Virus record (IMG/VR): IMGVR_UViG_3300042691_021282
Span: 1-64,000 of that record
Source: a virus
DNA length: 64,000 bases
Direction: 5' to 3' (one strand)
In this document: positions 1-64,000 of the stretch, one piece after another
Layout: each line of letters starts with the position of its first letter
Numbering within the stretch: the first letter of the stretch is position 1
Notes under the pieces: model-generated
Told to the model about the DNA's origin: nothing
Seen by the model: the letters and a program-made list of their open reading frames with translations, nothing else
Databases searched by the model: none
Program-made: the position numbers and the translations under genes

Positions 1-25
1 CCACAAAAAGAAATTCACTTGTCAT
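1..25 (-). CDS. 44: Start of clamp loader large subunit gp44 (partial)
   Basis: Only the first eight codons lie in the window, reading MTSEFLFV, and the gene runs off the left edge. T4-like phages place the clamp loader ATPase gp44 directly after the clamp gp45, and many cyanophage gp44 proteins begin in a similar way (MTS-FLWVEKYRP). The ATG lies three bases after the stop of the upstream gene, so it is probably co-transcribed. The assignment rests on position and eight residues only. The role would be ATP-driven loading of gp45 on DNA. Confidence 0.45.
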
Positions 26-27
26 AA

Positions 28-540
28 TCAAATCCAATCAGGTTTTCGTTCTGGCATACGAAGATAATTAAATGCAACCCAAGGTTTGCTGCTAATGTAC
101 ATCTTGTAAGCAGTAAAAGTGTCAATAGTTGTGTCCAGTTTAAATTCATCTGGCATCGCACGGGCAAATGGAGTTACTTCAGTAATCTTACCTTTTGGGA
201 AAAGATAGTAAGCATCTACAAGTGTCTTGTAGCACGAATGAACTTTATTATAACGCAAGGTGTACTCATCACACAAGTTCAATCCGTGTTTAATCAACCA
301 ATAGGCATTATGGATATTTTCCAGTGCCCATTTGGTGCAGGGATGATTACGAAACGCACCCTTCTCAGTTTTGTAAGGTGTCTCATCAGATTTATAAAGA
401 TAACCGTACCCGTGACCCCATTTATCAGATGCAACAATGGAGAGCATTTGACAGCACTCCAGGGGCATCTTAACAATATGCTTGTCGGGAAGGCAGATAG
501 CACTTTCGGCAGGCCAGGGAGAAGTTACAAAAATGTTCAT
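28..540 (-). CDS. Conserved phage protein of unknown function, 170 aa
   Basis: The protein starts MNIFVTSPWPAESA and carries a His- and Cys-rich N-terminal half: DKHIVKMPLE (about residues 19-28), NHPCTKWALENI (65-76) and NLCDEYTLRY (about 88-97), followed by TPFARAMPDEF. These blocks recur in a phage protein family I recognise from other marine and T4-like phages, where it usually stays hypothetical; some annotations call distant members pyrimidine-dimer glycosylase-like, which I cannot confirm here. Its ATG overlaps the gp45 stop (ATGA), so it is translated as part of the 45-to-44 replication operon. A DNA-metabolism role is inferred from context only. Confidence 0.75.
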   Translation of the reverse strand: MNIFVTSPWPAESAICLPDKHIVKMPLECCQMLSIVASDKWGHGYGYLYKSDETPYKTEKGAFRNHPCTKWALENIHNAYWLIKHGLNLCDEYTLRYNKVHSCYKTLVDAYYLFPKGKITEVTPFARAMPDEFKLDTTIDTFTAYKMYISSKPWVAFNYLRMPERKPDWI

Positions 541-1202
541 CCGAATGTTGAATCAGGTTCCAGAGCAATATAATAGCACAGGTCGTGGTTCTTAGATTGG
601 AACCGTGACAAAAGTTTTTGCGACACAACCACCTCATAAGTGCCAGGAAGAATCTTGATGTTCTCTACCTTAAAGTTAAATACAAACTCACTATCAGTCT
701 CACCAACAACGATAGAGAAATCGTTGGAAGTATCGTTCTTCTTGTCACGAACAACCAGTTTCACAACACCTGCTTCACCAACAGCAGAAATGTCAGGAAG
801 TTGATAAACTGCTGCTGCTTTCAGAAGTTTATCCATTTGCTCCGTAGAGAGTTCAAAACAGACATCTTCGCTGGGAAGATTGATTGCTTTGTCTGGAGGA
901 GTAACAATCACACTAGGGTCTGCGAAGAAATACTTGGACCGCATTTTACCTTCACGAATGACGACATAACCATCATTCCCAAAGTCTAGTTCAGGTGCTT
1001 TGTGAAGACCAAGACCATTCAGAAACTGGTTCAGGTCATAGATACCAAAGTCACGGGGAAACTCTTCAGTAATCGTTGCTTCAGCAAGAATGTTTTTCAT
1101 CACACTGATTGTGCGAAGTTTATTTCCTTCCTTAAACAGAATGGATTGATTAATGCCAGAGAAGTTCTTGAGAACCGAAAGAGTTTTATCAGAAAGTTTC
1201 AT
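537..1202 (-). CDS. 45: Sliding clamp gp45 (DNA polymerase and late-transcription clamp)
   Basis: A 221-residue protein starting MKLSDKTLSVLKNFSGIN, close to the 228 residues of T4 gp45 and with the same opening. In T4 the trimeric clamp tethers the DNA polymerase and also acts as the mobile enhancer for late transcription by contacting gp55 and gp33. The ATG at 1202 is preferred over an upstream in-frame TTG because it falls five bases after the stop of the preceding gene. No clear Shine-Dalgarno is visible. Clamp, gp46/47 and gp55 all lie within 8 kb, linking replication, recombination and late transcription. Identification is by N-terminal resemblance, length and position beside gp44. Confidence 0.88.
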   Translation of the reverse strand: MKLSDKTLSVLKNFSGINQSILFKEGNKLRTISVMKNILAEATITEEFPRDFGIYDLNQFLNGLGLHKAPELDFGNDGYVVIREGKMRSKYFFADPSVIVTPPDKAINLPSEDVCFELSTEQMDKLLKAAAVYQLPDISAVGEAGVVKLVVRDKKNDTSNDFSIVVGETDSEFVFNFKVENIKILPGTYEVVVSQKLLSRFQSKNHDLCYYIALEPDSTFG

Positions 1203-1207
1203 AATAT

Positions 1208-1534
1208 TCAACGAAATTCAGAGAGACCATTTTCTTGACGATTGTAATGCCCATCAAAATGAAGAAGTAGCATAGCATAGTGAATGACCTTCATCAAATC
1301 ACGTTTGCTACGACCATCCTTATCACCATAACGAGAACCATATTTAATGATGTTTGCTTGACAGAAAGCAGATGCAAGTTCTTTTGCTGCCATCAAATCA
1401 ATAGTCTGGACATTTTGATATTCTTGCTGATGCCCACAATAGTGACTTCCATAGGTGCTAGTCACATAGTCTTGAATATCTTTTAGGATTTTATCTTCGT
1501 TATATTTCCAAAGATGATTTGTTGTTTCACTCAT
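1208..1534 (-). CDS. DUF3310-like protein (T7 gp1.7-type family)
   Basis: About 108 residues. The core has a -YGSHY-- block, then LASAFCQANIIKYGSRYG and a basic KRDLMKVIHYAMLLLH helix. This matches the pattern of DUF3310 proteins (family of T7 gp1.7, described as a nucleotide kinase involved in dTMP metabolism), in which a -GNAIKYISRY- motif is diagnostic. A nucleotide-metabolism role is therefore possible but inferred. The start is uncertain: ATG 1534 and ATG 1561 are both in frame. I chose 1534 because 1561 abuts the T-run of a terminator hairpin. The gene lies between the clamp gene and the CobS-like gene. Confidence 0.65.
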   Translation of the reverse strand: MSETTNHLWKYNEDKILKDIQDYVTSTYGSHYCGHQQEYQNVQTIDLMAAKELASAFCQANIIKYGSRYGDKDGRSKRDLMKVIHYAMLLLHFDGHYNRQENGLSEFR

Positions 1535-1561
1535 AGTAATAGTAAAAGTTGATTCAGTCAT

Positions 1562-1589
1562 AAAAAGAGGAGGCACTTTTTACCTCCTC
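1562..1589 (-). terminator. Rho-independent terminator after the CobS-like gene
   Basis: On the minus strand a 7-bp perfect stem GAGGAGG/CCTCCTC with a 9-base loop is followed directly by TTTTT. It sits nine bases past the stop of the gene ending at 1598. Downstream gp45-operon genes may be reached by read-through or a separate promoter. Confidence 0.8.
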
Positions 1590-1597
1590 ATATTCTA

Positions 1598-2716
1598 TCA
1601 GTTTGCTTGCTTTTCGTCAACGTTAAGTTCGTTTTGAACAGGCATCTGGAAATCAGCATCAACCTTATCATAGAGTTCAAGGAATGCTTGCTTGGTTTCG
1701 TCATCAAAACGATTCACGCACACTTGAATTGCCTTTGCCTTGTCTTGGAAGATGCTGTAGGCACGGATGATATGAACCAGACGACGGGTGCTGATGATTT
1801 CCTCAATACCACCATCATAGAAGGTCTTGCGGATAATATCACCCCAATCCACCAGACGTTTGCAGAAGTCACGGTCCTCTACTCCAAGGTCCAGAGCAAC
1901 CCCCTCAAGAATACGTTGCTCAGTGGTAGGGGCAGGATAGGACTGCTCAAGGGTCACAGGGAAACGTTCCAGGAATGCTTCATTAAGGACATTAGTACCG
2001 ATGAAACGACCGTCATCACTACCCTTTCCCTTAGTGTTTGCCGTGGCAATCACATTGAACCCAGCAGCAGGTTTGACGAACTTACCAATCTTCTTCAGGA
2101 AGACACCTTTACCTTCCAGAACAGATTGCAGGCACAGGATTTTGTTAGAAGCAAGGTCAATCTCATCCAGAAGAAGAATTGCACCACGCTCAAGTGCTTC
2201 AATCACAGGACCGTTGTGCCAAGCAGTCTCACCATTCACAAGACGGAAACCACCAATTAGGTCATCCTCGTCAGTCTCAATCGTGATGTTGACACGAATC
2301 AATTCACGTTTCAGTTGAGCACAAGCTTGCTCCACAGAGAACGTTTTACCATTACCCGAAAGACCCGTAATGAACGTAGGATAGAAAAGACGGGACTGAA
2401 TAATCTTTTTAATATCGTTAAAGTTACCAAACTTGACGAAGGTATCATCTTTATCAGGAATAAGGTTTTGATGAACTTCAGGAAGAACAGCAACGTTATT
2501 GAAAGAACGTTCGATTTCCTCCACTTTCTTTTGAGTCACTTCAAGATTCCACTTACCACGACCGACTTTAAAATCCTCCAGTCGTTTTGTGACCGTTTGA
2601 TAAGAGATGTTTTTAGAAGCGCAGTATCCACGAACATCTGCAGCAGTAAATTCTTTACCAAATGTAGATTTAAGGTCGTTGAGAATTTGGTCGTCGGTCA
2701 TTTCAATGCGGGACAT
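1598..2716 (-). CDS. cobS: MoxR/CobS-type AAA+ ATPase
   Basis: A 372-residue AAA+ protein. Walker A is GLSGNGKT (residues 118-125), Walker B LLLDEID (181-187), sensor-1 region ATANTKG near 225-231, and an ERF arginine-finger candidate near 250. This is the cyanophage protein usually named CobS after the cobaltochelatase subunit. An N-terminal helical domain (1-75) precedes the ATPase core. Its neighbour 250 bases upstream on the same strand has a CobT-like acidic linker plus VWA domain, so the pair resembles MoxR-VWA chaperone systems generally. A role in B12 synthesis is established for cellular CobS/CobT/CobN, but not for this phage pair, where the large CobN subunit is not seen. Confidence 0.85.
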   Translation of the reverse strand: MSRIEMTDDQILNDLKSTFGKEFTAADVRGYCASKNISYQTVTKRLEDFKVGRGKWNLEVTQKKVEEIERSFNNVAVLPEVHQNLIPDKDDTFVKFGNFNDIKKIIQSRLFYPTFITGLSGNGKTFSVEQACAQLKRELIRVNITIETDEDDLIGGFRLVNGETAWHNGPVIEALERGAILLLDEIDLASNKILCLQSVLEGKGVFLKKIGKFVKPAAGFNVIATANTKGKGSDDGRFIGTNVLNEAFLERFPVTLEQSYPAPTTEQRILEGVALDLGVEDRDFCKRLVDWGDIIRKTFYDGGIEEIISTRRLVHIIRAYSIFQDKAKAIQVCVNRFDDETKQAFLELYDKVDADFQMPVQNELNVDEKQAN

Positions 2717-2750
2717 AATGTGGTTTGTTTAACTGAAGTAATTATAAGGC

Positions 2751-2776
2751 AAAAAGAGGTCTCAATGACCCCTCAG
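2751..2776 (-). terminator. Possible terminator before the CobS-like gene
   Basis: Minus strand GAGGGGTC-ATTGA-GACCTC followed by TTTTTGCC forms an imperfect stem with a two-base bulge and a short T-run, just past the stop at 2780. A TATAAT hexamer (minus, 2746-2741) follows at once and could start transcription of the CobS-like gene, but no good -35 lies 16-18 bases upstream. Confidence 0.4.
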
Positions 2777-2779
2777 TGG

Positions 2780-2965
2780 TCAGTGTGCCAACTGGTTTCG
2801 AAGAGTGTCAAGATACTCTTTACTACCAATACGACCAATATATCCAGGATAATATTTTTTCATAAGTGCAGGAATACCTAAAGCAGTAGTGGCACTGTTG
2901 CAGGAAATCCAAACTTCTTTGGTTTCGTAGTTAATAACGTGTTCGTAGGGAAATTTTGTTTTCAT
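2780..2965 (-). CDS. Small protein of unknown function, 61 aa
   Basis: Starts MKTKFPYEHVINYETKEVW and ends in a Lys/Tyr-rich helix. The ATG at 2965 comes five bases after the stop of the CobT-like gene and is preferred over an upstream GTG-type start that would overlap that gene. It lies between the CobT-like and CobS-like genes, so it may work with them. No family recognised; no signal peptide or membrane segment. Confidence 0.6.
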   Translation of the reverse strand: MKTKFPYEHVINYETKEVWISCNSATTALGIPALMKKYYPGYIGRIGSKEYLDTLRNQLAH

Positions 2966-2969
2966 AATA

Positions 2970-5189
2970 TCAAGCAACCAATTGAATAAACTCACCAAGA
3001 ACTTTTTTATTTAGTTTTTTAGTCTTTAGAGATTTCACAAAAGCAGTTTTGATTTGTGCTTTTGTGGCATCATCAGAAACCGCAAAGTTAGAATCTTGAG
3101 ACAAAGCAGAGGAAGAAATACCAAAGTAAGCATCATAACCAGAATTGGTAATGGTGAAACTTTTGTTCTTTTTCCAGTCACTCTGGATTACATCATACTT
3201 CTTATCCTTCCAAGAATGATAAAGTTGAATGAATCGGTTTGCATCACGATTAGCAAGAACACGAATACCAATCAGATTAACAGAAGGAAACTTGTCCTTC
3301 AGATTCTTCAAAAGAGTATCAGTGTATCCATTGTAGTTATAATTAAACTTATAAGTCATTCCAGTTTTCCTATCACGAAGAAAAGAAGTCTCAGGATTAA
3401 CGTGACGAACACCCATATAAGGTTCTTTTTCCCAGTGACGTTTGACTTCAACGTGATGAGGAAGAGGAGGTGCTTCACCATCAGTCAGAACAATACACTG
3501 AACTTTCTGTAGTTTATTTTGACTTTGGAATTGGGGAATAATCTGGTGAAGACAGACCAGAGACTCATTCAAAGGAGTTCCAGAAAGAGACAAACGTGGG
3601 GAGACAGTGTAAGGAATACGATACACATTATCAAAATATGCTGCAATCCTCCAAATGTTCTTCATCTGATGCTCTAGTTTATTACCAGAAACTTTACTGG
3701 TAAGAAGATTCATTAGAGAGAAAGATTCATCAATCACAAGAACCCCTTCTTTTTTCTCATAGTGAGAAACCCTATCTGCTGCTTTATAATCACCCACAGT
3801 AGGGTCATAGTAAGGACGGTTCCATTCATTTGTGAAAGCATAAACTTCAAAAGGAATGGAGACTTTCTTACAGAACCAAATAAGGTTGAAGAGTTGCTTG
3901 CAAGTATCCAGAAGGACATTCTGCATAGAACCACTCCAGTCTAGAATAAAAATCAGACCGTGATTTTTACCATCAGGAAGAACAGTTACTTTCTTGAAAA
4001 TGTCTTCACTAAACTTATAAGAATGAAGACGACCAGTATCAAGAACACCTGTACGGGCAGTAGAAGCACGGGAATAAGCATCTGCTGCTTTACGGCACTC
4101 AAACTCTTTCACAAGATAGTTGACTTCTTTTTGTGCAGACAGTTTGAACTTCTGAAATTCAAAATCTACTTTTTCAAATAGATTCATTGAAGATTTATTG
4201 TTTGAAGAATTAATACCATCAATAGTCTTTTGTTGGAGATTAAAGCACTTGTCAATGTCTTCGTGAATCTCAGAATTTTTAGCAATAATGGTGTCAAGAT
4301 TTACTTTAGGAATCTCCACATAAACATTATCAGCACCATCTCGATTCACAAGATTGCGAAGTTTATCCTCCAGAGAATCTACAGTACGAACTTCAGGTTC
4401 TTCTTGAGTGTTGGAAGGTGCAATAGTATTTTGCTCATTTTGAGCATTTCCATCACTATTTTCTACAGATTCACTTTGAGTAGATTCTGACTCATTAGAT
4501 TGTCCTTCCTCTTCATCTTGAGGTTGCTCCATTTCTACATCTTCTCCATTAGGAGATTTAGAAGAATCTTGAGTTTCGTGAGAATCAAAATCAGCAACTT
4601 TTTGCTGTTGCTCTTGCCCTTTCTTACAATACTTATAAAGTTCTTCAGCAGCAATTAGAACATCTGCAAAAGATTCAGTAGAACCAATCAGGTCAACAAT
4701 CTCTTTCTCTTCTGGAGTGAAATCCAGAGGAAGAAAATTGCCAATTTTATAGTAAAGATTTGCTTTATCTGCAAGATTAAAGGTAGAAATATCTTCGTCT
4801 TCTAGTTGAAAGAAATCCTCTTCATTCAGTTCTTTATAACCATTGAAGAACGTTTTAGCAAGACCAGCATACTTACGTTTCATCAATTTTTCAATACGGG
4901 CATCTTCCACCACATTCACAAACTGTGGGGGGACTTTGACAGTCTTTGTCCAGTCTTCATCGGGAGTGAAGAGTGCGTGACCCACTTCGTGACCCACCAG
5001 AAGGTCGTAGACGGTCCCGCTAGCCTTCTCCCACAGAGGAAGAGTAAGAACACGAGTATGAACGTTGAAGCAAGCAGTCTCTACTTTCTTATGCTCAACA
5101 ACCAGGTCCTCAGTGGCAAGCAGTTTCGCAAGTTGGGATTTGATTTCGTGTCGAACAGGCATCGGTTTTGTTTCGTATGAATGAATCAT
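2970..5189 (-). CDS. CobT-like protein: HExxH metallopeptidase motif plus VWA domain
   Basis: 739 residues in three parts. The N-terminal domain contains HEVGH (67-71) followed by NVVEDARIEK (91-100), a gluzincin-like zinc site in which Glu94 may be the third ligand. Residues about 200-265 form an acidic, Ser/Gln-rich linker. The C-terminal half is a von Willebrand A domain with a complete MIDAS motif DWSGS (416-420) and a later LTDGEAPP. This is the layout of CobT-type partners of CobS AAA+ ATPases. Start: ATG 5189, with MPVRHE at 5162 as an alternative. It probably forms a MoxR-VWA complex with the downstream ATPase. The substrate is unknown, and proteolytic activity is only suggested by the motif. 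Confidence 0.8.
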   Translation of the reverse strand: MIHSYETKPMPVRHEIKSQLAKLLATEDLVVEHKKVETACFNVHTRVLTLPLWEKASGTVYDLLVGHEVGHALFTPDEDWTKTVKVPPQFVNVVEDARIEKLMKRKYAGLAKTFFNGYKELNEEDFFQLEDEDISTFNLADKANLYYKIGNFLPLDFTPEEKEIVDLIGSTESFADVLIAAEELYKYCKKGQEQQQKVADFDSHETQDSSKSPNGEDVEMEQPQDEEEGQSNESESTQSESVENSDGNAQNEQNTIAPSNTQEEPEVRTVDSLEDKLRNLVNRDGADNVYVEIPKVNLDTIIAKNSEIHEDIDKCFNLQQKTIDGINSSNNKSSMNLFEKVDFEFQKFKLSAQKEVNYLVKEFECRKAADAYSRASTARTGVLDTGRLHSYKFSEDIFKKVTVLPDGKNHGLIFILDWSGSMQNVLLDTCKQLFNLIWFCKKVSIPFEVYAFTNEWNRPYYDPTVGDYKAADRVSHYEKKEGVLVIDESFSLMNLLTSKVSGNKLEHQMKNIWRIAAYFDNVYRIPYTVSPRLSLSGTPLNESLVCLHQIIPQFQSQNKLQKVQCIVLTDGEAPPLPHHVEVKRHWEKEPYMGVRHVNPETSFLRDRKTGMTYKFNYNYNGYTDTLLKNLKDKFPSVNLIGIRVLANRDANRFIQLYHSWKDKKYDVIQSDWKKNKSFTITNSGYDAYFGISSSALSQDSNFAVSDDATKAQIKTAFVKSLKTKKLNKKVLGEFIQLVA

Positions 5190-5331
5190 AAAACAAAAGG
5201 TCGTCTTTTGGACGACCTATGTGACGCTTTTTAAATTGTTTCAATCGTTCTTTTGCTTGCCGTAATGCTTGTGGTTTAAGTTTTCGTTTTTGTTCTTTTT
5301 TGGAATGATGCTTCCAGTTTGGGACTTGCAT
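5110..5331 (-). CDS. Small basic protein of unknown function, 73 aa
   Basis: Starts MQVPNWKHHSKKEQKRK and is dense in Lys, Arg and Gln up to about residue 40, with FKKRHIGRPK. I recall similar short proteins beside gp46 in cyanophages. The last 26 codons overlap the start of the CobT-like gene in another frame and run through a terminator-like hairpin, so the real product may depend on read-through. The basic character suggests nucleic-acid binding, which is inference. Confidence 0.55.
   Translation of the reverse strand: MQVPNWKHHSKKEQKRKLKPQALRQAKERLKQFKKRHIGRPKDDLLFYDSFIRNKTDACSTRNQIPTCETACH
5190..5218 (-). terminator. Terminator-like hairpin ahead of the CobT-like gene
   Basis: Minus strand: perfect 8-bp stem AGGTCGTC-CAAAA-GACGACCT followed by TTTGTTTT. 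The T-run abuts the ATG of the CobT-like gene at 5189, and the stem lies inside the 3' part of the 73-codon ORF. It likely ends or attenuates the gp46 operon transcript. Confidence 0.65.
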
Positions 5332-5343
5332 TTTTTTAGTAAA

Positions 5344-7056
5344 TCAGAACACCATACGAGAAAAACCTTTGACTTTCTCAAACTTTATGACACTTTCAAA
5401 TTTATCCTCTAAACCAGTCTTATGAGAGATGACGAATATATTAGCATCCTTAATCACATAACGAATGATTTTGAGAAACTCTTCTGTACCAAATCCATCA
5501 AGTGAACTATCAAACACCTCATCCATAATCAGAAGGTTTGTATTGACTGAGTTTTTAAACCTTGCAACTTCTCTCCAAGTGAAAAGGAGTGCAAGGTCAA
5601 TCCTCATTTTCTCACCCTCACTAAAAGATGCATAAGAGAAATCTTCGTGAATAGGTGATTGGACGGTTTCGTTAAACTCCTCATCAAGTGTAAAGTTAAT
5701 GTAGAAATCCATCATCTGAAGATAACGGTTTACTTGCTGATTTATCAGCGGTAGGTACTTCTTGATGATTTTAGTTTTTACTCCCCCGTCCTTAAGCAAA
5801 CTATAAGTGAAATCGTAGTAGTTAACTGAATCCTTTTTAGAGGCTAGTTCTTCGTATGTAGTTTGGAGATTGTTTCTGAAATTTTCTAACTTCTCATGTT
5901 CAGAATTTCTGTTTTCAAGTTGAGTGGTAATAGTTTGAACTTCCGATTCAAGATCTCGGATTTGTCGTTGACATCCATTGATCTTAATATTATTTTGAGA
6001 AATTTCATTTGTGAGTTTTGTAATCTCCTTAGAGAGAGCAAGGAATTGACGCTCTCGCTCTTCTTCTTCTTTAATTGCCTCCTCCAGTTCTTTATAACCA
6101 GATTGCAACTCTTTTGCTTTATTTTGAGCGTCTGTAATTCTATTTATTCTAAAGGTCTCATCAATCTCTTGAGTGCAAGTAGGACAAACCGTATTCTCAG
6201 TAAAAAATTTATGCTCTTTTGTAATCGTAGATACTTTCTGAGAGATTTTACCTTTTAGGTTTCCAAGTTTACGAAGTTTATCGGAAGCACCAGTCACATA
6301 TTCCTGTTCCTTAGTGTACTTAAATACTTTCTCTTCAGTCAGAGAGTTTTCTTTCATATAAAGTTCAACTTCAGACATTAAATCGGAAATTTTCCGATTA
6401 TTATTATTAATATTATCCTTTCCGCGATTCTCAAGTTCTTCAATAAACTCTTTCTGCATCTTAACTTTATCGTTAAGAGATTCTTTCTTCAGTTCAAGAG
6501 TTTTGATTTCTTCTTTAACTGCACGAATCTTTTCTTTAATTACAGTATTCATGGAAGAGAAGATTTTAATGTCAAGCAAGTCCTCAATCACTTCTCGACG
6601 ATGTGCAGCAGAAAGTTGCATAAAAGGAACAAAAGTACTTGAACCCAGAATCACAATCTGAGTGAATGACTTATAGTTCATTTTAAGAACATTTTGTTCC
6701 ATCCACTTTTGTTGATCCAAAGCAGCAGAAGATTGGTCTAAGAGTGAACCATCACGATAGATCTCAAAGATATTGGGTTTGATACCTCTAACAACTTTCC
6801 AAGAAGCACTTCCAATATCAAACTCAACCTCAACTCTACAGTCTCTATCGTTTACTGAATTGATTAGTTGAGGTTTATTAATTTTACGAAATGGTTTTCC
6901 GAACAAAGAAAAAGTTAGTGCATCGAGAACTGTACTTTTTCCTGCACCATTAGACCCAATAATAAGATTCGTTGAGTTTTTTGTAAAATCTACTTCAGTA
7001 AATTGGTTTCCCGTAGAAAGAAAATTTTTCCAACGAATAGTTTTAAATAAAATCAT
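5344..7056 (-). CDS. 46: Recombination endonuclease subunit gp46 (Rad50-like)
   Basis: 570-residue SMC-type ATPase. Walker A GSNGAGKST is at 34-42, a zinc-hook CPTC at 291-294 sits between two long coiled-coil arms rich in Glu and Lys, the ABC signature SFSEGEKMR is at about 478-486, and Walker B LLIMDEVFD at about 508-516. With gp47 it forms the Mre11-Rad50-type complex that resects DNA ends for recombination-dependent replication. Length is close to T4 gp46 (560). It ends an operon 55-47-DUF3110-46, overlapping the preceding gene by 14 bases. Confidence 0.95.
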   Translation of the reverse strand: MILFKTIRWKNFLSTGNQFTEVDFTKNSTNLIIGSNGAGKSTVLDALTFSLFGKPFRKINKPQLINSVNDRDCRVEVEFDIGSASWKVVRGIKPNIFEIYRDGSLLDQSSAALDQQKWMEQNVLKMNYKSFTQIVILGSSTFVPFMQLSAAHRREVIEDLLDIKIFSSMNTVIKEKIRAVKEEIKTLELKKESLNDKVKMQKEFIEELENRGKDNINNNNRKISDLMSEVELYMKENSLTEEKVFKYTKEQEYVTGASDKLRKLGNLKGKISQKVSTITKEHKFFTENTVCPTCTQEIDETFRINRITDAQNKAKELQSGYKELEEAIKEEEERERQFLALSKEITKLTNEISQNNIKINGCQRQIRDLESEVQTITTQLENRNSEHEKLENFRNNLQTTYEELASKKDSVNYYDFTYSLLKDGGVKTKIIKKYLPLINQQVNRYLQMMDFYINFTLDEEFNETVQSPIHEDFSYASFSEGEKMRIDLALLFTWREVARFKNSVNTNLLIMDEVFDSSLDGFGTEEFLKIIRYVIKDANIFVISHKTGLEDKFESVIKFEKVKGFSRMVF

Positions 7057-7318
7057 GAGTCACATTACTTGGAGGAATAACAATGTCATCGGGAGTAATT
7101 AATGTATATTGATAATCGTGAAGTTCACAAGTCTTTATCATTACTTCATCTTCAATCTCAATTACGTGCATTTCTGGATATCCATCATCTTCTAACATCA
7201 TAGCATATCTTGTTGCATCATCCTCCTCTTGGAACAAATAAAGGATATGTTCTCCTTCATCATTCATAACGGAGTATGCACCTTCTTTTTCTCTGCCGTT
7301 AATTGTTAGAATAAACAT
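7043..7318 (-). CDS. DUF3110 protein
   Basis: About 91 residues, with the core YLFQEEDDATRYAMMLEDDG at 28-47 and a following EIEDE. The pattern -LMFESEDDATRYALLLE- is the signature of DUF3110, a small domain of unknown function found almost only in cyanobacteria, chloroplast lineages and their phages. It supports a cyanobacterial host. The ATG at 7318 overlaps the gp47 stop (TGATG) and its 3' end overlaps gp46, so it is translationally locked into the recombination-nuclease operon. It could modulate the nuclease or simply be an acquired host gene; function is unknown. Confidence 0.8.
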   Translation of the reverse strand: MFILTINGREKEGAYSVMNDEGEHILYLFQEEDDATRYAMMLEDDGYPEMHVIEIEDEVMIKTCELHDYQYTLITPDDIVIPPSNVTHDFI

Positions 7319-8352
7319 CAAACTAATTCACATGCTTCTTGATAAACTTCCTGAAGTATTCTTTGAACTACGAATTTGTCAAGATTTACTTCTGCCTCCT
7401 CAATATATCTATTCAAGATCGAAAGTGTATCTTCTGATTCAAAATCTTCAAATTCAGTTGCTTCTTGAATTTGAAAGTTTTCAACGATACTAAGTTCTGC
7501 AATACCAGAAGAGTATAATTTATCAATAAATTTTTCAAACTGTTTAGTGTCCGTTTTTTTACGTACAATTACTTTTACAATTTTATTCTCATATTCTTTA
7601 GTATTAAAAGTTTTATAATCAATATCTTCATAATAAATGTTATAAAACATTCTATAAGGATTATCAATAAATTGATGTTCTAAAGTTTGAGTATCAAATA
7701 TAGTAAATCCACGAGTATCTTCTACATCAGTCCAATAAATTTCATAAGGATTTCCGGGATAAAATACATTTCCCCTATTAGAACGAGTATGATAATGTCC
7801 AGAAAATACTTTATCAAATTTATTAAAAATTTTCGAATCTAATCCGTGCTCCATAATTATATTTCGATTTACTCTAAATCCATGAAGTTCCAAATGACCC
7901 ATAGCAACTTTTGTTTTAGTCTTTTGAATTATCTTCAAAGATTGATCTTGATTGTCCGCACAAATCCAAGGAAGAAGTAATATATCAAGATTTTCTATAT
8001 TAATTTCTGTTGGAATGGAGTATGTTTTTACGTTTGGATAATCTTTAAGAAGAAGTTGAGGTGAATTGGTATTATTGGTATTTTTATAATAAGAATCATG
8101 ATTACCAATAATCATATGAACTTCATACTTAGAAAGAGGATCAAATACAACTCTCTTTGCCCACTCTAAGCTTTGATAATCGATTGATTTACGACTATCA
8201 AAAGCATCTCCCATATGAATGACTGTTGTAATCCCGTACTGTTCCAGCGTCGGGAAGAATACATTCTTATAAAAGAGTTCAAAGTAATCATGAAATAATT
8301 TAGAACCTTTACGAGCACCATAGTGTGTGTCGTTAATCAAAGCAATACGCAT
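7318..8352 (-). CDS. 47: Recombination endonuclease subunit gp47 (Mre11-like)
   Basis: 344-residue calcineurin-like phosphoesterase. The metal-binding motifs appear in order: NDTHYG (7-12), HMGDAFDSR (46-54), IGNHDSYY (82-89), a GHLELHG block and SGHYHTR. T4 gp47 is 339 residues. It is the nuclease partner of gp46, acting on phage DNA ends in the infected cell. The start overlaps the gp55 stop (TGATG) and its stop overlaps the DUF3110 start, so these genes are translationally coupled. Confidence 0.95.
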   Translation of the reverse strand: MRIALINDTHYGARKGSKLFHDYFELFYKNVFFPTLEQYGITTVIHMGDAFDSRKSIDYQSLEWAKRVVFDPLSKYEVHMIIGNHDSYYKNTNNTNSPQLLLKDYPNVKTYSIPTEINIENLDILLLPWICADNQDQSLKIIQKTKTKVAMGHLELHGFRVNRNIIMEHGLDSKIFNKFDKVFSGHYHTRSNRGNVFYPGNPYEIYWTDVEDTRGFTIFDTQTLEHQFIDNPYRMFYNIYYEDIDYKTFNTKEYENKIVKVIVRKKTDTKQFEKFIDKLYSSGIAELSIVENFQIQEATEFEDFESEDTLSILNRYIEEAEVNLDKFVVQRILQEVYQEACELV

Positions 8353-8846
8353 CAGTATCTAAGTTTAGAGTGAATATTATCTTTGATAGAATTGTAGTCA
8401 CTATAGTTACTTCCGTCAATAGAGTTGTCCTCAAATACTTCTGAATAACCAGAACGTTCAAGAATTTTATTTTTAATTTCTAATTGACGTTTTTCTCTTT
8501 GAATACGACGAAGAAAGGCATAATGAATGATTTGAGTAAAGTATGCAAATGGGTTTTGTGACTTTTCGGGATTGAAATTATGAATGTACTGAACGCAGTT
8601 TTCAATTCCATCAGAAATCATATCTTCCTTAAACATATAGTTTACGAAGTTTGGTTTAAAGGAGAGATGATTTGCGATCTTCAAAAAACACTCACCAATG
8701 TATCTAGGAATGGGTGGTTTTGGTTTATCTTGAAGTTGTGCAATTTCAATGTCCTCACGATACTTAATGAGAGCAGCGAGAAACTCTTTGTTATTGACGT
8801 AATGCTCTGACCTCTTTCTTTTGGTCATGACTGCGGTGCTTATCAT
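8352..8846 (-). CDS. 55: Late-transcription sigma factor gp55
   Basis: 164 residues. It matches T4 gp55 through YVNNKEFLAALIKYR near the N-terminus, EDMISDGIENCVQYIHNF in the middle (sigma region 2 remnant) and NPFAYFTQIIHYAFLRRI, the T4-like Pro-His-Ala-Tyr segment. gp55 directs host core RNA polymerase to TATAAATA late promoters, many of which are visible in this window. ATG 8846 is used; ATG 8828 (MTKRKRSEH) is also plausible. It is the first gene of the 55-47-DUF3110-46 operon and is preceded by a sigma70-type promoter. Confidence 0.93.
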   Translation of the reverse strand: MISTAVMTKRKRSEHYVNNKEFLAALIKYREDIEIAQLQDKPKPPIPRYIGECFLKIANHLSFKPNFVNYMFKEDMISDGIENCVQYIHNFNPEKSQNPFAYFTQIIHYAFLRRIQREKRQLEIKNKILERSGYSEVFEDNSIDGSNYSDYNSIKDNIHSKLRY

Positions 8847-8871
8847 TAGTTTTTATCATTAATATGTAGGT

Positions 8872-8900
8872 ATTATAACACTACGATAAATACTTGACAA
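8872..8900 (-). promoter_or_regulatory. Sigma70-type promoter for the gp55-47-46 operon
   Basis: Minus strand TTGTCA (8900-8895), exactly 17 bases, then TATAAT (8877-8872), 26 bases upstream of the gp55 ATG. The good -10 and ideal spacing suggest expression by unmodified host RNA polymerase, so before late transcription. Confidence 0.7.
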
Positions 8901-8922
8901 CCTACCTCAAAGTCTGTACAAT
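8894..8922 (+). promoter_or_regulatory. Divergent sigma70-type promoter on the plus strand
   Basis: TTGACA (8894-8899), 17 bases, TACAAT (8917-8922). Its -35 overlaps that of the opposing gp55 promoter because TTGACAA/TTGTCAA is near-palindromic. No plus-strand gene follows, so if active it would make antisense RNA to the gene at 8952-9347 and to uvsW. Confidence 0.5.
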
Positions 8923-8951
8923 AACCTTTGTCGAGGTTGAAAAGATTAGTA

Positions 8952-9347
8952 CTAACTATTCTTATAAAGTTTCTCTAGTATTTCTTTAGCATCATTAACA
9001 TTTGCAATATATCCCATTCTACGATTAATCTGGGAATGATTGTTTCTATCTTTGGATGATTGTCTAATATAATTTTGATACATCATTATCATTTCTATAT
9101 CCGAAGATTCTGACATAGTTAAAACATCATCTAAGTTAAGGATAAACATGTCTTCTGTGGTTGTTTTTAACCAAGGTTCTATTTTATATCCTACTATTCC
9201 ATTTCTTCCCTTAAGTTCCCCTATAGTGATTGGATTTGAAATAATTAATATTGTCCTATCTTCCTCCTCAGAAGCTGCAACTTTAGCAAAGATTTCTTCA
9301 CCAGTTTTTAATTTTACTGTTGCATAAAAGTCTTCTTCAATTCCCAT
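8952..9347 (-). CDS. Conserved phage protein, possibly Sm/LSm-like fold, 131 aa
   Basis: Starts MGIEEDFYATVKLKTGEEIF. The pattern of a short beta strand, TGEE turn and I-ISNPI strand resembles small Sm-like barrels, and a conserved EDMFILNLDDVLTM block follows. Similar proteins lie beside uvsW in cyanophages but remain hypothetical. It overlaps the end of uvsW by 11 bases. RNA binding would be a guess from the fold resemblance. Confidence 0.65.
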   Translation of the reverse strand: MGIEEDFYATVKLKTGEEIFAKVAASEEEDRTILIISNPITIGELKGRNGIVGYKIEPWLKTTTEDMFILNLDDVLTMSESSDIEMIMMYQNYIRQSSKDRNNHSQINRRMGYIANVNDAKEILEKLYKNS

Positions 9348-10821
9348 TTTTCTTAAGTTGTATAGTGATTATTTCATAGTTAAAGTTTTCTTCATTATAG
9401 ATTTTGATTCTTTCTATGAGGTGATTGAGTGTATAATTTTTTCTTGAATTGTATGTGCAATCATCAGCAATATCATAAAGGACTGCTTTTGTTTTATTTT
9501 TTCCCTTTCTCAGTACTCGTCCGATTGATTGGAGGTTTCGGATTCTTGATTTACTAGGGGAAGCAAAGATGACATTATGTAGATTTCTAATGTTAATACC
9601 AGTAGAAAAAGTGCCGTAAGAAGCAACGATGATTGCATTAGTTTCCCTTTCTGTTATTTCTCTAACTAATTCTCTCTCTTCAGTATCCACACCACCATGA
9701 ATGAAAAATACTTTACGGTCATTTCGCTTAATATTATTTATCTTTTCGTAGAGTATTGCTCCGTGTGCTTCTACTCTGGAAAACAGTACAAGAGTATTTC
9801 CCTTTAAATCTAAGGAAAGATTTGTAATGAACTTATTTCTTTGTTCATGTGAAATTAGATATTGAATCTCATCTTCATACTTCTCAAATTTCTGAGGAGG
9901 ATGTTTCAGAACAATACACTGAATATCCAACTGAGAAAGATGTCCTTGACGCATCAGTTCATCAGTCTTTGTAACTTTATAAGATGGGCCAAACAATCCT
10001 TCCAAAACCCACTTATGTGTCTGAGTTCCATCCAGAGTTCCAGTAAATCCAAAACGATACTTTGCATGGTGAAGTTTTGTCATGATTTCTACAAGTGACT
10101 TACTCTTGAATAAATGAGCTTCATCACCTATAATCACACCATAATCTTCAAAGAATGAACGTTCTAATTTATAGACAGATTGCCAAGTTGTAATTGTGAC
10201 GGGATGTTCGTTTGTTTTTTCTCTACCAGAATAGATTCGGTGGCAGTATGAGTCAGCATCCCAACCATAATCCTGAAAATCCTTATACATCTGCTCTACT
10301 AGCGATGTCGTCGGAACAACTAAAAGAATTTTTTGCCCTTTATCTACATAATATCTCACTATTGAATAAATCATCAGAGATTTGCCTGAGGCAGTTGGTG
10401 ATATCAGCAGTTTTCGGTTGTGTCTTAGAGCATCATATACTCCCTCAATTTGGTATTGTCTGGGAGAATGAGAACATATGGAGCTCATATAATCCTTGAC
10501 CCCTTCATATGAGATGGTTTCATTGATCTCATATGGTTGCCCGTAGAATTTATTTTCTCTAAATTCGTAAGTATAATTATGCAGAGAAAGTTTGTCGATT
10601 ACTTTATCAAGTAGTCCGACGTAAATCTCTCCAGTATGAGTGCTTAAGAGTCTGATCTTTCCATCCCAGTGTCTGCTTCTATACTGGGACATGAATTTCG
10701 CAGACTCAACCTCAAATGTAAAATATGGTTGAAGTTCGTAAAGGATATGTGGCTCGCAATGAAGTTTTACGAAGACTTCATTTTTCTTTTCAATAATTAC
10801 GTCACTCATAACATTCATCAT
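9337..10821 (-). CDS. uvsW: UvsW helicase
   Basis: 494-residue superfamily 2 helicase, close to T4 UvsW (about 503). An N-terminal domain includes SQYRSRHWDGKIRLL (45-59), matching the T4 RFRYGNWDGRIRLL segment. Walker A is SPTASGKS (141-148), DEAH is at 233-236, SFGFTGT-like motif III follows, and motif VI is QSIGRVLRKGKNK near 435. UvsW drives branch migration and R-loop removal and helps switch from origin- to recombination-dependent replication. The start is the first of three ATG codons (10821, 10818, 10809). UvsY lies immediately upstream in the transcript. Confidence 0.95.
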   Translation of the reverse strand: MMNVMSDVIIEKKNEVFVKLHCEPHILYELQPYFTFEVESAKFMSQYRSRHWDGKIRLLSTHTGEIYVGLLDKVIDKLSLHNYTYEFRENKFYGQPYEINETISYEGVKDYMSSICSHSPRQYQIEGVYDALRHNRKLLISPTASGKSLMIYSIVRYYVDKGQKILLVVPTTSLVEQMYKDFQDYGWDADSYCHRIYSGREKTNEHPVTITTWQSVYKLERSFFEDYGVIIGDEAHLFKSKSLVEIMTKLHHAKYRFGFTGTLDGTQTHKWVLEGLFGPSYKVTKTDELMRQGHLSQLDIQCIVLKHPPQKFEKYEDEIQYLISHEQRNKFITNLSLDLKGNTLVLFSRVEAHGAILYEKINNIKRNDRKVFFIHGGVDTEERELVREITERETNAIIVASYGTFSTGINIRNLHNVIFASPSKSRIRNLQSIGRVLRKGKNKTKAVLYDIADDCTYNSRKNYTLNHLIERIKIYNEENFNYEIITIQLKKNGN

Positions 10822-10836
10822 GCTATGAGTATTTAT

Positions 10837-11274
10837 TTACCCTAATCCAGCATTAAATCGCATAAATTCAATTGAATTCTTAATCTGATAAGTTCTATTC
10901 TGAATCATCTTAAGAATACTCTCAATATAAACTAACATTGTATCGTAGTAGTCTATTTTTAAACAAACTGTGGAAAGTTTTTCATCGGCATCAAGGTACT
11001 TTTGCATCGTATCTTTATCTCTAATTTTTTTAGGAAATGGATTTTCTACATATACATCAGGATCTGCTTTTCCTGAATAATATTCATACCTTTCGTGTCT
11101 AATATTTCTTTTTTGCTGCTCTGCTTTTTTTCTTAGGAGAAAAATAGTGTTATATAAATCAAAATACTTGGCATGAAGAATGGGTATATTCAAAGATTCT
11201 GTGTGAAGATTGTCAATGTCTATATTAGAATCTTTTTCCCACATCTCTTGAATTTTATCTAGACTAATATCCAT
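10837..11274 (-). CDS. uvsY: Recombination mediator UvsY
   Basis: 145-residue helical protein. YEYYSGKADPDVY (about 62-74) corresponds to the T4 UvsY segment LDYYSGRGDGDEF, and the ending with a YQIKNSIEFMRFNAGLG helix parallels T4 -FAIKHIQDMRAFEAGK. UvsY loads the UvsX recombinase on gp32-coated single strands. ATG 11274 (MDISLDKIQEMW) is preferred to an upstream GTG, since it aligns with the T4 start. It overlaps the stop of the upstream tail-tube-fold gene by 11 bases. UvsX is not in this window. Confidence 0.9.
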   Translation of the reverse strand: MDISLDKIQEMWEKDSNIDIDNLHTESLNIPILHAKYFDLYNTIFLLRKKAEQQKRNIRHERYEYYSGKADPDVYVENPFPKKIRDKDTMQKYLDADEKLSTVCLKIDYYDTMLVYIESILKMIQNRTYQIKNSIEFMRFNAGLG

Positions 11275-11821
11275 ATAGTGGTTTTCCACTCAAATCTACA
11301 ATATCATAGATAGTATACTTGAAACTTACCTCTGCCGTAAAGTACTGAATGTCAGTATCTGTGGCATCAAAAGTTAGTGTAGATAATGTATATGGAAATA
11401 AGTCTCTAAAAATTATTTTAAAATTTGGTATTTGACTACTTGTAAGAACTTGTAAAGTTCCATCAGAGTAAACATTTTGCCGATCTTTTACATAATTTCC
11501 TGATACAGAACCTTGCTTTTCTAACTGACCGAATTGCTCTAATCTTTCTGGAAATCCAAGACCACGTATCCAATTTTGAATTGCCATATAGTTTTCAAGA
11601 TTTTCATCGACAAGAAAACGCAAATTTAAATCTCCAAACTCAATAATATCTCCTGGAGTTGGGAGCATTTTTGTATATGTGGGTTGAATAGCAATCCCAA
11701 GATTTAGATCTGGTATGTTTGCTTGATTACAAAAAAAGGCAACTTTGGGTTCTCTTACCAAAGAGAATTTAAACCCTGTTGGAGATAGATAATTTCTATT
11801 CTCAATTTGTCCTTTAGTCAT
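11264..11821 (-). CDS. Tail-tube-fold protein, probable baseplate tube initiator (gp54-like)
   Basis: 185 residues with the layout of the T4 tube family: FFCNQANIPDLNL (29-41), a TPGDIIEFGDLNLRFLVDE block and NYMAIQNWIRGLGFPERL (about 77-94). The same frame appears in gp19 of this phage (LCKAAALPAS, GDRTFDTW, RNAMEIWMQKIG), so the two are distant paralogues. T4 gp54 and gp48 share this fold and start tube assembly on the baseplate; the position between gp23 and uvsY is not T4-like. I favour gp54, with gp48 or an undefined tube-fold protein as alternatives. It follows a strong terminator and probably has its own promoter. Confidence 0.65.
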   Translation of the reverse strand: MTKGQIENRNYLSPTGFKFSLVREPKVAFFCNQANIPDLNLGIAIQPTYTKMLPTPGDIIEFGDLNLRFLVDENLENYMAIQNWIRGLGFPERLEQFGQLEKQGSVSGNYVKDRQNVYSDGTLQVLTSSQIPNFKIIFRDLFPYTLSTLTFDATDTDIQYFTAEVSFKYTIYDIVDLSGKPLYGY

Positions 11822-11841
11822 CTTTTTTTAAATATTTAGAT

Positions 11842-11867
11842 AAAAAAAGAGACCCTTTCGGGTCTCT
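11842..11867 (-). terminator. Strong rho-independent terminator after gp23
   Basis: Minus strand: perfect 8-bp stem AGAGACCC, GAAA tetraloop, GGGTCTCT, then six T. It lies 22 bases past the major capsid stop and is the clearest terminator in the window. Confidence 0.92.
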
Positions 11868-11874
11868 GAATAAT

Positions 11875-11896
11875 TTATGTGAAATAATTCACATAA
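11875..11896. other. Hairpin overlapping the gp23 stop codon
   Basis: A 9-bp perfect inverted repeat TTATGTGAA/TTCACATAA with a 4-base spacer. The gp23 stop at 11891-11889 lies in one arm. On the minus strand it is followed eight bases later by the gp23 terminator, giving tandem hairpins at the 3' end of the capsid transcript, possibly for mRNA stability. Confidence 0.75.
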
Positions 11897-13316
11897 GATT
11901 TTTTACAGCAACTCTTCTGTAATAACGGTTGCTATTAACAGTAAGAGCACCGAGACCTTGAGTTTTGCCTTCAGCAAATGGGTTAGCAACAAGACCATAA
12001 CGGGTCTTAAAGCCAATCTTGGGCTGGAAGGAGTTCTCACCAACGGCACGTACCATTTGGAGAGGAACATATGGGCAGTAGAAGAGACCAGCATCATATG
12101 GGCTGGAACCCTTGTAACCTACAACGTAGTACTGATTACCACTAGTGGCATTACCTGAAGTCAGGTTAGCAGCATATGGATCAATATAGACACGGAATTT
12201 GCCCATCAGAGTACCAGCAAAAGTGTTGCCAGTATCATCAACTGAAAGGTTTGCATTAAGTGCAGGGGTGTAGTCGAGAACACCAGCCATGGTCAGTGCT
12301 GAAGCAACGTCAGCAGAGCACATGATGATGTTACCCTTTCCTCTACGAGTTCTTTGTGCAATTGCGTTTGCATCACGCTCGATTTGGAAAAGAAGACCCT
12401 TGAACTTCTCAACTGACCAACGACCGTTGGAGTCAACGTCAAGGTCGAATACACCAGCAGTTGCTACGTTTTGAGCAGCACCCTGTTCAGCAACCTTGTA
12501 GATGGTTCTGATGACTTCACGGTTGATTTCAGCAAGAATCTCAGTTGACAGAATGTTTGCCAACTCAGCTTCTGCATTCAGACCGTGGATTGCCTTCAGG
12601 TCCTGAGCAAGCTCAAGGCTGTATTCTGCTTTCAGAGCACGGCTCTTGGCAGTAACAGTGACCTTCTCGATGGAGAATGCCATCTGGTTGAAGGCACTTC
12701 CTGCATTACCGTCAAGGTTTTCTGCCTCTTGGGTATACATACCCTGACCAACATCATAAGATGTTGAAGTACCAGCAGAAACTGGGTTTAGAACTGATGG
12801 GTTGGTTCCACTTTGTGAAGTAGTACCCATACCAGCACCAACATCAGTAAATGCAGTGTTACCAAATCCTGCATTTTGACCGGAGAATGCTGAATCTACT
12901 TCATCATAGAAGGTTTCAGTTCCGGACTGGTTGGTGTAACGTGAACGCATCGCAAAGATGAGTCCAGTAGGACCACTCATTGGTTGAACGCCAGCCAGGT
13001 CATATGCGACCAGGTTAGGCATTGAACGACGGATGAGTGAAATTAGAACTGGATCGAAACCTGCGGTAGGACCACCAGCAGCAGCACTACCACCGAAACC
13101 AGCAGCACTTACGGTGCTACCAGTATTCATATTTGGTGCTTCCATCAGGTTGCCAATGCCACCTGAATTAAAAGCTGTTTCTTCTCTTAAAAATCTCTCT
13201 TGGTTTTCGAGCAGGACAGCGGTAACAGCTCTACGATGAGAATCTTTGATTGGATCAAGACCCTGATAGTCTAAAAGAGGTGCCCACTTTTCCTGCAGAT
13301 GTTCTGAATGAAACAT
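11889..13316 (-). CDS. 23: Major capsid protein gp23
   Basis: 475 residues. The first part has LLENQERFLREE followed by a Gly/Ala-rich stretch that in T4 is removed by gp21 during maturation. The body has RRSMPNLVAYDLAGVQPMSG (about 112-131) and FAMRSRY, hallmark sequences of T4-like gp23, and it ends GLVANPFAEGKT...NRYYRRVAVKNLM. It forms the capsid hexamers. It follows gp22 after a 54-base gap and ends in tandem hairpins including a strong terminator, as expected for the most abundant late message. Confidence 0.97.
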   Translation of the reverse strand: MFHSEHLQEKWAPLLDYQGLDPIKDSHRRAVTAVLLENQERFLREETAFNSGGIGNLMEAPNMNTGSTVSAAGFGGSAAAGGPTAGFDPVLISLIRRSMPNLVAYDLAGVQPMSGPTGLIFAMRSRYTNQSGTETFYDEVDSAFSGQNAGFGNTAFTDVGAGMGTTSQSGTNPSVLNPVSAGTSTSYDVGQGMYTQEAENLDGNAGSAFNQMAFSIEKVTVTAKSRALKAEYSLELAQDLKAIHGLNAEAELANILSTEILAEINREVIRTIYKVAEQGAAQNVATAGVFDLDVDSNGRWSVEKFKGLLFQIERDANAIAQRTRRGKGNIIMCSADVASALTMAGVLDYTPALNANLSVDDTGNTFAGTLMGKFRVYIDPYAANLTSGNATSGNQYYVVGYKGSSPYDAGLFYCPYVPLQMVRAVGENSFQPKIGFKTRYGLVANPFAEGKTQGLGALTVNSNRYYRRVAVKNLM

Positions 13317-13370
13317 TTGCGTTTACCTTTTACTAATTGTGTTTTTGTGTTTGAATTATATTAAATTCAA

Positions 13371-14543
13371 TTATTTACTAAATGCTGAAAGAGTTCTCAG
13401 ATAAGCAGCCATTGAGTCAGAAACTGGTTCTTGAACTACTTCAGTGCTTTCTGAAAGAGTTTCAGTTTTAGTCGAAGGAGAAACTACTCTTGAAGGAAAA
13501 TATGATTCCTTCAAAGTCTCCAGTTTTTCACGATATTCTTTTTCACTTTCAAACTCAACACTTTCAGCAAGTGAAGCGAGCTTGTCTTTCTGAGTGTCTG
13601 CAAGACCATCAGAGACTTGTTCAAAAATTCCCTCAGCAACTGCCTCTGCGAGACGTTTGTTTAGGGAAACATTCTTCTCGATTTGCTCGTTGAGTTTTGT
13701 CTCCATTTCATCAAGTTTTTCTACCATACTCTCTAACACATCATATTTCTCTTCAGGGATTGATACATAATGTTCTTCAAAAAGATTTTTCATTCCAGCA
13801 AGGAATGATTCAGTCATTTCTGACTTAAGACCTTGCTCAATGACTAATTCATTCTCTTGCATCCATTCTTCAGCAACATACTCAAGATAAGCGTCTACAC
13901 GCTCTTCGAGTACTGTCTTAATTTCTTCAACTTCTTCAGCAAGAGCAACAGCATATTCTTCTTCAAGAGATTCTTTAATTTCTAAAACTCTTGAACGAAT
14001 AGCAGCTTCAAAAATAATTTTTGCTTTCTCTTGGAATTCCTCAGAAAGCTCTTCACCTTCTAGAAGAGCATTGACATCTTCATCGATGTCAAACTCTTCT
14101 TCCATTTTCTTCTTCTTACCACCTTCTTCCTCTTCCTCCTCTTCGCCTTCTTCTTCCTCTTCCTCTTCGCCTTCTTCCTCTTCTTCCTTATCTTTAGCTT
14201 CTAAGAGTTCTTCATCATTCTCTTCTTCAATTAGATCTTCATCTTCTAGTTCTTCTTCTTCCTTATGAAGACCCTTCATTGCGTCAGCAGCACTTGCCCC
14301 TTTATTGACAACGTTTTTAACTTGCTTAAGAGTTGCTCCAGGTGTTTTTAATTTTGCTGAATCATCATCTGGACGATAGTTTGAAGGATCAGGACCTCCA
14401 AGATCTTCCCATCCCGCAGTTTGACCATCGGGAATACCTGTAGTTAGTTTTGGCATCGCTTCCGCTGCTTTGGCATTAGCATTAACAGCGGTTTTGGATT
14501 GCTTAGTGCCTACTTCCATTTCTTGTAAATCTCCACGAGACAT
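13371..14543 (-). CDS. 22: Prohead core scaffold protein gp22
   Basis: 390 residues, highly charged and helical, as expected for the internal scaffold around which gp23 assembles and which gp21 later degrades. Residues about 95-150 are an almost pure Glu tract with a GGKKKK break, longer than I would expect from T4 gp22 (269 residues). The C-terminal half has coiled-coil character (VEKLDEMETKLNEQIEKN). A consensus late promoter TATAAATA lies 39 bases upstream and an ACGGAGAG ribosome binding site precedes the ATG. Called by composition and position between gp21 and gp23. Confidence 0.88.
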   Translation of the reverse strand: MSRGDLQEMEVGTKQSKTAVNANAKAAEAMPKLTTGIPDGQTAGWEDLGGPDPSNYRPDDDSAKLKTPGATLKQVKNVVNKGASAADAMKGLHKEEEELEDEDLIEEENDEELLEAKDKEEEEEGEEEEEEEGEEEEEEEGGKKKKMEEEFDIDEDVNALLEGEELSEEFQEKAKIIFEAAIRSRVLEIKESLEEEYAVALAEEVEEIKTVLEERVDAYLEYVAEEWMQENELVIEQGLKSEMTESFLAGMKNLFEEHYVSIPEEKYDVLESMVEKLDEMETKLNEQIEKNVSLNKRLAEAVAEGIFEQVSDGLADTQKDKLASLAESVEFESEKEYREKLETLKESYFPSRVVSPSTKTETLSESTEVVQEPVSDSMAAYLRTLSAFSK

Positions 14544-14581
14544 TTGAACTCTCCGTTTAACCTTTAGTTATAAACTATATT

Positions 14582-14589
14582 TATTTATA
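14582..14589 (-). promoter_or_regulatory. T4-type late promoter for gp22-gp23
   Basis: Exact TATAAATA on the minus strand, 39 bases upstream of the gp22 start, in an AT-rich spacer. gp55 in T4 recognises this octamer. Confidence 0.75.
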
Positions 14590-14609
14590 AATTAATAAAT
14601 TGCAGTGTA

Positions 14610-15263
14610 TTAAAGATTATTTAAAAACTCACTGAATAAGGATAATTTATAATCTTCCAAAATACCTTGATCTACTAGAGTATTTATTCTATGTTTTGTA
14701 TTTTCTGCTGCTTTTTCTCTTAGTACTCCACCATCCCAAATCCACTCTTTACCTTCCATAATCCCCTGAACAAATGCGTCTGGAGCTGAAGGGTCTGCAA
14801 CAATATCTGCAGCAGTTGCAAGCATAAAATCTTCACCTACTTCTTTGTATCCACCCCTAATGTTTTCTCTTAGAGAACCAATTCCACGAGAAGAAACGCC
14901 TAGACAAACACCTTCTTTTAGAAGTGATTCTGCAATCTTACCCATTGGGGTAGAGAGAATTTGTGCTTTACCGATAAAATTATTTCCCTCTTGAGTAAGA
15001 GCCATAATTTTATGAGAAACTCTATCCAGGTTTACAGTAGGGCCATCTGGATGTCCAAGTTCACCAAGAGCACGACCTTTATTAATATATTGCTCAGTAT
15101 ATCTTTTTACTTCACGTTCCATAATGGACATTGGATACATACGTCCATTACGATTTACGCATTCTGCTTGAAGAAAAGGTCCTTGAATAAAAAGTTTTTT
15201 GTCCTTTCCTGTACCTTCGGTAATTACTTCTACCTTTTCAATTTCTTCTGTGATGAGTTTCAT
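14610..15263 (-). CDS. 21: Prohead core protease gp21
   Basis: 217 residues, like T4 gp21 (212). VNRNGRMYP (36-44), ALGELGHPDGP (65-75, catalytic His71), GVSSRGIGSL (122-131, catalytic Ser at 124 or 125) and ADPSAPDAF (156-164) reproduce the T4 motifs around the His-Ser catalytic pair. It is the assembly protease that cleaves gp22, gp23 and other core proteins before DNA packaging. Its ATG directly follows the stop of the 183-residue virion-type gene (15264). Confidence 0.95.
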   Translation of the reverse strand: MKLITEEIEKVEVITEGTGKDKKLFIQGPFLQAECVNRNGRMYPMSIMEREVKRYTEQYINKGRALGELGHPDGPTVNLDRVSHKIMALTQEGNNFIGKAQILSTPMGKIAESLLKEGVCLGVSSRGIGSLRENIRGGYKEVGEDFMLATAADIVADPSAPDAFVQGIMEGKEWIWDGGVLREKAAENTKHRINTLVDQGILEDYKLSLFSEFLNNL

Positions 15264-15815
15264 TTAGGCATCTCCTGAGATTTGAACTTGTTGATAATAA
15301 AGTGTTCCTGAACCTACGCCATATACAGAAACTTTATTTGATCTAATAATTGTGGCATCAATTGCAGAAAATGCAGTAGCAATACCACTCGTGTTATGAT
15401 TAACAGTCATTCTAGTTTGATGGTATCCATTAACTCCCGAAGTTGTATCTACAGATAAAACTTTTTGGTGAGTGAAGTCATAATAAGACTGCCCAACTGC
15501 AACCAGAGAAACATACTCATCAACTTCAAATGGAACTTGAGTTCCCTCTGGAACAATAATTGTTGTAGTAGTACCAGTTGTAACTCCAACAACACGGTTT
15601 GATGCCTTTGAAAGTGCAAGAGTTGCAGTTCCTCCAGAGGGAACATAATAATCTGTATTTGTTGCAGTAGGAGTTGCACCAACTGAAATATGAGCACCAC
15701 CACCAACGGCAACTACTCTCAAAACACTTGATTGAACTGAAAATGAGGATGATGTTGATGCAGCCCCTGCAGTAAATGCAACTGATGCACCAGATCCAAC
15801 TGGTCTATGAGCCAT
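15264..15815 (-). CDS. Probable virion structural protein, beta-rich, 183 aa
   Basis: Rich in Ser, Thr, Val and Gly, with alternating strand pattern (VGSGASVAFTAGAASTSSSF, then VVGVTTGTTTTIIVPEG). It lacks charge clusters and membrane segments and looks like a capsid decoration or accessory beta-sandwich. It sits between protease gp21 and a 445-residue virion-type gene, where T4 has no gene but several cyanophages do. A NATAAATA late element lies 24 bases upstream. The structural role is inferred from composition, late promoter and position. Confidence 0.65.
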   Translation of the reverse strand: MAHRPVGSGASVAFTAGAASTSSSFSVQSSVLRVVAVGGGAHISVGATPTATNTDYYVPSGGTATLALSKASNRVVGVTTGTTTTIIVPEGTQVPFEVDEYVSLVAVGQSYYDFTHQKVLSVDTTSGVNGYHQTRMTVNHNTSGIATAFSAIDATIIRSNKVSVYGVGSGTLYYQQVQISGDA

Positions 15816-15838
15816 TATTCGTATAATAAACTTTTAGT

Positions 15839-15846
15839 TATTTATT
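15839..15846 (-). promoter_or_regulatory. Late-type promoter AATAAATA
   Basis: Minus-strand AATAAATA 24 bases upstream of the 183-residue structural gene; one base from the T4 late consensus. Confidence 0.5.
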
Positions 15847-15849
15847 AAA

Positions 15850-17187
15850 TTAGTAAATCTCCCTCCACCTTAAAGATACTCCAACATTAGTGCTAGCATC
15901 ACCTATATTTGTTACACGAACTGAAAAAATCTCAGAATCTGTAGAATCATAATTTTGGGAGAGATAATTTTTTTTTGAAGTTGGACCTGACTGAGTATCC
16001 GCAGTTGTTGCAGATGGTTTTTGTGAATTTTGACTTTCTCCTACAGCAAAACCACCCATAAAGTCTTCAAAATATGCAGTGCTAATTCCAGTTAAAGATT
16101 GATTGTATTCAACAACAGACTCATCATTCTCAGAAATCCAAGTTCCTACTCCAGCAAGTGCAGCAGAACTTCTTAACTTTACGACTTCATATTTTACATT
16201 CGCACCATTTGAAAATACTGAAACATCTTCAAGTTTTACCGTTGCTCTATTTGGATAACCCTTAAATGAATTTTTAAGTTTAATTGCCAGAATAGGAACA
16301 GTAGTGCCAACCCCAACAGTTCTGAGATTTGATGTATGTGAATATTCTCTACCAGACTCTGTATATCCACCCTCACTCATTACAGTAGAGCAAATTTGAA
16401 TAAAAGATCCTCCAGCACCTACTTGGGCTCCAGTATTTCTAACCTCACACCTTACTGGAAGGTTTGGATTAGACATATAAACTGTTGGAAGATGATTTGC
16501 ATTATAAAATTCATGAGCAATAATATTATATCCGTCTATACTAAATCCACAACGAACTCTACCAACACCCAACCACTCAAAATCAGTCATGAATAATTGA
16601 GTTTTGGTAATGTCCAGATTAAATCCAGAAGGACCATTTCCATCCAGTGTATCCTTATTCCATTCAGATTGAATAACTCTCCTATCTGAAGCAATTCCAG
16701 TTACATAAGATCTGATCACAAAACTCAAAGTGCCATCTGGTGCTTGCTCAAAGAAGATCCCATCCCTATCATCAAAATACCCAGTTCTCTTATATACATT
16801 TTGTTGTGCTGCACCATAATTAAATGTTGAATAAATGACCTGAGATTTACCAGGCATATAATGATGATATCTCTTTGTCTGATGAATACAATATCCATCA
16901 GTACTGATACCAGAACTTAAAATTGCTGCTGCCTGATTACCATCAAAAGTTACAGTTGCTCCAGTTCCTACCTTCACATCTATAAAGTCAGGATCAATAG
17001 AATAAAGATGCTTATAATCTCCAAGAGTGAAAGGAGTTGATGTTCTCAGTCTTCCGAAAGCATCTCCAGAAAATCCTTGTCCTAAATCTTCATAAATTTC
17101 CCCATACTTATTAGCCCTCATATAAACCTCAAAGAGGGATCTTTCTTGATTTAAATAATCTTGAGTAGTTATATTCCACTGAGCCAT
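15850..17187 (-). CDS. Probable virion structural protein, 445 aa
   Basis: Starts MAQWNITTQDYLNQERSLFE. Aromatic- and Gly-rich sequence includes GDAFGRLRTSTPFTLGDYKH (40-59), YHHYMPGKSQVIYSTFNYG and EWLGVGRVRCGFSIDGYNI. I recall related proteins annotated as virion structural in cyanophages and other marine phages, but know no defined role. A capsid-surface or neck role is possible. It lies between the gp68-position gene and the 183-residue gene, and its start follows that of the small gene with only a three-base gap, so it belongs to the head transcript. Confidence 0.7.
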   Translation of the reverse strand: MAQWNITTQDYLNQERSLFEVYMRANKYGEIYEDLGQGFSGDAFGRLRTSTPFTLGDYKHLYSIDPDFIDVKVGTGATVTFDGNQAAAILSSGISTDGYCIHQTKRYHHYMPGKSQVIYSTFNYGAAQQNVYKRTGYFDDRDGIFFEQAPDGTLSFVIRSYVTGIASDRRVIQSEWNKDTLDGNGPSGFNLDITKTQLFMTDFEWLGVGRVRCGFSIDGYNIIAHEFYNANHLPTVYMSNPNLPVRCEVRNTGAQVGAGGSFIQICSTVMSEGGYTESGREYSHTSNLRTVGVGTTVPILAIKLKNSFKGYPNRATVKLEDVSVFSNGANVKYEVVKLRSSAALAGVGTWISENDESVVEYNQSLTGISTAYFEDFMGGFAVGESQNSQKPSATTADTQSGPTSKKNYLSQNYDSTDSEIFSVRVTNIGDASTNVGVSLRWREIY

Positions 17188-17190
17188 TTA

Positions 17191-17511
17191 TCAATCAATC
17201 CATTCTAATTTTGATGGGTGGTATCTTTGTGCATTCTTGATGTTTAAATTTTTTTCTGTTACTGGATAAATTTGGTGAACAACTGCTCCGGGATAATCAG
17301 ATTGCAGTTGTTCACCAAGATCTCTTGGAGAAGGAATTCCTGTTTTAGTAATAAGTTCTAAACGATATAAACTTCCTTGCCACATTACATCGGCAACATA
17401 TTCCTCACCAACTTGTTGTTGGTGTTCTGGTTGTGAGTTGATATAAAGATTTCCTGTAAAATCTCCAGCAATATTAACTGATTCAGATATAAATTGCTTG
17501 AAAGATTTCAT
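17191..17511 (-). CDS. Head-core-position protein with a WxGxxY domain (gp68 position), 106 aa
   Basis: Begins MKSFKQFISES, an opening shared by many small T4-like phage head proteins. Residues about 36-95 form a small domain with W-G-SLYRLELI, then IPSPRDLGEQLQSDYPGAVV. The same pattern occurs near residues 462-526 of the protein at 24222-26138. The ATG at 17511 follows the preceding stop by one base, and is preferred over an upstream start 30 bases earlier that would overlap it. T4 has core protein gp68 here, but I see no convincing gp68 similarity. Confidence 0.65.
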   Translation of the reverse strand: MKSFKQFISESVNIAGDFTGNLYINSQPEHQQQVGEEYVADVMWQGSLYRLELITKTGIPSPRDLGEQLQSDYPGAVVHQIYPVTEKNLNIKNAQRYHPSKLEWID

Positions 17512-17512
17512 A

Positions 17513-17674
17513 TCATTCCTCGGTTTGTGTTTCTTGCCCAAACATACTCATTGCTACTGTAGGTCTTAATTCATCAATTTTTTCTGCAGTTCGTGTAAAA
17601 ATTAATTCTTTAATTTTATCACTGATCTGAGAAGGAGATTCATCAGCAGCAATCATATCTAAAAGATCATCCAT
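17513..17674 (-). CDS. 67: gp67-like prohead core protein, 53 aa
   Basis: A short ORF starting MDDLLDMIAADESPSQISDK and ending QETQTEE. It lies between portal gp20 and the gp68-position gene, exactly where T4 has gp67, a small acidic core protein (80 residues) processed by gp21. The sequence is helical and amphipathic. A consensus late promoter overlaps the gp20 stop 26 bases upstream. Call based on position, size, charge and coding quality; no strong motif exists. Confidence 0.65.
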   Translation of the reverse strand: MDDLLDMIAADESPSQISDKIKELIFTRTAEKIDELRPTVAMSMFGQETQTEE

Positions 17675-17699
17675 TTTTAATACCTAAAGTAATTTTTTC

Positions 17700-17707
17700 T
17701 ATTTATA
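17700..17707 (-). promoter_or_regulatory. T4-type late promoter at the end of gp20
   Basis: Exact TATAAATA on the minus strand, overlapping the gp20 stop codon and 26 bases upstream of the gp67-like ATG, so head-core genes can be transcribed apart from the portal. Confidence 0.7.
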
Positions 17708-19391
17708 TTTCCCCACCCTTGGGCATTTCTGCAACTTTAGCATCTACTTGAGTTGCTTTTCCTTGTGCATCAAGATTTGGTTCCATTACTGGTTGACCAA
17801 GATCCATTTGTGCGGTTTCTGGTCCCAAAGGCATACCAGTTGTAGGATCTACTGGAGCATTAGGATCAGGAATGATTCCATCTTCAATTTCTTTTTTCAT
17901 AATTTTATCTTGCTCAAGAATCTCTTCATCAGTCTGACGAAGAATTTTACGTCTCAGATAATCTTGAGAGAAATATTTGCCAACATATGGTTCGGCAATC
18001 TGAACCATATTCAGTCTTTCATTTAGAAGTTCAGCATCCTTAAGTTCCGCAAAGTGATTGTCATATAAAAAGTCATATTGAATATGTTCCTCCATTGTAT
18101 TCCAGTCTTCTGGAGTAATAATATTTTTAAGAATTAGTTGAGTTTTTAGCATATCGTGGAACATATAAGAAAATCTTTTTCTTAAACGAGCAACAAATTT
18201 GCTGAACTTAACTTCATCCCGAAGAATTTCGGAAGAACGACCGAGATTAAACCCACCTTCTCCGTCCATTCTTGATGGAGGAACATTCAAAGAACGATAA
18301 AGTTTCTTTTTAAAGTATTCAATATCAGTAATTTCTCCAAGATTTTGACCACCAGGAAGTGTAGAGATCTCAGTGCCTCTACCCCCTTCACGACGAGGAA
18401 GCCAGAAGTCCTCAAGCATTGCCATAAACTTACGATCATCACGAATTTCTCCGGTATTTGCATCATACACAAGTTTATTACGATAACGCATCATAACATC
18501 ACGAAGATATTGCTCTGCCTTTACTTTTGGAAGATTACCTACATCGATGTAGAAAATACGACGTTCTGGTGCTCTGGAAAGTCTATAAATTACAAGAGAG
18601 TCCTCAATCATTCTTAGTTGATTGAGAGATTTAATTGCCTTATGCAGATATGATAGTGTTGAACCTTTATTTCTATCTACTAAACCTGAAGTGCAATAAG
18701 TAATAGAATCTCTAGTAAATTTAACCCCACCAGTTCCTCCCATAGAAGAAGGATTTGATGTTGGATAATTCATTTTTGGGTTATAGATAAAGTATTCCTC
18801 AATTTGAGGAAATTCATAATTCATAGGATCGTCTGAATTTGATCCTGATAGTCTGTAAACTTTATTTTGCTTTTCTGTTTTTTTCTGCTGCCTCACATAA
18901 CGCATTTTCATTGGATCAATATATCTCAACTCTTGAATCCCTGCGTGAGGATCTTTTAAGTCAATAACCTTATGATAATATAGTCTTCCATCAACATACC
19001 AATTCCTATAAATTTCGTGAGATTTTTTATCAAAATCTAACAAAGATAAAATATATTTAAATTCTTGTCGTATTTTATTTTTGATGCCATCACTAGCATT
19101 TAAATTAGATAGCTCAATTTCTATAGGTGAATCATTTGTATCACTGACAATAGCTTCATTGACAATATCTTCAATGGCACTATCACATTCTGGATGAAGT
19201 GCCATTTCACGATATCTTTTAATTAAATCAAATTCTGTTCTATATACCCCTTCAATATCTACATAAGAGCCAAAAAAACCACTGCTCAGGTAGTAATCTG
19301 ATTCGTCCTCTCTATTCTCTGGAACAGGAGAAACGACACCCGGAGACAGTGGTTCTGTATCTTCAATAGAAAATCCAAATAACTTTGCCAT
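17703..19391 (-). CDS. 20: Portal vertex protein gp20
   Basis: 562 residues (T4 gp20 is 524). LIKRYREMALHPECDSAIED (about 55-74) and VNEAIVSDTND, RAPERRIFYIDVGNLP, AEQYLRDVMMRYRNKLVYD and LPRREGGRGTEISTLPGGQN are classic cyanophage g20 marker segments. It forms the dodecameric portal through which DNA is packaged and to which the neck attaches. The C-terminus is Pro/Met-rich (DPNAPVDPTTGMPLG). A GATAAATA late element is 27 bases upstream. Confidence 0.97.
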   Translation of the reverse strand: MAKLFGFSIEDTEPLSPGVVSPVPENREDESDYYLSSGFFGSYVDIEGVYRTEFDLIKRYREMALHPECDSAIEDIVNEAIVSDTNDSPIEIELSNLNASDGIKNKIRQEFKYILSLLDFDKKSHEIYRNWYVDGRLYYHKVIDLKDPHAGIQELRYIDPMKMRYVRQQKKTEKQNKVYRLSGSNSDDPMNYEFPQIEEYFIYNPKMNYPTSNPSSMGGTGGVKFTRDSITYCTSGLVDRNKGSTLSYLHKAIKSLNQLRMIEDSLVIYRLSRAPERRIFYIDVGNLPKVKAEQYLRDVMMRYRNKLVYDANTGEIRDDRKFMAMLEDFWLPRREGGRGTEISTLPGGQNLGEITDIEYFKKKLYRSLNVPPSRMDGEGGFNLGRSSEILRDEVKFSKFVARLRKRFSYMFHDMLKTQLILKNIITPEDWNTMEEHIQYDFLYDNHFAELKDAELLNERLNMVQIAEPYVGKYFSQDYLRRKILRQTDEEILEQDKIMKKEIEDGIIPDPNAPVDPTTGMPLGPETAQMDLGQPVMEPNLDAQGKATQVDAKVAEMPKGGEI

Positions 19392-19417
19392 TATTAAAGT
19401 CTAAACGTATCTTGATA

Positions 19418-19425
19418 TATTTATC
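19418..19425 (-). promoter_or_regulatory. Late-type promoter GATAAATA for gp20
   Basis: Minus-strand GATAAATA, 27 bases upstream of the portal ATG and just past the gp19 stop. Confidence 0.55.
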
Positions 19426-19426
19426 C

Positions 19427-20017
19427 TTATTGCCAAGCCTCTTGTGGGCCTTGTGGAGTCCAGTACTGAACTTGGAATTCTACAGTAAACTCTTCAATCG
19501 TATCAGAAGTATCATAAGAAAGATCAATTGCAGCAATATTAGTTGGGAAGATTGAATAAAATTTATACAGAGCAGCTGCCTGTAGTCCTCCACCAGTTGC
19601 AGAATTAAATCCAGTAGCAGATGCAGATCTTTTCAGTTGTTTAACATATGCATCAACCATATAATCTGCAGGGTTGGTATCACCACTTGCGTCTCCATAT
19701 TGTCCAATTTTCTGCATCCAAATTTCCATCGCATTTCTAATGGCAAAGTTTTCGTCATTAATAACAGTTACTGTCCAAGTATCAAATGTTCTGTCACCAG
19801 CAACTTTCATAATACGTCCTCTAAAAGGAACGTCGATTGATGCAATATTAGATGCTGGAAGTGCTGCTGCTTTACATAACATACTAAAGTTATCTTGACC
19901 TTCAGTGCCTCCAAAATCAACTCCATTTGGGAGAGTTGGAATAGCAACTTCAAATAGATTAGGTCTTGCACCTCCACCAATAAGTGCCTTTTTGAAGTCT
20001 TGAATTGAGTGTGCCAT
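19427..20017 (-). CDS. 19: Tail tube protein gp19
   Basis: 196 residues (T4 gp19: 163). ARPNLFEVAIP (17-27), LCKAAALPASNI, PFRGRIMKVAGDRTFDTW and INDENFAIRNAMEIWMQKI match the gp19 signature. It stacks as hexamers to form the inner tube. A perfect AGGAGG ribosome binding site lies 10 bases before the ATG, in keeping with high expression, and a near-consensus late element (TATAAATT, 20045-20038) precedes it. It follows sheath gp18, as in T4. Confidence 0.96.
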   Translation of the reverse strand: MAHSIQDFKKALIGGGARPNLFEVAIPTLPNGVDFGGTEGQDNFSMLCKAAALPASNIASIDVPFRGRIMKVAGDRTFDTWTVTVINDENFAIRNAMEIWMQKIGQYGDASGDTNPADYMVDAYVKQLKRSASATGFNSATGGGLQAAALYKFYSIFPTNIAAIDLSYDTSDTIEEFTVEFQVQYWTPQGPQEAWQ

Positions 20018-20049
20018 TTTTTGGATCCTCCTAGGTTAATTTATAATAA

Positions 20050-22248
20050 TCAAACAGTTCCAACAACTTCTTCAAACGCAACACCAGTTCTGGTTGCCAC
20101 GAATGTTAGAGTTACATAGTTAATAGACTTCGCAGGCTTCAGATAAATGTCTGCTCTGAATTCATTATTATCAATAACATCTGGGGTGTTATTTGATTCA
20201 TCGCAAACAACTAGGAAACCATAAAGACCTCTCTTTGCCTGAACATCACGGAGATATGGTTCTACAATGTTGACAAAGTTTGCTCTCGTAATAGCATCGT
20301 TCAGTTCAAAGAGTTGTGCTTGTGCAGATCTCTCAAGAGCTTGCTCAACAGTTAGGAATAGACGACGAACATTAATTCTGTCAAACGCAGAAGCATAACC
20401 AAGAGCAGTTTTATCTCCAAAGAGAAGAATTCCAATTCCAGGTTGATTTATAATTGCGTTAATTCTCTGTGGATAAAGTTGATCCCTTTGTGCCTTAGAT
20501 GGATTGTACGCAAGTTTAATCGCATTATTCAGGATTCCTCTTTGCTGACCTGCAGGTGAAAACCAAGGATATGCAAAGATTGAAGTTCTTACACAAAGAC
20601 CTGCAACGTCCGCGTTACAAGGAATATAACGGAACTTATTATTGAATCTATCATAAGTGTACTTATACCCAGCATCAAATATTGCATAAGAAGATGATGA
20701 AAGTGGGGAGAAAAATTCTAAAACATTATCAGTTTGAGTATCAGTATTTGTGACATCTACAACATCAGTACGATGTGGAGAAATTACTGCGACGCAATCT
20801 TTTCTTTGATTTGCAAGAGAAATTAAGTGATTTGCTTTTGCTTGGGATTCAAATTTATTACCAAGTCCTGGACCCATAATTAAATAATCAACTTGAATTT
20901 CATCTCTATTATTGAAAAGATTATAAGCGGTAATTAAATCCCCTAAAGTAGCAGTCATTCCACCACTATTTGAATAATCTTTACCTCCACTGAGATTATA
21001 AGTTACATTTCCAAGAGCACTGTATGTTCTGTCTTGAGCATCTTTATTCCAAAGACCTTCGGAATTGGTATATTCTGTAAATGCAGTTGAGAATCCAGTT
21101 GCAGAAACTGGTTCATTAACATTTAATTCGTCTGAAGGATTATCTCCAACGTAAACATAGTTTGAGTACTGAGCTAAGTAATCTTTCCACCATATTTTTT
21201 GAGGTGAATTGACTGCAGAAATTGCATCAGTTGCCTTTGACAAACCAATATGCTTTTCTAAAAGTGTTCCTTGAGTACCAGTAACTGTGCCAGTATCGTC
21301 AACAATAACTACGTGAATTTCATCACTCTTCCCATTTCTTTGTACTGCGTATTGTGATGTACCTGGTTTAGGTGCAATAGAATTCCAATAAATTGCAGTA
21401 TTACTTAAAGTAAGGACTTGTTGATCGTACCAATCTCTAATTGGATTGGATCCGGTATTAATGGTTGCAGTGTCAACTTCAGCACCAGAAGAATCTATTA
21501 AAGCAACTGTTATTGATCCACCACCAGTTGCAGGAGTAAAGGATCTTAGTCTAGATTTTTGTGCGTAAGTTACTGGAGTTTCTACTCCACCTGTGCTAAC
21601 TACGGAAGTGATCTTTACATCAAGAGTGCTTGCTCCAATCCCAGTAATAATACTCTTTAGATATCCATTGAATACGGAAGTAGTTCCTACTCCTGCAGAA
21701 ACAACATTTGTAAGAGCTGTTGTGACAGCCATACCAACTGTTGCTTGAGTAGTAATTGCTGCTCCTACATTAAGAATTTGGTCTGCCTTATCATCAATTA
21801 CGCATACTTTCAGATCATTTGACCAAGAGCCTGGAGTTTTTGCTGCAAAAATATAGTTTGCAATATCATCCGCATAATTTGCTTGATAGTCATCAAAATT
21901 TTTGATCTTAAGTGAAGGTTCTCCTGCTGTAGAGACACCAGAAGAGTTGCGAATGGCATTTGCGTTTACTAGATTAGATCCATCTACTCTAGCAACCTTA
22001 AGAACACCCCCATATGAAAGAAATGATGATGCACTCATCCAATATTCATATTGAGCATCTGTCGAAATTGGTTTTCCGAAAACATTAATAAGTTCTCTTT
22101 CTGTAGTAATATCAACTGCTTCATCGACTGGACCAATTGCAAAAGGACCCGCAATAGCTCCAATGTTATCTAAAACATTATCAGCTCTTCCTACAGTTAA
22201 ATCAACCTCTCTGATAAGTACACCAGGAGATAATTGAGGAGTCGCCAT
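20050..22248 (-). CDS. 18: Tail sheath protein gp18
   Basis: 732 residues (T4 gp18: 659). It opens MATPQLSPGVLIREVDLTVG, near-universal for T4-like sheaths, and continues DNIGAIAGPFAIGPVDE. The C-terminal domain has INAIINQPGIGILLFGDKTA, INVRRLFLTVEQALERSAQ and the ending GVAFEEVVGTV, typical of contractile sheaths. It surrounds the gp19 tube and contracts at infection. A GGAG ribosome binding site precedes the ATG and an AATAAATA late element is 34 bases upstream. Confidence 0.97.
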   Translation of the reverse strand: MATPQLSPGVLIREVDLTVGRADNVLDNIGAIAGPFAIGPVDEAVDITTERELINVFGKPISTDAQYEYWMSASSFLSYGGVLKVARVDGSNLVNANAIRNSSGVSTAGEPSLKIKNFDDYQANYADDIANYIFAAKTPGSWSNDLKVCVIDDKADQILNVGAAITTQATVGMAVTTALTNVVSAGVGTTSVFNGYLKSIITGIGASTLDVKITSVVSTGGVETPVTYAQKSRLRSFTPATGGGSITVALIDSSGAEVDTATINTGSNPIRDWYDQQVLTLSNTAIYWNSIAPKPGTSQYAVQRNGKSDEIHVVIVDDTGTVTGTQGTLLEKHIGLSKATDAISAVNSPQKIWWKDYLAQYSNYVYVGDNPSDELNVNEPVSATGFSTAFTEYTNSEGLWNKDAQDRTYSALGNVTYNLSGGKDYSNSGGMTATLGDLITAYNLFNNRDEIQVDYLIMGPGLGNKFESQAKANHLISLANQRKDCVAVISPHRTDVVDVTNTDTQTDNVLEFFSPLSSSSYAIFDAGYKYTYDRFNNKFRYIPCNADVAGLCVRTSIFAYPWFSPAGQQRGILNNAIKLAYNPSKAQRDQLYPQRINAIINQPGIGILLFGDKTALGYASAFDRINVRRLFLTVEQALERSAQAQLFELNDAITRANFVNIVEPYLRDVQAKRGLYGFLVVCDESNNTPDVIDNNEFRADIYLKPAKSINYVTLTFVATRTGVAFEEVVGTV

Positions 22249-22281
22249 GTTTTTCTCCGTAATCTCAGTTTAACTAAAAAT

Positions 22282-22289
22282 TATTTATT
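22282..22289 (-). promoter_or_regulatory. Late-type promoter AATAAATA for gp18
   Basis: Minus-strand AATAAATA, 34 bases upstream of the sheath ATG in a short intergenic spacer. Confidence 0.55.
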
Positions 22290-22325
22290 AAAACCTGACT
22301 TTACGTAGGGGAAATAAGACGTGAA

Positions 22326-22556
22326 CTACCAATCAGGATACTCCCATTTAGATGAAATTAATTTTTTATTTTTTAAACTAATAATCCTTTTTACAGTACA
22401 TTCTTTACATTCATAAGAATATGATGATGAAACTGGACCTCTATCTTTTCTTGTTCTATAAAATCCATCGATCAAATTTTTCATTTCCCCACAAACCCTA
22501 CACTTTCTATCAGTAAGTAATAGATGTCCTAATTTTATTTGTTTATCTAAATCCAT
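22326..22556 (-). CDS. Small zinc-finger protein, 76 aa
   Basis: Contains CRVCGEMKNLIDGFYRTR followed by YECKECTVKR, two CxxC pairs spaced like the treble-clef finger found in front of some phage HNH proteins (C-x2-C-GE-K---FY---C-x2-C). No HNH catalytic residues are present, so nuclease activity is unlikely. The ATG overlaps the terminase stop (TAATG), making it translationally coupled to gp17. It might assist packaging or bind DNA; that is inference. Confidence 0.6.
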   Translation of the reverse strand: MDLDKQIKLGHLLLTDRKCRVCGEMKNLIDGFYRTRKDRGPVSSSYSYECKECTVKRIISLKNKKLISSKWEYPDW

Positions 22557-24205
22557 TAGTGTATGTATTCCCACATATATGCACGATCTCCATACTCATC
22601 CACAAACCATCTATCCCCATCCTCATCAGTAAAACTACTATCATCTAATCCATCTGATATAAATCCAAATGGAGACATATCTTGCTCTATCTGATTCTTC
22701 TGTTCTTCATATAAACGTTTTCTAACATCTTGATCTGTTAATTCTTTAAAGTAATCTTGTGCAACTAACCAAGCATAAATTACCAAACACATTGCTAAAT
22801 CATCATTACAACCCTCTTCTGCTTCAAAAGAATTGTGTTTTTGAATAAAGGTAGTTAACTCACTCATAATATCATAATCTTTAAAAAGAAGTTTATTCTC
22901 TTCGATCATTGTTTTCAAATTAAGGCATCCAACTTTTTTTACTGTCTTAGACATTTTGACACCAAGTTGTGTTTTCTTTCCGGAAAAACCTTGACCTACG
23001 ATTTGACCAGCTCTTCCTCTCATAGAACACATAAGAAGATTATTATATTCTAAATCATAATGAATAATCGATGCTACTTGATCACCAACATCATTAACTT
23101 CACATAAAATATAAGCATTGTTGTAATTTTTTGCTATATCCACAATAATATTAGGGAAAAGCATTGGTTTTATTTCATTATTTCTATACTTTGCTACAAC
23201 TTGATGTGGAAAAGTAGTAATATCAACTACAGTAAATGCAGAGTAATCATTGCCAACACCTCTTGCAACATCGACCGTAATTAAATAATCGTGATTATTT
23301 GTAGGATTTTCATAAACATCTAATCCGCCACTACTTTTTTGTGGATGATCATAAACGAGTGCTCTAAGTTTTGAAGGTGCAATCAATGTATCAACAGACC
23401 CTAAAAACTCACATTCAAATTCAACCTTAAATTGATTTTCTGAAGTATTAGCAATAGTTTGCTTTTTCCACTCTTCATCACGACCTGGAACTTCCGACCA
23501 ATGAACATCTGTGTAAATATATTCATTTTTACCCTTCTCAGCATCATGCCACATTCGGTAGAAGTGATTCATACCATGTGGGGTAGAAACTATAATTACT
23601 TTTGTTTGTTTACCTGAAGTAATTGTGGGATAAACAGACGCAAAGAAAGAATCTGCAATGTGATTTGGAACGAAAGCAAATTCGTCTAAGAATAGAATGT
23701 TAAAAGACATTCCTCGAACAGCAGACGCAGATGTTGATGCTGCTAAAATCTTAGAACCGTTTTCAAGTTCAAGAGAACCTTTGTTCCAAGATATAATACC
23801 CTGCTGCATCCACTTAGGAAGATTCTCATAAGCAGTTTGTAATCTATCCAAAAGTTCTCTAGCAGTTGCCGCCTTGTTTGCTAGAATACCAATGTTTACA
23901 TTGTCGTTAAAAACTGCATAGTGAAGTAAAAAAGATACCACAGTTGTAGACTTACCAGTCTGACGAGGCATCTTACAAATATTAAATCGATGCTTGTGGA
24001 AATTATTAATTAATTTTTCTTGGAAATGATAAGGTTGAAAAGTTTGTAATCCATGATCAAGGGTTACAATTTTAACATAATTTTTAGCGAAATAAACAGG
24101 ATCGTTCATGCACTTAACGATCTCTATAACTTGTTCTTCTGTAAATTCGTGAGTTGTATTTGCCTTTTTTAGTAACGGATTACCAAGATATACATCATTT
24201 GACAT
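22556..24205 (-). CDS. 17: Terminase large subunit gp17
   Basis: 549 residues (T4 gp17: 610). The ATPase has an Arg-finger/Walker A block MPRQTGKSTT (79-88) and Walker B LFLDEFAF (171-178); the RNase H-like nuclease domain has LITVDVARG, a CEVNDVGD block and a C-terminal CNDDLAMCL. It cuts concatemeric DNA and pumps it into the prohead through gp20. It is preceded by the mosaic basic protein instead of directly by gp16. An AGGTAGG ribosome binding site lies upstream. Confidence 0.97.
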   Translation of the reverse strand: MSNDVYLGNPLLKKANTTHEFTEEQVIEIVKCMNDPVYFAKNYVKIVTLDHGLQTFQPYHFQEKLINNFHKHRFNICKMPRQTGKSTTVVSFLLHYAVFNDNVNIGILANKAATARELLDRLQTAYENLPKWMQQGIISWNKGSLELENGSKILAASTSASAVRGMSFNILFLDEFAFVPNHIADSFFASVYPTITSGKQTKVIIVSTPHGMNHFYRMWHDAEKGKNEYIYTDVHWSEVPGRDEEWKKQTIANTSENQFKVEFECEFLGSVDTLIAPSKLRALVYDHPQKSSGGLDVYENPTNNHDYLITVDVARGVGNDYSAFTVVDITTFPHQVVAKYRNNEIKPMLFPNIIVDIAKNYNNAYILCEVNDVGDQVASIIHYDLEYNNLLMCSMRGRAGQIVGQGFSGKKTQLGVKMSKTVKKVGCLNLKTMIEENKLLFKDYDIMSELTTFIQKHNSFEAEEGCNDDLAMCLVIYAWLVAQDYFKELTDQDVRKRLYEEQKNQIEQDMSPFGFISDGLDDSSFTDEDGDRWFVDEYGDRAYMWEYIH

Positions 24206-24221
24206 AATAAAAACCTACCTA

Positions 24222-26138
24222 TTAGTTACAATTCCAACGACGAAGGGCTTTGTTGATTCTTGAATCTGGATCTCTTGCAGTTTCTGCGGATGTTAATCTT
24301 TTTTTCATACCACTCATTCTGCTGCAAAAAGATTTACGTCGATCTGCTCTCTTGCCAGTAGGATTTTTTTCAGTCACTGCAGTTTGTAGTTTGGAACCTG
24401 GATTCTCGCGCCGATATGTATTAACTGCCTTTTGACTTAACCCATCAGTCTTATCTTTACGATTGACTTTTTGCCAATCTTCATCAACTTCAAACTCTTC
24501 TCCCATCGGTCTTATATAATTTCTATTTGGTCCCGGTTTTGCAGAACTTCCTCCTTGAGGTCCAAATGCTTGAATTAAAGGTTGTCCTGGTTGAATTTCG
24601 GAAACTGAATGATAAATTACATTGCATCCAGGATAAACTTTTTGAAGTTCATCATTAATTTCTTTGCGAGTTGGAAGTTTTACTTGCGGGAAAAACATTT
24701 TAAGTGAATAATATTTTCCTCTCCAGTTTAAAGTAACTCCAATTACATTACCTGTTTGTGCTTGCAATCTTGTTGCCTCGTTAACTTGAGATTTAAAACC
24801 CTTAATTGGTTCTGGTTTGATAATATCAACTATTTCGGCAAATGTATTACCATCTACATCTTCAATAGTTACATTTTCTGCTTTTACACAAGAACCTTTT
24901 TCGTATGGAGTAGTTCCTTTTTTTCTTTTATATCCAGTCCAACACTTTTCATCTAAGATTTCTTTTGTAATTTTATCAACCAATTTTTCTTCAAATCTAG
25001 GAATATCTACTTTTGATGCTGCTTTCTTTTGTAATTTTTGTGCTTTAGGACCAAGTTGTTGTGCAGCATCGGGAGTTAATGCAGATGCACCACTTGATTT
25101 TTTAATTTGAGTTTGAGAACCTTTTAATATTCCTCTTCTTACCGTTATCTTCATTTCTTCTTCCATTTCCCCACTTGCAACATAGTCTGCTGCAGTATCA
25201 AGATAATCTGCTGCTTTGGTAATCTTTGACTGAACCCATGCTTCAAGACTACCTTCACCTTTTTCTACTTTTACTTTAAGTCTTTCTGCAGCATTCATAA
25301 GAGTTTCTAACTCAGAACGAACCATTGAATATTCGTGATCTTTTACTGAAACTTTATCCCAAGCTTTTCCACCGTAAGAACACTCAGATCTAGTTTCTCT
25401 TTTATCGCATAAAGGACAATATCTTTCTTCTTCGTGCATAGTTGCCTCCGATTTAGTTCCCCAGTTTGCAGCACCAACTCTACGGCATTTGACTAGTGCT
25501 CCAGATGCATAAGCACTTGGCCAAACGTCATAACGTGATTTTACTTTTTTGTAGCAAGCATCTTTTTTACCACTACCTTTTCCAGGTCTGTCTTTTACTT
25601 CCTGTAATTCCATTTCTTCAGTTCTTACGTTAGTTGGTTTTGCTCCACCAGTTTTTTCTGGTTGATTTGGATCTAATCTATTTTTTCTACGTCTTGCCCT
25701 TTCTTCTTCAGAATCTGATAAATTTGAAGACATTTTAGAACTTCCACATTTTGGTGTGGAAGTTTGACCTGGTTGACGGGCACAAGGTTTTCCTGCCCAT
25801 TTACCACCTAATTGAACCCACCCTTTTTTGCCATTAGAAGACTTTGATTTATTAAACCAATCATGAAGACCTTCATCTCCAGACTTGGTTTCTTCTTTTA
25901 CATCCTTAAATTTTTTATGATGTTTTTTAGCATCTGCTTCCATTTTCTTCAAACGAGTATAATAATCTGGAATTTCATCTAGATGCTGAAGAGCAATATC
26001 CATTGCTAATGTATGATCTTTAGTATGCTCATGCTCAATAGGTTCTCCCATATCAAGTTGCTTCTGTATGAAAGAAACATCAAGACGATGCTTCTTTGCA
26101 ATTTGCTCAACAGTTTTATGAGGCTTGATTTTTGCCAT
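24222..26138 (-). CDS. Mosaic lysine-rich protein with several small phage modules, 638 aa
   Basis: Located between terminase subunits. Recognisable modules in order: HEHTKDHTLAMDIALQHLDE (35-54, DUF5661-like); GGKWAGKPCARQPGQ (111-125) with TPKCGSSKM; DACYKKVKSRYDVWPSAYAS (193-212) with GALVKCRR; a CPLC pair near 241; a second tryptophan block DEKCWTGYKRKKGTTPYEKG; a WRGKYYSLKMF domain (about 462-526) shared with the protein at 17191-17511; and a C-terminal RKSFCSRMSGMKKRLTS plus DPDSRINKALRRWNC block. Such modules also occur in other phages and giant viruses with unknown roles. The protein is basic and Cys-rich, perhaps DNA- or virion-associated. A doubled NATAAATA element precedes it. Confidence 0.75.
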   Translation of the reverse strand: MAKIKPHKTVEQIAKKHRLDVSFIQKQLDMGEPIEHEHTKDHTLAMDIALQHLDEIPDYYTRLKKMEADAKKHHKKFKDVKEETKSGDEGLHDWFNKSKSSNGKKGWVQLGGKWAGKPCARQPGQTSTPKCGSSKMSSNLSDSEEERARRRKNRLDPNQPEKTGGAKPTNVRTEEMELQEVKDRPGKGSGKKDACYKKVKSRYDVWPSAYASGALVKCRRVGAANWGTKSEATMHEEERYCPLCDKRETRSECSYGGKAWDKVSVKDHEYSMVRSELETLMNAAERLKVKVEKGEGSLEAWVQSKITKAADYLDTAADYVASGEMEEEMKITVRRGILKGSQTQIKKSSGASALTPDAAQQLGPKAQKLQKKAASKVDIPRFEEKLVDKITKEILDEKCWTGYKRKKGTTPYEKGSCVKAENVTIEDVDGNTFAEIVDIIKPEPIKGFKSQVNEATRLQAQTGNVIGVTLNWRGKYYSLKMFFPQVKLPTRKEINDELQKVYPGCNVIYHSVSEIQPGQPLIQAFGPQGGSSAKPGPNRNYIRPMGEEFEVDEDWQKVNRKDKTDGLSQKAVNTYRRENPGSKLQTAVTEKNPTGKRADRRKSFCSRMSGMKKRLTSAETARDPDSRINKALRRWNCN

Positions 26139-26156
26139 TAATATAAAAAGAACCTT

Positions 26157-26168
26157 TATTTATTTATT
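26157..26168 (-). promoter_or_regulatory. Doubled late-type promoter AATAAATAAATA
   Basis: Two overlapping AATAAATA octamers on the minus strand, 19-23 bases before the mosaic protein ATG and overlapping the gp16 stop. Confidence 0.5.
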
Positions 26169-26589
26169 GTTCTTGCGTTTGCTGTTTAAGTAATTTTGCT
26201 AATTCTGCGGTAGAACCAACAAAAAGAGCATTATTAACTGTAGTTGGTCCTTTTTGTTTTTCTTCTTCAACGTCCTTTTTAATCTTATGAAGTGCCATCA
26301 ACTTTTCTGCTATTTCACTGGTATTTTTTATTAATTGTCCTGCAACTTCATATGCTCGGGGCATTTCACTTTCTTGAGCTAATTCAAGAATACCATTAAT
26401 TGCCTCTTGACCTTTTTCTACTAGAGAATATAAGTTTCCTCTTGCATATTCATAATCCTTTTTAATGTCATCTGCAGTTGCAGAATATTTTTCTATTTCT
26501 TCAGAAACTTTTTCTGGTTTAACAGGGACTATCTCACTTTCTACATTAAAAGTGTCATTAAGTTTATCAAATTTTTTTGTCATTTTCAT
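26164..26589 (-). CDS. 16: Terminase small subunit gp16
   Basis: 141 residues, helical and acidic/basic alternating. DDIKKDYEYARGNLYSLVEKG (about 38-58) and EMPRAYEVAGQLIKNTSEIAEKL correspond to the central helices of T4-like gp16, which form the oligomer and contact gp17. It recognises phage DNA for packaging. It is placed between gp15 and gp17 as in T4, although separated from gp17 by the mosaic protein gene. The start MKMTKKF is used. Confidence 0.88.
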   Translation of the reverse strand: MKMTKKFDKLNDTFNVESEIVPVKPEKVSEEIEKYSATADDIKKDYEYARGNLYSLVEKGQEAINGILELAQESEMPRAYEVAGQLIKNTSEIAEKLMALHKIKKDVEEEKQKGPTTVNNALFVGSTAELAKLLKQQTQEQ

Positions 26590-26595
26590 AACTTA

Positions 26596-27597
26596 TCAGA
26601 GAAACTCTCCACTAAATCCGAAATCATCACCAACTTCTATTAAATCATTATCTGCAGAAGTAATAGATTTAATTGGTGCTCCTGCCAAGTGAGAAGTTAT
26701 TGTTGTGCCATCTTTTCCTCTCTCAACTGTTAATGTATTTCCAGATTTAGATAACACAAGTAACTCTTCTCCATCTAGATCAACATAAGTATTGACGGAA
26801 ATGGAACTGGCATCATTTACCGTAATAAGTTGATCTGATGTTGTTATGTCATTTGATATATTAGTAAGTATAATTCCAGTGTAATTCCTGATAGCTCTTG
26901 GTTCTGCTGAATAAACAACTTCTCTTGTTGGAGTGGTTGTAACATCTCCAGCAATAAATCCAACAGATGCCTTCTTGATAATATCTTTGGAGGCAGAAGA
27001 AACTGGACCAAACAGATAAGTCTTTGCAGTAAATCTTAAAGTGTATATTAAAACTCTTCTTGTAGTAAAATCACCTTCATAATCATCTTGCATAGTGATA
27101 TTCTCTAATACAACTGGAATATCTCTTTTTTCCCGAATAGTATCAACCAAATCGACAGTCAATGTATATGCGGGCTGAAAATATGGCAAAATTTGCTCTA
27201 CAATTTGAAGAGCATCATCATTTAACTTAGACATTATACTAAGTTCAAATTGCATATTATAAGGAACTGGAAGATATGCTTTTCTTACATCAGTTCCATC
27301 AACTTCAGACTTTACTAAAAAAGATTGAGTTGTAGTTGCTTTTCTTGATGCATCATATGTTAACCCAGTAAATTCAAATGACATTCTTGGTAATGTTATT
27401 TGAATTGGTTTACTTAAATTTGGAGATTGATTAAGTCTAGCAAGAAATTTTTGCGTTGGACCATATGCAAGAGGTACTTTTATTACACTTACAACTTGGT
27501 CAGAGTTATTTGTATGTTTGATGGATATATTATTGAATAAAGATCCAAATGATACAACAGTTTTTCTTAAAATTTCGTGATAAAAGTATTCAAACAT
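26596..27597 (-). CDS. 15: Tail completion / proximal sheath stabilizer gp15
   Basis: 333 residues; T4 gp15 has 272. MFEYFYHEILRKTVVSFGSL aligns with T4 MFGYFYNSSFRRYATLMGDL, IVEQILPYFQPAYT with IVEQILPYFQPHFN, and EKRDIPVVLENI with FKRDIKIVLMSA. It caps the tail and joins it to the head. The extra C-terminal part (about 240-320) is a small beta module with a DGEELLVLSKSGN segment and LTVERGKDGTT. Related modules occur in gp7 and the DUF4815 protein here. A consensus late promoter is 26 bases upstream. Confidence 0.95.
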   Translation of the reverse strand: MFEYFYHEILRKTVVSFGSLFNNISIKHTNNSDQVVSVIKVPLAYGPTQKFLARLNQSPNLSKPIQITLPRMSFEFTGLTYDASRKATTTQSFLVKSEVDGTDVRKAYLPVPYNMQFELSIMSKLNDDALQIVEQILPYFQPAYTLTVDLVDTIREKRDIPVVLENITMQDDYEGDFTTRRVLIYTLRFTAKTYLFGPVSSASKDIIKKASVGFIAGDVTTTPTREVVYSAEPRAIRNYTGIILTNISNDITTSDQLITVNDASSISVNTYVDLDGEELLVLSKSGNTLTVERGKDGTTITSHLAGAPIKSITSADNDLIEVGDDFGFSGEFL

Positions 27598-27622
27598 ACA
27601 ATTAACTCATTTGCTTAATTAG

Positions 27623-27630
27623 TATTTATA
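27623..27630 (-). promoter_or_regulatory. T4-type late promoter for gp15-gp16
   Basis: Exact TATAAATA on the minus strand, 26 bases upstream of the gp15 ATG and just past the gp14 stop. Confidence 0.7.
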
Positions 27631-27633
27631 TAT

Positions 27634-29055
27634 CTATGGCATTCCAAATGGATTAACCTCACTAAAATCTATTATCTGATCTGCTTCTTCTTCAATATTT
27701 TCATTATCATTATAACCATCTCTTGCGGCATATACATCTATAGAACGCAAGTAATGAGATGCACTTGATGCAGATCCAACTATATTTTCTCCAGGAATAA
27801 AACTGCCATTAACCTGAGAAACTTGTAAAACATTAGTTACAGAGTTCCAAGATTTAACTCTCGCAGTTACACCACTCTGAGAACCAGTCACCACTTCATT
27901 AAAGATAAAGTTTCCTGTAGAATTTAATGATGGTGCTGATATTGTAATGCTTGGAGGCACTGAATATCCAAGACCTGCATTTGTAATATAAATTGCACTA
28001 ATATTTCCTGAAGCAGATATTAATGCAGTTGCGGCAGCAGAAACTGAAGATATGCCAGTAAATGTGATTGAAGGGGGGATTACATAACCAGATCCTGAAT
28101 TTGTTACCGTGATAATTCCAACTATTCCATCACCAATTGTTGCAGTAGCTGTTGCTCCTCTGCCACCACCTCCAATAAATCTAACACCCGGAGTTACAGT
28201 GTATCCATAACCAGCATTTACAATTTGAACTCTTTGTACTGATTTTGCTTGGGGATTTACGTTGTCATTACATACAACAATACCCCCAATCATTTCAGCA
28301 ACTGCACTTGCAGTTTGACCACCTGATGGTGCGGAAGACAATCCTACTAAAGGAGTGCTTGTATAACCTCCTCCTCTATTAGTTACTGTTATAAATCTTA
28401 CACCACCATTTACGATAGAAGAACTTGCAGTTGCAGTAATACCAAATCCGACCATTGTAAGATTTGTAATATTTCCATAAGGATTAAATGATGTAGAAAT
28501 ACCAGTTCCATTTTCATCAGTATCACCTAAGTCATCAATGTCAGTAATTCCAGTATCAATTAATTCATCTTCATATTGGAATAATTCGCATCTTAATTCA
28601 TAAGTATATAAACCTTGAAGTTGATAAAAAGGTTTTTCGTGTTCTACATACTTTATTTCAAACAATCTTTTTCCTAATGGAAAATAAACTAAATCCCCTT
28701 CTTTAGGTCTTGACGATAACTTAATATTTGGTTGATTTTGAAGTAATGGAGAAATATAAGTTTTAAATCTTTCTCTAGATATCGTTAGTGTTATTTCATT
28801 AAGAGCCTGTATTCCAAATTTTGATAAAATAGTTGGATTGTCCGAATAACCTTCATAAGTATTTACATATGCCTCTATTGGATATGCATTGTTGAATTCG
28901 GATTCAATAACTTCTCTTATAACTGTTTTTTCAGTAATATATTGCCTTGGCAAATAATGAACTTCAATGCCATACATTCTCAACTGTTCGTTGATAAGAT
29001 CTTGTATTAAACTTTGCTCTGTTTTTGATCCTTGAAGAAAAAAAGGATTAAGCAT
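27634..29055 (-). CDS. 14: Neck protein gp14 with inserted GxGY repeats
   Basis: 473 residues, against 256 in T4. Residues 1-170 have the neck-protein pattern (LNPFFLQGSKTEQSLIQDLI, then PRQYITEKTVIREVIESEFN). Residues about 200-345 are four beta repeats containing RGGGYTSTP, NAGYGYTVTP, NSGSGYVIPP and NAGLGYSVPP. A C-terminal segment ends EEADQIIDFSEVNPFGMP. gp14 and gp13 form the neck that joins head and tail. The insertion makes a larger, probably surface-exposed domain. Synteny with gp13 and gp15 supports the call. Confidence 0.9.
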   Translation of the reverse strand: MLNPFFLQGSKTEQSLIQDLINEQLRMYGIEVHYLPRQYITEKTVIREVIESEFNNAYPIEAYVNTYEGYSDNPTILSKFGIQALNEITLTISRERFKTYISPLLQNQPNIKLSSRPKEGDLVYFPLGKRLFEIKYVEHEKPFYQLQGLYTYELRCELFQYEDELIDTGITDIDDLGDTDENGTGISTSFNPYGNITNLTMVGFGITATASSSIVNGGVRFITVTNRGGGYTSTPLVGLSSAPSGGQTASAVAEMIGGIVVCNDNVNPQAKSVQRVQIVNAGYGYTVTPGVRFIGGGGRGATATATIGDGIVGIITVTNSGSGYVIPPSITFTGISSVSAAATALISASGNISAIYITNAGLGYSVPPSITISAPSLNSTGNFIFNEVVTGSQSGVTARVKSWNSVTNVLQVSQVNGSFIPGENIVGSASSASHYLRSIDVYAARDGYNDNENIEEEADQIIDFSEVNPFGMP

Positions 29056-29059
29056 ATGA

Positions 29060-29914
29060 TTAACCTATCATATCTAGAGGTGGAAGTTCGTAAGTGCTTG
29101 ACATTTTCTCCATTAAAATGTCAATTTCTCTTTGAGCATCATCGTACATTTGTCTACCGTTTAGCTCAACTCCACCTGGAAGTTTTACTCCAGTAAATTT
29201 CATCATATTCTGACCCCATTGCTTCTTGATCAATGAAGTTAAGTATGGTTTTAGAAAGGAATCATTCCAAACTCTAGAATAATCATTTGGATCTAATGTT
29301 GAATAACAATCTATTACAAAATATTGATCTTTAGTTACAGATCCCCAGTCTATATCTAAATATAATCTATCTTGTCTTTTGTTAAATCGTATTTGTTTAT
29401 GTGTATTTAAAAGGAAATCCAAATCTTCCAAATATGTTTTAACCATAGCATAACTTAAAAGTTCTGTAGTTCCCCAATAGTAAATATCATTCAAAAATAA
29501 CTGATATTTAACACTAAACATATTATGGGTAATTGTATTTGCTCCGTCAAAGGTAAAAATTTTATTTACCCCAATAATGTTAGGAGGCATCTGCAAATAA
29601 TTACTATTTTCATAGTATGTAAATGTTGTAGCAGTTCCAACTATATTTGATGTCACTGTTGTAGTTGAAATTCCAGCAGAAGTAGTTGAACTTCCTCCAT
29701 AACCTGCTCTACCCCTATCAATATCATTCTGGGTTACTTTATATTTGTAAAAAGTTGGGTATACCCCATCAAAATGTCTCTCTTGAAAAAATTGAATTGC
29801 ATCATCTACCAAATCTTCAATTTGCTCATCTGCAACATTTATTTCTAAAACTGGAGCACCAAGTTTTCTCTTGCAGTAATCAATTAATTCTTGTCGGGTA
29901 GATGGTTGTGCCAT
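29060..29914 (-). CDS. 13: Neck protein gp13
   Basis: 284 residues (T4 gp13: 309). TRQELIDYCKRKLGAPVLEI (6-25), VDDAIQFFQERHFDG, then the C-terminal LTSLIKKQWGQNMMKFTGVK and LPGGVELNGRQMYDDAQREI are the usual gp13 signatures. It forms the upper neck ring. A Ser/Thr/Gly segment near 75-95 is a spacer insertion. The ATG overlaps the stop of the 56-codon gene upstream by one base, and gp14 follows after four bases, so the neck genes form one unit. Confidence 0.95.
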   Translation of the reverse strand: MAQPSTRQELIDYCKRKLGAPVLEINVADEQIEDLVDDAIQFFQERHFDGVYPTFYKYKVTQNDIDRGRAGYGGSSTTSAGISTTTVTSNIVGTATTFTYYENSNYLQMPPNIIGVNKIFTFDGANTITHNMFSVKYQLFLNDIYYWGTTELLSYAMVKTYLEDLDFLLNTHKQIRFNKRQDRLYLDIDWGSVTKDQYFVIDCYSTLDPNDYSRVWNDSFLKPYLTSLIKKQWGQNMMKFTGVKLPGGVELNGRQMYDDAQREIDILMEKMSSTYELPPLDMIG

Positions 29915-30084
29915 TAGATTCTAAGACTAGAAATTACTTCTTGTTGACTAAAATATAGTTTAATGTATGATTTTGCAAGTTCTCTCAAAGTTTCAATATC
30001 ACTTATACTATCTATATCTCTAGATAGTTTTTCATATTCAAACATTTTTGTCATTGTTTCTAGAGAGATTTTATCAGGATCCAT
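29914..30084 (-). CDS. Small conserved phage protein, 56 aa
   Basis: Reads MDPDKISLETMTKMFEYEKL, then an Asp/Ile-rich turn and ELAKSYIKLYFSQQEVIS. It is predicted all-helical and resembles short proteins placed next to gp13 in other cyanophages as far as I recall. The start overlaps the preceding stop (ATG at 30084, TGA ending 30074) and its own stop shares a base with the gp13 ATG, so it is tightly coupled at both ends. No function known. Confidence 0.7.
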   Translation of the reverse strand: MDPDKISLETMTKMFEYEKLSRDIDSISDIETLRELAKSYIKLYFSQQEVISSLRI

Positions 30085-30298
30085 TTGCCAAATTCCTCAG
30101 TAAGTTTTTAATTTCACCCAAATCACTTTTAATTTCATTCACATTATTTTCAAGATCATTGAGTCTTTGATTTTGATTATACAGTCTTTTGTAATTTTCT
30201 TTGTATTCATTATAACCTTTCATATCAGTACTAATAATAGCATTGGTACTGATATCTCTGGATAAGTTATTTTTATCCTTTACTTTTATATGATTCAT
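30074..30298 (-). CDS. Small coiled-coil protein, 74 aa
   Basis: Residues about 28-70 form a clear coiled coil: YNQNQRLNDLENNVNEIKSD then LGEIKNLLRNLAN. N- and Lys-rich opening. It lies between the large DUF4815-type gene and the neck genes, roughly where T4 carries wac (fibritin), but the size and sequence do not allow that identification. Probably a minor structural or chaperone-like protein; inference. Confidence 0.6.
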   Translation of the reverse strand: MNHIKVKDKNNLSRDISTNAIISTDMKGYNEYKENYKRLYNQNQRLNDLENNVNEIKSDLGEIKNLLRNLANGS

Positions 30299-30303
30299 AA
30301 AAA

Positions 30304-33300
30304 TTAAATCCTAGGTAGTGCAGTTGCAATTGCTCTCAATTGAGAAACTAGAGGTGGGGAAGCCTGATTTGTTCCTATCATAACAATTTTAATTGCAAAT
30401 GCAGTAAAGTCTGGCAATCCATCAATAGTATAATTGTATTCCTTAAATTCTCCATCATTTGATTCTTTAACAAACAAATCTGAAGATCCATCACTTAATG
30501 AAAGATCAATTACAGTATTTCCAACTCCATTCAATTTATAATTTGAATAACCTGGGAATAATTCATAACTTTCTTCATCAAATGTTGCGTCTGGTCTATA
30601 AATCTTATATAAAACTCTAATGTCATTAGTTTCATTTTTATTGGCAGAAAGAATAACCTTAATGGAATTTGCTGGGATTGCTAAATTGATTGGTTTTGAA
30701 ACATAAACTGCAGAATGCGGATCATTTTCAGTTCCTCTTACCTTTTCATCAGTTGCATATAATGAGACATCTTCTAAACCAACGGGGTTATTCAGTAAAT
30801 TTGAAGTTAATATTAAAGATGGTGGTGGAACAAGATCAATTACGGGAGAAATTCTTTCATCGGTGGATGTCATAATGACATCCATACTAAATGATCTTCT
30901 TTCTGGAGATTCTGTAATAAACTTTTGCTCATTAATATCTGAACAAATAATCCTTGGAGATTGGAAATAAAGTCTAGCATTTAATGGGAGATCTTGGTAT
31001 CCGGCATCAACAAAAGATTTTTCATTTCCACCAATACTCGTCCCCGTAAATGTTCTTATTCTAGAAGTCATATCAGATCCAGCTGGGGTAATACTATTAA
31101 TCTTTGGTGCTAGAACTTCATATTGAATATTATTTGATAAAATAGTTCCAGCTCTTCCTGATTGAGTAGTTTTCTTAAAATATAGATTATTTGATCGATT
31201 TGACCCTATGCCAACACCATCAAAATCAGTATCACTTGTATCAATCTTAATATAATAACTATGGAGATCTATAGGATGATTATTTACATCGACTTCAGCA
31301 AAATTATGAACTTTATTAATTCTTCTCAAAGAGATTCCATTAAATTCATATTTAAATACAGGAGAACCAATAGCATATGACTCGATTGATGTTTCATCAA
31401 TTCCTCTTAATGTGGAAGAAGAAACGAGAATATCTCCAGAAACTGAAGTATATCCAATAATCTCATTGCCAATAATTACATATCCAGGATTTGATGCACT
31501 TACCGCAGATCCTTCAAAATAAGTAAATCCAATCCCCGCACCAGATTGTAATGTAATTGTAGTATCATCAACTAAAACTTCTTCAAGTAAGGCAGAATTA
31601 ACTTCATCTGAAGTTGGTCTAAATTGGTCAATTTTAACATAATTCTCCGTAGAATGCATTCCATGATTCATATGAAGAACTTTCATATGAAGACCATCAT
31701 TGTATTGATCTTCAAATATGGAAGATATTGTAACACCAATTCCTGTTTGAGTTGTAATTCCGGAAGAATCAATATAATTAATTGTTGAAATTCCAGAATT
31801 AAATGTTCCCTGAACTTCATCAATAATGAATGTGTTGCTTGATCCTATTGATGTAATAGTTGCTCTACCACCATACCCAAGATTTTGAATTCTTGGAATT
31901 TTTACACTGTCTCCAATTCTGTATCCAAATCCACCCGAAGTAATAGTAACAGTAGATATTCCTACAGTAGTAATTCCAATTGTTGCTAATGCTCCTCTTC
32001 CATAACCTGTCTCAGTTTCAAGTGAAATGCTGGTGTAAGTTCCAATACTATAACCAATTCCAACATTTGATACTATTGCTTGATTAGCACTTGCACCAAT
32101 TCCAATAAGTTTTCCTGTTGCTGATCCCTGAGATAGGGTAACTCCAGGGATTACATTGGTGGTGTTATATCCAGTAGATCCCAATCCAACAATAATTGTC
32201 TTTGATAGTGGGATAAAACTGTTTACAGAAGTCACCGTAGATTTTTGATTTCCTACAGAGAGTTTTGGATTAAAGAATCTGACAAGACCTTCAGTGCCAA
32301 AGGAAGCACGATATAGGTTATATTTAAGATCTTCTAACTGAGAAGGAGTCCAAGTAGTAGCATTTTGGGATTTAAATAAACTTCCTAGTGTTGGTTGAGT
32401 AGATATTCTATTTTGCGTAGAAATATCTACTTCACCTAGACGGGAAATGAAAACTCTATAATTTGGACTATTAGACAGTAAAACAATAGAATATTCTGAA
32501 GACTGGTCCTTTTCAAAATCTCCAAATCTAGTGACCTGTTTTTGTGGACCGGAAAGATATACTGGAGATGGGAATTCAAATCTAGTCGCAATGCTTCCAT
32601 CTGCAGATACAGTCACCGCATCAGGATCTAAAGTAACCTCAGAGAATGGAATTACTACATTACTTGGAACACCAGCAATCATTGGACGAAGTTGTAAAGT
32701 AACAGGAACACTTTCATCCTTAGTTTCAAAAAATACATCAACAGAAGTTACAAATATTCCAGTTTCATCATCAACAAAGAATGATTGTGCGAGAGGATCA
32801 GTTCTACAGAAATTAGGATTTGCATTTTGACTAATTGGAAGTTGTTCTATACGTGTAATTCTAAAACTTCCATTAGTATCATTACCAGAACCATCTCTAA
32901 GTATCAATACTCTTTTATTCCTATCACCATCATCAGTTCTACCATATTGCGGTGATTTTTGAAATGGAATTTCTGTTATTTTTTCTCCTTTTGCATTGAT
33001 AGTAAATATTCTATATCTACCTGGGGTAAATTTAGCATCCTTAGTTACATCTTCAGAAGATTTCCATGGGAATGAGAGGGTATCGGATATTGGTGAAGGT
33101 ATTCTGAGTGGATTTCTATATATTTGACCTGCAACATTTGGATCGTCATCAATTTTTTGCCTAATAGAAATTCTAGCAGTTCCTGTTCCTGTTACAACAA
33201 GATCAACAGTATATCTACCGGAGCTTGGGCTACTAATATCCCAATAAGCATCAATATTTGATACAGTAGGACCTACTGGAGGTATTGGTGGTTCTGGTTC

Positions 33301-36300
33301 GACAGGAATAACAGGAGTAGGAGTATCAGGAATAACTGGAGTTATTGGTGTAGGAGTTGGTCTTGGGGTAGGTGTAGGAGTTGGGGTAGGTGTAGGAGTT
33401 GGGGGTGGGGGTGGAGTTGGTCTTATAATAATATTTCTAGTAGTAACAATATTTCTTTCAGTAACATCAAGTCTTCCTGAAGAAGTAAACTGTGTAGATG
33501 CACTACTATCAGTGTCAACTACATTAAAAGTGTTTTCTCCATTAGTCCATTTTGGATTTCCAACTACAGATGGATCTGGAATGAAGAGAGAACCTATTAA
33601 TCTTCCCGAATTATCTGAAATTAGACGAACCTCAGTAATTTTTGCAACCGCACCAGAAGATTTTCCTCTTAAAGTCATTCCAGGTGAGACCGATCCATAA
33701 AAATCTTCAGTAGTTAATTGTAAAGATCTTGTATCAACATTTAATACTGTTGAAGATTGTGAATATGCAGTCTCGAATAAAGTTTGATTATATGGATTTA
33801 ATGTGTATGTTTCCTGGGGTAAGTTATGTGCTCCAGTTTTATGATTAGGTACACATAACTTAAACTTAATAAAAGAACTAGTAAAATGAGGGTCACTCTC
33901 TACAGTTTCTCCAATTTGGAATGCTCCAGAAACCATTTTAATTTCAAGAAGCTTTGGTATAATGTAACTAGAAACATCCACATACTCAAAGAATGGGGTA
34001 AATTTGGTTCTTGGCTTTAATGCAGTAATATCAAATTCAATATTTCTACTTCTCAAATAATTGATTTGTTCGGTGTAATTTGATTCTGTAGTTTCCGTTG
34101 TTTCAATAATAGTTATTCCATCATTTGCGATAGATCCTCCACCAGAGTTTGATCCGGATCCAGTACCATTACCTGCACCTATATTGGTATTAGGATTAAT
34201 TCCAGTACCTTGATTTGGAGTATATTCTGCAGAAATAATTTGTTTTTTCTTTGTCCTAGAGGTCTCAATTCTTCTACGAAAATCTTTTGCTATATCTGGT
34301 GGAAAAACTTTATTTACAATATCAAAGAAAGCATCAGCATTGCGAACTTTTTTGTTCCATTCCATATGAATGGTATTTCCATTCACGATTCCGGAACTTA
34401 ATTTCCTATCAACCAAATCACGAGAAATTAGTTCTATTGATTTTCTATTGTATTTACTTCCAATTCCAAGATGCTTATTACGCTTCCATGCTGTATAGAT
34501 TGAACTACCCTTTCTATTAAGTTTAGAATGTCTTCCTAATAAAAGTGTATCTCCAAACACATCTTTGGCATTTGCAATCCAATCAAAAGCAGGAATTCCT
34601 TGATTATGACTTGGTGAATTGTTATAAACTGGTATATTATCAGAGTTATTTAAACCAGTATTTGATCCGGGAATAGTAACTCCATTTGTATAAGTTTTAT
34701 CTACTTTACTTTCTATGGTAACCAGTTTTTCTTCAATCCAATTTTCAAAACTGGGTCTAAGTGTAATAGATCCCTCCCAATAACCAACAATATAAGGGTT
34801 TACATTTTCAGTAGTTGATGCAAGATTCTGATATGAATATAATATTTCATTATAATTTAGAGTGATTAAATCTCCGGTTTTTCTAACCTGAGTTGATCCT
34901 AAGTTAGTTGGATAACTTTGATCGGAATTTGAAGAATATTCATCAGTAAATCCATTAATAGATTCTGTACCGAGTTGAAGATCTAATGATGTGGTATAAT
35001 GTGGAGGTCTAAGAGTATTTGAACTAGTGTCAATAGAACATCTAAATAATGGATTTTCTAAATCGTGATATACGTGAGAGCTAAAATTATCAACAAAGAA
35101 ACCACTCTTAAATCTATCTAATCCAGTTGCAGCATCTTTTATTAAATAACTTTCAGTTTTAGATTCCAACATTGATAAAGTAGTATATTTTTCTAGTCTA
35201 TCAACCCTATCCTCTAAAAGTGATATATCACTCATTCTATACCTCTTATGCTGAGATATATCGACTTTTATATTTTCAACATTAAATAGATATGGTGGAA
35301 TAGTTATTCTTGCGATATCTAAAGTATTTGTTGGTAGATTTGGAGCAACTGGAATTTCATTTGGAGTTCCCTTGGCAACCTCAAAGTTTCCTCCCGGAGT
35401 TAAGTATAATAAATCAGTTCTAGGCAAGTAATAGGAATATGATATTATAATATTTTCATCTGGACATAATGTATATTTTGAATATTGACCTTCTCCATCA
35501 AAACGTCTTGCTGAAAATTCAAATGGTGAATACGAACTAGAAGTAAAGGCGGAAACTCTAGGTCTTAAATCAATATAATCGGATGATCTGGAATTTCCAT
35601 AACTTGGTATATCATATTTAAATCCATCTGCAGGATAGCTATTTACTATTATTAACTCTCCAGTGTCTCCAGAATCAATAGTATAATTTTGAAATACTAT
35701 TTTGAGTTTTCCTATTGGATTTTCAGTATTCTCTTTTCTAATTATTCTGCCATAATCATAGAATGATGGTCTTTGACCATCATCAAGATAAAAATTCTGA
35801 GTTATATCTTTAGATGATGTTAGAATTACACTAGTAATTATGGCACTATTACTTGATTGTTCTCCAGTAATTCTTTCTTCCACAGTAAACTGACTATCGT
35901 TTAGATAGACATATTCTAAAGAATCGGATGCCGAACGATTTACAACTAATGCAACTGCTCCACTACTTTCCCCAATTATTTGCTCACCTATTATAAAGTC
36001 TTGATTGCTGTTAAACGATCCTGTAAATCCAGTGAGTTGAATTTTTGGTAAAGTTGGATCTTGACTATTAGTAGATTCAAAAACAGCAACAACTCTTACT
36101 ACATCTGGAACATTGAGGCAAATTTCTTGATCTTGAACTCGTAGACCATAAACATTACTATAAGTCAATCCATCATTTAAAGTTGTTGTTCCTATTCCAG
36201 ATGAAGTTTTAATTGATTTATTTACAACTAAAGTTGATGCCTTGTTTAATTTTTTAATCTTATAACTTGGTTTTACATTTCTTACCGTAGTAATTACATT

Positions 36301-38589
36301 TGCAGTGCCACTTGCTTTTGTCAAACCATAGAAGGTTAATATTTTGCCAGTTGTGTCCAAATCATACTTATCAATTCTCATTGGTTCAATAATACCATCT
36401 GAGTATGTAATAATAAATCTATCCTCATCGAAGGATGCAAAATATAAATCTGGTTCGGTGATAGTTAACCTAATAAAATTGCCAGAAAAAGATATATTAT
36501 TAAATGATCTTCTTTGTAAAATTTCTTGATTTTCTAAATTTACATTTGAAATATTTTCAAATCTCAATTTAGTCATTAAAGATGAATTTGTAGAATCTGA
36601 TAATCCAAATACCTTAATGATATTGTTGACTTCTACGGTAGATGATGGTAGAGAACCATTGCATATTCCAGATATCGTTGTAATTCCTGAAATATTGAAA
36701 GAAAGACCATCATTAGAAACACTTTCAACTTTATTGTATATAGTGTCTCCAGTTAATGTGGTGCTAGCATATGAAACTATATCTCCAACTTTAATTTGAT
36801 TAGTAAAAACAACGTCAATTCCGGCAGATACGGTACTGATGCCAGAAGAAGAACCTGTTATTTTAAACTTGGTTCCGAGGGGTGCAATTGGAGTTTTCTG
36901 TGATAATACAACATCCGCATTAAATGTTGAAATTCCAGTTGTGGAGTATATTGATTTTATATCTGTTATATTATAGTCGATTACTTCATTAATAAGTCTA
37001 CCATCATCAATTCCATTAATTGAAATTGGTTCATTCTCTAAAAATGAACCAGAAACATTATAAAGTGTTAAAATTCTTGAATTACTTATACTTGAAGACA
37101 AGTATCCAGAAGCTTTACTTTTTTTACCTCTAATTAAAGCTGGAGTTGATAATGAAGAAATATTAGTAGTTAATCCAACTTTTGTATAAGTTTGAATATC
37201 AAATAATCTTACATTAAGTCTACTTGTGTTATTAACATAATCCGTTTCTGGAACAAAATCATATACTCTAGCAACACCAATAGTATTTCCTGAAGCACTA
37301 TGAGAAGATACACCAATTCTAGAATCTTTTAATTCGACATATGATGTTGTTCCTAAACCAACAACCGGAGATCCATACCCTCTATTCAAAACCAATGAAG
37401 TTCCGGCATCATACCTAAGAACTTCATTTTCTATAGTTTTTGTGGTTCTTGGTTTTTCTACTATAACTTCTGTTGAAGATATTTTTTCAATATCGTAACC
37501 ATTTACATAAGCTTTTCCTGGTCCAATTTGATAAATCATCAAATCGTCGGATGGAGCAACACCTGTAGAAGTTAATTGATTTTTATAATATAATCCATCA
37601 GTTCTAGTTCTATCATTTAAAGTATCTCTAACAAAAACTGTAAATGGTCTTACAAAATAGTCACCGGACTCATCATATGTTCTTCTTGCCAACTCATCTC
37701 TGATTAAACTATATTGAGTTGATTCTTTTTTAAAAATTGGATTTCCGTTTTCAATTCTAATAATTTCAATAAAATTGTCGGAGGATTCTAATATACCTTT
37801 TTTCTCAAGGATTAGTTCAATTTTTAATCTATCTGCTCCAGGAGCAGTGTAATTTGAGAAACCTTTTGCATTATCTAAAAGTGAAGAATCATCGTCTGAA
37901 GAGACTATACTTTCTACTACATTAAAACCTATTTTATAAGATGGTGAAGAACTATATTGATCTAATAATATTCTTTGTTCTTTTACAGATACAAAATGTC
38001 CACGAGCAAAATAAACACCATCAGAAACTATTGCTGATGATCCAAACGAATTTGAATTATTGCTTATAGTATTACAAATTCCTTCTCCAGATTGAATAGT
38101 AAATCCTAATTCTCCGTAAGTCAAAGAAGATTGTAAAATTAAAGTCTCTCCATCAAAAAAAGTCTTATTTTCTAATTGAGGACCACCACACTCAAGATAC
38201 TTTAAATATAAAGTAAAGTTATTTCTTTGAGAATCAACTGACCTTAACGTATAAACAACTTCAGCCAAAACTCCACTTGATGATCCTTTTAGTTTTTTTC
38301 CTAAAAGTTTATCAAAATACAAAGATACTGGTGTTCCTATATAAGTACTTTCAATTTCTACTGCGGATAAAGGACTGTCAATTCTAACTTTTCCCGGAAT
38401 TACAACAGATCCTTCTTGAAATAAATGTTTTCCTTGTTGCTCAATTTGATTTTGGAGAATTGATTGTAATGTGGTTAATTCTCTAGCCTGGATTGGATAC
38501 CCTGGTTTGAAAAGAACCTTATGATAATTTTTTTCTGGATCAAAATCATCAAAATATGGTGATACGTTGAGGTTAGTTTCCTGTGGCAT
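30304..38589 (-). CDS. Giant baseplate/tail-fibre protein with DUF4815-type N-terminus, 2761 aa
   Basis: The N-terminus (YFDDFDPEKNYHKVLFKPGY, QARELTTLQSILQNQIEQQG, LFQEGSVVIPG) is that of DUF4815 phage structural proteins. It occupies the position of T4 genes 9-12, so it probably replaces gp9/gp10/fibre-connector functions. Around residues 1720-1770 is a Pro/Thr hinge (PTPTPTPTPTP followed by EPEPPIPP). Later parts contain two GxGY beta repeats (NVGIGYSIG, SGGFGYRIG) and a module with VIIGNEIIGYTS. It ends VSQLRAIATALPRI. No transmembrane segments. It is likely a trimeric baseplate-peripheral fibre. It follows gp8 with six bases between. Confidence 0.75.
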   Translation of the reverse strand: MPQETNLNVSPYFDDFDPEKNYHKVLFKPGYPIQARELTTLQSILQNQIEQQGKHLFQEGSVVIPGKVRIDSPLSAVEIESTYIGTPVSLYFDKLLGKKLKGSSSGVLAEVVYTLRSVDSQRNNFTLYLKYLECGGPQLENKTFFDGETLILQSSLTYGELGFTIQSGEGICNTISNNSNSFGSSAIVSDGVYFARGHFVSVKEQRILLDQYSSSPSYKIGFNVVESIVSSDDDSSLLDNAKGFSNYTAPGADRLKIELILEKKGILESSDNFIEIIRIENGNPIFKKESTQYSLIRDELARRTYDESGDYFVRPFTVFVRDTLNDRTRTDGLYYKNQLTSTGVAPSDDLMIYQIGPGKAYVNGYDIEKISSTEVIVEKPRTTKTIENEVLRYDAGTSLVLNRGYGSPVVGLGTTSYVELKDSRIGVSSHSASGNTIGVARVYDFVPETDYVNNTSRLNVRLFDIQTYTKVGLTTNISSLSTPALIRGKKSKASGYLSSSISNSRILTLYNVSGSFLENEPISINGIDDGRLINEVIDYNITDIKSIYSTTGISTFNADVVLSQKTPIAPLGTKFKITGSSSGISTVSAGIDVVFTNQIKVGDIVSYASTTLTGDTIYNKVESVSNDGLSFNISGITTISGICNGSLPSSTVEVNNIIKVFGLSDSTNSSLMTKLRFENISNVNLENQEILQRRSFNNISFSGNFIRLTITEPDLYFASFDEDRFIITYSDGIIEPMRIDKYDLDTTGKILTFYGLTKASGTANVITTVRNVKPSYKIKKLNKASTLVVNKSIKTSSGIGTTTLNDGLTYSNVYGLRVQDQEICLNVPDVVRVVAVFESTNSQDPTLPKIQLTGFTGSFNSNQDFIIGEQIIGESSGAVALVVNRSASDSLEYVYLNDSQFTVEERITGEQSSNSAIITSVILTSSKDITQNFYLDDGQRPSFYDYGRIIRKENTENPIGKLKIVFQNYTIDSGDTGELIIVNSYPADGFKYDIPSYGNSRSSDYIDLRPRVSAFTSSSYSPFEFSARRFDGEGQYSKYTLCPDENIIISYSYYLPRTDLLYLTPGGNFEVAKGTPNEIPVAPNLPTNTLDIARITIPPYLFNVENIKVDISQHKRYRMSDISLLEDRVDRLEKYTTLSMLESKTESYLIKDAATGLDRFKSGFFVDNFSSHVYHDLENPLFRCSIDTSSNTLRPPHYTTSLDLQLGTESINGFTDEYSSNSDQSYPTNLGSTQVRKTGDLITLNYNEILYSYQNLASTTENVNPYIVGYWEGSITLRPSFENWIEEKLVTIESKVDKTYTNGVTIPGSNTGLNNSDNIPVYNNSPSHNQGIPAFDWIANAKDVFGDTLLLGRHSKLNRKGSSIYTAWKRNKHLGIGSKYNRKSIELISRDLVDRKLSSGIVNGNTIHMEWNKKVRNADAFFDIVNKVFPPDIAKDFRRRIETSRTKKKQIISAEYTPNQGTGINPNTNIGAGNGTGSGSNSGGGSIANDGITIIETTETTESNYTEQINYLRSRNIEFDITALKPRTKFTPFFEYVDVSSYIIPKLLEIKMVSGAFQIGETVESDPHFTSSFIKFKLCVPNHKTGAHNLPQETYTLNPYNQTLFETAYSQSSTVLNVDTRSLQLTTEDFYGSVSPGMTLRGKSSGAVAKITEVRLISDNSGRLIGSLFIPDPSVVGNPKWTNGENTFNVVDTDSSASTQFTSSGRLDVTERNIVTTRNIIIRPTPPPPPTPTPTPTPTPTPRPTPTPITPVIPDTPTPVIPVEPEPPIPPVGPTVSNIDAYWDISSPSSGRYTVDLVVTGTGTARISIRQKIDDDPNVAGQIYRNPLRIPSPISDTLSFPWKSSEDVTKDAKFTPGRYRIFTINAKGEKITEIPFQKSPQYGRTDDGDRNKRVLILRDGSGNDTNGSFRITRIEQLPISQNANPNFCRTDPLAQSFFVDDETGIFVTSVDVFFETKDESVPVTLQLRPMIAGVPSNVVIPFSEVTLDPDAVTVSADGSIATRFEFPSPVYLSGPQKQVTRFGDFEKDQSSEYSIVLLSNSPNYRVFISRLGEVDISTQNRISTQPTLGSLFKSQNATTWTPSQLEDLKYNLYRASFGTEGLVRFFNPKLSVGNQKSTVTSVNSFIPLSKTIIVGLGSTGYNTTNVIPGVTLSQGSATGKLIGIGASANQAIVSNVGIGYSIGTYTSISLETETGYGRGALATIGITTVGISTVTITSGGFGYRIGDSVKIPRIQNLGYGGRATITSIGSSNTFIIDEVQGTFNSGISTINYIDSSGITTQTGIGVTISSIFEDQYNDGLHMKVLHMNHGMHSTENYVKIDQFRPTSDEVNSALLEEVLVDDTTITLQSGAGIGFTYFEGSAVSASNPGYVIIGNEIIGYTSVSGDILVSSSTLRGIDETSIESYAIGSPVFKYEFNGISLRRINKVHNFAEVDVNNHPIDLHSYYIKIDTSDTDFDGVGIGSNRSNNLYFKKTTQSGRAGTILSNNIQYEVLAPKINSITPAGSDMTSRIRTFTGTSIGGNEKSFVDAGYQDLPLNARLYFQSPRIICSDINEQKFITESPERRSFSMDVIMTSTDERISPVIDLVPPPSLILTSNLLNNPVGLEDVSLYATDEKVRGTENDPHSAVYVSKPINLAIPANSIKVILSANKNETNDIRVLYKIYRPDATFDEESYELFPGYSNYKLNGVGNTVIDLSLSDGSSDLFVKESNDGEFKEYNYTIDGLPDFTAFAIKIVMIGTNQASPPLVSQLRAIATALPRI

Positions 38590-38595
38590 AATTCT

Positions 38596-40167
38596 TTAAA
38601 ATTGCAAAATGACTTTGATATCTTCTTTTTGATTTTGAGACCTGGTAATTGAGGGTCTATTGTCAACGTAAATAATATCTCCAGAATGTTTTTTTACTTC
38701 GGGATTTGATAATCCCTCTACAAACTCTTGTCCAAGATAGTATGTTTTATTATTTATAGTTGTACTTGATGCAGGTGAAGACTCACTGCCAAAAGATGTA
38801 TCTATAGATAATGAATATTGATCTCCAACTATAGATAAATTTCCACCAGTTCCCGGTGAAGAAGTAAATGAAATATTCTGAAATCCATAAGTTGGATTCA
38901 AATTATCAGTACCATCAAAATTAAATCCATATAATGTTCTATCTTGCCAATATTTCAAAACTCCAGTATTTGAATCATATGAAATAACCTTTCCAATTGC
39001 CGTTGTTCCGGTTGAAATTGTTTGAGTAATTAAACTATCTGATGTATATTCTGCGTCTTGAAAATTTCCAGAAAGTTTTATTGCATATACTGCACTAACT
39101 TTGTCTTCATTTAAAATTTCTTCCGACCCATATGCAATGGGATTTTTTAAAATTCCAAATCTTGCTACTTGATTCCCTAAAATAAAATCTGGATTTTCCA
39201 AATCATTTTCAACTCTGGAATAAACTAAAACGTTGTAAGCTCCAAGTTCTCTATAGATATCATATCCGTGACCTCCTACAGGTGGAATTACAACTTCAAA
39301 AAGTGGTGAAGAAAACCCAACTTCTGTAGTTGATATATCACTTGATTCAATGTCAACTGATGCATATGTATAACCAGATCCACCATTAGATACGGTAATT
39401 GATTCGACTTGAAAATTATCATTAATAACAATAGTTGCCTCTGCTCCAGTTCCGTCTCCTTTAATTGGAACATTAGAATAAATTCCCGGAGAACCAAGAT
39501 TATCTCCTCTGCTTCTTATAATTATATTTTTAATTTGAGTACTTGTTTTTGCATTTTCTTTAATAATTGACGTTGAAGAATCTTCACCCCAATTTTTAGG
39601 AACAGGAATGTAGTTAATTCCGTCAAATTTTATAATATCACTTGGAGAAATAGTATACAAATATTTCCAAATATATCCATCCCCACTTGTTCCAGCTGGT
39701 CTTGGTTCTAAATCGACAAATGTTGGTTCATCTAATGACGGTCTTCCTTCGGGATTTTCTGGATCTGCTCCATTATGAATACAAATATAAACTTTGTATT
39801 CACTATTAACTATATAATAATTTGCTGAATATAAGTTAGTTGCTTGAGAGGGTAATGATAAATTGTCTCTAGAAATCTTATGACGGTACATATCATAAGT
39901 AATTCCAGATTGCCAAGAAACTTTTCTAATTACCTGCTTAACATCTTCCGAATTAATTTTTTTTAATGCAATTATACTATCCCAATAATCATTTTCATCA
40001 TCAAAACTATCTTTTGGTGCAGGTGGGTTTTTATCCCAATTAGCATCATATTCAGTTGCATTTGGGAGACCGATAAAAGCATAATATGAATTAGAAGAAG
40101 TTGTTGCCGAGGAAACAAAATTCTTCGCATTCAATATTCTTAATTGATCAGTTATAATTGCAGACAT
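38596..40167 (-). CDS. 8: Baseplate wedge protein gp8
   Basis: 523 residues (T4 gp8: 334). The signature lies in EPRPAGTSGDGYIWKYLYTI (about 153-172, T4 EPGDGYVWEYLFEI) and the C-terminus HSGDIIYVDNRPSITRSQNQ (T4 HSGEMIYMENRPPIIMAMDQ). gp8 is a dimeric part of the baseplate wedge. The additional length includes a GxGY repeat (NGGSGYTYASVDI) near residue 255-270. A CATAAATA late element overlaps the end of the gp7 gene 17 bases upstream. Confidence 0.92.
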   Translation of the reverse strand: MSAIITDQLRILNAKNFVSSATTSSNSYYAFIGLPNATEYDANWDKNPPAPKDSFDDENDYWDSIIALKKINSEDVKQVIRKVSWQSGITYDMYRHKISRDNLSLPSQATNLYSANYYIVNSEYKVYICIHNGADPENPEGRPSLDEPTFVDLEPRPAGTSGDGYIWKYLYTISPSDIIKFDGINYIPVPKNWGEDSSTSIIKENAKTSTQIKNIIIRSRGDNLGSPGIYSNVPIKGDGTGAEATIVINDNFQVESITVSNGGSGYTYASVDIESSDISTTEVGFSSPLFEVVIPPVGGHGYDIYRELGAYNVLVYSRVENDLENPDFILGNQVARFGILKNPIAYGSEEILNEDKVSAVYAIKLSGNFQDAEYTSDSLITQTISTGTTAIGKVISYDSNTGVLKYWQDRTLYGFNFDGTDNLNPTYGFQNISFTSSPGTGGNLSIVGDQYSLSIDTSFGSESSPASSTTINNKTYYLGQEFVEGLSNPEVKKHSGDIIYVDNRPSITRSQNQKEDIKVILQF

Positions 40168-40183
40168 TTTACGGTTTTTTATC

Positions 40184-40191
40184 TATTTATG
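40184..40191 (-). promoter_or_regulatory. Late-type promoter CATAAATA for gp8
   Basis: Minus-strand CATAAATA overlapping the last codons of gp7, 17 bases upstream of the gp8 ATG. Confidence 0.45.
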
Positions 40192-43100
40192 TGGTAGAGT
40201 AACCAATATATTTAAGAGATTTGGATCTAATAACAATTGGAGATGTAACAATTCCAGAGTACCCATTTATGTTTGCAGCAAATGATTGTGGAGTTTTTCT
40301 TGTTAAATTTGAGATTAATCCCCAAGAATAATTTCCAAAGAATTCACTATAACCAGTTCCAGTTAATCCATTATAACTTTGAACACTTACAACAACTCTA
40401 GAAACATTTGTAATTCCAATTCCAGGAACTGATGTTTGTGCTGTGGAAACTTTAACCGCACTATAAATCCCATCTAAGAAAGTAGAACCTACCCCAACAA
40501 TAGAACCTGAAGAATTCAATGAAGTTACACCGTTCCCAATATTAGAATTATTTACAACAAAAAGATAATTTGTTTGAATACCACTTATTCCAGTAGTAGC
40601 AATACCTACATTTATTGATGTATTTCTAAGAGCAGATGATGTAGGTACAAATAAGTCAAAAGTTATACCAGTCAAAGCTACTCCTGCAATAGATGTAGTA
40701 GCAACACCAACTATAATTCCAAAGTCTCCAGTATATGAGACATTAGTAATATCTTCATATGTTGCAGATGGTGGTTCTATTATTACTACTGGTGGATTTG
40801 CTGTTGTGTAACCAATTCCGGAATCTGTAATGATTATTGATGAAACTGTTCCTCCAATTGATATTACAGAAGATGCCAATGCCGTTGTTCCAATGCCAAC
40901 TGTTACCCCAGATCCTACTGGATTTTGTACAATTACTGAAGGATTTGTTGAATATCCAACACCACCATCTGAAATTATTATTGAGGATATGCTGCCAGCA
41001 GCAGAAACTACTGCTGTAGCAATTGCGGCAGATGTTGTTGTTTGAGATAAAATCCTTATAGATTTTTGTGGAACATTATCGACATTATTTTGTACATATT
41101 CTTTTGCGTTATCAAAGAAAGTTTTTACCCCTTCAACAAAAATTGTTGTTGAAGACGTACTAACGTTTTCAATAATATTTGTTATTGGGAAAATCAATGG
41201 TTCATATATGTTTCTATCTTTAGAAACATATCTTCCATCAACAAATCTATCCTCTGTTTGTCTGCATAATGTAATTGGTCTCTTCAGTATTGTATTTGAT
41301 GAAACTCCCACTCCAAAATAAGAATTTGTTACTATTAAATCACTATTATTAATTTGTTCAACTAACCTATCTGTTTGATCAAGAAGTAAATCTGTTGAAT
41401 TTATATTTACTATATCACCTGTTTCTACTGGTTCTAATATATCTATACTTTGAGTATCAACATCTCCCGTTCCTTTATAGAAAAGAATCTTTAATTTATC
41501 TCCTTCTTTTGGAGGTTCACTAATTTCAATAATACTTCCTCCATTAAAAGTATATCCTTCTCCGGGAACTTGCAGAACATCATTTATAAACACTAATAAT
41601 GTTGATTGAATATCTATACTAGATCCTTTTCTTGCTCTAATAGAAATTTGTTGTCCATCAACTTTAATTGGAAATAATTTACGATTTCCATCTATTAAGT
41701 TTTCTACTGAATCTAAAACCTGAAGAGTTCCGATAGACCACCCATAGAAAGTATCATTATAAATTTGATCTATTGTAAGATTGAATTCTTTAAATGGTAA
41801 AGATGTATTTGTAGGAATTCCTGTTGATCCTCCAACATTTATGGTCAATATGTCACCAATTTGATATCCAAATCCATAGTTAGAAATTTCAAAGTTAATA
41901 ACACTAGAACCTTGTCCAACGATAATATTGACTTTTGCCCCAGTACCAATGCCAGAAGAAAGTGAACTATAAATCAAAGGAATATTGTAATAAGGTAAAG
42001 GGGATTCAAATACAACAATAGGAGGATTTGTAGAAGTATATCCTGTTCCTGGATTTGTAATAGCAACACTTACAATATTTCCATTACTTACAGTAGCAGT
42101 ACCTATTTTATTAATATTAATTATTCCTGTACTTGATGTTGCTACACTAACATTGACGGTTGTTTGTATTCCAGATCTATAACCAGAACCACTATTCCCG
42201 ATACTTATAGATTGAATAGTTCCTGCTAAAGACACAACAGCAGTTCCACCAGCAGCAACAAGAGGTTGATATCCAAATCCTTCAGTAGAAGCAACAGAAA
42301 GTATAATTCCACCTCTGGGTAAACTAGTTTTATTAATATCAGAATCATAATTAATTAAAGTGCTTGGTTCAAAGACAATAGTTGTAATACCAGAAGACTC
42401 AGTTAATGTATATTGATTTTCTTCAATAGTTCCTGTAATTTTATTTGGCAATTGAAAAACATTATTAATTAAAACAATTCCATTTGATGTCACAATTCCA
42501 CTAACATTAGAATTATTTGAAGATAATGTAAAGGCAGTTGTAAATCCAGTAAAACTTAGAGATATACTATCAAAAATATAATTTTTTGCATAAGTTTCTT
42601 CTAAAGAATTTTCTACACCAGATCTTATAAAAACTCTTCCATTAAACTTAGATCTACTGTCTATTTTATAATAATCTTGCTCGTCACCTCTATTGTTTGA
42701 ATTCAAAAATTCTATGTTTCCAAAAGGTGCTTCTGAAAAATGTAAAGTATTATCAATTATGTTGTAATTACCTGAGATTTTTGTAACCGTATCATTTAAA
42801 TTATGACTTTGTACAATAGTTCCTAAAAGAGGTCTTTGTACCAAAATTGAATTTGTACTACCAAAACCTACAGATTTAATTTTCATAATCTCATCATTAA
42901 TTTTAATAAAATCACCTCCATATAAATCATCAGTACTTGAAATTTTTATTATATTTGTAGTTTTGGATAAAGAAGTTGTTACTCCAGTTGTAACGGATGT
43001 AGAAACAATTGGTGATTGTATGATATTGTCTATAGAAATCAAACACTTTGAATTTTGTTTTTTAGATGTGAATTTGTGATTAGTTCCCACTCCAACAGAA

Positions 43101-46100
43101 GTTATATCTAATACTTTTGGTATAGTAAGAAGTGCTTCTGATGCAGAAGCAGAAACTTTAACTTTTAAATCATTTACTTTTACAATATAAAGAGTGTTTG
43201 GTAATTTGTTAGTATTGCCTATACCAATAATAGAAGTCGTTGCTATTCCAATTGCATTTTGAGTGGATTCATCTGAATTTAAATAAGAGTATTCAACTTC
43301 TTCTCCAGTTACAAAATAGTGTCCAGGTATTTCTATAGTGTTATCTAAGATAGAAATTACACTAGTAGATACCCCACTAAAAGTTTTTTGGAAAATTGGA
43401 TTTTGCTTATATGTTAAATCAAAAGACTTTCTTACATCTATATTTGTGCCCAAGTATTCTGATGATGAATAAATTATATTAAACCCGTTTCCAAAATCAA
43501 GATCTGTGGGATAAACTTCGTCTAATTCTGTGATTAAAAATTCACAAACTCTAACTTGAACTTCAATATTTGGAGAAGGAGTAAACAATAATCTGCAATT
43601 TGATCCGGAAATATCAGAAGTAAATTCTCCAAGACTATCATTAGTTTGAATAACAGCAAATTCGGAAATTGAAGAATTAGTATCACTTCTGGAAATTATA
43701 AGTTCACAAGTCTGATATTCATTATTAGTCAAGTCCTCAACTGAAGCTATGTAATAAGCTCCAATTGAATCACTTTCAAAACTTGAAACTACATTTGCTG
43801 TTGGAGATGGAGATGATGATATTGTTTTTAATTTAGAATTAATATACCCAGCAGAATAACGTTCTGTAGCAATTCCTGTAGAAGCACTGTTCCCTATGGA
43901 AACTACAAAAGTATTCACATTTAAACTAGATCCATATCCAATTACTGGATTTAACTCAACATTTAAATTTCCTCCAGAAAGACTGAAATTAAAAGTTGTT
44001 ATTCCTGTAGTAGAATATGAATTTAATGAATTTGTATTCAACATTCCATATTCTAATGAATTTACATTAGTACCATCATTCAATAATGTAAATTCATTTA
44101 TTTCATAGTAATTTCCATCAGTAGATCCAATTTGAACTAAAACTTTTGACGATCTATATGTAGAGGCAATGCTGACTATAGAAGTTGTAGTTGCAGTACT
44201 TACTTTGGAATAATCTGAAGTTATATTAACAATGTTACCTATACTAGTACTTCCTAATCCAGAAGCAATATTGGGGAAATCAATAGAAAATAATTTTACT
44301 TCGTAAATATTATCTGAAAAATTATATGGGAAAAACTTCAACTGTCCAAATCCGGAACTAATTGAAAAGTCAAAACTTCCTAAAGGTTGTTCAGTGTGAA
44401 CAAATCCATATTGATTTAAATATCCAAAATTGTCATCGTGTAAAAGTGATACTAAACCAACCTCAACAGGGTCTAAAAATACTTTGTCCTGTATACTAAA
44501 GAAATACTTTTTATACCTTGTAGAAAGAAATGGATCGGACGAAATATCAAAACTATCAACAACACTAAATTTATCTATTCTTGAAGTGCTGTTGAAAGAC
44601 TTTGAGATGTCATCAATATTTAAGACTCGATTGCCAATAGATTCTATGTAATCTTGAAGTATTTTTGAATTAAATGTTATTTCATTAGATCCCATTTTTA
44701 AATTGGTTTCAATACTATTTTCTTTGACTAGATCAAAGTCATAGTAACAATTCACATTTGCAATATTATAAACATCAGATATTCCTGTTATATTACTAGA
44801 GTTCTGGTCTTTATTCATACCAGAATAATTTGAATTTGAATCTATGATTAAATCACTAAATTTTTTAAATCCTGATGTATGAGTTAACTTACTAACATTT
44901 TCATTCCATTTATCATACTCAACTTTTGATTGAATTGAATATGAAAAATACTGATAATAATCACTATCGTGTATTCTCTGTGTATTGTAATTTAAAAATC
45001 CAGTTTCTTTAGACCAACCTTTGTTGACTATAGATGAAGAAGATACATTGTAGTTTAAATCAAACTCTTGTATTTTTTTTATTTTTGCTATAGTATTTGA
45101 AGAAGAACCTCTAATTGTTCTACCAACATAAAAATCATCAACGGTAGATACTTTGATAATATCTCTATCAACATCATGATTTTCAATTATACCTATAGAA
45201 CCATTAGACACTATTTTTTCATCTTTCAAGAATTGTTTTTTCTTGATTTTTAATTCAAAAGAAGGTAAATCTTTCGAATTGATTATCCTTGCGGAAGAAT
45301 TTAATAAATCATAAGTACCTAAGATAACTCCATTTTCAAGATACTTACTCATACTGTAAGTTACAGTACCTCCAAATCCACCAATATTTGGATCTATACT
45401 TATAATTTCAAATGAATTATATTCATATTCTGATGAGTTATACCCTTTTAATGTTGACCCAATACCAACACTTACATTTTCAATAATTACATTATCTCCA
45501 GTAACAAAAGGAAAATCATCTATATCACTGTAAGATTTTGCAAGTCCAACAGTTACTGTTTTATTTGTAGAATTATAAGAAATTGAATTGATTCCAATTC
45601 CATTACTATTGTTTATTGGAATGATTTTTGGAGTATAATTTCCTGTAATTTTATTAGTATTTTTAAGTATTGATACTGTATGTCTATTGATATCATAATC
45701 AAGAACTACATCATCAATTTGAGTTTTTGTAAATGTATCAAAAAGAATTAAATCTGGTTTTACTGAGTATTTTTTGCCAGTAGAAGTAACAAGAATATTT
45801 TCTATAGTTGAATATGAATCTATTTCAAATATAGAAGAGAATTTTGCTGTAGGTCTAATTGAAAAATCTGAAGAATAATTAAATCCAATATCTATTATCT
45901 CTATATTTTTTTCATTAACCGATCCTATTTCTTTTCCATCAGCATATAATATTGCACCTTTATTTTGAACATCTAAAATTTTTGGTAAAGAAGTTAATTT
46001 TTTAGTTGAAGATTCAATTTGAATTTTAGAAATTGGACCATCTGCACTTGTGGGGGAATTAACATAATACTTAATATCTGAAGAATTTGATGAATATAAA

Positions 46101-49100
46101 GAAGATTCTGGATTTTTGTTTAGATTAAATGTAAATGTTGTGCTACCAACTCCAACTATTTTTTGAATTCCATTATACAAACTTTGATTTATAATAATTT
46201 TATTAAAGTTTGTTACATCACTATCAATAATTATTTCTAAATTTTCTTTTGAATTAATTTTAGTGTTAATTGGATTGAGTTTATAATATAGAATTTGAGG
46301 TGAATTTTTTAAGTTTAAAGATACTTTTGCTGAAGTATCAATTCCAACTACTCCAGATCTAGTAACATCAAATATTTTTGTTAATCCAGAATTTTCATAT
46401 TTATCTGTAAATAAAGGATCAGTATAGAAATCTAACTCAAATGCTGGATAATTTTTTGAATTATTAGTAAAAGATAATGATGAATCCGAAAGATCAAAAG
46501 ATATTTCAGAATTCCCTGTCACATTAATTTCAGAATTAATCTTTGATATAGTTCCAGAGGATGTTGAAGTAAATTTAATATAATTTGGTAAAGACTTTAT
46601 CGAATCATATAAAGTATTTGACAATCTGATTTTATTTTGATCTATAACAATCGCATAGTAAATATTATCATTTAGTAACCCTCCTGTAGGAGATCCAGTG
46701 CAAGTGTGAATTACCTTTTGTCCTGTTTTTAAGTTATGACCATAAATTGTTATTGTATTTTTTATTAAATCAACATCAGATGCAACAAAGTTTCTTGGAT
46801 TAACTAAAACTCTTCTATGTTTTTTATTATATATTAACTTGATAGAAGTACTTACTCCCGAAAAAACAGAAATATCTATAATATCATTTCTAGTCAAACC
46901 GTGGAGATCTTTTGTTTGTACAGTTACAACATTTTTTGATATATCGGCAACTAAAATGTTTTCATAATTAGTAGTAAAACTATGAGTATCTCCTGTTCCA
47001 ACTGAAGTAAAATATAAAATTGAAGAAGAAATTGAACCAACACCAACAAAAGTTCCTGTAGATCCTAAACCAACTTTTATTGTAGAAATCCCAATTAAAT
47101 CATTGGAAATTTTTGCAACATAAACAGTTGAGTTTTCGTTCAATTGGAAATTAGAAATACCATTAGTAGAAACTGAAACTCTGGTTCCTCCATTTGATGA
47201 GTAACTTAAAGAGTCTCCTGTATTTAAATTGTGATTTTGTAGATAAATTGATTGAGTTGGAATCTGTTTAATAACCCATTTGTTTACATATGAAGTTACT
47301 CCAATTCCAGATAAGGCAGAACTATTAAAATCAATTCCAATTGAAGTTTCTCCTATGGAAACTATTTTTTTCTTAGATATATCAAATGATGGATTGGTTG
47401 AATCTACTAAATCAACGTATCCTCCACCAGTATACTCTTGAATATCCTTAATATCAGAGAAATATAAAAACGTAGTGCTACCAGTCCCTATTGATACTGG
47501 GTGTTTAAAATTATTTGTACTTAAAAATAGTGTAGAATTAATTCCAACACCAGCAGTAGTTCCCAAACCTACGGATAATATGGGATTAAAATATAATTCT
47601 TTATTGGAAATATAGTTATATGAAGTCGTAATTCCAAAGTTAATTTCAAACTTTCTTGGATTTTCTGTTATAGCAGTACCTACAGGAATAGAAGAAACCC
47701 CTATTGTTCCATATTGGTTTCTTAATATTCTTAATTGAGATTTTTGTGGATCTATATTTAAAATCTTTATTTGCTCATTTCCAAGATAATATATATCATT
47801 TTCTCTTATTTTTGATTCTTCAAGAGATCCGGAAACATTCAAATAAGTAACAATCCCCGTTATTGAAGATGATTCTATACCAGATCTAAGGACCAAAGAA
47901 TGATTTTTTACTGATATATTTCCAAATATATTGTAGTCAACCAATGAAGTTAAGACCACTAAATCATTATCAATTAAGTTATGGGGAATAGATGAAAATC
48001 CCGTATAGTTGTCGGAATTATTAATAAATTCTACATCAGAAATAGTAGTTGTGGATGCGTTAATAAAATCAACAGGTTTTCCTTCTATTTGAGTTACAAA
48101 CGCACTTGTCTTACCGTCAGAAAAGTTAATTTTTTCTCCAACATAGTATGAATTGCCTCCTGTCACAATCCCAATAGAATTAATTTTTCCTGAAGAAATT
48201 GATTTTATTCTTGATATTTGGGATTTAATTTCATTTGGATTAGTTAATTGATCATAGGTTGTATATTTTTTTAATAATCCATATGGAGAAGTATTTCTCA
48301 ATAGAGAAGATTCATTTAGATTAAATTTATTTAAATTCGATGTGGATAAGAAATTAAATTTTATAGGAACTGACTTATAAGTATTTCCTATTACATAAGG
48401 GAATTGTGGTTTTTTATAATTAAGAAATGGTTCATTATTTTGAGGAAGACCGTCATCAACAGTACAGAAATATGCATATACTCCATTTGGGAATTCTGGA
48501 GTTACGCAGAATCTTCCATTATGCTCATCTAAGTCACCACTATTTGTAAAAGAATAATCTTCTACAAAAGAACCTGATGGATAATTTGGTCTATTTAATA
48601 AATTATTGGTAAGTTCATAACCAGAAATCATTTGCTTAACTGAACCACCAGTAATAGAGGCATAACCATAAGGTCCATAAATTGGATTTCCGTCGTATGC
48701 CCAACCAATGATTGGAGAATGTGTTAATGATGTTGATTCTACACCATTGATTAATTCTAAATCTGAATTATAAACTAATTTTCCATTAAGACTTCTCTGT
48801 CCAAGAACTGAAGATCTTAATTTTCTTGGAGCATATAAATGGGTATATTCTAATCCATTTTTATCATTTTTTCCTTCATAAAGAACACCATCATCAGGAG
48901 GTATTTGATTATTTGTAAAAAGTCTTTCAAAGAAATTAAATCTCCAAGTTTTAATTTTTGCCTCAAATTTAGATTCTGCTCCTGCAGGAACTATATTAAT
49001 TAAAGTATTTTCTTCGTATCCTCCACCACCATAAATTACTTTTACTCTTTTTAAAGAATTGTTTTCTATAATTGGAGTTAGAACAGCACCTGATCCAGTT

Positions 49101-52100
49101 CCAACAATACTTATCTTTGGTGTCGAATAATATTGAGTCCCACTATTGATTACTATAACATCTACTATTTTCCCATTTGATACTATTGGTTTTACCTGGG
49201 CATTTTTGCCAGTTAATGCAGTTATAACAGGTTGTCTATTATAATTGAGAATCTCAGATCCATATGAAGATCCTTTGTTTTCTAAGTGGACCGAAGTAAT
49301 CTTTCCCGTAAATATTGGTCTTAAATCTACTTGATTTGAATAGGTACTACCTATTCCTGTTTTGCCAATTACCGTTATTGTTATTGGTTCATAGTTAAAC
49401 GAATGAGTCCCTAAACCGGTGGAGTTAAAATTAATATAATTTTTAGTTTTATAGAAGAAATCCTTTTCAGTAGTTCCTAAAGCAACGTTGGATAATTTAA
49501 AATTATTTTTATCAACAACTGTTACGTAATATGAGGAATTTGATACAAGACCTCCAATATCAGTATTTGACGAAGTATAAGTTACTATTTCTCCTTCACG
49601 GTAATCGTGATTTTTTATAGTAATTATTCCAGAAAATGTATTAATTCCCACAGGAGAAACGGTTCTTTTTTTTGTCTCATATCCGTAACCAGAATTAATT
49701 ACTTGTGCCGACCCAATTTGTTTTTTCTTTGAAAGAGATTTAAACAAATGTCTACCAGTACCTATACCAATCAAATTAACAGTATTGATTCCAATAGAAG
49801 CATCATCTAAATTATTATATAATTTAACCGTAAATGCATCAATAACAGATGCATAGTATTGAGAATTTGTACTTAACCCTGATATTTTAGTTTGCCCTTG
49901 TGGATCATAAAGAACAACTTCATTATTTCTAAATTTATGGTAGGTAGTAAAACCTACAGTATTAGTTACTGTATTGATTCCTGTCTTTGCATTAAAAGAT
50001 GCTGAATAATCTATTGATACTAAGTTCAAAGAAACTTGTGCTTCTTTTCCATTACCACCGGATATAATAACAGTAGGAGTTTCTGTGAAATCAAAACCTG
50101 GATCAATAATATCAACTCTTTCTAAAGATCCATTGATTGATAAGTATCCATTTGCACCAAAACCATTATCATCTTCAATACTTAATACTGGTGGATTAAT
50201 AATATCATATCCACTCCCTGATGCGGTTGGAAAAATGTCTTCTATTTCTCCATAATATAAAACATCTTTAGATTTATAATTCAATAACTCAACTCCATTC
50301 ACAAAAATTCCAGTTGTTCCTGGAAAAGTTTCTACGTTAGAATTGTTATCAGGAATTTTAGGAGTTGATAGTTCTCTAAAAATATTTTGAGGTAGTAATT
50401 TTTTAGTGTCAAGAGTTGAATTTGTAAATGATTCTAACACAAATTTATTATTTGTAACACTACCGGTCACTTTAACAAAGTTTTGCGTGTAGATATTTTC
50501 TCTACTTCTAGCAAGTTTAATATTATTTTGATCTACAGCATAAACAAAATAAATTCCTTTTTTAAGATCTAACTTATTGTTATTATCTCCTGGCACATAA
50601 ACAACAGCATCACCAGTGTAAAATCTATGAGAAATTGCATTAATTATTTCAGATTCAATATATGAACCAGAAAAAGTCACTGATCTATCAGTTATTAATA
50701 ATGGTTCAAAAATATAATTTGGCAATGATTGCGAATTTACAAAAATATTTTGCTCTTTATCAATATAAACGTTTTGAACATTTGTAGAATATTTTGAAAG
50801 TTCTGGGTAATTTATCGAATTAACTTTTAAAATATTTTTTCTTAATGTATAACTAATAGATTCATTTACATCTTCAAATCCGACAACAAAAAATGTTTTT
50901 TTGTTTGATTGCCCTACTATGGTTCCATTTTTTGGAGATCCTTCACTGTATAATAAAGTAACAGAATCTCCTACTTTTAAAATATTGTCATCATATAAAA
51001 CAACTTCATAAACTAAATTAGCAGTATCAACTAAAGAAATTTTTTCTAATTTATATTTTGTTGTTATGTTATAAAACCAATTTTCAGACTTTACAGTTTC
51101 TAAATTCTTGCCTAGAGTTTTAATTTTTATTCTTTCATTTATGGATGAATAATATGGAGTTGATTCAATATTTACTGAAGATAAAACCCCACCTACAAAA
51201 ACTTTAATCTGCTCAGAACCATTGTATCCATAAGCGAAAGTATTTAATCTAATAGTAGAATTTACACTAATATCTTGAACTATACCACTGCAATCTAAAA
51301 ATTGAGTAGATGTTCTTGATAAGTAAGATACTACAAAAGTTGTTCCATCTATTTTTTGAATTAACAGTTCACCAGAGTCTGGAAATCCTATAGTTGAATC
51401 TACATCAATAAAATCACTACCAGAACTGATATCTATTGTAGTTTTTGATTTTGGATGGATAGTAAATTCCCCTAGATTTGAACTATAAGTATTTTCTTTT
51501 GTTTGATCTAAACTTATAGTATAGTAAAAGTTACTTCCTCTTTGAATTTTTTCTACCTTAGCAATTGTTCCCTTTGATTGTGGGATGTTAAGATATTCGT
51601 CTTGATATAAAGTTAAGTTTTCTAGATCTTCTGGGTCTCCTTCAAATTGTTCAACAACTAAATCTCTAAAAACATTATACTGAGCATCTGAAGACTGAAT
51701 AACAAAATCTCTTGGTCTAATGATACTTACATCTTCACCAAAGAGTGCTCTGAAAAGAAGTTCAAAGGAGCAATCAGATCCCTTTGATTGGTAAAATTGC
51801 TTTATATTGCGAATAAATGTTGCTTCATTGATTTGGTCATAAAATTCTTCATCTTCAAATCCTGGAGCAAGTTGAATTTTGATTTTTTTGAAGAATTCTG
51901 TAAGAAATATTATGCTTAAATTGGTTATTTCTGACCCTAATACGTGACTGTCAATTGAAGTTTCTTCATAGACAAGTTCATCTGTTGTATTATCTGAATC
52001 ATATGCTACAGTAGCATTAAATCCTCTAGTACAATTTGTAAGTTTATTTCCATTAATTTCGCAGGTATATGTATTTGATGAATTATAAACACTAACTTCA

Positions 52101-52615
52101 GTATCAATAATTAAAGGAGAATCTGTAAGAACACTTAATCCATCTTCGATGGATAAAATTTTTGTAGTATTTACAATATTTCCTTGATTGTCTTTAATAA
52201 TAAGTATCTTTCCTATCCAATCCTCATTAACATCTGAAGAAACAATAGAAGTTGACCCTACTTCTATTGTAAATGTTGCCGTTGTTATAGTATCTTCTAC
52301 TAATCTTTCATACCAAATAATTTCGTTATCAATTTTAATTAATCCATAATTTTTTGGAAGATCTTTACTTGAGTATATAAAAACTTCATTTTCAAAGTCT
52401 AATGGGTATGTGAGTGTCGTTGTTAAATCTAAATTTGTAACACTATCAATTTGAACATACTTGTCAATATTATGAATTATATCAAGAGCAGCACTTTGAT
52501 TTTCTTGAGATTTATAATATTGTGATAAAAACTCTATAACTAACGGAAATTCTATTTTAACGTACTCTGGTACGAGACTTTCTACAATTGAATAGAATTT
52601 AATTGAGTTCTTCAT
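40187..52615 (-). CDS. 7: Giant baseplate wedge protein gp7, 4142 aa
   Basis: Four times the length of T4 gp7 (1032). The identification rests on position between gp6 and gp8 and on a segment at about residues 277-297, KGSDCSFELLFRALFGEDVS, matching the T4 C-terminal KGIEASYKFLFKVLYNEEVE. The wedge core thus lies at the N-terminus, followed by nearly 3800 residues of beta-rich repeats. About a dozen GxGY repeats occur, for example NSGSGYRSG, NYGFGYQIG and DGGVGYSTNP. Around 1300-1400 is a YHYH-type domain (GWAYDGNPIYGPYGY, DEHNGRFCVTPEF). The bulk is probably a peripheral or host-facing extension. The frame is open throughout, with no break. Confidence 0.85.
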   Translation of the reverse strand: MKNSIKFYSIVESLVPEYVKIEFPLVIEFLSQYYKSQENQSAALDIIHNIDKYVQIDSVTNLDLTTTLTYPLDFENEVFIYSSKDLPKNYGLIKIDNEIIWYERLVEDTITTATFTIEVGSTSIVSSDVNEDWIGKILIIKDNQGNIVNTTKILSIEDGLSVLTDSPLIIDTEVSVYNSSNTYTCEINGNKLTNCTRGFNATVAYDSDNTTDELVYEETSIDSHVLGSEITNLSIIFLTEFFKKIKIQLAPGFEDEEFYDQINEATFIRNIKQFYQSKGSDCSFELLFRALFGEDVSIIRPRDFVIQSSDAQYNVFRDLVVEQFEGDPEDLENLTLYQDEYLNIPQSKGTIAKVEKIQRGSNFYYTISLDQTKENTYSSNLGEFTIHPKSKTTIDISSGSDFIDVDSTIGFPDSGELLIQKIDGTTFVVSYLSRTSTQFLDCSGIVQDISVNSTIRLNTFAYGYNGSEQIKVFVGGVLSSVNIESTPYYSSINERIKIKTLGKNLETVKSENWFYNITTKYKLEKISLVDTANLVYEVVLYDDNILKVGDSVTLLYSEGSPKNGTIVGQSNKKTFFVVGFEDVNESISYTLRKNILKVNSINYPELSKYSTNVQNVYIDKEQNIFVNSQSLPNYIFEPLLITDRSVTFSGSYIESEIINAISHRFYTGDAVVYVPGDNNNKLDLKKGIYFVYAVDQNNIKLARSRENIYTQNFVKVTGSVTNNKFVLESFTNSTLDTKKLLPQNIFRELSTPKIPDNNSNVETFPGTTGIFVNGVELLNYKSKDVLYYGEIEDIFPTASGSGYDIINPPVLSIEDDNGFGANGYLSINGSLERVDIIDPGFDFTETPTVIISGGNGKEAQVSLNLVSIDYSASFNAKTGINTVTNTVGFTTYHKFRNNEVVLYDPQGQTKISGLSTNSQYYASVIDAFTVKLYNNLDDASIGINTVNLIGIGTGRHLFKSLSKKKQIGSAQVINSGYGYETKKRTVSPVGINTFSGIITIKNHDYREGEIVTYTSSNTDIGGLVSNSSYYVTVVDKNNFKLSNVALGTTEKDFFYKTKNYINFNSTGLGTHSFNYEPITITVIGKTGIGSTYSNQVDLRPIFTGKITSVHLENKGSSYGSEILNYNRQPVITALTGKNAQVKPIVSNGKIVDVIVINSGTQYYSTPKISIVGTGSGAVLTPIIENNSLKRVKVIYGGGGYEENTLINIVPAGAESKFEAKIKTWRFNFFERLFTNNQIPPDDGVLYEGKNDKNGLEYTHLYAPRKLRSSVLGQRSLNGKLVYNSDLELINGVESTSLTHSPIIGWAYDGNPIYGPYGYASITGGSVKQMISGYELTNNLLNRPNYPSGSFVEDYSFTNSGDLDEHNGRFCVTPEFPNGVYAYFCTVDDGLPQNNEPFLNYKKPQFPYVIGNTYKSVPIKFNFLSTSNLNKFNLNESSLLRNTSPYGLLKKYTTYDQLTNPNEIKSQISRIKSISSGKINSIGIVTGGNSYYVGEKINFSDGKTSAFVTQIEGKPVDFINASTTTISDVEFINNSDNYTGFSSIPHNLIDNDLVVLTSLVDYNIFGNISVKNHSLVLRSGIESSSITGIVTYLNVSGSLEESKIRENDIYYLGNEQIKILNIDPQKSQLRILRNQYGTIGVSSIPVGTAITENPRKFEINFGITTSYNYISNKELYFNPILSVGLGTTAGVGINSTLFLSTNNFKHPVSIGTGSTTFLYFSDIKDIQEYTGGGYVDLVDSTNPSFDISKKKIVSIGETSIGIDFNSSALSGIGVTSYVNKWVIKQIPTQSIYLQNHNLNTGDSLSYSSNGGTRVSVSTNGISNFQLNENSTVYVAKISNDLIGISTIKVGLGSTGTFVGVGSISSSILYFTSVGTGDTHSFTTNYENILVADISKNVVTVQTKDLHGLTRNDIIDISVFSGVSTSIKLIYNKKHRRVLVNPRNFVASDVDLIKNTITIYGHNLKTGQKVIHTCTGSPTGGLLNDNIYYAIVIDQNKIRLSNTLYDSIKSLPNYIKFTSTSSGTISKINSEINVTGNSEISFDLSDSSLSFTNNSKNYPAFELDFYTDPLFTDKYENSGLTKIFDVTRSGVVGIDTSAKVSLNLKNSPQILYYKLNPINTKINSKENLEIIIDSDVTNFNKIIINQSLYNGIQKIVGVGSTTFTFNLNKNPESSLYSSNSSDIKYYVNSPTSADGPISKIQIESSTKKLTSLPKILDVQNKGAILYADGKEIGSVNEKNIEIIDIGFNYSSDFSIRPTAKFSSIFEIDSYSTIENILVTSTGKKYSVKPDLILFDTFTKTQIDDVVLDYDINRHTVSILKNTNKITGNYTPKIIPINNSNGIGINSISYNSTNKTVTVGLAKSYSDIDDFPFVTGDNVIIENVSVGIGSTLKGYNSSEYEYNSFEIISIDPNIGGFGGTVTYSMSKYLENGVILGTYDLLNSSARIINSKDLPSFELKIKKKQFLKDEKIVSNGSIGIIENHDVDRDIIKVSTVDDFYVGRTIRGSSSNTIAKIKKIQEFDLNYNVSSSSIVNKGWSKETGFLNYNTQRIHDSDYYQYFSYSIQSKVEYDKWNENVSKLTHTSGFKKFSDLIIDSNSNYSGMNKDQNSSNITGISDVYNIANVNCYYDFDLVKENSIETNLKMGSNEITFNSKILQDYIESIGNRVLNIDDISKSFNSTSRIDKFSVVDSFDISSDPFLSTRYKKYFFSIQDKVFLDPVEVGLVSLLHDDNFGYLNQYGFVHTEQPLGSFDFSISSGFGQLKFFPYNFSDNIYEVKLFSIDFPNIASGLGSTSIGNIVNITSDYSKVSTATTTSIVSIASTYRSSKVLVQIGSTDGNYYEINEFTLLNDGTNVNSLEYGMLNTNSLNSYSTTGITTFNFSLSGGNLNVELNPVIGYGSSLNVNTFVVSIGNSASTGIATERYSAGYINSKLKTISSSPSPTANVVSSFESDSIGAYYIASVEDLTNNEYQTCELIISRSDTNSSISEFAVIQTNDSLGEFTSDISGSNCRLLFTPSPNIEVQVRVCEFLITELDEVYPTDLDFGNGFNIIYSSSEYLGTNIDVRKSFDLTYKQNPIFQKTFSGVSTSVISILDNTIEIPGHYFVTGEEVEYSYLNSDESTQNAIGIATTSIIGIGNTNKLPNTLYIVKVNDLKVKVSASASEALLTIPKVLDITSVGVGTNHKFTSKKQNSKCLISIDNIIQSPIVSTSVTTGVTTSLSKTTNIIKISSTDDLYGGDFIKINDEIMKIKSVGFGSTNSILVQRPLLGTIVQSHNLNDTVTKISGNYNIIDNTLHFSEAPFGNIEFLNSNNRGDEQDYYKIDSRSKFNGRVFIRSGVENSLEETYAKNYIFDSISLSFTGFTTAFTLSSNNSNVSGIVTSNGIVLINNVFQLPNKITGTIEENQYTLTESSGITTIVFEPSTLINYDSDINKTSLPRGGIILSVASTEGFGYQPLVAAGGTAVVSLAGTIQSISIGNSGSGYRSGIQTTVNVSVATSSTGIININKIGTATVSNGNIVSVAITNPGTGYTSTNPPIVVFESPLPYYNIPLIYSSLSSGIGTGAKVNIIVGQGSSVINFEISNYGFGYQIGDILTINVGGSTGIPTNTSLPFKEFNLTIDQIYNDTFYGWSIGTLQVLDSVENLIDGNRKLFPIKVDGQQISIRARKGSSIDIQSTLLVFINDVLQVPGEGYTFNGGSIIEISEPPKEGDKLKILFYKGTGDVDTQSIDILEPVETGDIVNINSTDLLLDQTDRLVEQINNSDLIVTNSYFGVGVSSNTILKRPITLCRQTEDRFVDGRYVSKDRNIYEPLIFPITNIIENVSTSSTTIFVEGVKTFFDNAKEYVQNNVDNVPQKSIRILSQTTTSAAIATAVVSAAGSISSIIISDGGVGYSTNPSVIVQNPVGSGVTVGIGTTALASSVISIGGTVSSIIITDSGIGYTTANPPVVIIEPPSATYEDITNVSYTGDFGIIVGVATTSIAGVALTGITFDLFVPTSSALRNTSINVGIATTGISGIQTNYLFVVNNSNIGNGVTSLNSSGSIVGVGSTFLDGIYSAVKVSTAQTSVPGIGITNVSRVVVSVQSYNGLTGTGYSEFFGNYSWGLISNLTRKTPQSFAANINGYSGIVTSPIVIRSKSLKYIGYSTT

Positions 52616-52616
52616 A

Positions 52617-54533
52617 TTACTTTCTTATAAATTCCCGTGTAGTATAACTAGATGATGTTTTATATATTGACCCAGAAACATCCGATCCGGAAGAAATAGT
52701 ATCCACAATCATATCTACATTACTATTTTCAATATCTAATTGCAAATATAGGTCCTGAAGACCAATAATATCATTTGAATACGGAGTAACTGATATTTCT
52801 ATAATTGGTTCATTTGATTTTTGTTTTGAAGTTGATATTAGATTTGTTGGAAAGATTATAATTTCTCCTTTTTCATAATTTATTGTCCCTGCATTGTTAT
52901 TTACAATTATTGGAGTTGATGTCTCTGTATCAATACGGAAAAATATTATAGTTCCGTTCTTTAAATTTGAATTTGGAATATCAGAAAGATATAAGTCATA
53001 ATTATATCCATTCAATCTAAATCCAGAAGATTTTATATTATAACCCTTCGAATCATTAATATTAAATTGGTTTCCAAAACAAATTTCATATTCTGAGAAT
53101 TGACCTAAAACTGCTCTTAGATCTCTTCTCATTACTATATTAGTAATGTTTGATGTTATTGATCTATCAGTCTCATCAATTACTTTTAAGAATTTACTAT
53201 ATTTAAATCTAGCACCATATTTATTTAACTCTGATGAATCCGAGTATTTAATTATATTGTTAATGACTCTTGTTTGAAGTTTACTTGAAGATTGTGATAG
53301 ATTAGTATTATAGTAGACTGAAGAGTCAAATTCAATATAGAGATATTTTAAATCTACTATTTCAGTTACAATACCAGCAACACTGTATTTTCTTAGTAGA
53401 TTTTTTAGATTTTCCTTAATAGAATTTGCAAGAAAATCTCCGGAAATTGGTTTTATTGCGATGAAAACTTTTCCATATTTAGGAGGATCAAGTTCCTCTC
53501 CCCCAAATACAGAAACAGACTCTGCTTCTGGATATAAAGAAGCAACAATGGTTTCATAATCTTCGGTTGTTACTGCTCTTTTCTGTGAGGAGTATAAACG
53601 AGGAGCAAACTTACGAATAGACTCTACGGATTCAATTTCTCTTCCTCCCTGAGAAGGAGAATTTGAAGTAATTAATGATATTCCAGTGGAAACAATTCTA
53701 CCATTATTATCAAATAATCTACCACTAAAATTGAATGATGTTATTCCATTGGCACTTTCACCACCATTACTTACTACGTGATATACTTCAACGATATTAT
53801 TGTTATCTAATTTCTTACCAAAAATTCCATCACCAAAAACAATCTCATATCTTTGATCTTCTATTTCTTTGATAAAGAAAACTCTAGATTCAGCATCTAC
53901 AGCACAAAAATCCGTACAAATGTTAAATTTTCTAATTACAGTACTTTCAAAAGAATTTCTTACTTCAACAACTATTGATGATGTGTCAATATTTGCATTT
54001 GAAAGAATAAATCTTTGATTTTTATTATTGCTGTCTACAACAAATCTCTCAAGTAAATAAGTTCCTTCATATACATCAATATTTTCAAAAAAAGCAATAT
54101 TATTTGTAACTGGAACTGTAATATCGTTTAAAATTGAAAATGTGTAACTCTGAGACCCAAAATTATTTGAAGAGGAACACACTGTACCTCTCTGTAAAGT
54201 AATTGTTTTTGGATTTGTAGTGAAATTCGAGGTATCTATAAAAAATGATATATTTGCCTTTGCTGATGTTTTAGATCTTGGAACATAACCAATATGTCCT
54301 GCAAGAGAAACAACGTTTTCTCTAAGAGTTGCACTATCAATAAAGACCTCATTGCTAATCATATTAGCATTGTATGAGGAAATATATGTATTATATGCAA
54401 GAAGGTCTATGATTGTTGAAAGATTTGAACCTTCAAAGTCATAGTCAGTAAAATTTGAATTAGATCTTAGATATTCTCTAAGAGAACTTTTTATTTGATC
54501 GAAATCTAAATTGGTAAAATTAACTAATGCCAT
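52617..54533 (-). CDS. 6: Baseplate wedge protein gp6
   Basis: 638 residues (T4 gp6: 660). FDQIKSSLREYLRSNSNFTD (11-30), DFEGSNLSTIIDLLAYNTYI and LRENVVSLAGHIGYVPRSKT are standard gp6 N-terminal segments; the middle has the baseplate J-like motif VFGDGIFGKKLDNNN and AVTTEDYETIVASLYPEAES. gp6 forms the inner ring of the baseplate, joined with gp25 and gp53. The gp25 stop abuts its ATG and gp7 follows after one base, so 25-6-7 are one unit. Confidence 0.95.
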   Translation of the reverse strand: MALVNFTNLDFDQIKSSLREYLRSNSNFTDYDFEGSNLSTIIDLLAYNTYISSYNANMISNEVFIDSATLRENVVSLAGHIGYVPRSKTSAKANISFFIDTSNFTTNPKTITLQRGTVCSSSNNFGSQSYTFSILNDITVPVTNNIAFFENIDVYEGTYLLERFVVDSNNKNQRFILSNANIDTSSIVVEVRNSFESTVIRKFNICTDFCAVDAESRVFFIKEIEDQRYEIVFGDGIFGKKLDNNNIVEVYHVVSNGGESANGITSFNFSGRLFDNNGRIVSTGISLITSNSPSQGGREIESVESIRKFAPRLYSSQKRAVTTEDYETIVASLYPEAESVSVFGGEELDPPKYGKVFIAIKPISGDFLANSIKENLKNLLRKYSVAGIVTEIVDLKYLYIEFDSSVYYNTNLSQSSSKLQTRVINNIIKYSDSSELNKYGARFKYSKFLKVIDETDRSITSNITNIVMRRDLRAVLGQFSEYEICFGNQFNINDSKGYNIKSSGFRLNGYNYDLYLSDIPNSNLKNGTIIFFRIDTETSTPIIVNNNAGTINYEKGEIIIFPTNLISTSKQKSNEPIIEISVTPYSNDIIGLQDLYLQLDIENSNVDMIVDTISSGSDVSGSIYKTSSSYTTREFIRK

Positions 54534-54935
54534 TTATCGTGTTGGCTGTAGTGCAAATGTTAGTTGTTGAGGTAAAACATCAATTCCAACTATTCTATAT
54601 GTAATTGTTACATTAAATTCATTTTCATCATAATTTGGTGTTACTTCTACATTAATAAGTCTAACTCTTGGCTCATACTTATTAATAGTATCTCTAATTT
54701 CATCCTCAATAATTGATGCGGAAACTGCATCCATATTTTCAAAAAGTTGTCTACTTACTCTTGAACCTAGGTTTGGATTAAAAAATCTTTCACCAGGAAG
54801 AGTAAAGACTAAATTGCGAATAGAACGGGAAATAGCGGTTTCATTTTTAAGACCAATAAGGTCATAATTTACAGGGTTAACCTGAAAAGTCATACTTATG
54901 TCTTTGAAACCCTTACTTACCCGTTCTACAGGCAT
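54534..54935 (-). CDS. 25: Baseplate wedge protein gp25
   Basis: 133 residues; T4 gp25 has 132. GERFFNPNLGSRVSRQLFEN (49-68) and DEIRDTINKYEPRVRLINVE follow the T4 pattern (SRPFDPEFGCDLSDQLFENM, VRNYEPRIDKLAVNVIP). The lysozyme-like fold, without lysozyme activity, links gp6 to the sheath. An AATAAATA late element lies 22 bases upstream. It heads the baseplate transcript 25-6-7-8. Confidence 0.95.
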   Translation of the reverse strand: MPVERVSKGFKDISMTFQVNPVNYDLIGLKNETAISRSIRNLVFTLPGERFFNPNLGSRVSRQLFENMDAVSASIIEDEIRDTINKYEPRVRLINVEVTPNYDENEFNVTITYRIVGIDVLPQQLTFALQPTR

Positions 54936-54956
54936 AAAAAATTAATAAATCTATCT

Positions 54957-54964
54957 TATTTATT
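54957..54964 (-). promoter_or_regulatory. Late-type promoter AATAAATA for gp25-6-7
   Basis: Minus-strand AATAAATA, 22 bases upstream of the gp25 ATG, overlapping the stop of the 53-codon gene. Confidence 0.55.
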
Positions 54965-55124
54965 ATGGTTTTTTTGATTCATAAAGAGGTTCAGTTCCAT
55001 ACTCCCAATCATCATAGTCATCATCATTACGAATTTTCTCGTGAATTTCGTTTTGAACTTCAAAATTATGCTTTTTTGGTGTTAAATCATCATTAAAGAT
55101 TTCTCTAAGCATTTTTTGATCCAT
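54963..55124 (-). CDS. Small acidic protein, 53 aa
   Basis: Reads MDQKMLREIFNDDLTPKKHN, then an acidic EKIRNDDDYDDWEYGTEPLY block. A GGAG ribosome binding site sits seven bases before the ATG. It stands between gp25 and the 215-residue gene with no long gap. No family recognised; coding potential is supported by the ribosome binding site and the tight packing. Confidence 0.65.
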   Translation of the reverse strand: MDQKMLREIFNDDLTPKKHNFEVQNEIHEKIRNDDDYDDWEYGTEPLYESKKP

Positions 55125-55127
55125 TTT

Positions 55128-55775
55128 TTACTCCTGATTCGTTAAATCAGAACTTTTTACGGGGTTCCTATCCCGTTTATCAATGTAAAATCCCTTTCTT
55201 AAGTAATCTTCATCAGTTATAAACTCCAAATCATCAGTTTTTATTTGATTTTCTCCTTTCCAAAGAGGAAAAGCAACAGAATTTCCGAATCTAAAGTCAG
55301 GATTTTGTCTAAAATGCACCTCTATGAGGTTATTATTAATAAATTCGCAATTAATCCACTCATAATTACCTTTTAAACTATTTAATATTGAAGGAAAGTT
55401 GATGTCTCGATCAATTTTGGACCATTTTTTCCATTTATACAATGGATCTTGAGAGTTTCTTTCACCTAAAACAACTAATCTTGGTATTTTTTGAAAAAAA
55501 TCGACACTTAAATGCTCTCCAACAAAAATTTCACACCAAAATTCTGATGGATGTAAATGATCTGTAGATTTATCAATCCATTCTATACGAGAAAATCGAC
55601 TCATACCGAGTAAATTGATACTTGGTCGAACTATATAATGACCTGGATGTGGAACGGGGCATCCTGTAGGTCCACAGAGATGCCCCAAACGACGATTTAG
55701 AAATAGTTTATTGTAAACCCATAGATCTTCTTCGAGAATTGAATTCCATTCATCTACTGGATCTGAGTAGTACAT
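55128..55775 (-). CDS. Conserved phage protein of unknown function, 215 aa
   Basis: Motifs include DLWVYNKLFLNRRLGHLCGP (17-36), PVPHPGHYIVRPSINLLGMS, HPSEFWCEIFVGEHLSVDFF and NLIEVHFRQNPDFRFGNS. The succession of a -VRP-N--G loop, a WCEIF strand and an EVHFRxNPDF strand is reminiscent of ATP-grasp enzymes, but I cannot show the full set of ATP- and metal-binding residues. I recall conserved relatives in cyanophages, near gp25, always hypothetical. The start overlaps the 75-residue gene upstream by 22 bases. Confidence 0.7.
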   Translation of the reverse strand: MYYSDPVDEWNSILEEDLWVYNKLFLNRRLGHLCGPTGCPVPHPGHYIVRPSINLLGMSRFSRIEWIDKSTDHLHPSEFWCEIFVGEHLSVDFFQKIPRLVVLGERNSQDPLYKWKKWSKIDRDINFPSILNSLKGNYEWINCEFINNNLIEVHFRQNPDFRFGNSVAFPLWKGENQIKTDDLEFITDEDYLRKGFYIDKRDRNPVKSSDLTNQE

Positions 55776-55981
55776 GAGTTGAATCCTGATGGGTTGTTTC
55801 TATGTAATGTATAATTTTTTTGAATTCGTATGTCGGAATTTTTAAATGTCCAACATTCACCATTACTATCTAGAAAAACAACCCATTCAAGATCATGTTC
55901 TTGAGATCTATCAATTACAAAAAAAGCCCAACCATTACCCTTTGGAGTAATAACTGGGATTTGAGGATTTAATTGTATCAT
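55754..55981 (-). CDS. Conserved small cyanophage protein, 75 aa
   Basis: Starts MIQLNPQIPVITPKGNGWAF and continues LEWVVFLDSNGECWTFKN. It has a compact beta pattern like small SH3-type barrels. I recall near relatives in many marine cyanophages at this place, without function. The ATG is separated from the next upstream stop by six bases. Confidence 0.75.
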   Translation of the reverse strand: MIQLNPQIPVITPKGNGWAFFVIDRSQEHDLEWVVFLDSNGECWTFKNSDIRIQKNYTLHRNNPSGFNSCTTQIQ

Positions 55982-55987
55982 AAAGGA

Positions 55988-56128
55988 TTATTTACCTTGT
56001 CCCCTATATTTCTTCTTACGTCCATTACGAGAAGTAGCACTGAGTAATGTACGAGGAGAACGTCCTTGACGAGTTTTCTTAGGTGCTCCGGGTTCAAACA
56101 GAGTCTTATTAGATCCACCTTTAGCCAT
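55988..56128 (-). CDS. Small highly basic protein, 46 aa
   Basis: Starts MAKGGSNKTLFEPGAPKKTR, then QGRSPRTLL and ends NGRKKKYRGQGK. Lys, Arg and Gly dominate. Similar tiny proteins ending KKRYRGQGK occur in many cyanophages and are often missed. It follows the glycosyltransferase-like gene by 20 bases with a GGAGG ribosome binding site close to the ATG (minus 56139-56135). Nucleic-acid or capsid-interior binding is plausible from charge, not shown. Confidence 0.75.
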   Translation of the reverse strand: MAKGGSNKTLFEPGAPKKTRQGRSPRTLLSATSRNGRKKKYRGQGK

Positions 56129-56148
56129 AAATTACCTCCAAAATAAAA

Positions 56149-56916
56149 TCAAATAATACGAGTTTTCTCATGTCCAACTCTGATACGAGGATCGCACCAG
56201 ATTTCAAAACCTGCCTCTTTTGCATCAAGACAGAATGATACATCTTCTCCGCACATATCCTGAACTGCACCAGATTCAAAGACTTGCATCTTAGGAGCAA
56301 ACCAAGGATATTCAAGATTCTCAAAGACACCGTTCTTAATCAGAACCCAACCAAAACCAGTGTAGTCAACTGTGAAAGGCTTTCTACGCTTGGAGATTGA
56401 TTCCACGGTTTCATGATTCATCACACCACCGTTTTTACGGAAATCATCTTCCTCTAACCAATGTGCGACAGATGTTGTGACACCATCTTCGGTTGCATAC
56501 CAACCTGCAACAATTTCTTTCTCATCTCCTTCAGCAGGAAGAGCAACATCACAGAGTTGCCAGAATTTGTTAGAATCAAAAACAATGTCACTATCAATCC
56601 AGAGTTGATAATCATAGTTTAGTTTACCATCCCAAGGAATTTGTTTGGGACCACGAAGTACATTTGCCCCAAGAACCTTACAACGGGCAAAGTTCACCAT
56701 TGATGAGTAATCTTGAGAAATCTGAATACTCATTCCGTTTTGTACAAGGTCAAAACAGAGTTGTACAAATGCTTTGAGAAAAATGAAAGAACAACCACGA
56801 CCTGGAAGACAGAATACAATTGACTTCCCTTTCATTCTTTCTTTGATTGCATCAATATCCCATTCTTGTTCTTTGGGTTTTGGTGCTGTTGCTTTTACTG
56901 TAAATCCTTTTGCCAT
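56149..56916 (-). CDS. Glycosyltransferase-like protein (GT-A fold), 255 aa
   Basis: YDYQLWIDSDIVFDSNKF (101-118) contains a DxD metal/nucleotide-sugar motif (Asp108, Asp110), and MCGEDVSFCLDAKEAGFEIW near 217-236 gives the ED acceptor-side motif of GT2-like enzymes. KSIVFCLPGRGCSFIFL at 31-47 resembles the opening Rossmann strand. The family is common in T4-like cyanophages. Acceptor unknown: DNA, virion protein or host surface glycan. A near-consensus sigma70 promoter (TTGACA-N17-TAAAAT) drives it, so expression is probably early, which argues against a purely structural role. Confidence 0.75.
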   Translation of the reverse strand: MAKGFTVKATAPKPKEQEWDIDAIKERMKGKSIVFCLPGRGCSFIFLKAFVQLCFDLVQNGMSIQISQDYSSMVNFARCKVLGANVLRGPKQIPWDGKLNYDYQLWIDSDIVFDSNKFWQLCDVALPAEGDEKEIVAGWYATEDGVTTSVAHWLEEDDFRKNGGVMNHETVESISKRRKPFTVDYTGFGWVLIKNGVFENLEYPWFAPKMQVFESGAVQDMCGEDVSFCLDAKEAGFEIWCDPRIRVGHEKTRII

Positions 56917-56939
56917 AAGTTAAATTAACCTTCAGATCA

Positions 56940-56968
56940 ATTTTATCGTCCTATTTAGTATTTGTCAA
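56940..56968 (-). promoter_or_regulatory. Sigma70-type promoter for the glycosyltransferase gene
   Basis: Minus strand TTGACA (56968-56963), 17 bases, TAAAAT (56945-56940), 24 bases before the ATG and overlapping the stop of the upstream 66-codon gene. Confidence 0.75.
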
Positions 56969-57165
56969 TATGAGGCATTTTGTGCTATGAGTCTATTGAC
57001 AGTCACTTCTTCATATTGTAAATCTTCCTTTGAAATATTCGCACCTAATAAGTCAACCATTCTGTGCAGCATATCCCAGGTCTCAGAGAATTTGTTCTCT
57101 GGTAAACTGTGATAAATGCACCGATCCTTTGCGTAGATGTGATATAATTTTTCAGTATTTTCCAT
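56965..57165 (-). CDS. Conserved small cyanophage protein, 66 aa
   Basis: Starts MENTEKLYHIYAKDRCIYHS and continues FSETWDMLHRMVDLLG, then YEEVTVNRLI. I recall relatives with -KLYFIYAKDKCIYHSL- in many cyanophages, with no assigned function. It lies between a small membrane protein gene and the glycosyltransferase-like gene. Single domain, no membrane segment. Confidence 0.75.
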   Translation of the reverse strand: MENTEKLYHIYAKDRCIYHSLPENKFSETWDMLHRMVDLLGANISKEDLQYEEVTVNRLIAQNASY

Positions 57166-57186
57166 AAAATTTTTTCCGGAATTTTT

Positions 57187-57330
57187 TTATTTCGTCAATG
57201 CATTATATATTACCACTATGAGAATTCCGAGGGGGACTCCGATAATTCTAAACATTTTTCCAGGATATCGTATTAACCATCCCGCAAAGACTACCTTCCA
57301 GAAATTCCAATAGGGGGGTTTTCTTTTCAT
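57187..57330 (-). CDS. Small membrane protein, 47 aa
   Basis: MKRKPPYWNFWKVVFAGWLI followed by a hydrophobic segment IIGVPLGILIVVIYNAL near the C-terminus, a single transmembrane helix with a basic N-terminal side. ATG 57330 is preferred to an upstream GTG. It could act at the host membrane in takeover or lysis, but nothing specific is seen. No clear ribosome binding site. Confidence 0.55.
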   Translation of the reverse strand: MKRKPPYWNFWKVVFAGWLIRYPGKMFRIIGVPLGILIVVIYNALTK

Positions 57331-57743
57331 CTTATAGGTCCGGAAAAATTTTATGAGAGTGATATTTAGAGGTCGATTTGTCACCTCTGTAGGTTAGGGT
57401 AGTTTGGGTTTTTATATACGGGGGGCAACGGCAACGCAAAATATAAACAATAACAAACAACATCAAATAACTGCTATAACGAATAACAAACTGACAACGA
57501 ATAAAGTATAGTTATTCGTCTATTTTACATCAACTGCCCCCATCTTCTAGTGTATTATAATACATCAGTGCAGTTGTTTATACTGCCAACACGAACATTT
57601 CCACGATATAATTATATTTTACACCATTCTTTATATCAACTGCCAGCACATTGTCGATAAAATCTAAACAACTGACACGAAGAATGTATAAAGAACGACG
57701 CAAAGTATAATTATATCAACTGAAAGTACTGATAGTATTACTA
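57331..57743. other. Gene-free AT-rich region with short repeats
   Basis: No convincing ORF. It contains three ATCAACTG boxes (57529, 57635, 57715; two extended to ATCAACTGCC), a perfect 14-bp palindrome TGTATTATAATACA (57551-57564), and many ACGAAT/ATTCGT words. A weak minus-strand promoter (TTGCGT-N17-TATAAA near 57405-57440) may serve the 47-codon gene. Probably regulatory for the flanking small genes. Confidence 0.5.
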
Positions 57744-57911
57744 TTACCAGGGCACAGAGAGGTCTTCTACATAACTCTTGACTGATTCATTATGCTCAAG
57801 TTCAAAGAGTTTCTTCCAATCAATCTGATGAGGGTCGAAATCACCCAGAACGTCAAGTTCTAACGTGATACGATACTTATTCTTTTGTGCTAAGAGGTAC
57901 GAACTAGCCAT
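57744..57911 (-). CDS. Small protein, 55 aa, under tandem host-type promoters
   Basis: Starts MASSYLLAQKNKYRITLELD and ends VKSYVEDLSVPW. The middle, DFDPHQIDWKKLFELE, resembles short proteins I recall from cyanophages, with no known role. It is isolated between two gene-free stretches and preceded by two near-consensus sigma70 promoters. Strong early expression of so small a protein suggests a host-directed function; that is inference. Confidence 0.75.
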   Translation of the reverse strand: MASSYLLAQKNKYRITLELDVLGDFDPHQIDWKKLFELEHNESVKSYVEDLSVPW

Positions 57912-57943
57912 AAGTCGATGAGAAGAACTAACTGCTTAACGTT

Positions 57944-57972
57944 ATCCTACCAGGAATTATATCCCCTGTCAA
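57944..57972 (-). promoter_or_regulatory. Sigma70-type promoter (proximal) for the 55-aa gene
   Basis: Minus strand TTGACA (57972-57967), 17 bases, TAGGAT (57949-57944), 33 bases before the ATG. Perfect -35 and spacing. Confidence 0.75.
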
Positions 57973-58003
57973 GTGTTATATCTTACACGAACTCATAGAC
58001 ACA

Positions 58004-58300
58004 ACGAATCAACCCCTTATAAACACTTCTTTATAAAAGGTCAAAGTCTATTCTTATAAACGAATTCTATTATACACGAATCAATCACAAAAGTCAATCT
58101 TGTTCTATGCTTATATGTGAAAATCTCATACGAAGCATATCTAATCACGAATGAACTTTGTGATGATAATGCGTAGTGCTCTTCTATTATAAGAAAGCAT
58201 ACGAAATCTATCTAATCACGAATGAACTTTTAATTCAATTTATAATATAATGATTATGTGATAATATTATACATCAATTATCTAATAACGAATGAACTTT
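58004..58300. repeat. Five-copy motif array with a period near 71 bp
   Basis: ACGAATSAA occurs at 58004, 58076, 58147, 58218 and 58288, spaced 72, 71, 71 and 70 bases. The last three copies lie in a conserved 21-mer (58139-58159, 58210-58230, 58280-58300) that differs by one base in the third. Sequence between copies is AT-rich and different. Iteron-like or operator-like; there are too few copies and too poor conservation for CRISPR. Confidence 0.8.
58069..58097 (-). promoter_or_regulatory. Sigma70-type promoter (distal) for the 55-aa gene
   Basis: Minus strand TTGACT (58097-58092), 17 bases, TATAAT (58074-58069). One copy of the ACGAATSAA array (58076-58084) fills the spacer next to the -10, so an array-binding protein would block or modulate it. 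Confidence 0.75.
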
Positions 58301-58454
58301 TTATACTATAAACAATAATCATTACTGAAAGTAGCAGAGATTTCTATTTGTCCTGTGCGAAAGACTTATCTCATCAGGTGAACTGCCTATTGTGCTCTCT
58401 TGGAATAGAAATTTACTTTAAGTTCAATCCTAATTATTGTATTTCATACTCGGT

Positions 58455-58462
58455 TATTTATA
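58455..58462 (-). promoter_or_regulatory. Late promoter TATAAATA facing left
   Basis: Exact T4-type octamer on the minus strand, divergent from the two plus-strand late elements at 58526 and 58599. The next minus gene is 540 bases away, so the transcript would have a long leader through the repeat array. Confidence 0.45.
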
Positions 58463-58502
58463 TACTTAATATTCAATTATATACAATTATCAGGGTTTTA
58501 TG

Positions 58503-58534
58503 ATATTTATCAATACTGGGTATTTGATAAATAT
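58503..58534. repeat. Inverted repeat covering a late promoter
   Basis: Perfect 11-bp arms ATATTTATCAA (58503-58513) and TTGATAAATAT (58524-58534) with a 10-base spacer. The right arm contains the plus-strand GATAAATA and the left arm its mirror image on the minus strand. It could be an operator or simply a bidirectional late element. Confidence 0.75.
58526..58533 (+). promoter_or_regulatory. Late-type promoter GATAAATA upstream of the nested hairpin
   Basis: GATAAATA ending five bases before the left arm of the 15-bp inverted repeat at 58539. A T4-like start site about six bases downstream would begin the RNA at that arm. Confidence 0.55.
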
Positions 58535-58538
58535 AATG

Positions 58539-58626
58539 TCTGTTTGGGTTGCACTTTACAGACGGGGAGCAGAGTTAGATTCTCTCTGCTCCCTTTAATA
58601 TAAATAACTTCTGCAACCCAAACAGA
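58539..58626. repeat. Nested inverted repeats in the leader of the plus-strand gene
   Basis: Outer arms TCTGTTTGGGTTGCA (58539-58553) and TGCAACCCAAACAGA (58612-58626) are perfectly complementary over 15 bp. Inside them GGGAGCAGAG (58565-58574) and CTCTGCTCCC (58584-58593) form a 10-bp stem with a 9-base loop. An alternative GTCTG/CAGAC pairing (58538-58542 with 58559-58563) competes with the outer stem. The ATG of the plus-strand gene is seven bases past the right arm. Confidence 0.9.
58599..58606 (+). promoter_or_regulatory. Late promoter TATAAATA inside the nested repeat
   Basis: Exact T4-type late octamer, ending five bases before the right outer arm and 27 bases before the ATG of the plus-strand gene. 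RNA from here would lack the left arm and so could not form the long stem. Confidence 0.7.
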
Positions 58627-58632
58627 ACAGAT

Positions 58633-59205
58633 ATGGAACACTTTAACTGTAAAAAGTTAAATGAAGTCTTTAATGTTGATGGATTAGATTATATCCAAAT
58701 AGAGGACATTAAAAAAGAATTCAATTCAATCTCCACTTTCAATCTCAATCGTAAAAAAGGAATTGGAGATATTATTAAAAATAAAACAGAAATATTAAAA
58801 ATATCAAAAAGTGATACTGAAGATATAATCTATCAAAAAGAGAAAACTAAAGATAATACCATCAATTCTATAAATGAATGGATTGATAATACTTTTGCTG
58901 AGTTATTAAAACAACAAAGCAATCTTCTAACTCATTTAGAATGGAAAAACACACAGATAAAGAAACTTGAAAAACTTCCTTTAAGTGAATATAAAAAGAT
59001 TAGAGAAAGTTTTATTGATTTTATTAGTTCTATGGACTGTGAATTAGAAGAAAAACTATGTCAAAACAAAGTAATTGAAAATAAAAGCATTAACGAAATC
59101 AACTTAGAGAAAAGAAAAGAGAATATAAGGGCACAAGTAAAAAATCAAAAAAGTAATCTTAAGGATGATAAGAAACTACCGGACTTTTCTAACTTTATAC
59201 TTTAG
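58633..59205 (+). CDS. Lone plus-strand gene, unknown protein of 190 aa
   Basis: Starts MEHFNCKKLNEVFNVDGLDY. Very rich in Lys, Asn, Ile and Glu, mostly helical, with coiled-coil stretches such as LEEKLCQNKVIENKSINEIN. No catalytic motif, membrane segment or signal peptide seen. It is the only convincing gene on this strand in the window, lies between gene-free regions and is more AT-rich in codon use than its neighbours, so it looks like an accessory insertion. The leader has two late promoters and a nested hairpin, and no Shine-Dalgarno. Function unknown; regulatory or host-takeover roles are only guesses. Confidence 0.75.
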   Translation: MEHFNCKKLNEVFNVDGLDYIQIEDIKKEFNSISTFNLNRKKGIGDIIKNKTEILKISKSDTEDIIYQKEKTKDNTINSINEWIDNTFAELLKQQSNLLTHLEWKNTQIKKLEKLPLSEYKKIRESFIDFISSMDCELEEKLCQNKVIENKSINEINLEKRKENIRAQVKNQKSNLKDDKKLPDFSNFIL

Positions 59206-59593
59206 GATGGCAATTCAGTACTATGACCCCTGAGAGAGTTTATGAGTGCCTTACAGGGGCATACAGAAGTGTCTGGTGAAGTGTTATATGAATGTCTGGG
59301 AGTGTGTTATAAGATATAACAGAAGTGTGATATTGTTATAATGTGGGGTGTGGGGGTTTTTTATGTGTCCTGGGGGTACTTGACTTTTGTGCGGAGATGT
59401 GATAGAGTGCGGGCTAAGATCACAAGACCCAGACGCATTTAATTGATTATAAGAATCAAGGTCTAGAAGGGTTTATAGAACATAAGAATCAAGACCTAGA
59501 AGGCATTAGTCATCAAATCAACACAAAGAGATAAAACAGTAATATATGTTTTTTAATACGTTTTTTAATATAACGTTATTGTTATACTTTCAT
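59206..59593. other. Gene-free region with G-rich plus strand and short repeats
   Basis: No ORF of note. The plus strand near 59340-59390 is G-rich (GGGGTGTGGGGG, then TGGGGGT), resembling on the minus strand the C-rich tracts of the 62-64 kb promoter modules. A possible plus-strand promoter TTGACT-N17-TAGAGT lies near 59380-59410, and a 22-bp direct repeat follows at 59449. The last 60 bases are AT-rich. Confidence 0.5.
59449..59503 (+). repeat. Direct repeat, two 22-bp copies
   Basis: ATAAGAATCAAGRYCTAGAAGG occurs at 59449-59470 and 59482-59503, 33 bases apart, differing at two positions. CAAGGTCTAG/CAAGACCTAG variation also creates partial palindromes. Function unknown. Confidence 0.7.
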
Positions 59594-59752
59594 TCAATCA
59601 TCTCCAAAATTGTTCACAACAAAATCTTCCAACGTCTTTAATTCATCTTCATTCATAGAGGAAACATACTCATCAATGATTGTAAACATTAAATCATTAT
59701 CTTCAAGACACTTTTCTTGAAGAATCTCAATCAGTTGGTAGGTAGTAGTCAT
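59594..59752 (-). CDS. Small acidic protein, 52 aa
   Basis: MTTTYQLIEILQEKCLEDND and a C-terminal EDELKTLEDFVVNNFGDD. Helical and acidic like its neighbours. The ATG at 59752 falls one base after the upstream stop, so it is preferred over an upstream start in the same frame. Last gene of the micro-gene cluster. No family known. Confidence 0.65.
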   Translation of the reverse strand: MTTTYQLIEILQEKCLEDNDLMFTIIDEYVSSMNEDELKTLEDFVVNNFGDD

Positions 59753-59753
59753 T

Positions 59754-59951
59754 TCAGTTGCAATCGTAATTGTTAATAATACGACGAGCAAACTTCATAA
59801 AGTCGTATGAAGTTAAAGCACGATCATCATAACCATCCAGCATATCTGTTTGGTTGTAAGTATTCACAATCAACAGACAAGCATCATACAGTGCTGCTTG
59901 ATGTTCTTCTTCAGAATGAAAAGAGATTGCATTGTAAGATGGAAGAGTCAT
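59754..59951 (-). CDS. Small protein, 65 aa
   Basis: Starts MTLPSYNAISFHSEEEHQAA and ends MKFARRIINNYDCN. ATG 59951 is chosen because a GGAGG ribosome binding site lies ten bases upstream; an earlier in-frame start would overlap the preceding gene. Its stop is followed one base later by the next ATG. No function recognised. Confidence 0.7.
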   Translation of the reverse strand: MTLPSYNAISFHSEEEHQAALYDACLLIVNTYNQTDMLDGYDDRALTSYDFMKFARRIINNYDCN

Positions 59952-59955
59952 TTTA

Positions 59956-60195
59956 TCAACCTCCACCATAAACATAGGATACAACTTCTTCCTTCTCGTA
60001 AGGAACATTCTCAATCACTTTAATTCCTGCAACATCAAACTCATTTTGCCTTTCCTGTTTAGTATAATTACTGTCATCATCACATGTAAATTCTTTCATA
60101 AAAACTTGTTCGCAACGTTGTAGAGATTCAGCAGCAATTACACACATTCCTGCAGTGTAATCATAAAGAACATCATTGATGATATAAAGATTCAT
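59956..60195 (-). CDS. Small protein, 79 aa
   Basis: Starts MNLYIINDVLYDYTAGMCVI and has CEQVFMKEF then VIENVPYEKEEVVSYVYGGG. Its ATG overlaps the stop of a 29-codon ORF (ATGA), suggesting coupled translation. The GGTGGAGG at its 3' end doubles as the ribosome binding site of the next gene. No family assigned. Confidence 0.7.
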   Translation of the reverse strand: MNLYIINDVLYDYTAGMCVIAAESLQRCEQVFMKEFTCDDDSNYTKQERQNEFDVAGIKVIENVPYEKEEVVSYVYGGG

Positions 60196-60281
60196 TTCAG
60201 TGCTTTGAGAATAATAAGAAGTTCATTACCATCTTGTGCTTTAGACAGTAGTTCAATCTTTTCTTTCTTTTTCTTCTTCAT
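60192..60281 (-). CDS. Tiny ORF, 29 aa, coupled at both ends
   Basis: MKKKKKEKIELLSKAQDG then NELLIILKALK. The start overlaps the preceding stop (ATGA) and the stop overlaps the next ATG in the same manner. The arrangement is typical of real translationally coupled genes, although the size leaves doubt. Basic N-terminus and hydrophobic C-terminal helix. Confidence 0.5.
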   Translation of the reverse strand: MKKKKKEKIELLSKAQDGNELLIILKALK

Positions 60282-60445
60282 TGAATCTCCTTTACAGAAA
60301 TAGAAACATACTCATAACCCCACATCTTTTCTATATCTTCTGCATACTGTTGTGCTTGTGATTTTCGATCAAACAGTTGAAGTGATGCAACATCACATTC
60401 ATACTCATTTGTACCACCAATAACAGTATAAGTGTATTGTGTCAT
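60278..60445 (-). CDS. Small protein, 55 aa
   Basis: MTQYTYTVIGGTNEYECDVA then LFDRKSQAQQYAEDIEKMWG and YEYVSISVKEIQ. A beta-alpha-beta pattern, compact and without a membrane segment. ATGA overlaps join it to the genes on both sides; the GGAG near its 3' end may serve the next start. Function unknown. Confidence 0.7.
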   Translation of the reverse strand: MTQYTYTVIGGTNEYECDVASLQLFDRKSQAQQYAEDIEKMWGYEYVSISVKEIQ

Positions 60446-60648
60446 TGAAGGATAATCAGGTCGAAAATACAGAAGGAAAGTTGCATCAATACTTCATCAT
60501 CTACAGGACCAAGTTTTGATTGAATTGCTTCAGGAATCATCTCTTGAAGCATGAACTCTGCATAACGTTCATCTGAAATAATGAACTCAACAACTTCATC
60601 TTTAAGTGCAGATGAGAGTTTATGAAATGTTTGATTTGAGAGTGTCAT
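60442..60648 (-). CDS. Small protein, 68 aa
   Basis: MTLSNQTFHKLSSALKDEVV then EFIISDERYAEFMLQEMIPE; helical and acidic. Its ATG overlaps the previous stop (ATGA) and its stop overlaps the next ATG. I recall comparable proteins in cyanophage small-gene clusters with no function. Confidence 0.7.
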   Translation of the reverse strand: MTLSNQTFHKLSSALKDEVVEFIISDERYAEFMLQEMIPEAIQSKLGPVDDEVLMQLSFCIFDLIILQ

Positions 60649-60851
60649 TCTAGAATGTGTCGATAATCAATGAATTTAATGCACCAACCTGTAGCACAAG
60701 TAATCTCTTCAACTAGATCATCTTCATCATCTGCTTCCCAGATTTGACCGATAACTTCATCATAAATCTCATCTTGTGTTTCTTGATCTAATGCTTCTTC
60801 ATCAAGATCATCAGTGAAATCAAACTCAATTTCAGTAACTTGAAAAATCAT
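60645..60851 (-). CDS. Conserved acidic small protein, 68 aa
   Basis: MIFQVTEIEFDFTDDLDEEA, then QIWEADDEDDLVEEITCATG and WCIKFIDYRHIL. The block -IWEADDEDDLIEEITCATGW- is one I recall from many marine cyanophages. Strong acidity is compatible with a DNA-mimic or protein-binding role, but nothing is shown. Translationally coupled to the next gene by ATGA. Confidence 0.8.
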   Translation of the reverse strand: MIFQVTEIEFDFTDDLDEEALDQETQDEIYDEVIGQIWEADDEDDLVEEITCATGWCIKFIDYRHILE

Positions 60852-60856
60852 AATCG

Positions 60857-61084
60857 TCAGAGAATAGTATCAGGATCAGCACCAATAGATTTAATCATTT
60901 CGGGCAATTCATCATCAAAATAATTAGCAACCTCATTGATTAGATCACCTTCTGACATACATTCCACATTATGAACAATAGTGTCATAGACAAATTGTTC
61001 CATAGTTTTCATGTCCATTCCATCGACAAGTTTCTCAGCATAAAGAGAAACAAGATCATCAAATTGTTGAGGAGTTAGAGTCAT
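60857..61084 (-). CDS. Conserved small protein, 75 aa
   Basis: MTLTPQQFDDLVSLYAEKLV then GMDMKTMEQFVYDTIVHNVE and LINEVANYFDDELPEMI. Helical and acidic, with relatives in other cyanophages as far as I recall. The 57-residue protein at 63166-63339 has a similar ending pattern (DEELIAEITEYYPELLEE), suggesting the two share a family. The start overlaps the preceding stop (ATGA). Confidence 0.75.
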   Translation of the reverse strand: MTLTPQQFDDLVSLYAEKLVDGMDMKTMEQFVYDTIVHNVECMSEGDLINEVANYFDDELPEMIKSIGADPDTIL

Positions 61085-61209
61085 TTGGATTGTTGAAGTT
61101 TGTTGATTGCAGTGCAGATGTTGGTTGTAATCATCAGTGCTTGATGATTCACATCACACACAACATAAACTGGTTGTTGAGTGTGAATGTCGAAAGTGTA
61201 CTTAATCAT
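61081..61209 (-). CDS. Small protein, 42 aa
   Basis: MIKYTFDIHTQQPVYVVCDV then HQALMITTNICTAINKLQQS. ATGA overlap with the next gene supports translation. Short beta hairpin followed by a helix. No family recognised. Confidence 0.6.
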   Translation of the reverse strand: MIKYTFDIHTQQPVYVVCDVNHQALMITTNICTAINKLQQSK

Positions 61210-61233
61210 AATGAAATGAAGTTAATTTGGATT

Positions 61234-61416
61234 TCAGAAGTTATACATCACATCCTTTTCCATTTCACAAAGTGTTTGCTCATTCCACATCTCATCAATC
61301 ATTTCACCATCATCAGTATAAAGTTCAGTGACCCAGTAGTCATAAACTTGCTCATTCAGATTGGAGAGATTTGCAAGTGCAGCAGAGATTGCGTTGTTGA
61401 TGTCCATTTGAGTCAT
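61234..61416 (-). CDS. Small acidic protein, 60 aa
   Basis: MTQMDINNAISAALANLSNL then DYWVTELYTDDGEMIDEMWN and CEMEKDVMYNF. The frame stays open further upstream, but that part overlaps the neighbouring 39-codon gene, so ATG 61416 is chosen. No function recognised. Confidence 0.65.
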   Translation of the reverse strand: MTQMDINNAISAALANLSNLNEQVYDYWVTELYTDDGEMIDEMWNEQTLCEMEKDVMYNF

Positions 61417-61486
61417 TGAAGAAAAAGAGAACCAATCAGTGGGAGAGGATTCTAGAATCGAATCATACTCATCATCACATACATCA

Positions 61487-61606
61487 TCACATAAACTCTG
61501 CGATGTAATAATCAACGGTGATTTCAAGTTCTGCAGCAAGTTCTTCGATTGTTGCATCTTGTGTATCTTCATGTTCAGTGAAGAGATCGAGTGTGGAATC
61601 GTTCAT
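61487..61606 (-). CDS. Small protein, 39 aa
   Basis: MNDSTLDLFTEHEDTQDATI then EELAAELEITVDYYIAEF. The ELAAELEITVDYY segment looks like a small helix-turn-helix-type helix pair and is of a kind I recall from other cyanophages. Possible DNA-binding or adaptor protein; weak inference. Confidence 0.6.
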   Translation of the reverse strand: MNDSTLDLFTEHEDTQDATIEELAAELEITVDYYIAEFM

Positions 61607-61640
61607 GAAATTGTTTATGTGGGACAGATGGAAGAAAGAT

Positions 61641-61826
61641 TTAATCAACCAGTGCAACTCTTACATCTTCTGTGATACCATTTTTATCATTCGTCACCTT
61701 AATGTAAACAATACCAGCATCAATGAGTGGTTGAAGTGCTCGCATACGTTGTGCATAATTAAGAACTTCATCACCATTTTCAAGAGTGAGAAGAATCTCT
61801 TTTTGTGCTTTAGTGAGTTTCATCAT
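61641..61826 (-). CDS. Small protein, winged-helix-like, about 61 aa
   Basis: MMKLTKAQKEILLTLENGDE then RALQPLIDAGIVYIKVTNDK and GITEDVRVALVD. The helix-helix-wing order resembles compact winged helices, so it may bind DNA. Two adjacent ATG codons (61826, 61823) can start it. It lies amid other unknown small genes. Confidence 0.65.
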   Translation of the reverse strand: MMKLTKAQKEILLTLENGDEVLNYAQRMRALQPLIDAGIVYIKVTNDKNGITEDVRVALVD

Positions 61827-61857
61827 TGGTAGAAGAAAAGAGTTAGAAAGAAACAAT

Positions 61858-62046
61858 CTATGTCAGTTCCATCAGTTCAGATTCAATCTCAAGTCCGAAC
61901 CTACGGATGAACTCAGAATCAGATTGCCTCAGAACATTTGCCAGTTCGATTGCATCTTCACGGGATACTTGCGACACCTGAAAAGTGTAGTGTCGAAAAG
62001 TGTAGTGTCCAAATGCAGGTTCTTGTTCAGTGTGAAAGCAGCACAT
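61858..62046 (-). CDS. Small protein, 62 aa
   Basis: MCCFHTEQEPAFGHYTFRHY then EDAIELANVLRQSDSEFIRR and EIESELMEL. The coding sequence carries a short internal repeat (CACTACACTTT twice, encoding HYTF-HYTF). No family known. The upstream gene ends 26 bases away. Confidence 0.6.
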   Translation of the reverse strand: MCCFHTEQEPAFGHYTFRHYTFQVSQVSREDAIELANVLRQSDSEFIRRFGLEIESELMELT

Positions 62047-62071
62047 TTTGGTTTGTTGTTAAAGAAAGAAC

Positions 62072-62248
62072 TCAGACAGAAGCAAGTGCAGATTGATCTT
62101 GCTTGGGATTCTTAATCGTCTTGCACCAAGCAGATTTGCGATAAGAACCAGATTGCGACTTGAGAATGGTTTTATCACTTTGCACTTCATTCACAAGAGC
62201 AATCATTTTGAGGAAGAATTGCCTTTCCATCCGTTGAGCAGTGGTCAT
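62072..62248 (-). CDS. Small basic protein, 58 aa
   Basis: MTTAQRMERQFFLKMIALVN then LKSQSGSYRKSAWCKTIKNP. Basic C-terminal half. It is the first gene behind a hairpin/C-rich/-10 promoter module, with an extended -10 and inverted repeat just upstream. Function unknown. Confidence 0.65.
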   Translation of the reverse strand: MTTAQRMERQFFLKMIALVNEVQSDKTILKSQSGSYRKSAWCKTIKNPKQDQSALASV

Positions 62249-62257
62249 CTCTCATCC

Positions 62258-62330
62258 CTGAACTCCGTTCAGTCTACCACGGGGGAGGGGGGTCTGGGGG
62301 GTTGACTGTGCCACTTCAACAAGTGGCACA
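62258..62330 (-). promoter_or_regulatory. Promoter module 1 (hairpin, C-rich tract, -10, inverted repeat)
   Basis: Minus-strand order: 10-bp perfect hairpin TGTGCCACTT/AAGTGGCACA (62330-62307), a 30-base C-rich tract with CCCCAGACCCC, an extended -10 TGGTAGACT (62279-62271), then CTGAAC-N3-GTTCAG (62272-62258). Module 2 at 63087 aligns base for base in length from CCCCARA to the inverted repeat. Confidence 0.65.
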
Positions 62331-62342
62331 CGGTATAAGAGA

Positions 62343-62591
62343 CTAGAGTTGAGACAGTACCCACATCATCGCAGATACTTCTTCTTTAGTATTCCAACCA
62401 CTTACATCTTCAGTCATGTTTCCATTCGGTCGAAAGATTGCAACTTCATAAGTAAACTCAGCAATTCGACCGTATAGACCAGACTTAGCATCACCAGAGA
62501 CTACACTAATCTCCCAACCATTGGAAAACTTGTACTTTCCTTGCACTGCATTTGGAATACAATGCGGGACAAATGTAAGTTGATTAAACAT
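62343..62591 (-). CDS. Small protein, 82 aa
   Basis: MFNQLTFVPHCIPNAVQGKY then FSNGWEISVVSGDAKSGLYG and EFTYEVAIFRPNGNMTEDVS. A beta-rich domain ending in a helix (WNTKEEVSAMMWVLSQL). I recall cyanophage proteins of similar build without function. It lies between a terminator upstream and module 1 downstream, so it has to have its own promoter or rely on read-through. Confidence 0.7.
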   Translation of the reverse strand: MFNQLTFVPHCIPNAVQGKYKFSNGWEISVVSGDAKSGLYGRIAEFTYEVAIFRPNGNMTEDVSGWNTKEEVSAMMWVLSQL

Positions 62592-62611
62592 TAAAAGAAG
62601 AGGAATGTGGA

Positions 62612-62653
62612 AAAATAAGAATCAGCACCTCAAAGAAATAAGGTGCTGATTCA
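62612..62653 (-). terminator. Rho-independent terminator after the ArdA-like gene
   Basis: Minus strand: perfect 12-bp stem GAATCAGCACCT/AGGTGCTGATTC with a 10-base loop, followed by TTATTTTTCC. It lies six bases past the stop at 62660. Confidence 0.85.
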
Positions 62654-62659
62654 CTTCAC

Positions 62660-63076
62660 TCAGAAGTTTTTGTTGAAGACATAACCATTCACATAGGAAT
62701 AGTCATACTGCAGGTTGTAATCAAAAGTTTCTTGCCAATCAACAATTACAAAGGAAGGAACTTCATAACCCATGTCTTCGCAGAACTGTTCTGCAAACTG
62801 TGCCTCACTCGAATACTCACCTTGGTAAGATTCGGTAAAGGAAGAAACACAATCAAGTCCAAACTCTTCAATGAAAGCATCGACTGCACTGTAACCATAA
62901 TCCTCACCAGCAGTCACATACTCTTCATAATAGTCACGGAAATCTTCTTCCGTATTTTGGTCAATAAACTCAAGGATGTCTTCCAGGCAATAGTTATCTT
63001 CCAGCAGTTCTTCAATTTTCTCAACAGTTTCGGTTGCGAAAACTTCTTTGTAGTTGTCGGTGAAAGTCACAGGCAT
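62660..63076 (-). CDS. ArdA-like antirestriction protein
   Basis: 138 residues from MPVTFTDNYKEVFATETVEK. The C-terminal half follows the ArdA pattern: SAVDAFIEEFG, then SYQGEYSSEAQFAEQFCEDM (compare YxGEFxSxxDFAEE-- in ArdA) and VDWQETFDYNLQYDYSYVNG-YVF (compare IDYEAxxRDL---G--Y-F). ArdA is a highly acidic DNA mimic that blocks type I restriction enzymes; this protein is likewise rich in Asp and Glu. The N-terminal ArdA domain is shortened. ATG 63076 is preferred to an in-frame upstream start that runs through the promoter module. Own promoter and terminator. Confidence 0.75.
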   Translation of the reverse strand: MPVTFTDNYKEVFATETVEKIEELLEDNYCLEDILEFIDQNTEEDFRDYYEEYVTAGEDYGYSAVDAFIEEFGLDCVSSFTESYQGEYSSEAQFAEQFCEDMGYEVPSFVIVDWQETFDYNLQYDYSYVNGYVFNKNF

Positions 63077-63086
63077 GGTCGTTTGT

Positions 63087-63159
63087 TGAACTGTGTTCAG
63101 TATAGCAGGGACAGGTGGGGTTTGGGGAGTGTAATGTGCCAGAAGAATTACTGGCACAT
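63087..63159 (-). promoter_or_regulatory. Promoter module 2 (hairpin, C-rich tract, -10, inverted repeat)
   Basis: Minus-strand order: 9-bp hairpin ATGTGCCAG/CTGGCACAT (63159-63134), 29-base C-rich tract with CCCCAAACCCC, extended -10 TGCTATACT, with TATACT at 63104-63099, and TGAAC-N3-GTTCA (63099-63087). It precedes the ArdA-like gene by 11 bases. Confidence 0.7.
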
Positions 63160-63165
63160 CAGTTC

Positions 63166-63339
63166 TCACTCCTCAAGCAATTCAGGGTAGTATTCAGTAA
63201 TTTCAGCAATCAGTTCTTCATCACTATAAGAACTGAAGTTTTCATCCAGTTGGTCTCCAACAATTCGCATCAAATCTTTGGTGCTCATGTTATCAAGGAT
63301 ACGGTCAACGTATGCTTCAATCAGTTCAGTGCGATTCAT
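63166..63339 (-). CDS. Small acidic protein, 57 aa
   Basis: MNRTELIEAYVDRILDNMST, then LMRIVGDQLDENFSSYSDEE and IAEITEYYPELLEE. Built like the 75-residue protein at 60857-61084 (MDMKTMEQFVYDTIV--, LINEVANYF), so they may be paralogues. Two bases lie between its ATG and the stop of the preceding gene. Function unknown. Confidence 0.7.
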   Translation of the reverse strand: MNRTELIEAYVDRILDNMSTKDLMRIVGDQLDENFSSYSDEELIAEITEYYPELLEE

Positions 63340-63341
63340 AA

Positions 63342-63485
63342 TCAGTTGGGATAGTTGTAAGTTTCTTGAATGGTCTCGACAATCGTAATCACTTGATTAC
63401 GGTCAGTAATGTATTCTGTTTGGATTTGATTCGGTCCAATTACAACCTGACCGATAATCGTTGAAGCAAGAAGAACGTCAATCAT
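63342..63485 (-). CDS. Small protein, 47 aa
   Basis: MIDVLLASTIIGQVVIGPNQ then EYITDRNQVITIVETIQETY. A hydrophobic opening that is too short and polar to be a sure membrane helix. It sits nine bases after the membrane protein gene and two bases before the next, clearly in one operon. Confidence 0.65.
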   Translation of the reverse strand: MIDVLLASTIIGQVVIGPNQIQTEYITDRNQVITIVETIQETYNYPN

Positions 63486-63494
63486 CAGTTAGAT

Positions 63495-63836
63495 TCAGTT
63501 AAAAGCAACTTGGAAGAACAGAGAATCAATCAGTCGGTTGCTGTTCAGTTTCACCCAACGATAAACTTTGGGAGTTGCAATCACAACAGCACCGATGAAA
63601 TCAATTACATTCACAACAAATCGAATGAAATTAACTTGCGTTGCTTCACCATTATCTTCCCACCACAGTTGCAGTGCAGTCCACACATAGGAAACAACAC
63701 CAACAACAATAGCAGCAAAAGTTGCGGCAAATTGAATTACATCTTGACCAAATTGAACATAATCAAACTCTTTGAGTTTCTTGTTGCTAAACTCAACAAG
63801 ACCATCAAGAGGGGGGAAAGATTTAGTCAGTTCCAT
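63495..63836 (-). CDS. Two-helix membrane protein, 113 aa
   Basis: Two hydrophobic segments: FAATFAAIVVGVVSYVWTAL (about 36-55) and FVVNVIDFIGAVVIATPKVY (about 73-92), joined by a charged EDNGEATQ loop. The N-terminus FPPLDGLVEFSNKKLKEFDY is conserved in similar cyanophage proteins as far as I recall. It probably inserts in the host membrane; holin-like size and topology are notable, but no lysis gene neighbours it. First gene after promoter module 3. Confidence 0.7.
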   Translation of the reverse strand: MELTKSFPPLDGLVEFSNKKLKEFDYVQFGQDVIQFAATFAAIVVGVVSYVWTALQLWWEDNGEATQVNFIRFVVNVIDFIGAVVIATPKVYRWVKLNSNRLIDSLFFQVAFN

Positions 63837-63891
63837 TGTTGTAGAGAATTGGGAATTGGACTCGGGTGGGACTTGCTCCCTCCACCCTTTA

Positions 63892-63950
63892 ATAATACCA
63901 CATTTTGGGGTCCGTGCTCATTTAGTGTGCCACAAGAACAAGTGGCACAC
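63892..63950 (-). promoter_or_regulatory. Promoter module 3 (hairpin, spacer, -10)
   Basis: 9-bp hairpin GTGTGCCAC/GTGGCACAC (63950-63925), a 27-base spacer with ACCCCAAAA, then TGGTATTAT (63900-63892), 56 bases before the membrane protein ATG. It lacks the TGAAC-N3-GTTCA repeat of modules 1 and 2. Bases 63951-64000 hold no assignable gene, though GAGGAGTGA on the minus strand may be the end of one upstream. Confidence 0.5.
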
Positions 63951-64000
63951 GGCATCATTGGACTCAGTGAGATTGGGGTAAGTTCACTCCTCCTCAGGCA

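Follow-up and report, generated by a model that had tools for sequence, protein, structure and literature searches.

What does a leader do that carries a late-type promoter in front of each arm of a perfect inverted repeat, immediately ahead of a start codon? This question is raised by one locus in the window (the whole 64,000-nucleotide stretch of DNA analysed here, itself part of a 95,480-base virus record), whose virus, judged by its genes, is a T4-like cyanophage with a gp6 that is 56-59% identical over its full length to those of Synechococcus and Prochlorococcus phages. A preliminary description had reported a 15-bp perfect inverted repeat around a 10-bp hairpin, a late octamer exactly five bases ahead of each arm, and behind them the sole plus-strand gene, and the sequence bears out each of these statements. 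The arms at 58539-58553 (TCTGTTTGGGTTGCA) and 58612-58626 (TGCAACCCAAACAGA) are 15 nt long, 100% complementary and 58 nt apart, and the inner hairpin between them (58565-58574/58584-58593) is a perfect 10 bp. The octamers, both on the plus strand like all features below, are GATAAATA at 58526-58533 (P1, predicted start ~58539) and TATAAATA at 58599-58606 (P2, predicted start ~58612), each separated from its arm by 5 nt. The P2 mRNA is thus predicted to begin with the right arm, and the left arm, the reverse complement of that 5' end, is called the anti-arm here. The predicted P1 RNA would begin with a hairpin, H1 (58539-58562, stem 58539-58543/58558-58562), that holds most of the anti-arm in its loop, and this is followed by a terminator-like hairpin with a short T run (58564-58596, stem 58564-58574/58584-58594). 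The 190-aa open reading frame at 58633-59205, which is predicted to be under the control of this leader, stands alone as a convincing gene on the plus strand, where the other long ORFs overlap ORFs of the opposite strand.

The leader folds with a calculated energy of -58.7 kcal/mol (z = -7.4, matched by none of 200 shuffled sequences), and the window has three perfect 15-bp inverted repeats with gaps of up to 150 nt where 30 first-order Markov simulations of the window's composition gave none. The motif NATAAATA, which is published as a cyanophage late motif (PMC2984593), has a frequency of about 1.8 per 10 kb on each strand. The window leader indeed lacks a Shine-Dalgarno sequence, as had been noticed (ACAGATATGG); in many relatives a weak GAG stands at the base of the stem (TTTAGAGTAGAAATG). 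The further 11-bp inverted repeat that had been described across the first promoter is present in the window (58503-58513/58524-58534), but sequence inspection found none around the P1 of the related loci L002 and L004 (below), and for this reason we treat it as lying outside the element. Rfam gave no match at the gathering threshold, and at E values of up to 1 it gave one chance miRNA match. Upstream of the leader the window contains three direct repeats (TCTAATCACGAATGAACTTT) with ~70-bp spacing at 58143-58295 that are iteron-like or promoter-like, and a similar unit (CTTATCTAATCACGAATGACTTT) is repeated about four times in L002 (4640-4880) and in L003; the CACGAA motif is common throughout 57400-58300. 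An imperfect 37-nt inverted repeat (58312-58440, 70% complementary), which encloses sequence of structured appearance, lies between the direct repeats and P1 and is absent from the corresponding place in L002.

The product of the 190-aa gene has an identical copy (L001) and relatives at three further loci in viral contigs, L002 and L003, which are nearly the same as one another and 67% identical to it, and L004, at 46-48%. L002, L003 and L004 carry the same leader immediately before the gene, with the promoters kept at the same spacing, even though unrelated DNA lies upstream of P1. The outer arms are nearly constant in the three diverged lineages of this gene, and the inner hairpin is altered on both of its strands (GGGAGCAGAG/CTCTGCTCCC; GGGAATGGAG/CTCTGTTCCC; GGTGCCAGAG/CTCTGGCACC). 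Comparison with L002 gave a dN of 0.18 and a dS of 0.63, and as judged by these rates the gene is under purifying selection. The protein has no accepted Pfam or PHROG match and no endonuclease match, its AlphaFold model is uninformative (pLDDT 45), and no relative of it came from named phages, which were searched by BLAST with the region, the protein and the element, or from a search of genome contigs. The leader itself suggests that this orphan either is a mobile endonuclease-type gene or took the place of one, since the same leader occurs elsewhere on such genes as follows.

The preliminary description had taken the structure for a single oddity; the window copy does exist as described and is one member of a family of cassettes that sit on homing-endonuclease genes. 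A search with P2 plus the arm found the same leader before GIY-YIG-type genes in L030 and L038; BLAST and other searches added a second copy in the record of L030 and more in phages S-SRM01 (near 17974 and 192423) and S-N03 (near 50115), with arms that are different yet complementary; and a motif-only scan for the terminator plus P2 yielded most of the family. The set comprises 32 aligned copies, which represent far fewer independent events because many are related by descent, and 3 from a later scan, all in T4-like cyanophages. Four of the 32 are in the window's own genome beyond the window (G000 72022-72128, 75061-75167, 83737-83837 and 94550-94659), on the minus strand and every one before a homing-endonuclease ORF. 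L008 was rejected as a cassette, its arm pattern having matched by chance within coding sequence, and so were matches in Serratia, Campylobacter, S-SM1, ACG-2014g and DSL-LC03, which are ordinary terminators, a terminator with a promoter, or chance.

The order of the elements is constant: P1 (N[A/C]TAAATA), H1, the terminator-like hairpin, P2 (TATAAATA), the arm and the ATG. From P1 there are 5 nt to the predicted start at H1, and from P2 there are 3-5 nt to the arm (in all copies), with the ATG 5-17 nt beyond it. The TAAATA core of P1 is in place at constant spacing in all 32 copies, and there is no further TAAATA among 1760 upstream positions; P2 is likewise invariant (32/32), which must be read with the knowledge that its sequence belonged to the search pattern. 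T4 late boxes are numbered from -13, that is from -13 to -6, and a C at -12 is a late-promoter variant of Aeh1 (PMC2988020), which the NCTAAATA forms of P1 match. From that numbering the predicted P1 and P2 starts fall at, or 1-2 nt off, H1 and the arm; P2 itself is flanked by the two arms, and in 32/32 copies no more than 1-2 nt separate its predicted start from the right arm. H1 is a hairpin of 4-8 bp whose loop contains most of the anti-arm and which is folded in all 32 predicted P1 RNAs. The second hairpin is rich in G+C and usually has TTTTT behind it; the window copy has only TTT, so termination may be weak there.

Are the arms maintained because they pair? The preliminary description had pointed to relatives as the place to look for conservation or covariation of the arms, and the arms do covary. 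The copies show 24 distinct arm pairs, with at least three standard pair types at every one of the nine innermost positions. Among 15 arm classes, an arm matches the partner of its own class over a mean of 10.8 nt and those of other classes over 4.6 nt (0 of 20,000 permutations). In a clean alignment of 12 rows, 113 of 113 cells are paired and eight of the ten pairs are altered on both sides (0 of 500 shuffles), and shifting the partner by 1-3 columns abolishes the pairing signal. Within H1, too, the 5' strand fits the 3' strand of its own class better than the 3' strands of others (0 of 20,000 permutations). This signal is weaker than that of the arms because in many copies the 5' strand of H1 is also in the outer stem, and part of the conservation of H1 could simply follow from that of the arms. 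Our first collection of arms was selective, as copies had partly been found through their arms, and the motif-only scans are for that reason the unbiased test.

The scan for the terminator plus P2, which was blind to the arms, gave 40 distinct sites. P1 and arms are present at 18, all of them before homing-endonuclease-type ORFs (one such ORF is cut by a contig end and was assigned through its similarity to L133). The other 22, which are not 22 independent cases because they belong mostly to two gene families, have other ORFs or none and carry neither P1 nor arms, with arm runs of 4-7 nt. A second motif-only scan gave four distinct sites, three with P1 and arms (two before HNH genes and one, in L132, without a gene) and a fourth with neither P1 nor arms, before another gene. 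Nearly all cassettes thus precede GIY-YIG or HNH homing-endonuclease genes, the window copy preceding the orphan. By PHROGs and Pfam, most of the scanned downstream proteins belong to homing, GIY-YIG, HNH or NUMOD3 families; L106:4311-5087 has no accepted match and by eye resembles the IYTYKITF group, other members of which have weak phrog_314 matches. Two further observations concern the surroundings of such genes. Near the orphan gene in L003 there are, by eye, another HNH-like ORF and a GIY-YIG-like ORF (1068-1544 and 4219-5028), which suggests an endonuclease-rich variable region. The complete cassette of L132 (arms AATTGACCGCA), on the minus strand near 1983 (0-based, reverse complement), stands before a 5-codon ORF and is apparently a solo or decayed copy left after loss of the endonuclease gene.

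Does the leader travel with the gene? In S-N03 a cassette and its homing endonuclease (L053, 50115-50769) lie between clamp-loader genes 44 and 62, and MA10 has the corresponding empty site, where the two genes overlap by 4 nt and there is no insert. Homology between S-N03 and MA10 ends 4 nt before P1, and so P1 arrived with the insert instead of being taken from the target. One arm pair, AATGACGGCA/TGCCGTCATT, recurs unchanged in L090, L091, L096, L110, L125 and L133 with several unrelated endonuclease types, which indicates that the leader has been exchanged as a module. At the level of sequence these comparisons demonstrate a conserved order of elements, covarying arms and mobility of the leader together with its gene.

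The statement in the preliminary description that no element like this had been described was too strong, because a late promoter inside a hairpin that blocks the ribosome binding site is published for I-TevI, I-TevII, I-TevIII, segB, Aeh1 mobE and T4 gene e, and gene e has two late promoters, both of whose RNAs miss the 5' part of the structure (PMC2988022, PMC3014915). Like these systems, the cassette has a T4-type late promoter inside an inverted repeat, a predicted late RNA without the 5' arm and a longer RNA that in silico hides the start region, and nearly all copies other than the window's precede homing-endonuclease genes. It differs from all of them in having a second late promoter that would start an RNA at the other arm, an anti-arm displayed in its own small hairpin and a terminator-like hairpin between the arms, and in recurring as a module before unrelated endonuclease families. 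The half that concerns sequestration in cis is thus already known, and what is new lies in the added late promoter, the hairpin that presents the anti-arm and the terminator inside the repeat; no description of such a paired-late-promoter cassette was found in the literature searched, which included few subscription papers.

Folding of the two leaders agrees with the known half. The mean unpaired probability of the start region (-15 to the start codon) is 0.36 in the readthrough RNA and 0.58 in the P2 RNA; it is less open in the upstream RNA than in the P2 RNA in 31 of 32 copies, one copy being opposite, and the modelled difference is of moderate size. The contrast between a structured upstream RNA and a free downstream RNA that the preliminary description had drawn is upheld by these predictions, but its expectation that the P1 transcript folds the whole structure is not: because the inner hairpin is terminator-like, most P1 RNA should end there. 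Late RNA polymerase starting at P2 would make an mRNA that begins at or next to the arm, with a short leader free for ribosomes, and RNA from P1 or from upstream genes that contains both arms would form a long stem that stops a few nucleotides short of the ATG and be poorly translated. That translation comes from P2 only and that the longer RNA is sequestered in cis we consider quite likely. The conserved upstream promoter P1 is itself of the late type, and early readthrough could occur as well.

What, then, is P1 for? It is possible, though on the doubtful side, that control is entirely in cis, as in I-TevI and mobE: the arms would do nothing but block the start codon in readthrough RNA and leave the P2 RNA translatable, P1 and the terminator would only restore or insulate transcription around the insertion, and the short P1 RNA would have no target. 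Such control is published for several T4-type endonucleases and for gene e, the start region is less accessible in the predicted readthrough RNA, and the stem reaches to within 5-17 nt of the ATG. Yet P1 and P2 are both late-type, so that a switch from early to late transcription leaves P1 unexplained; the spacing between P1 and H1 is fixed while other surroundings vary, and H1 covaries; and the empty site that corresponds to the S-N03 insertion has no promoter to restore. A second late promoter, an anti-arm hairpin and a terminator are not needed by the cis logic, and together they have the anatomy of a short antisense RNA. P1 transcripts would mostly stop at the terminator to give an RNA of 49-64 nt (83 nt in S-N03), in which the H1 loop and 5' strand are complementary to the P2 mRNA over its first 10-17 nt, and this RNA would brake the endonuclease, most likely by denying ribosomes access. 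Predicted duplexes between the P1 RNA (H1 plus terminator) and the 5' end of the mRNA have energies of -18.8 to -26.2 kcal/mol; the cross-duplex energies among the five copies in the window's genome were set aside, as they are confounded by the G-rich strand of the terminator. The reading that we lean towards is a portable late-expression unit on homing-endonuclease-type mobile genes of T4-like cyanophages, combining a block in cis with an antisense brake from P1. Its parts are not equally firm: P1 probably yields a terminated RNA, and this RNA may act in trans on the mRNA, a step that we propose tentatively, partly because the T run of the window terminator is short. More tentative by a shade is the suggestion that the cassette encodes a dedicated antisense sRNA on the same strand, upstream of its gene and from a second promoter of the gene's own type. 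If so, each selfish endonuclease gene would have its own co-evolving antisense pair, and expression would be limited by dose within a single phage genome that carries several such genes.

The arms might instead work as DNA, either as an operator for the encoded protein or as a recombination point for the insertion, with the RNA structures as side effects. I-TevI binds an operator at its own late promoter and represses it (PMC2988022), the inserts start close to P1, and identical arms are found with different endonuclease types, leaders having been swapped. We nevertheless regard action on DNA as improbable, since 24 arm sequences that are kept complementary suit pairing better than recognition by a protein, the H1 strands also match class by class, and the distance from P2 to the arm is fixed to a predicted start site. 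Classical attenuation, in which the P1 RNA would choose between a terminator and an antiterminator, could appeal to the terminator-like hairpin between P1 and P2, but the stem formed by arm and anti-arm encloses that hairpin without overlapping it, and pairing of the arms thus cannot stop its formation; with no leader peptide or sensor seen as well, attenuation was discarded on this topology and seems to us highly improbable.

How would an antisense brake compare with known ones? The RNA-OUT of IS10, which controls transposase by antisense, is 69 nt long, is made from the opposite strand and overlaps its target (PMC5006887). Like RNA-OUT with RNA-IN, the predicted P1 RNA is short and structured and has as its complement the 5' end and start region of a mobile gene's mRNA; it is similar in size (49-64 nt) and would also pair through its 5' part, whereas the putative P1 antisense RNA comes from the same strand, just upstream, by way of an inverted repeat. 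CfrI of cyanophage S-PM2 is a ~225 nt antisense RNA from the opposite strand across psbA and an endonuclease gene (PMC2984593); it shares with the cassette's predicted RNA the tie to a cyanophage homing-endonuclease gene and differs in that the latter is short and on its target's own strand. In its general layout the cassette also places a phage promoter behind a stem-loop terminator. This layout is reportedly that of the PeSL promoter-stem-loop cassettes of T4-like phages (Arbiol 2010 and Comeau 2014 are cited for them in PMC4503421), which join a stem-loop terminator to an early promoter at the edges of exchanged modules; unlike these, the present cassette has two late-consensus promoters, covarying arms and homing endonucleases.

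T4-like phages are rich in homing endonucleases, and the way in which these limit the harm done by their own expression is only partly understood. The arrangement found here suggests that an inverted repeat with paired promoters can make an antisense regulator on its target's own strand, and the covarying arms make this idea directly testable in the leaders of the named phages S-SRM01 and S-N03. The cassette is in addition a compact signature by which such genes can be found, even where, as with the orphan in the window, they have gone unrecognised. A second type of leader precedes GIY-YIG genes on the minus strands of L009 and L080 (near 1294 and 547, respectively; both 0-based, reverse complement): it has arms of 13-14 nt, a right arm separated from the ATG by 0-1 nt, the anti-arm within the terminator region and no obvious P1.
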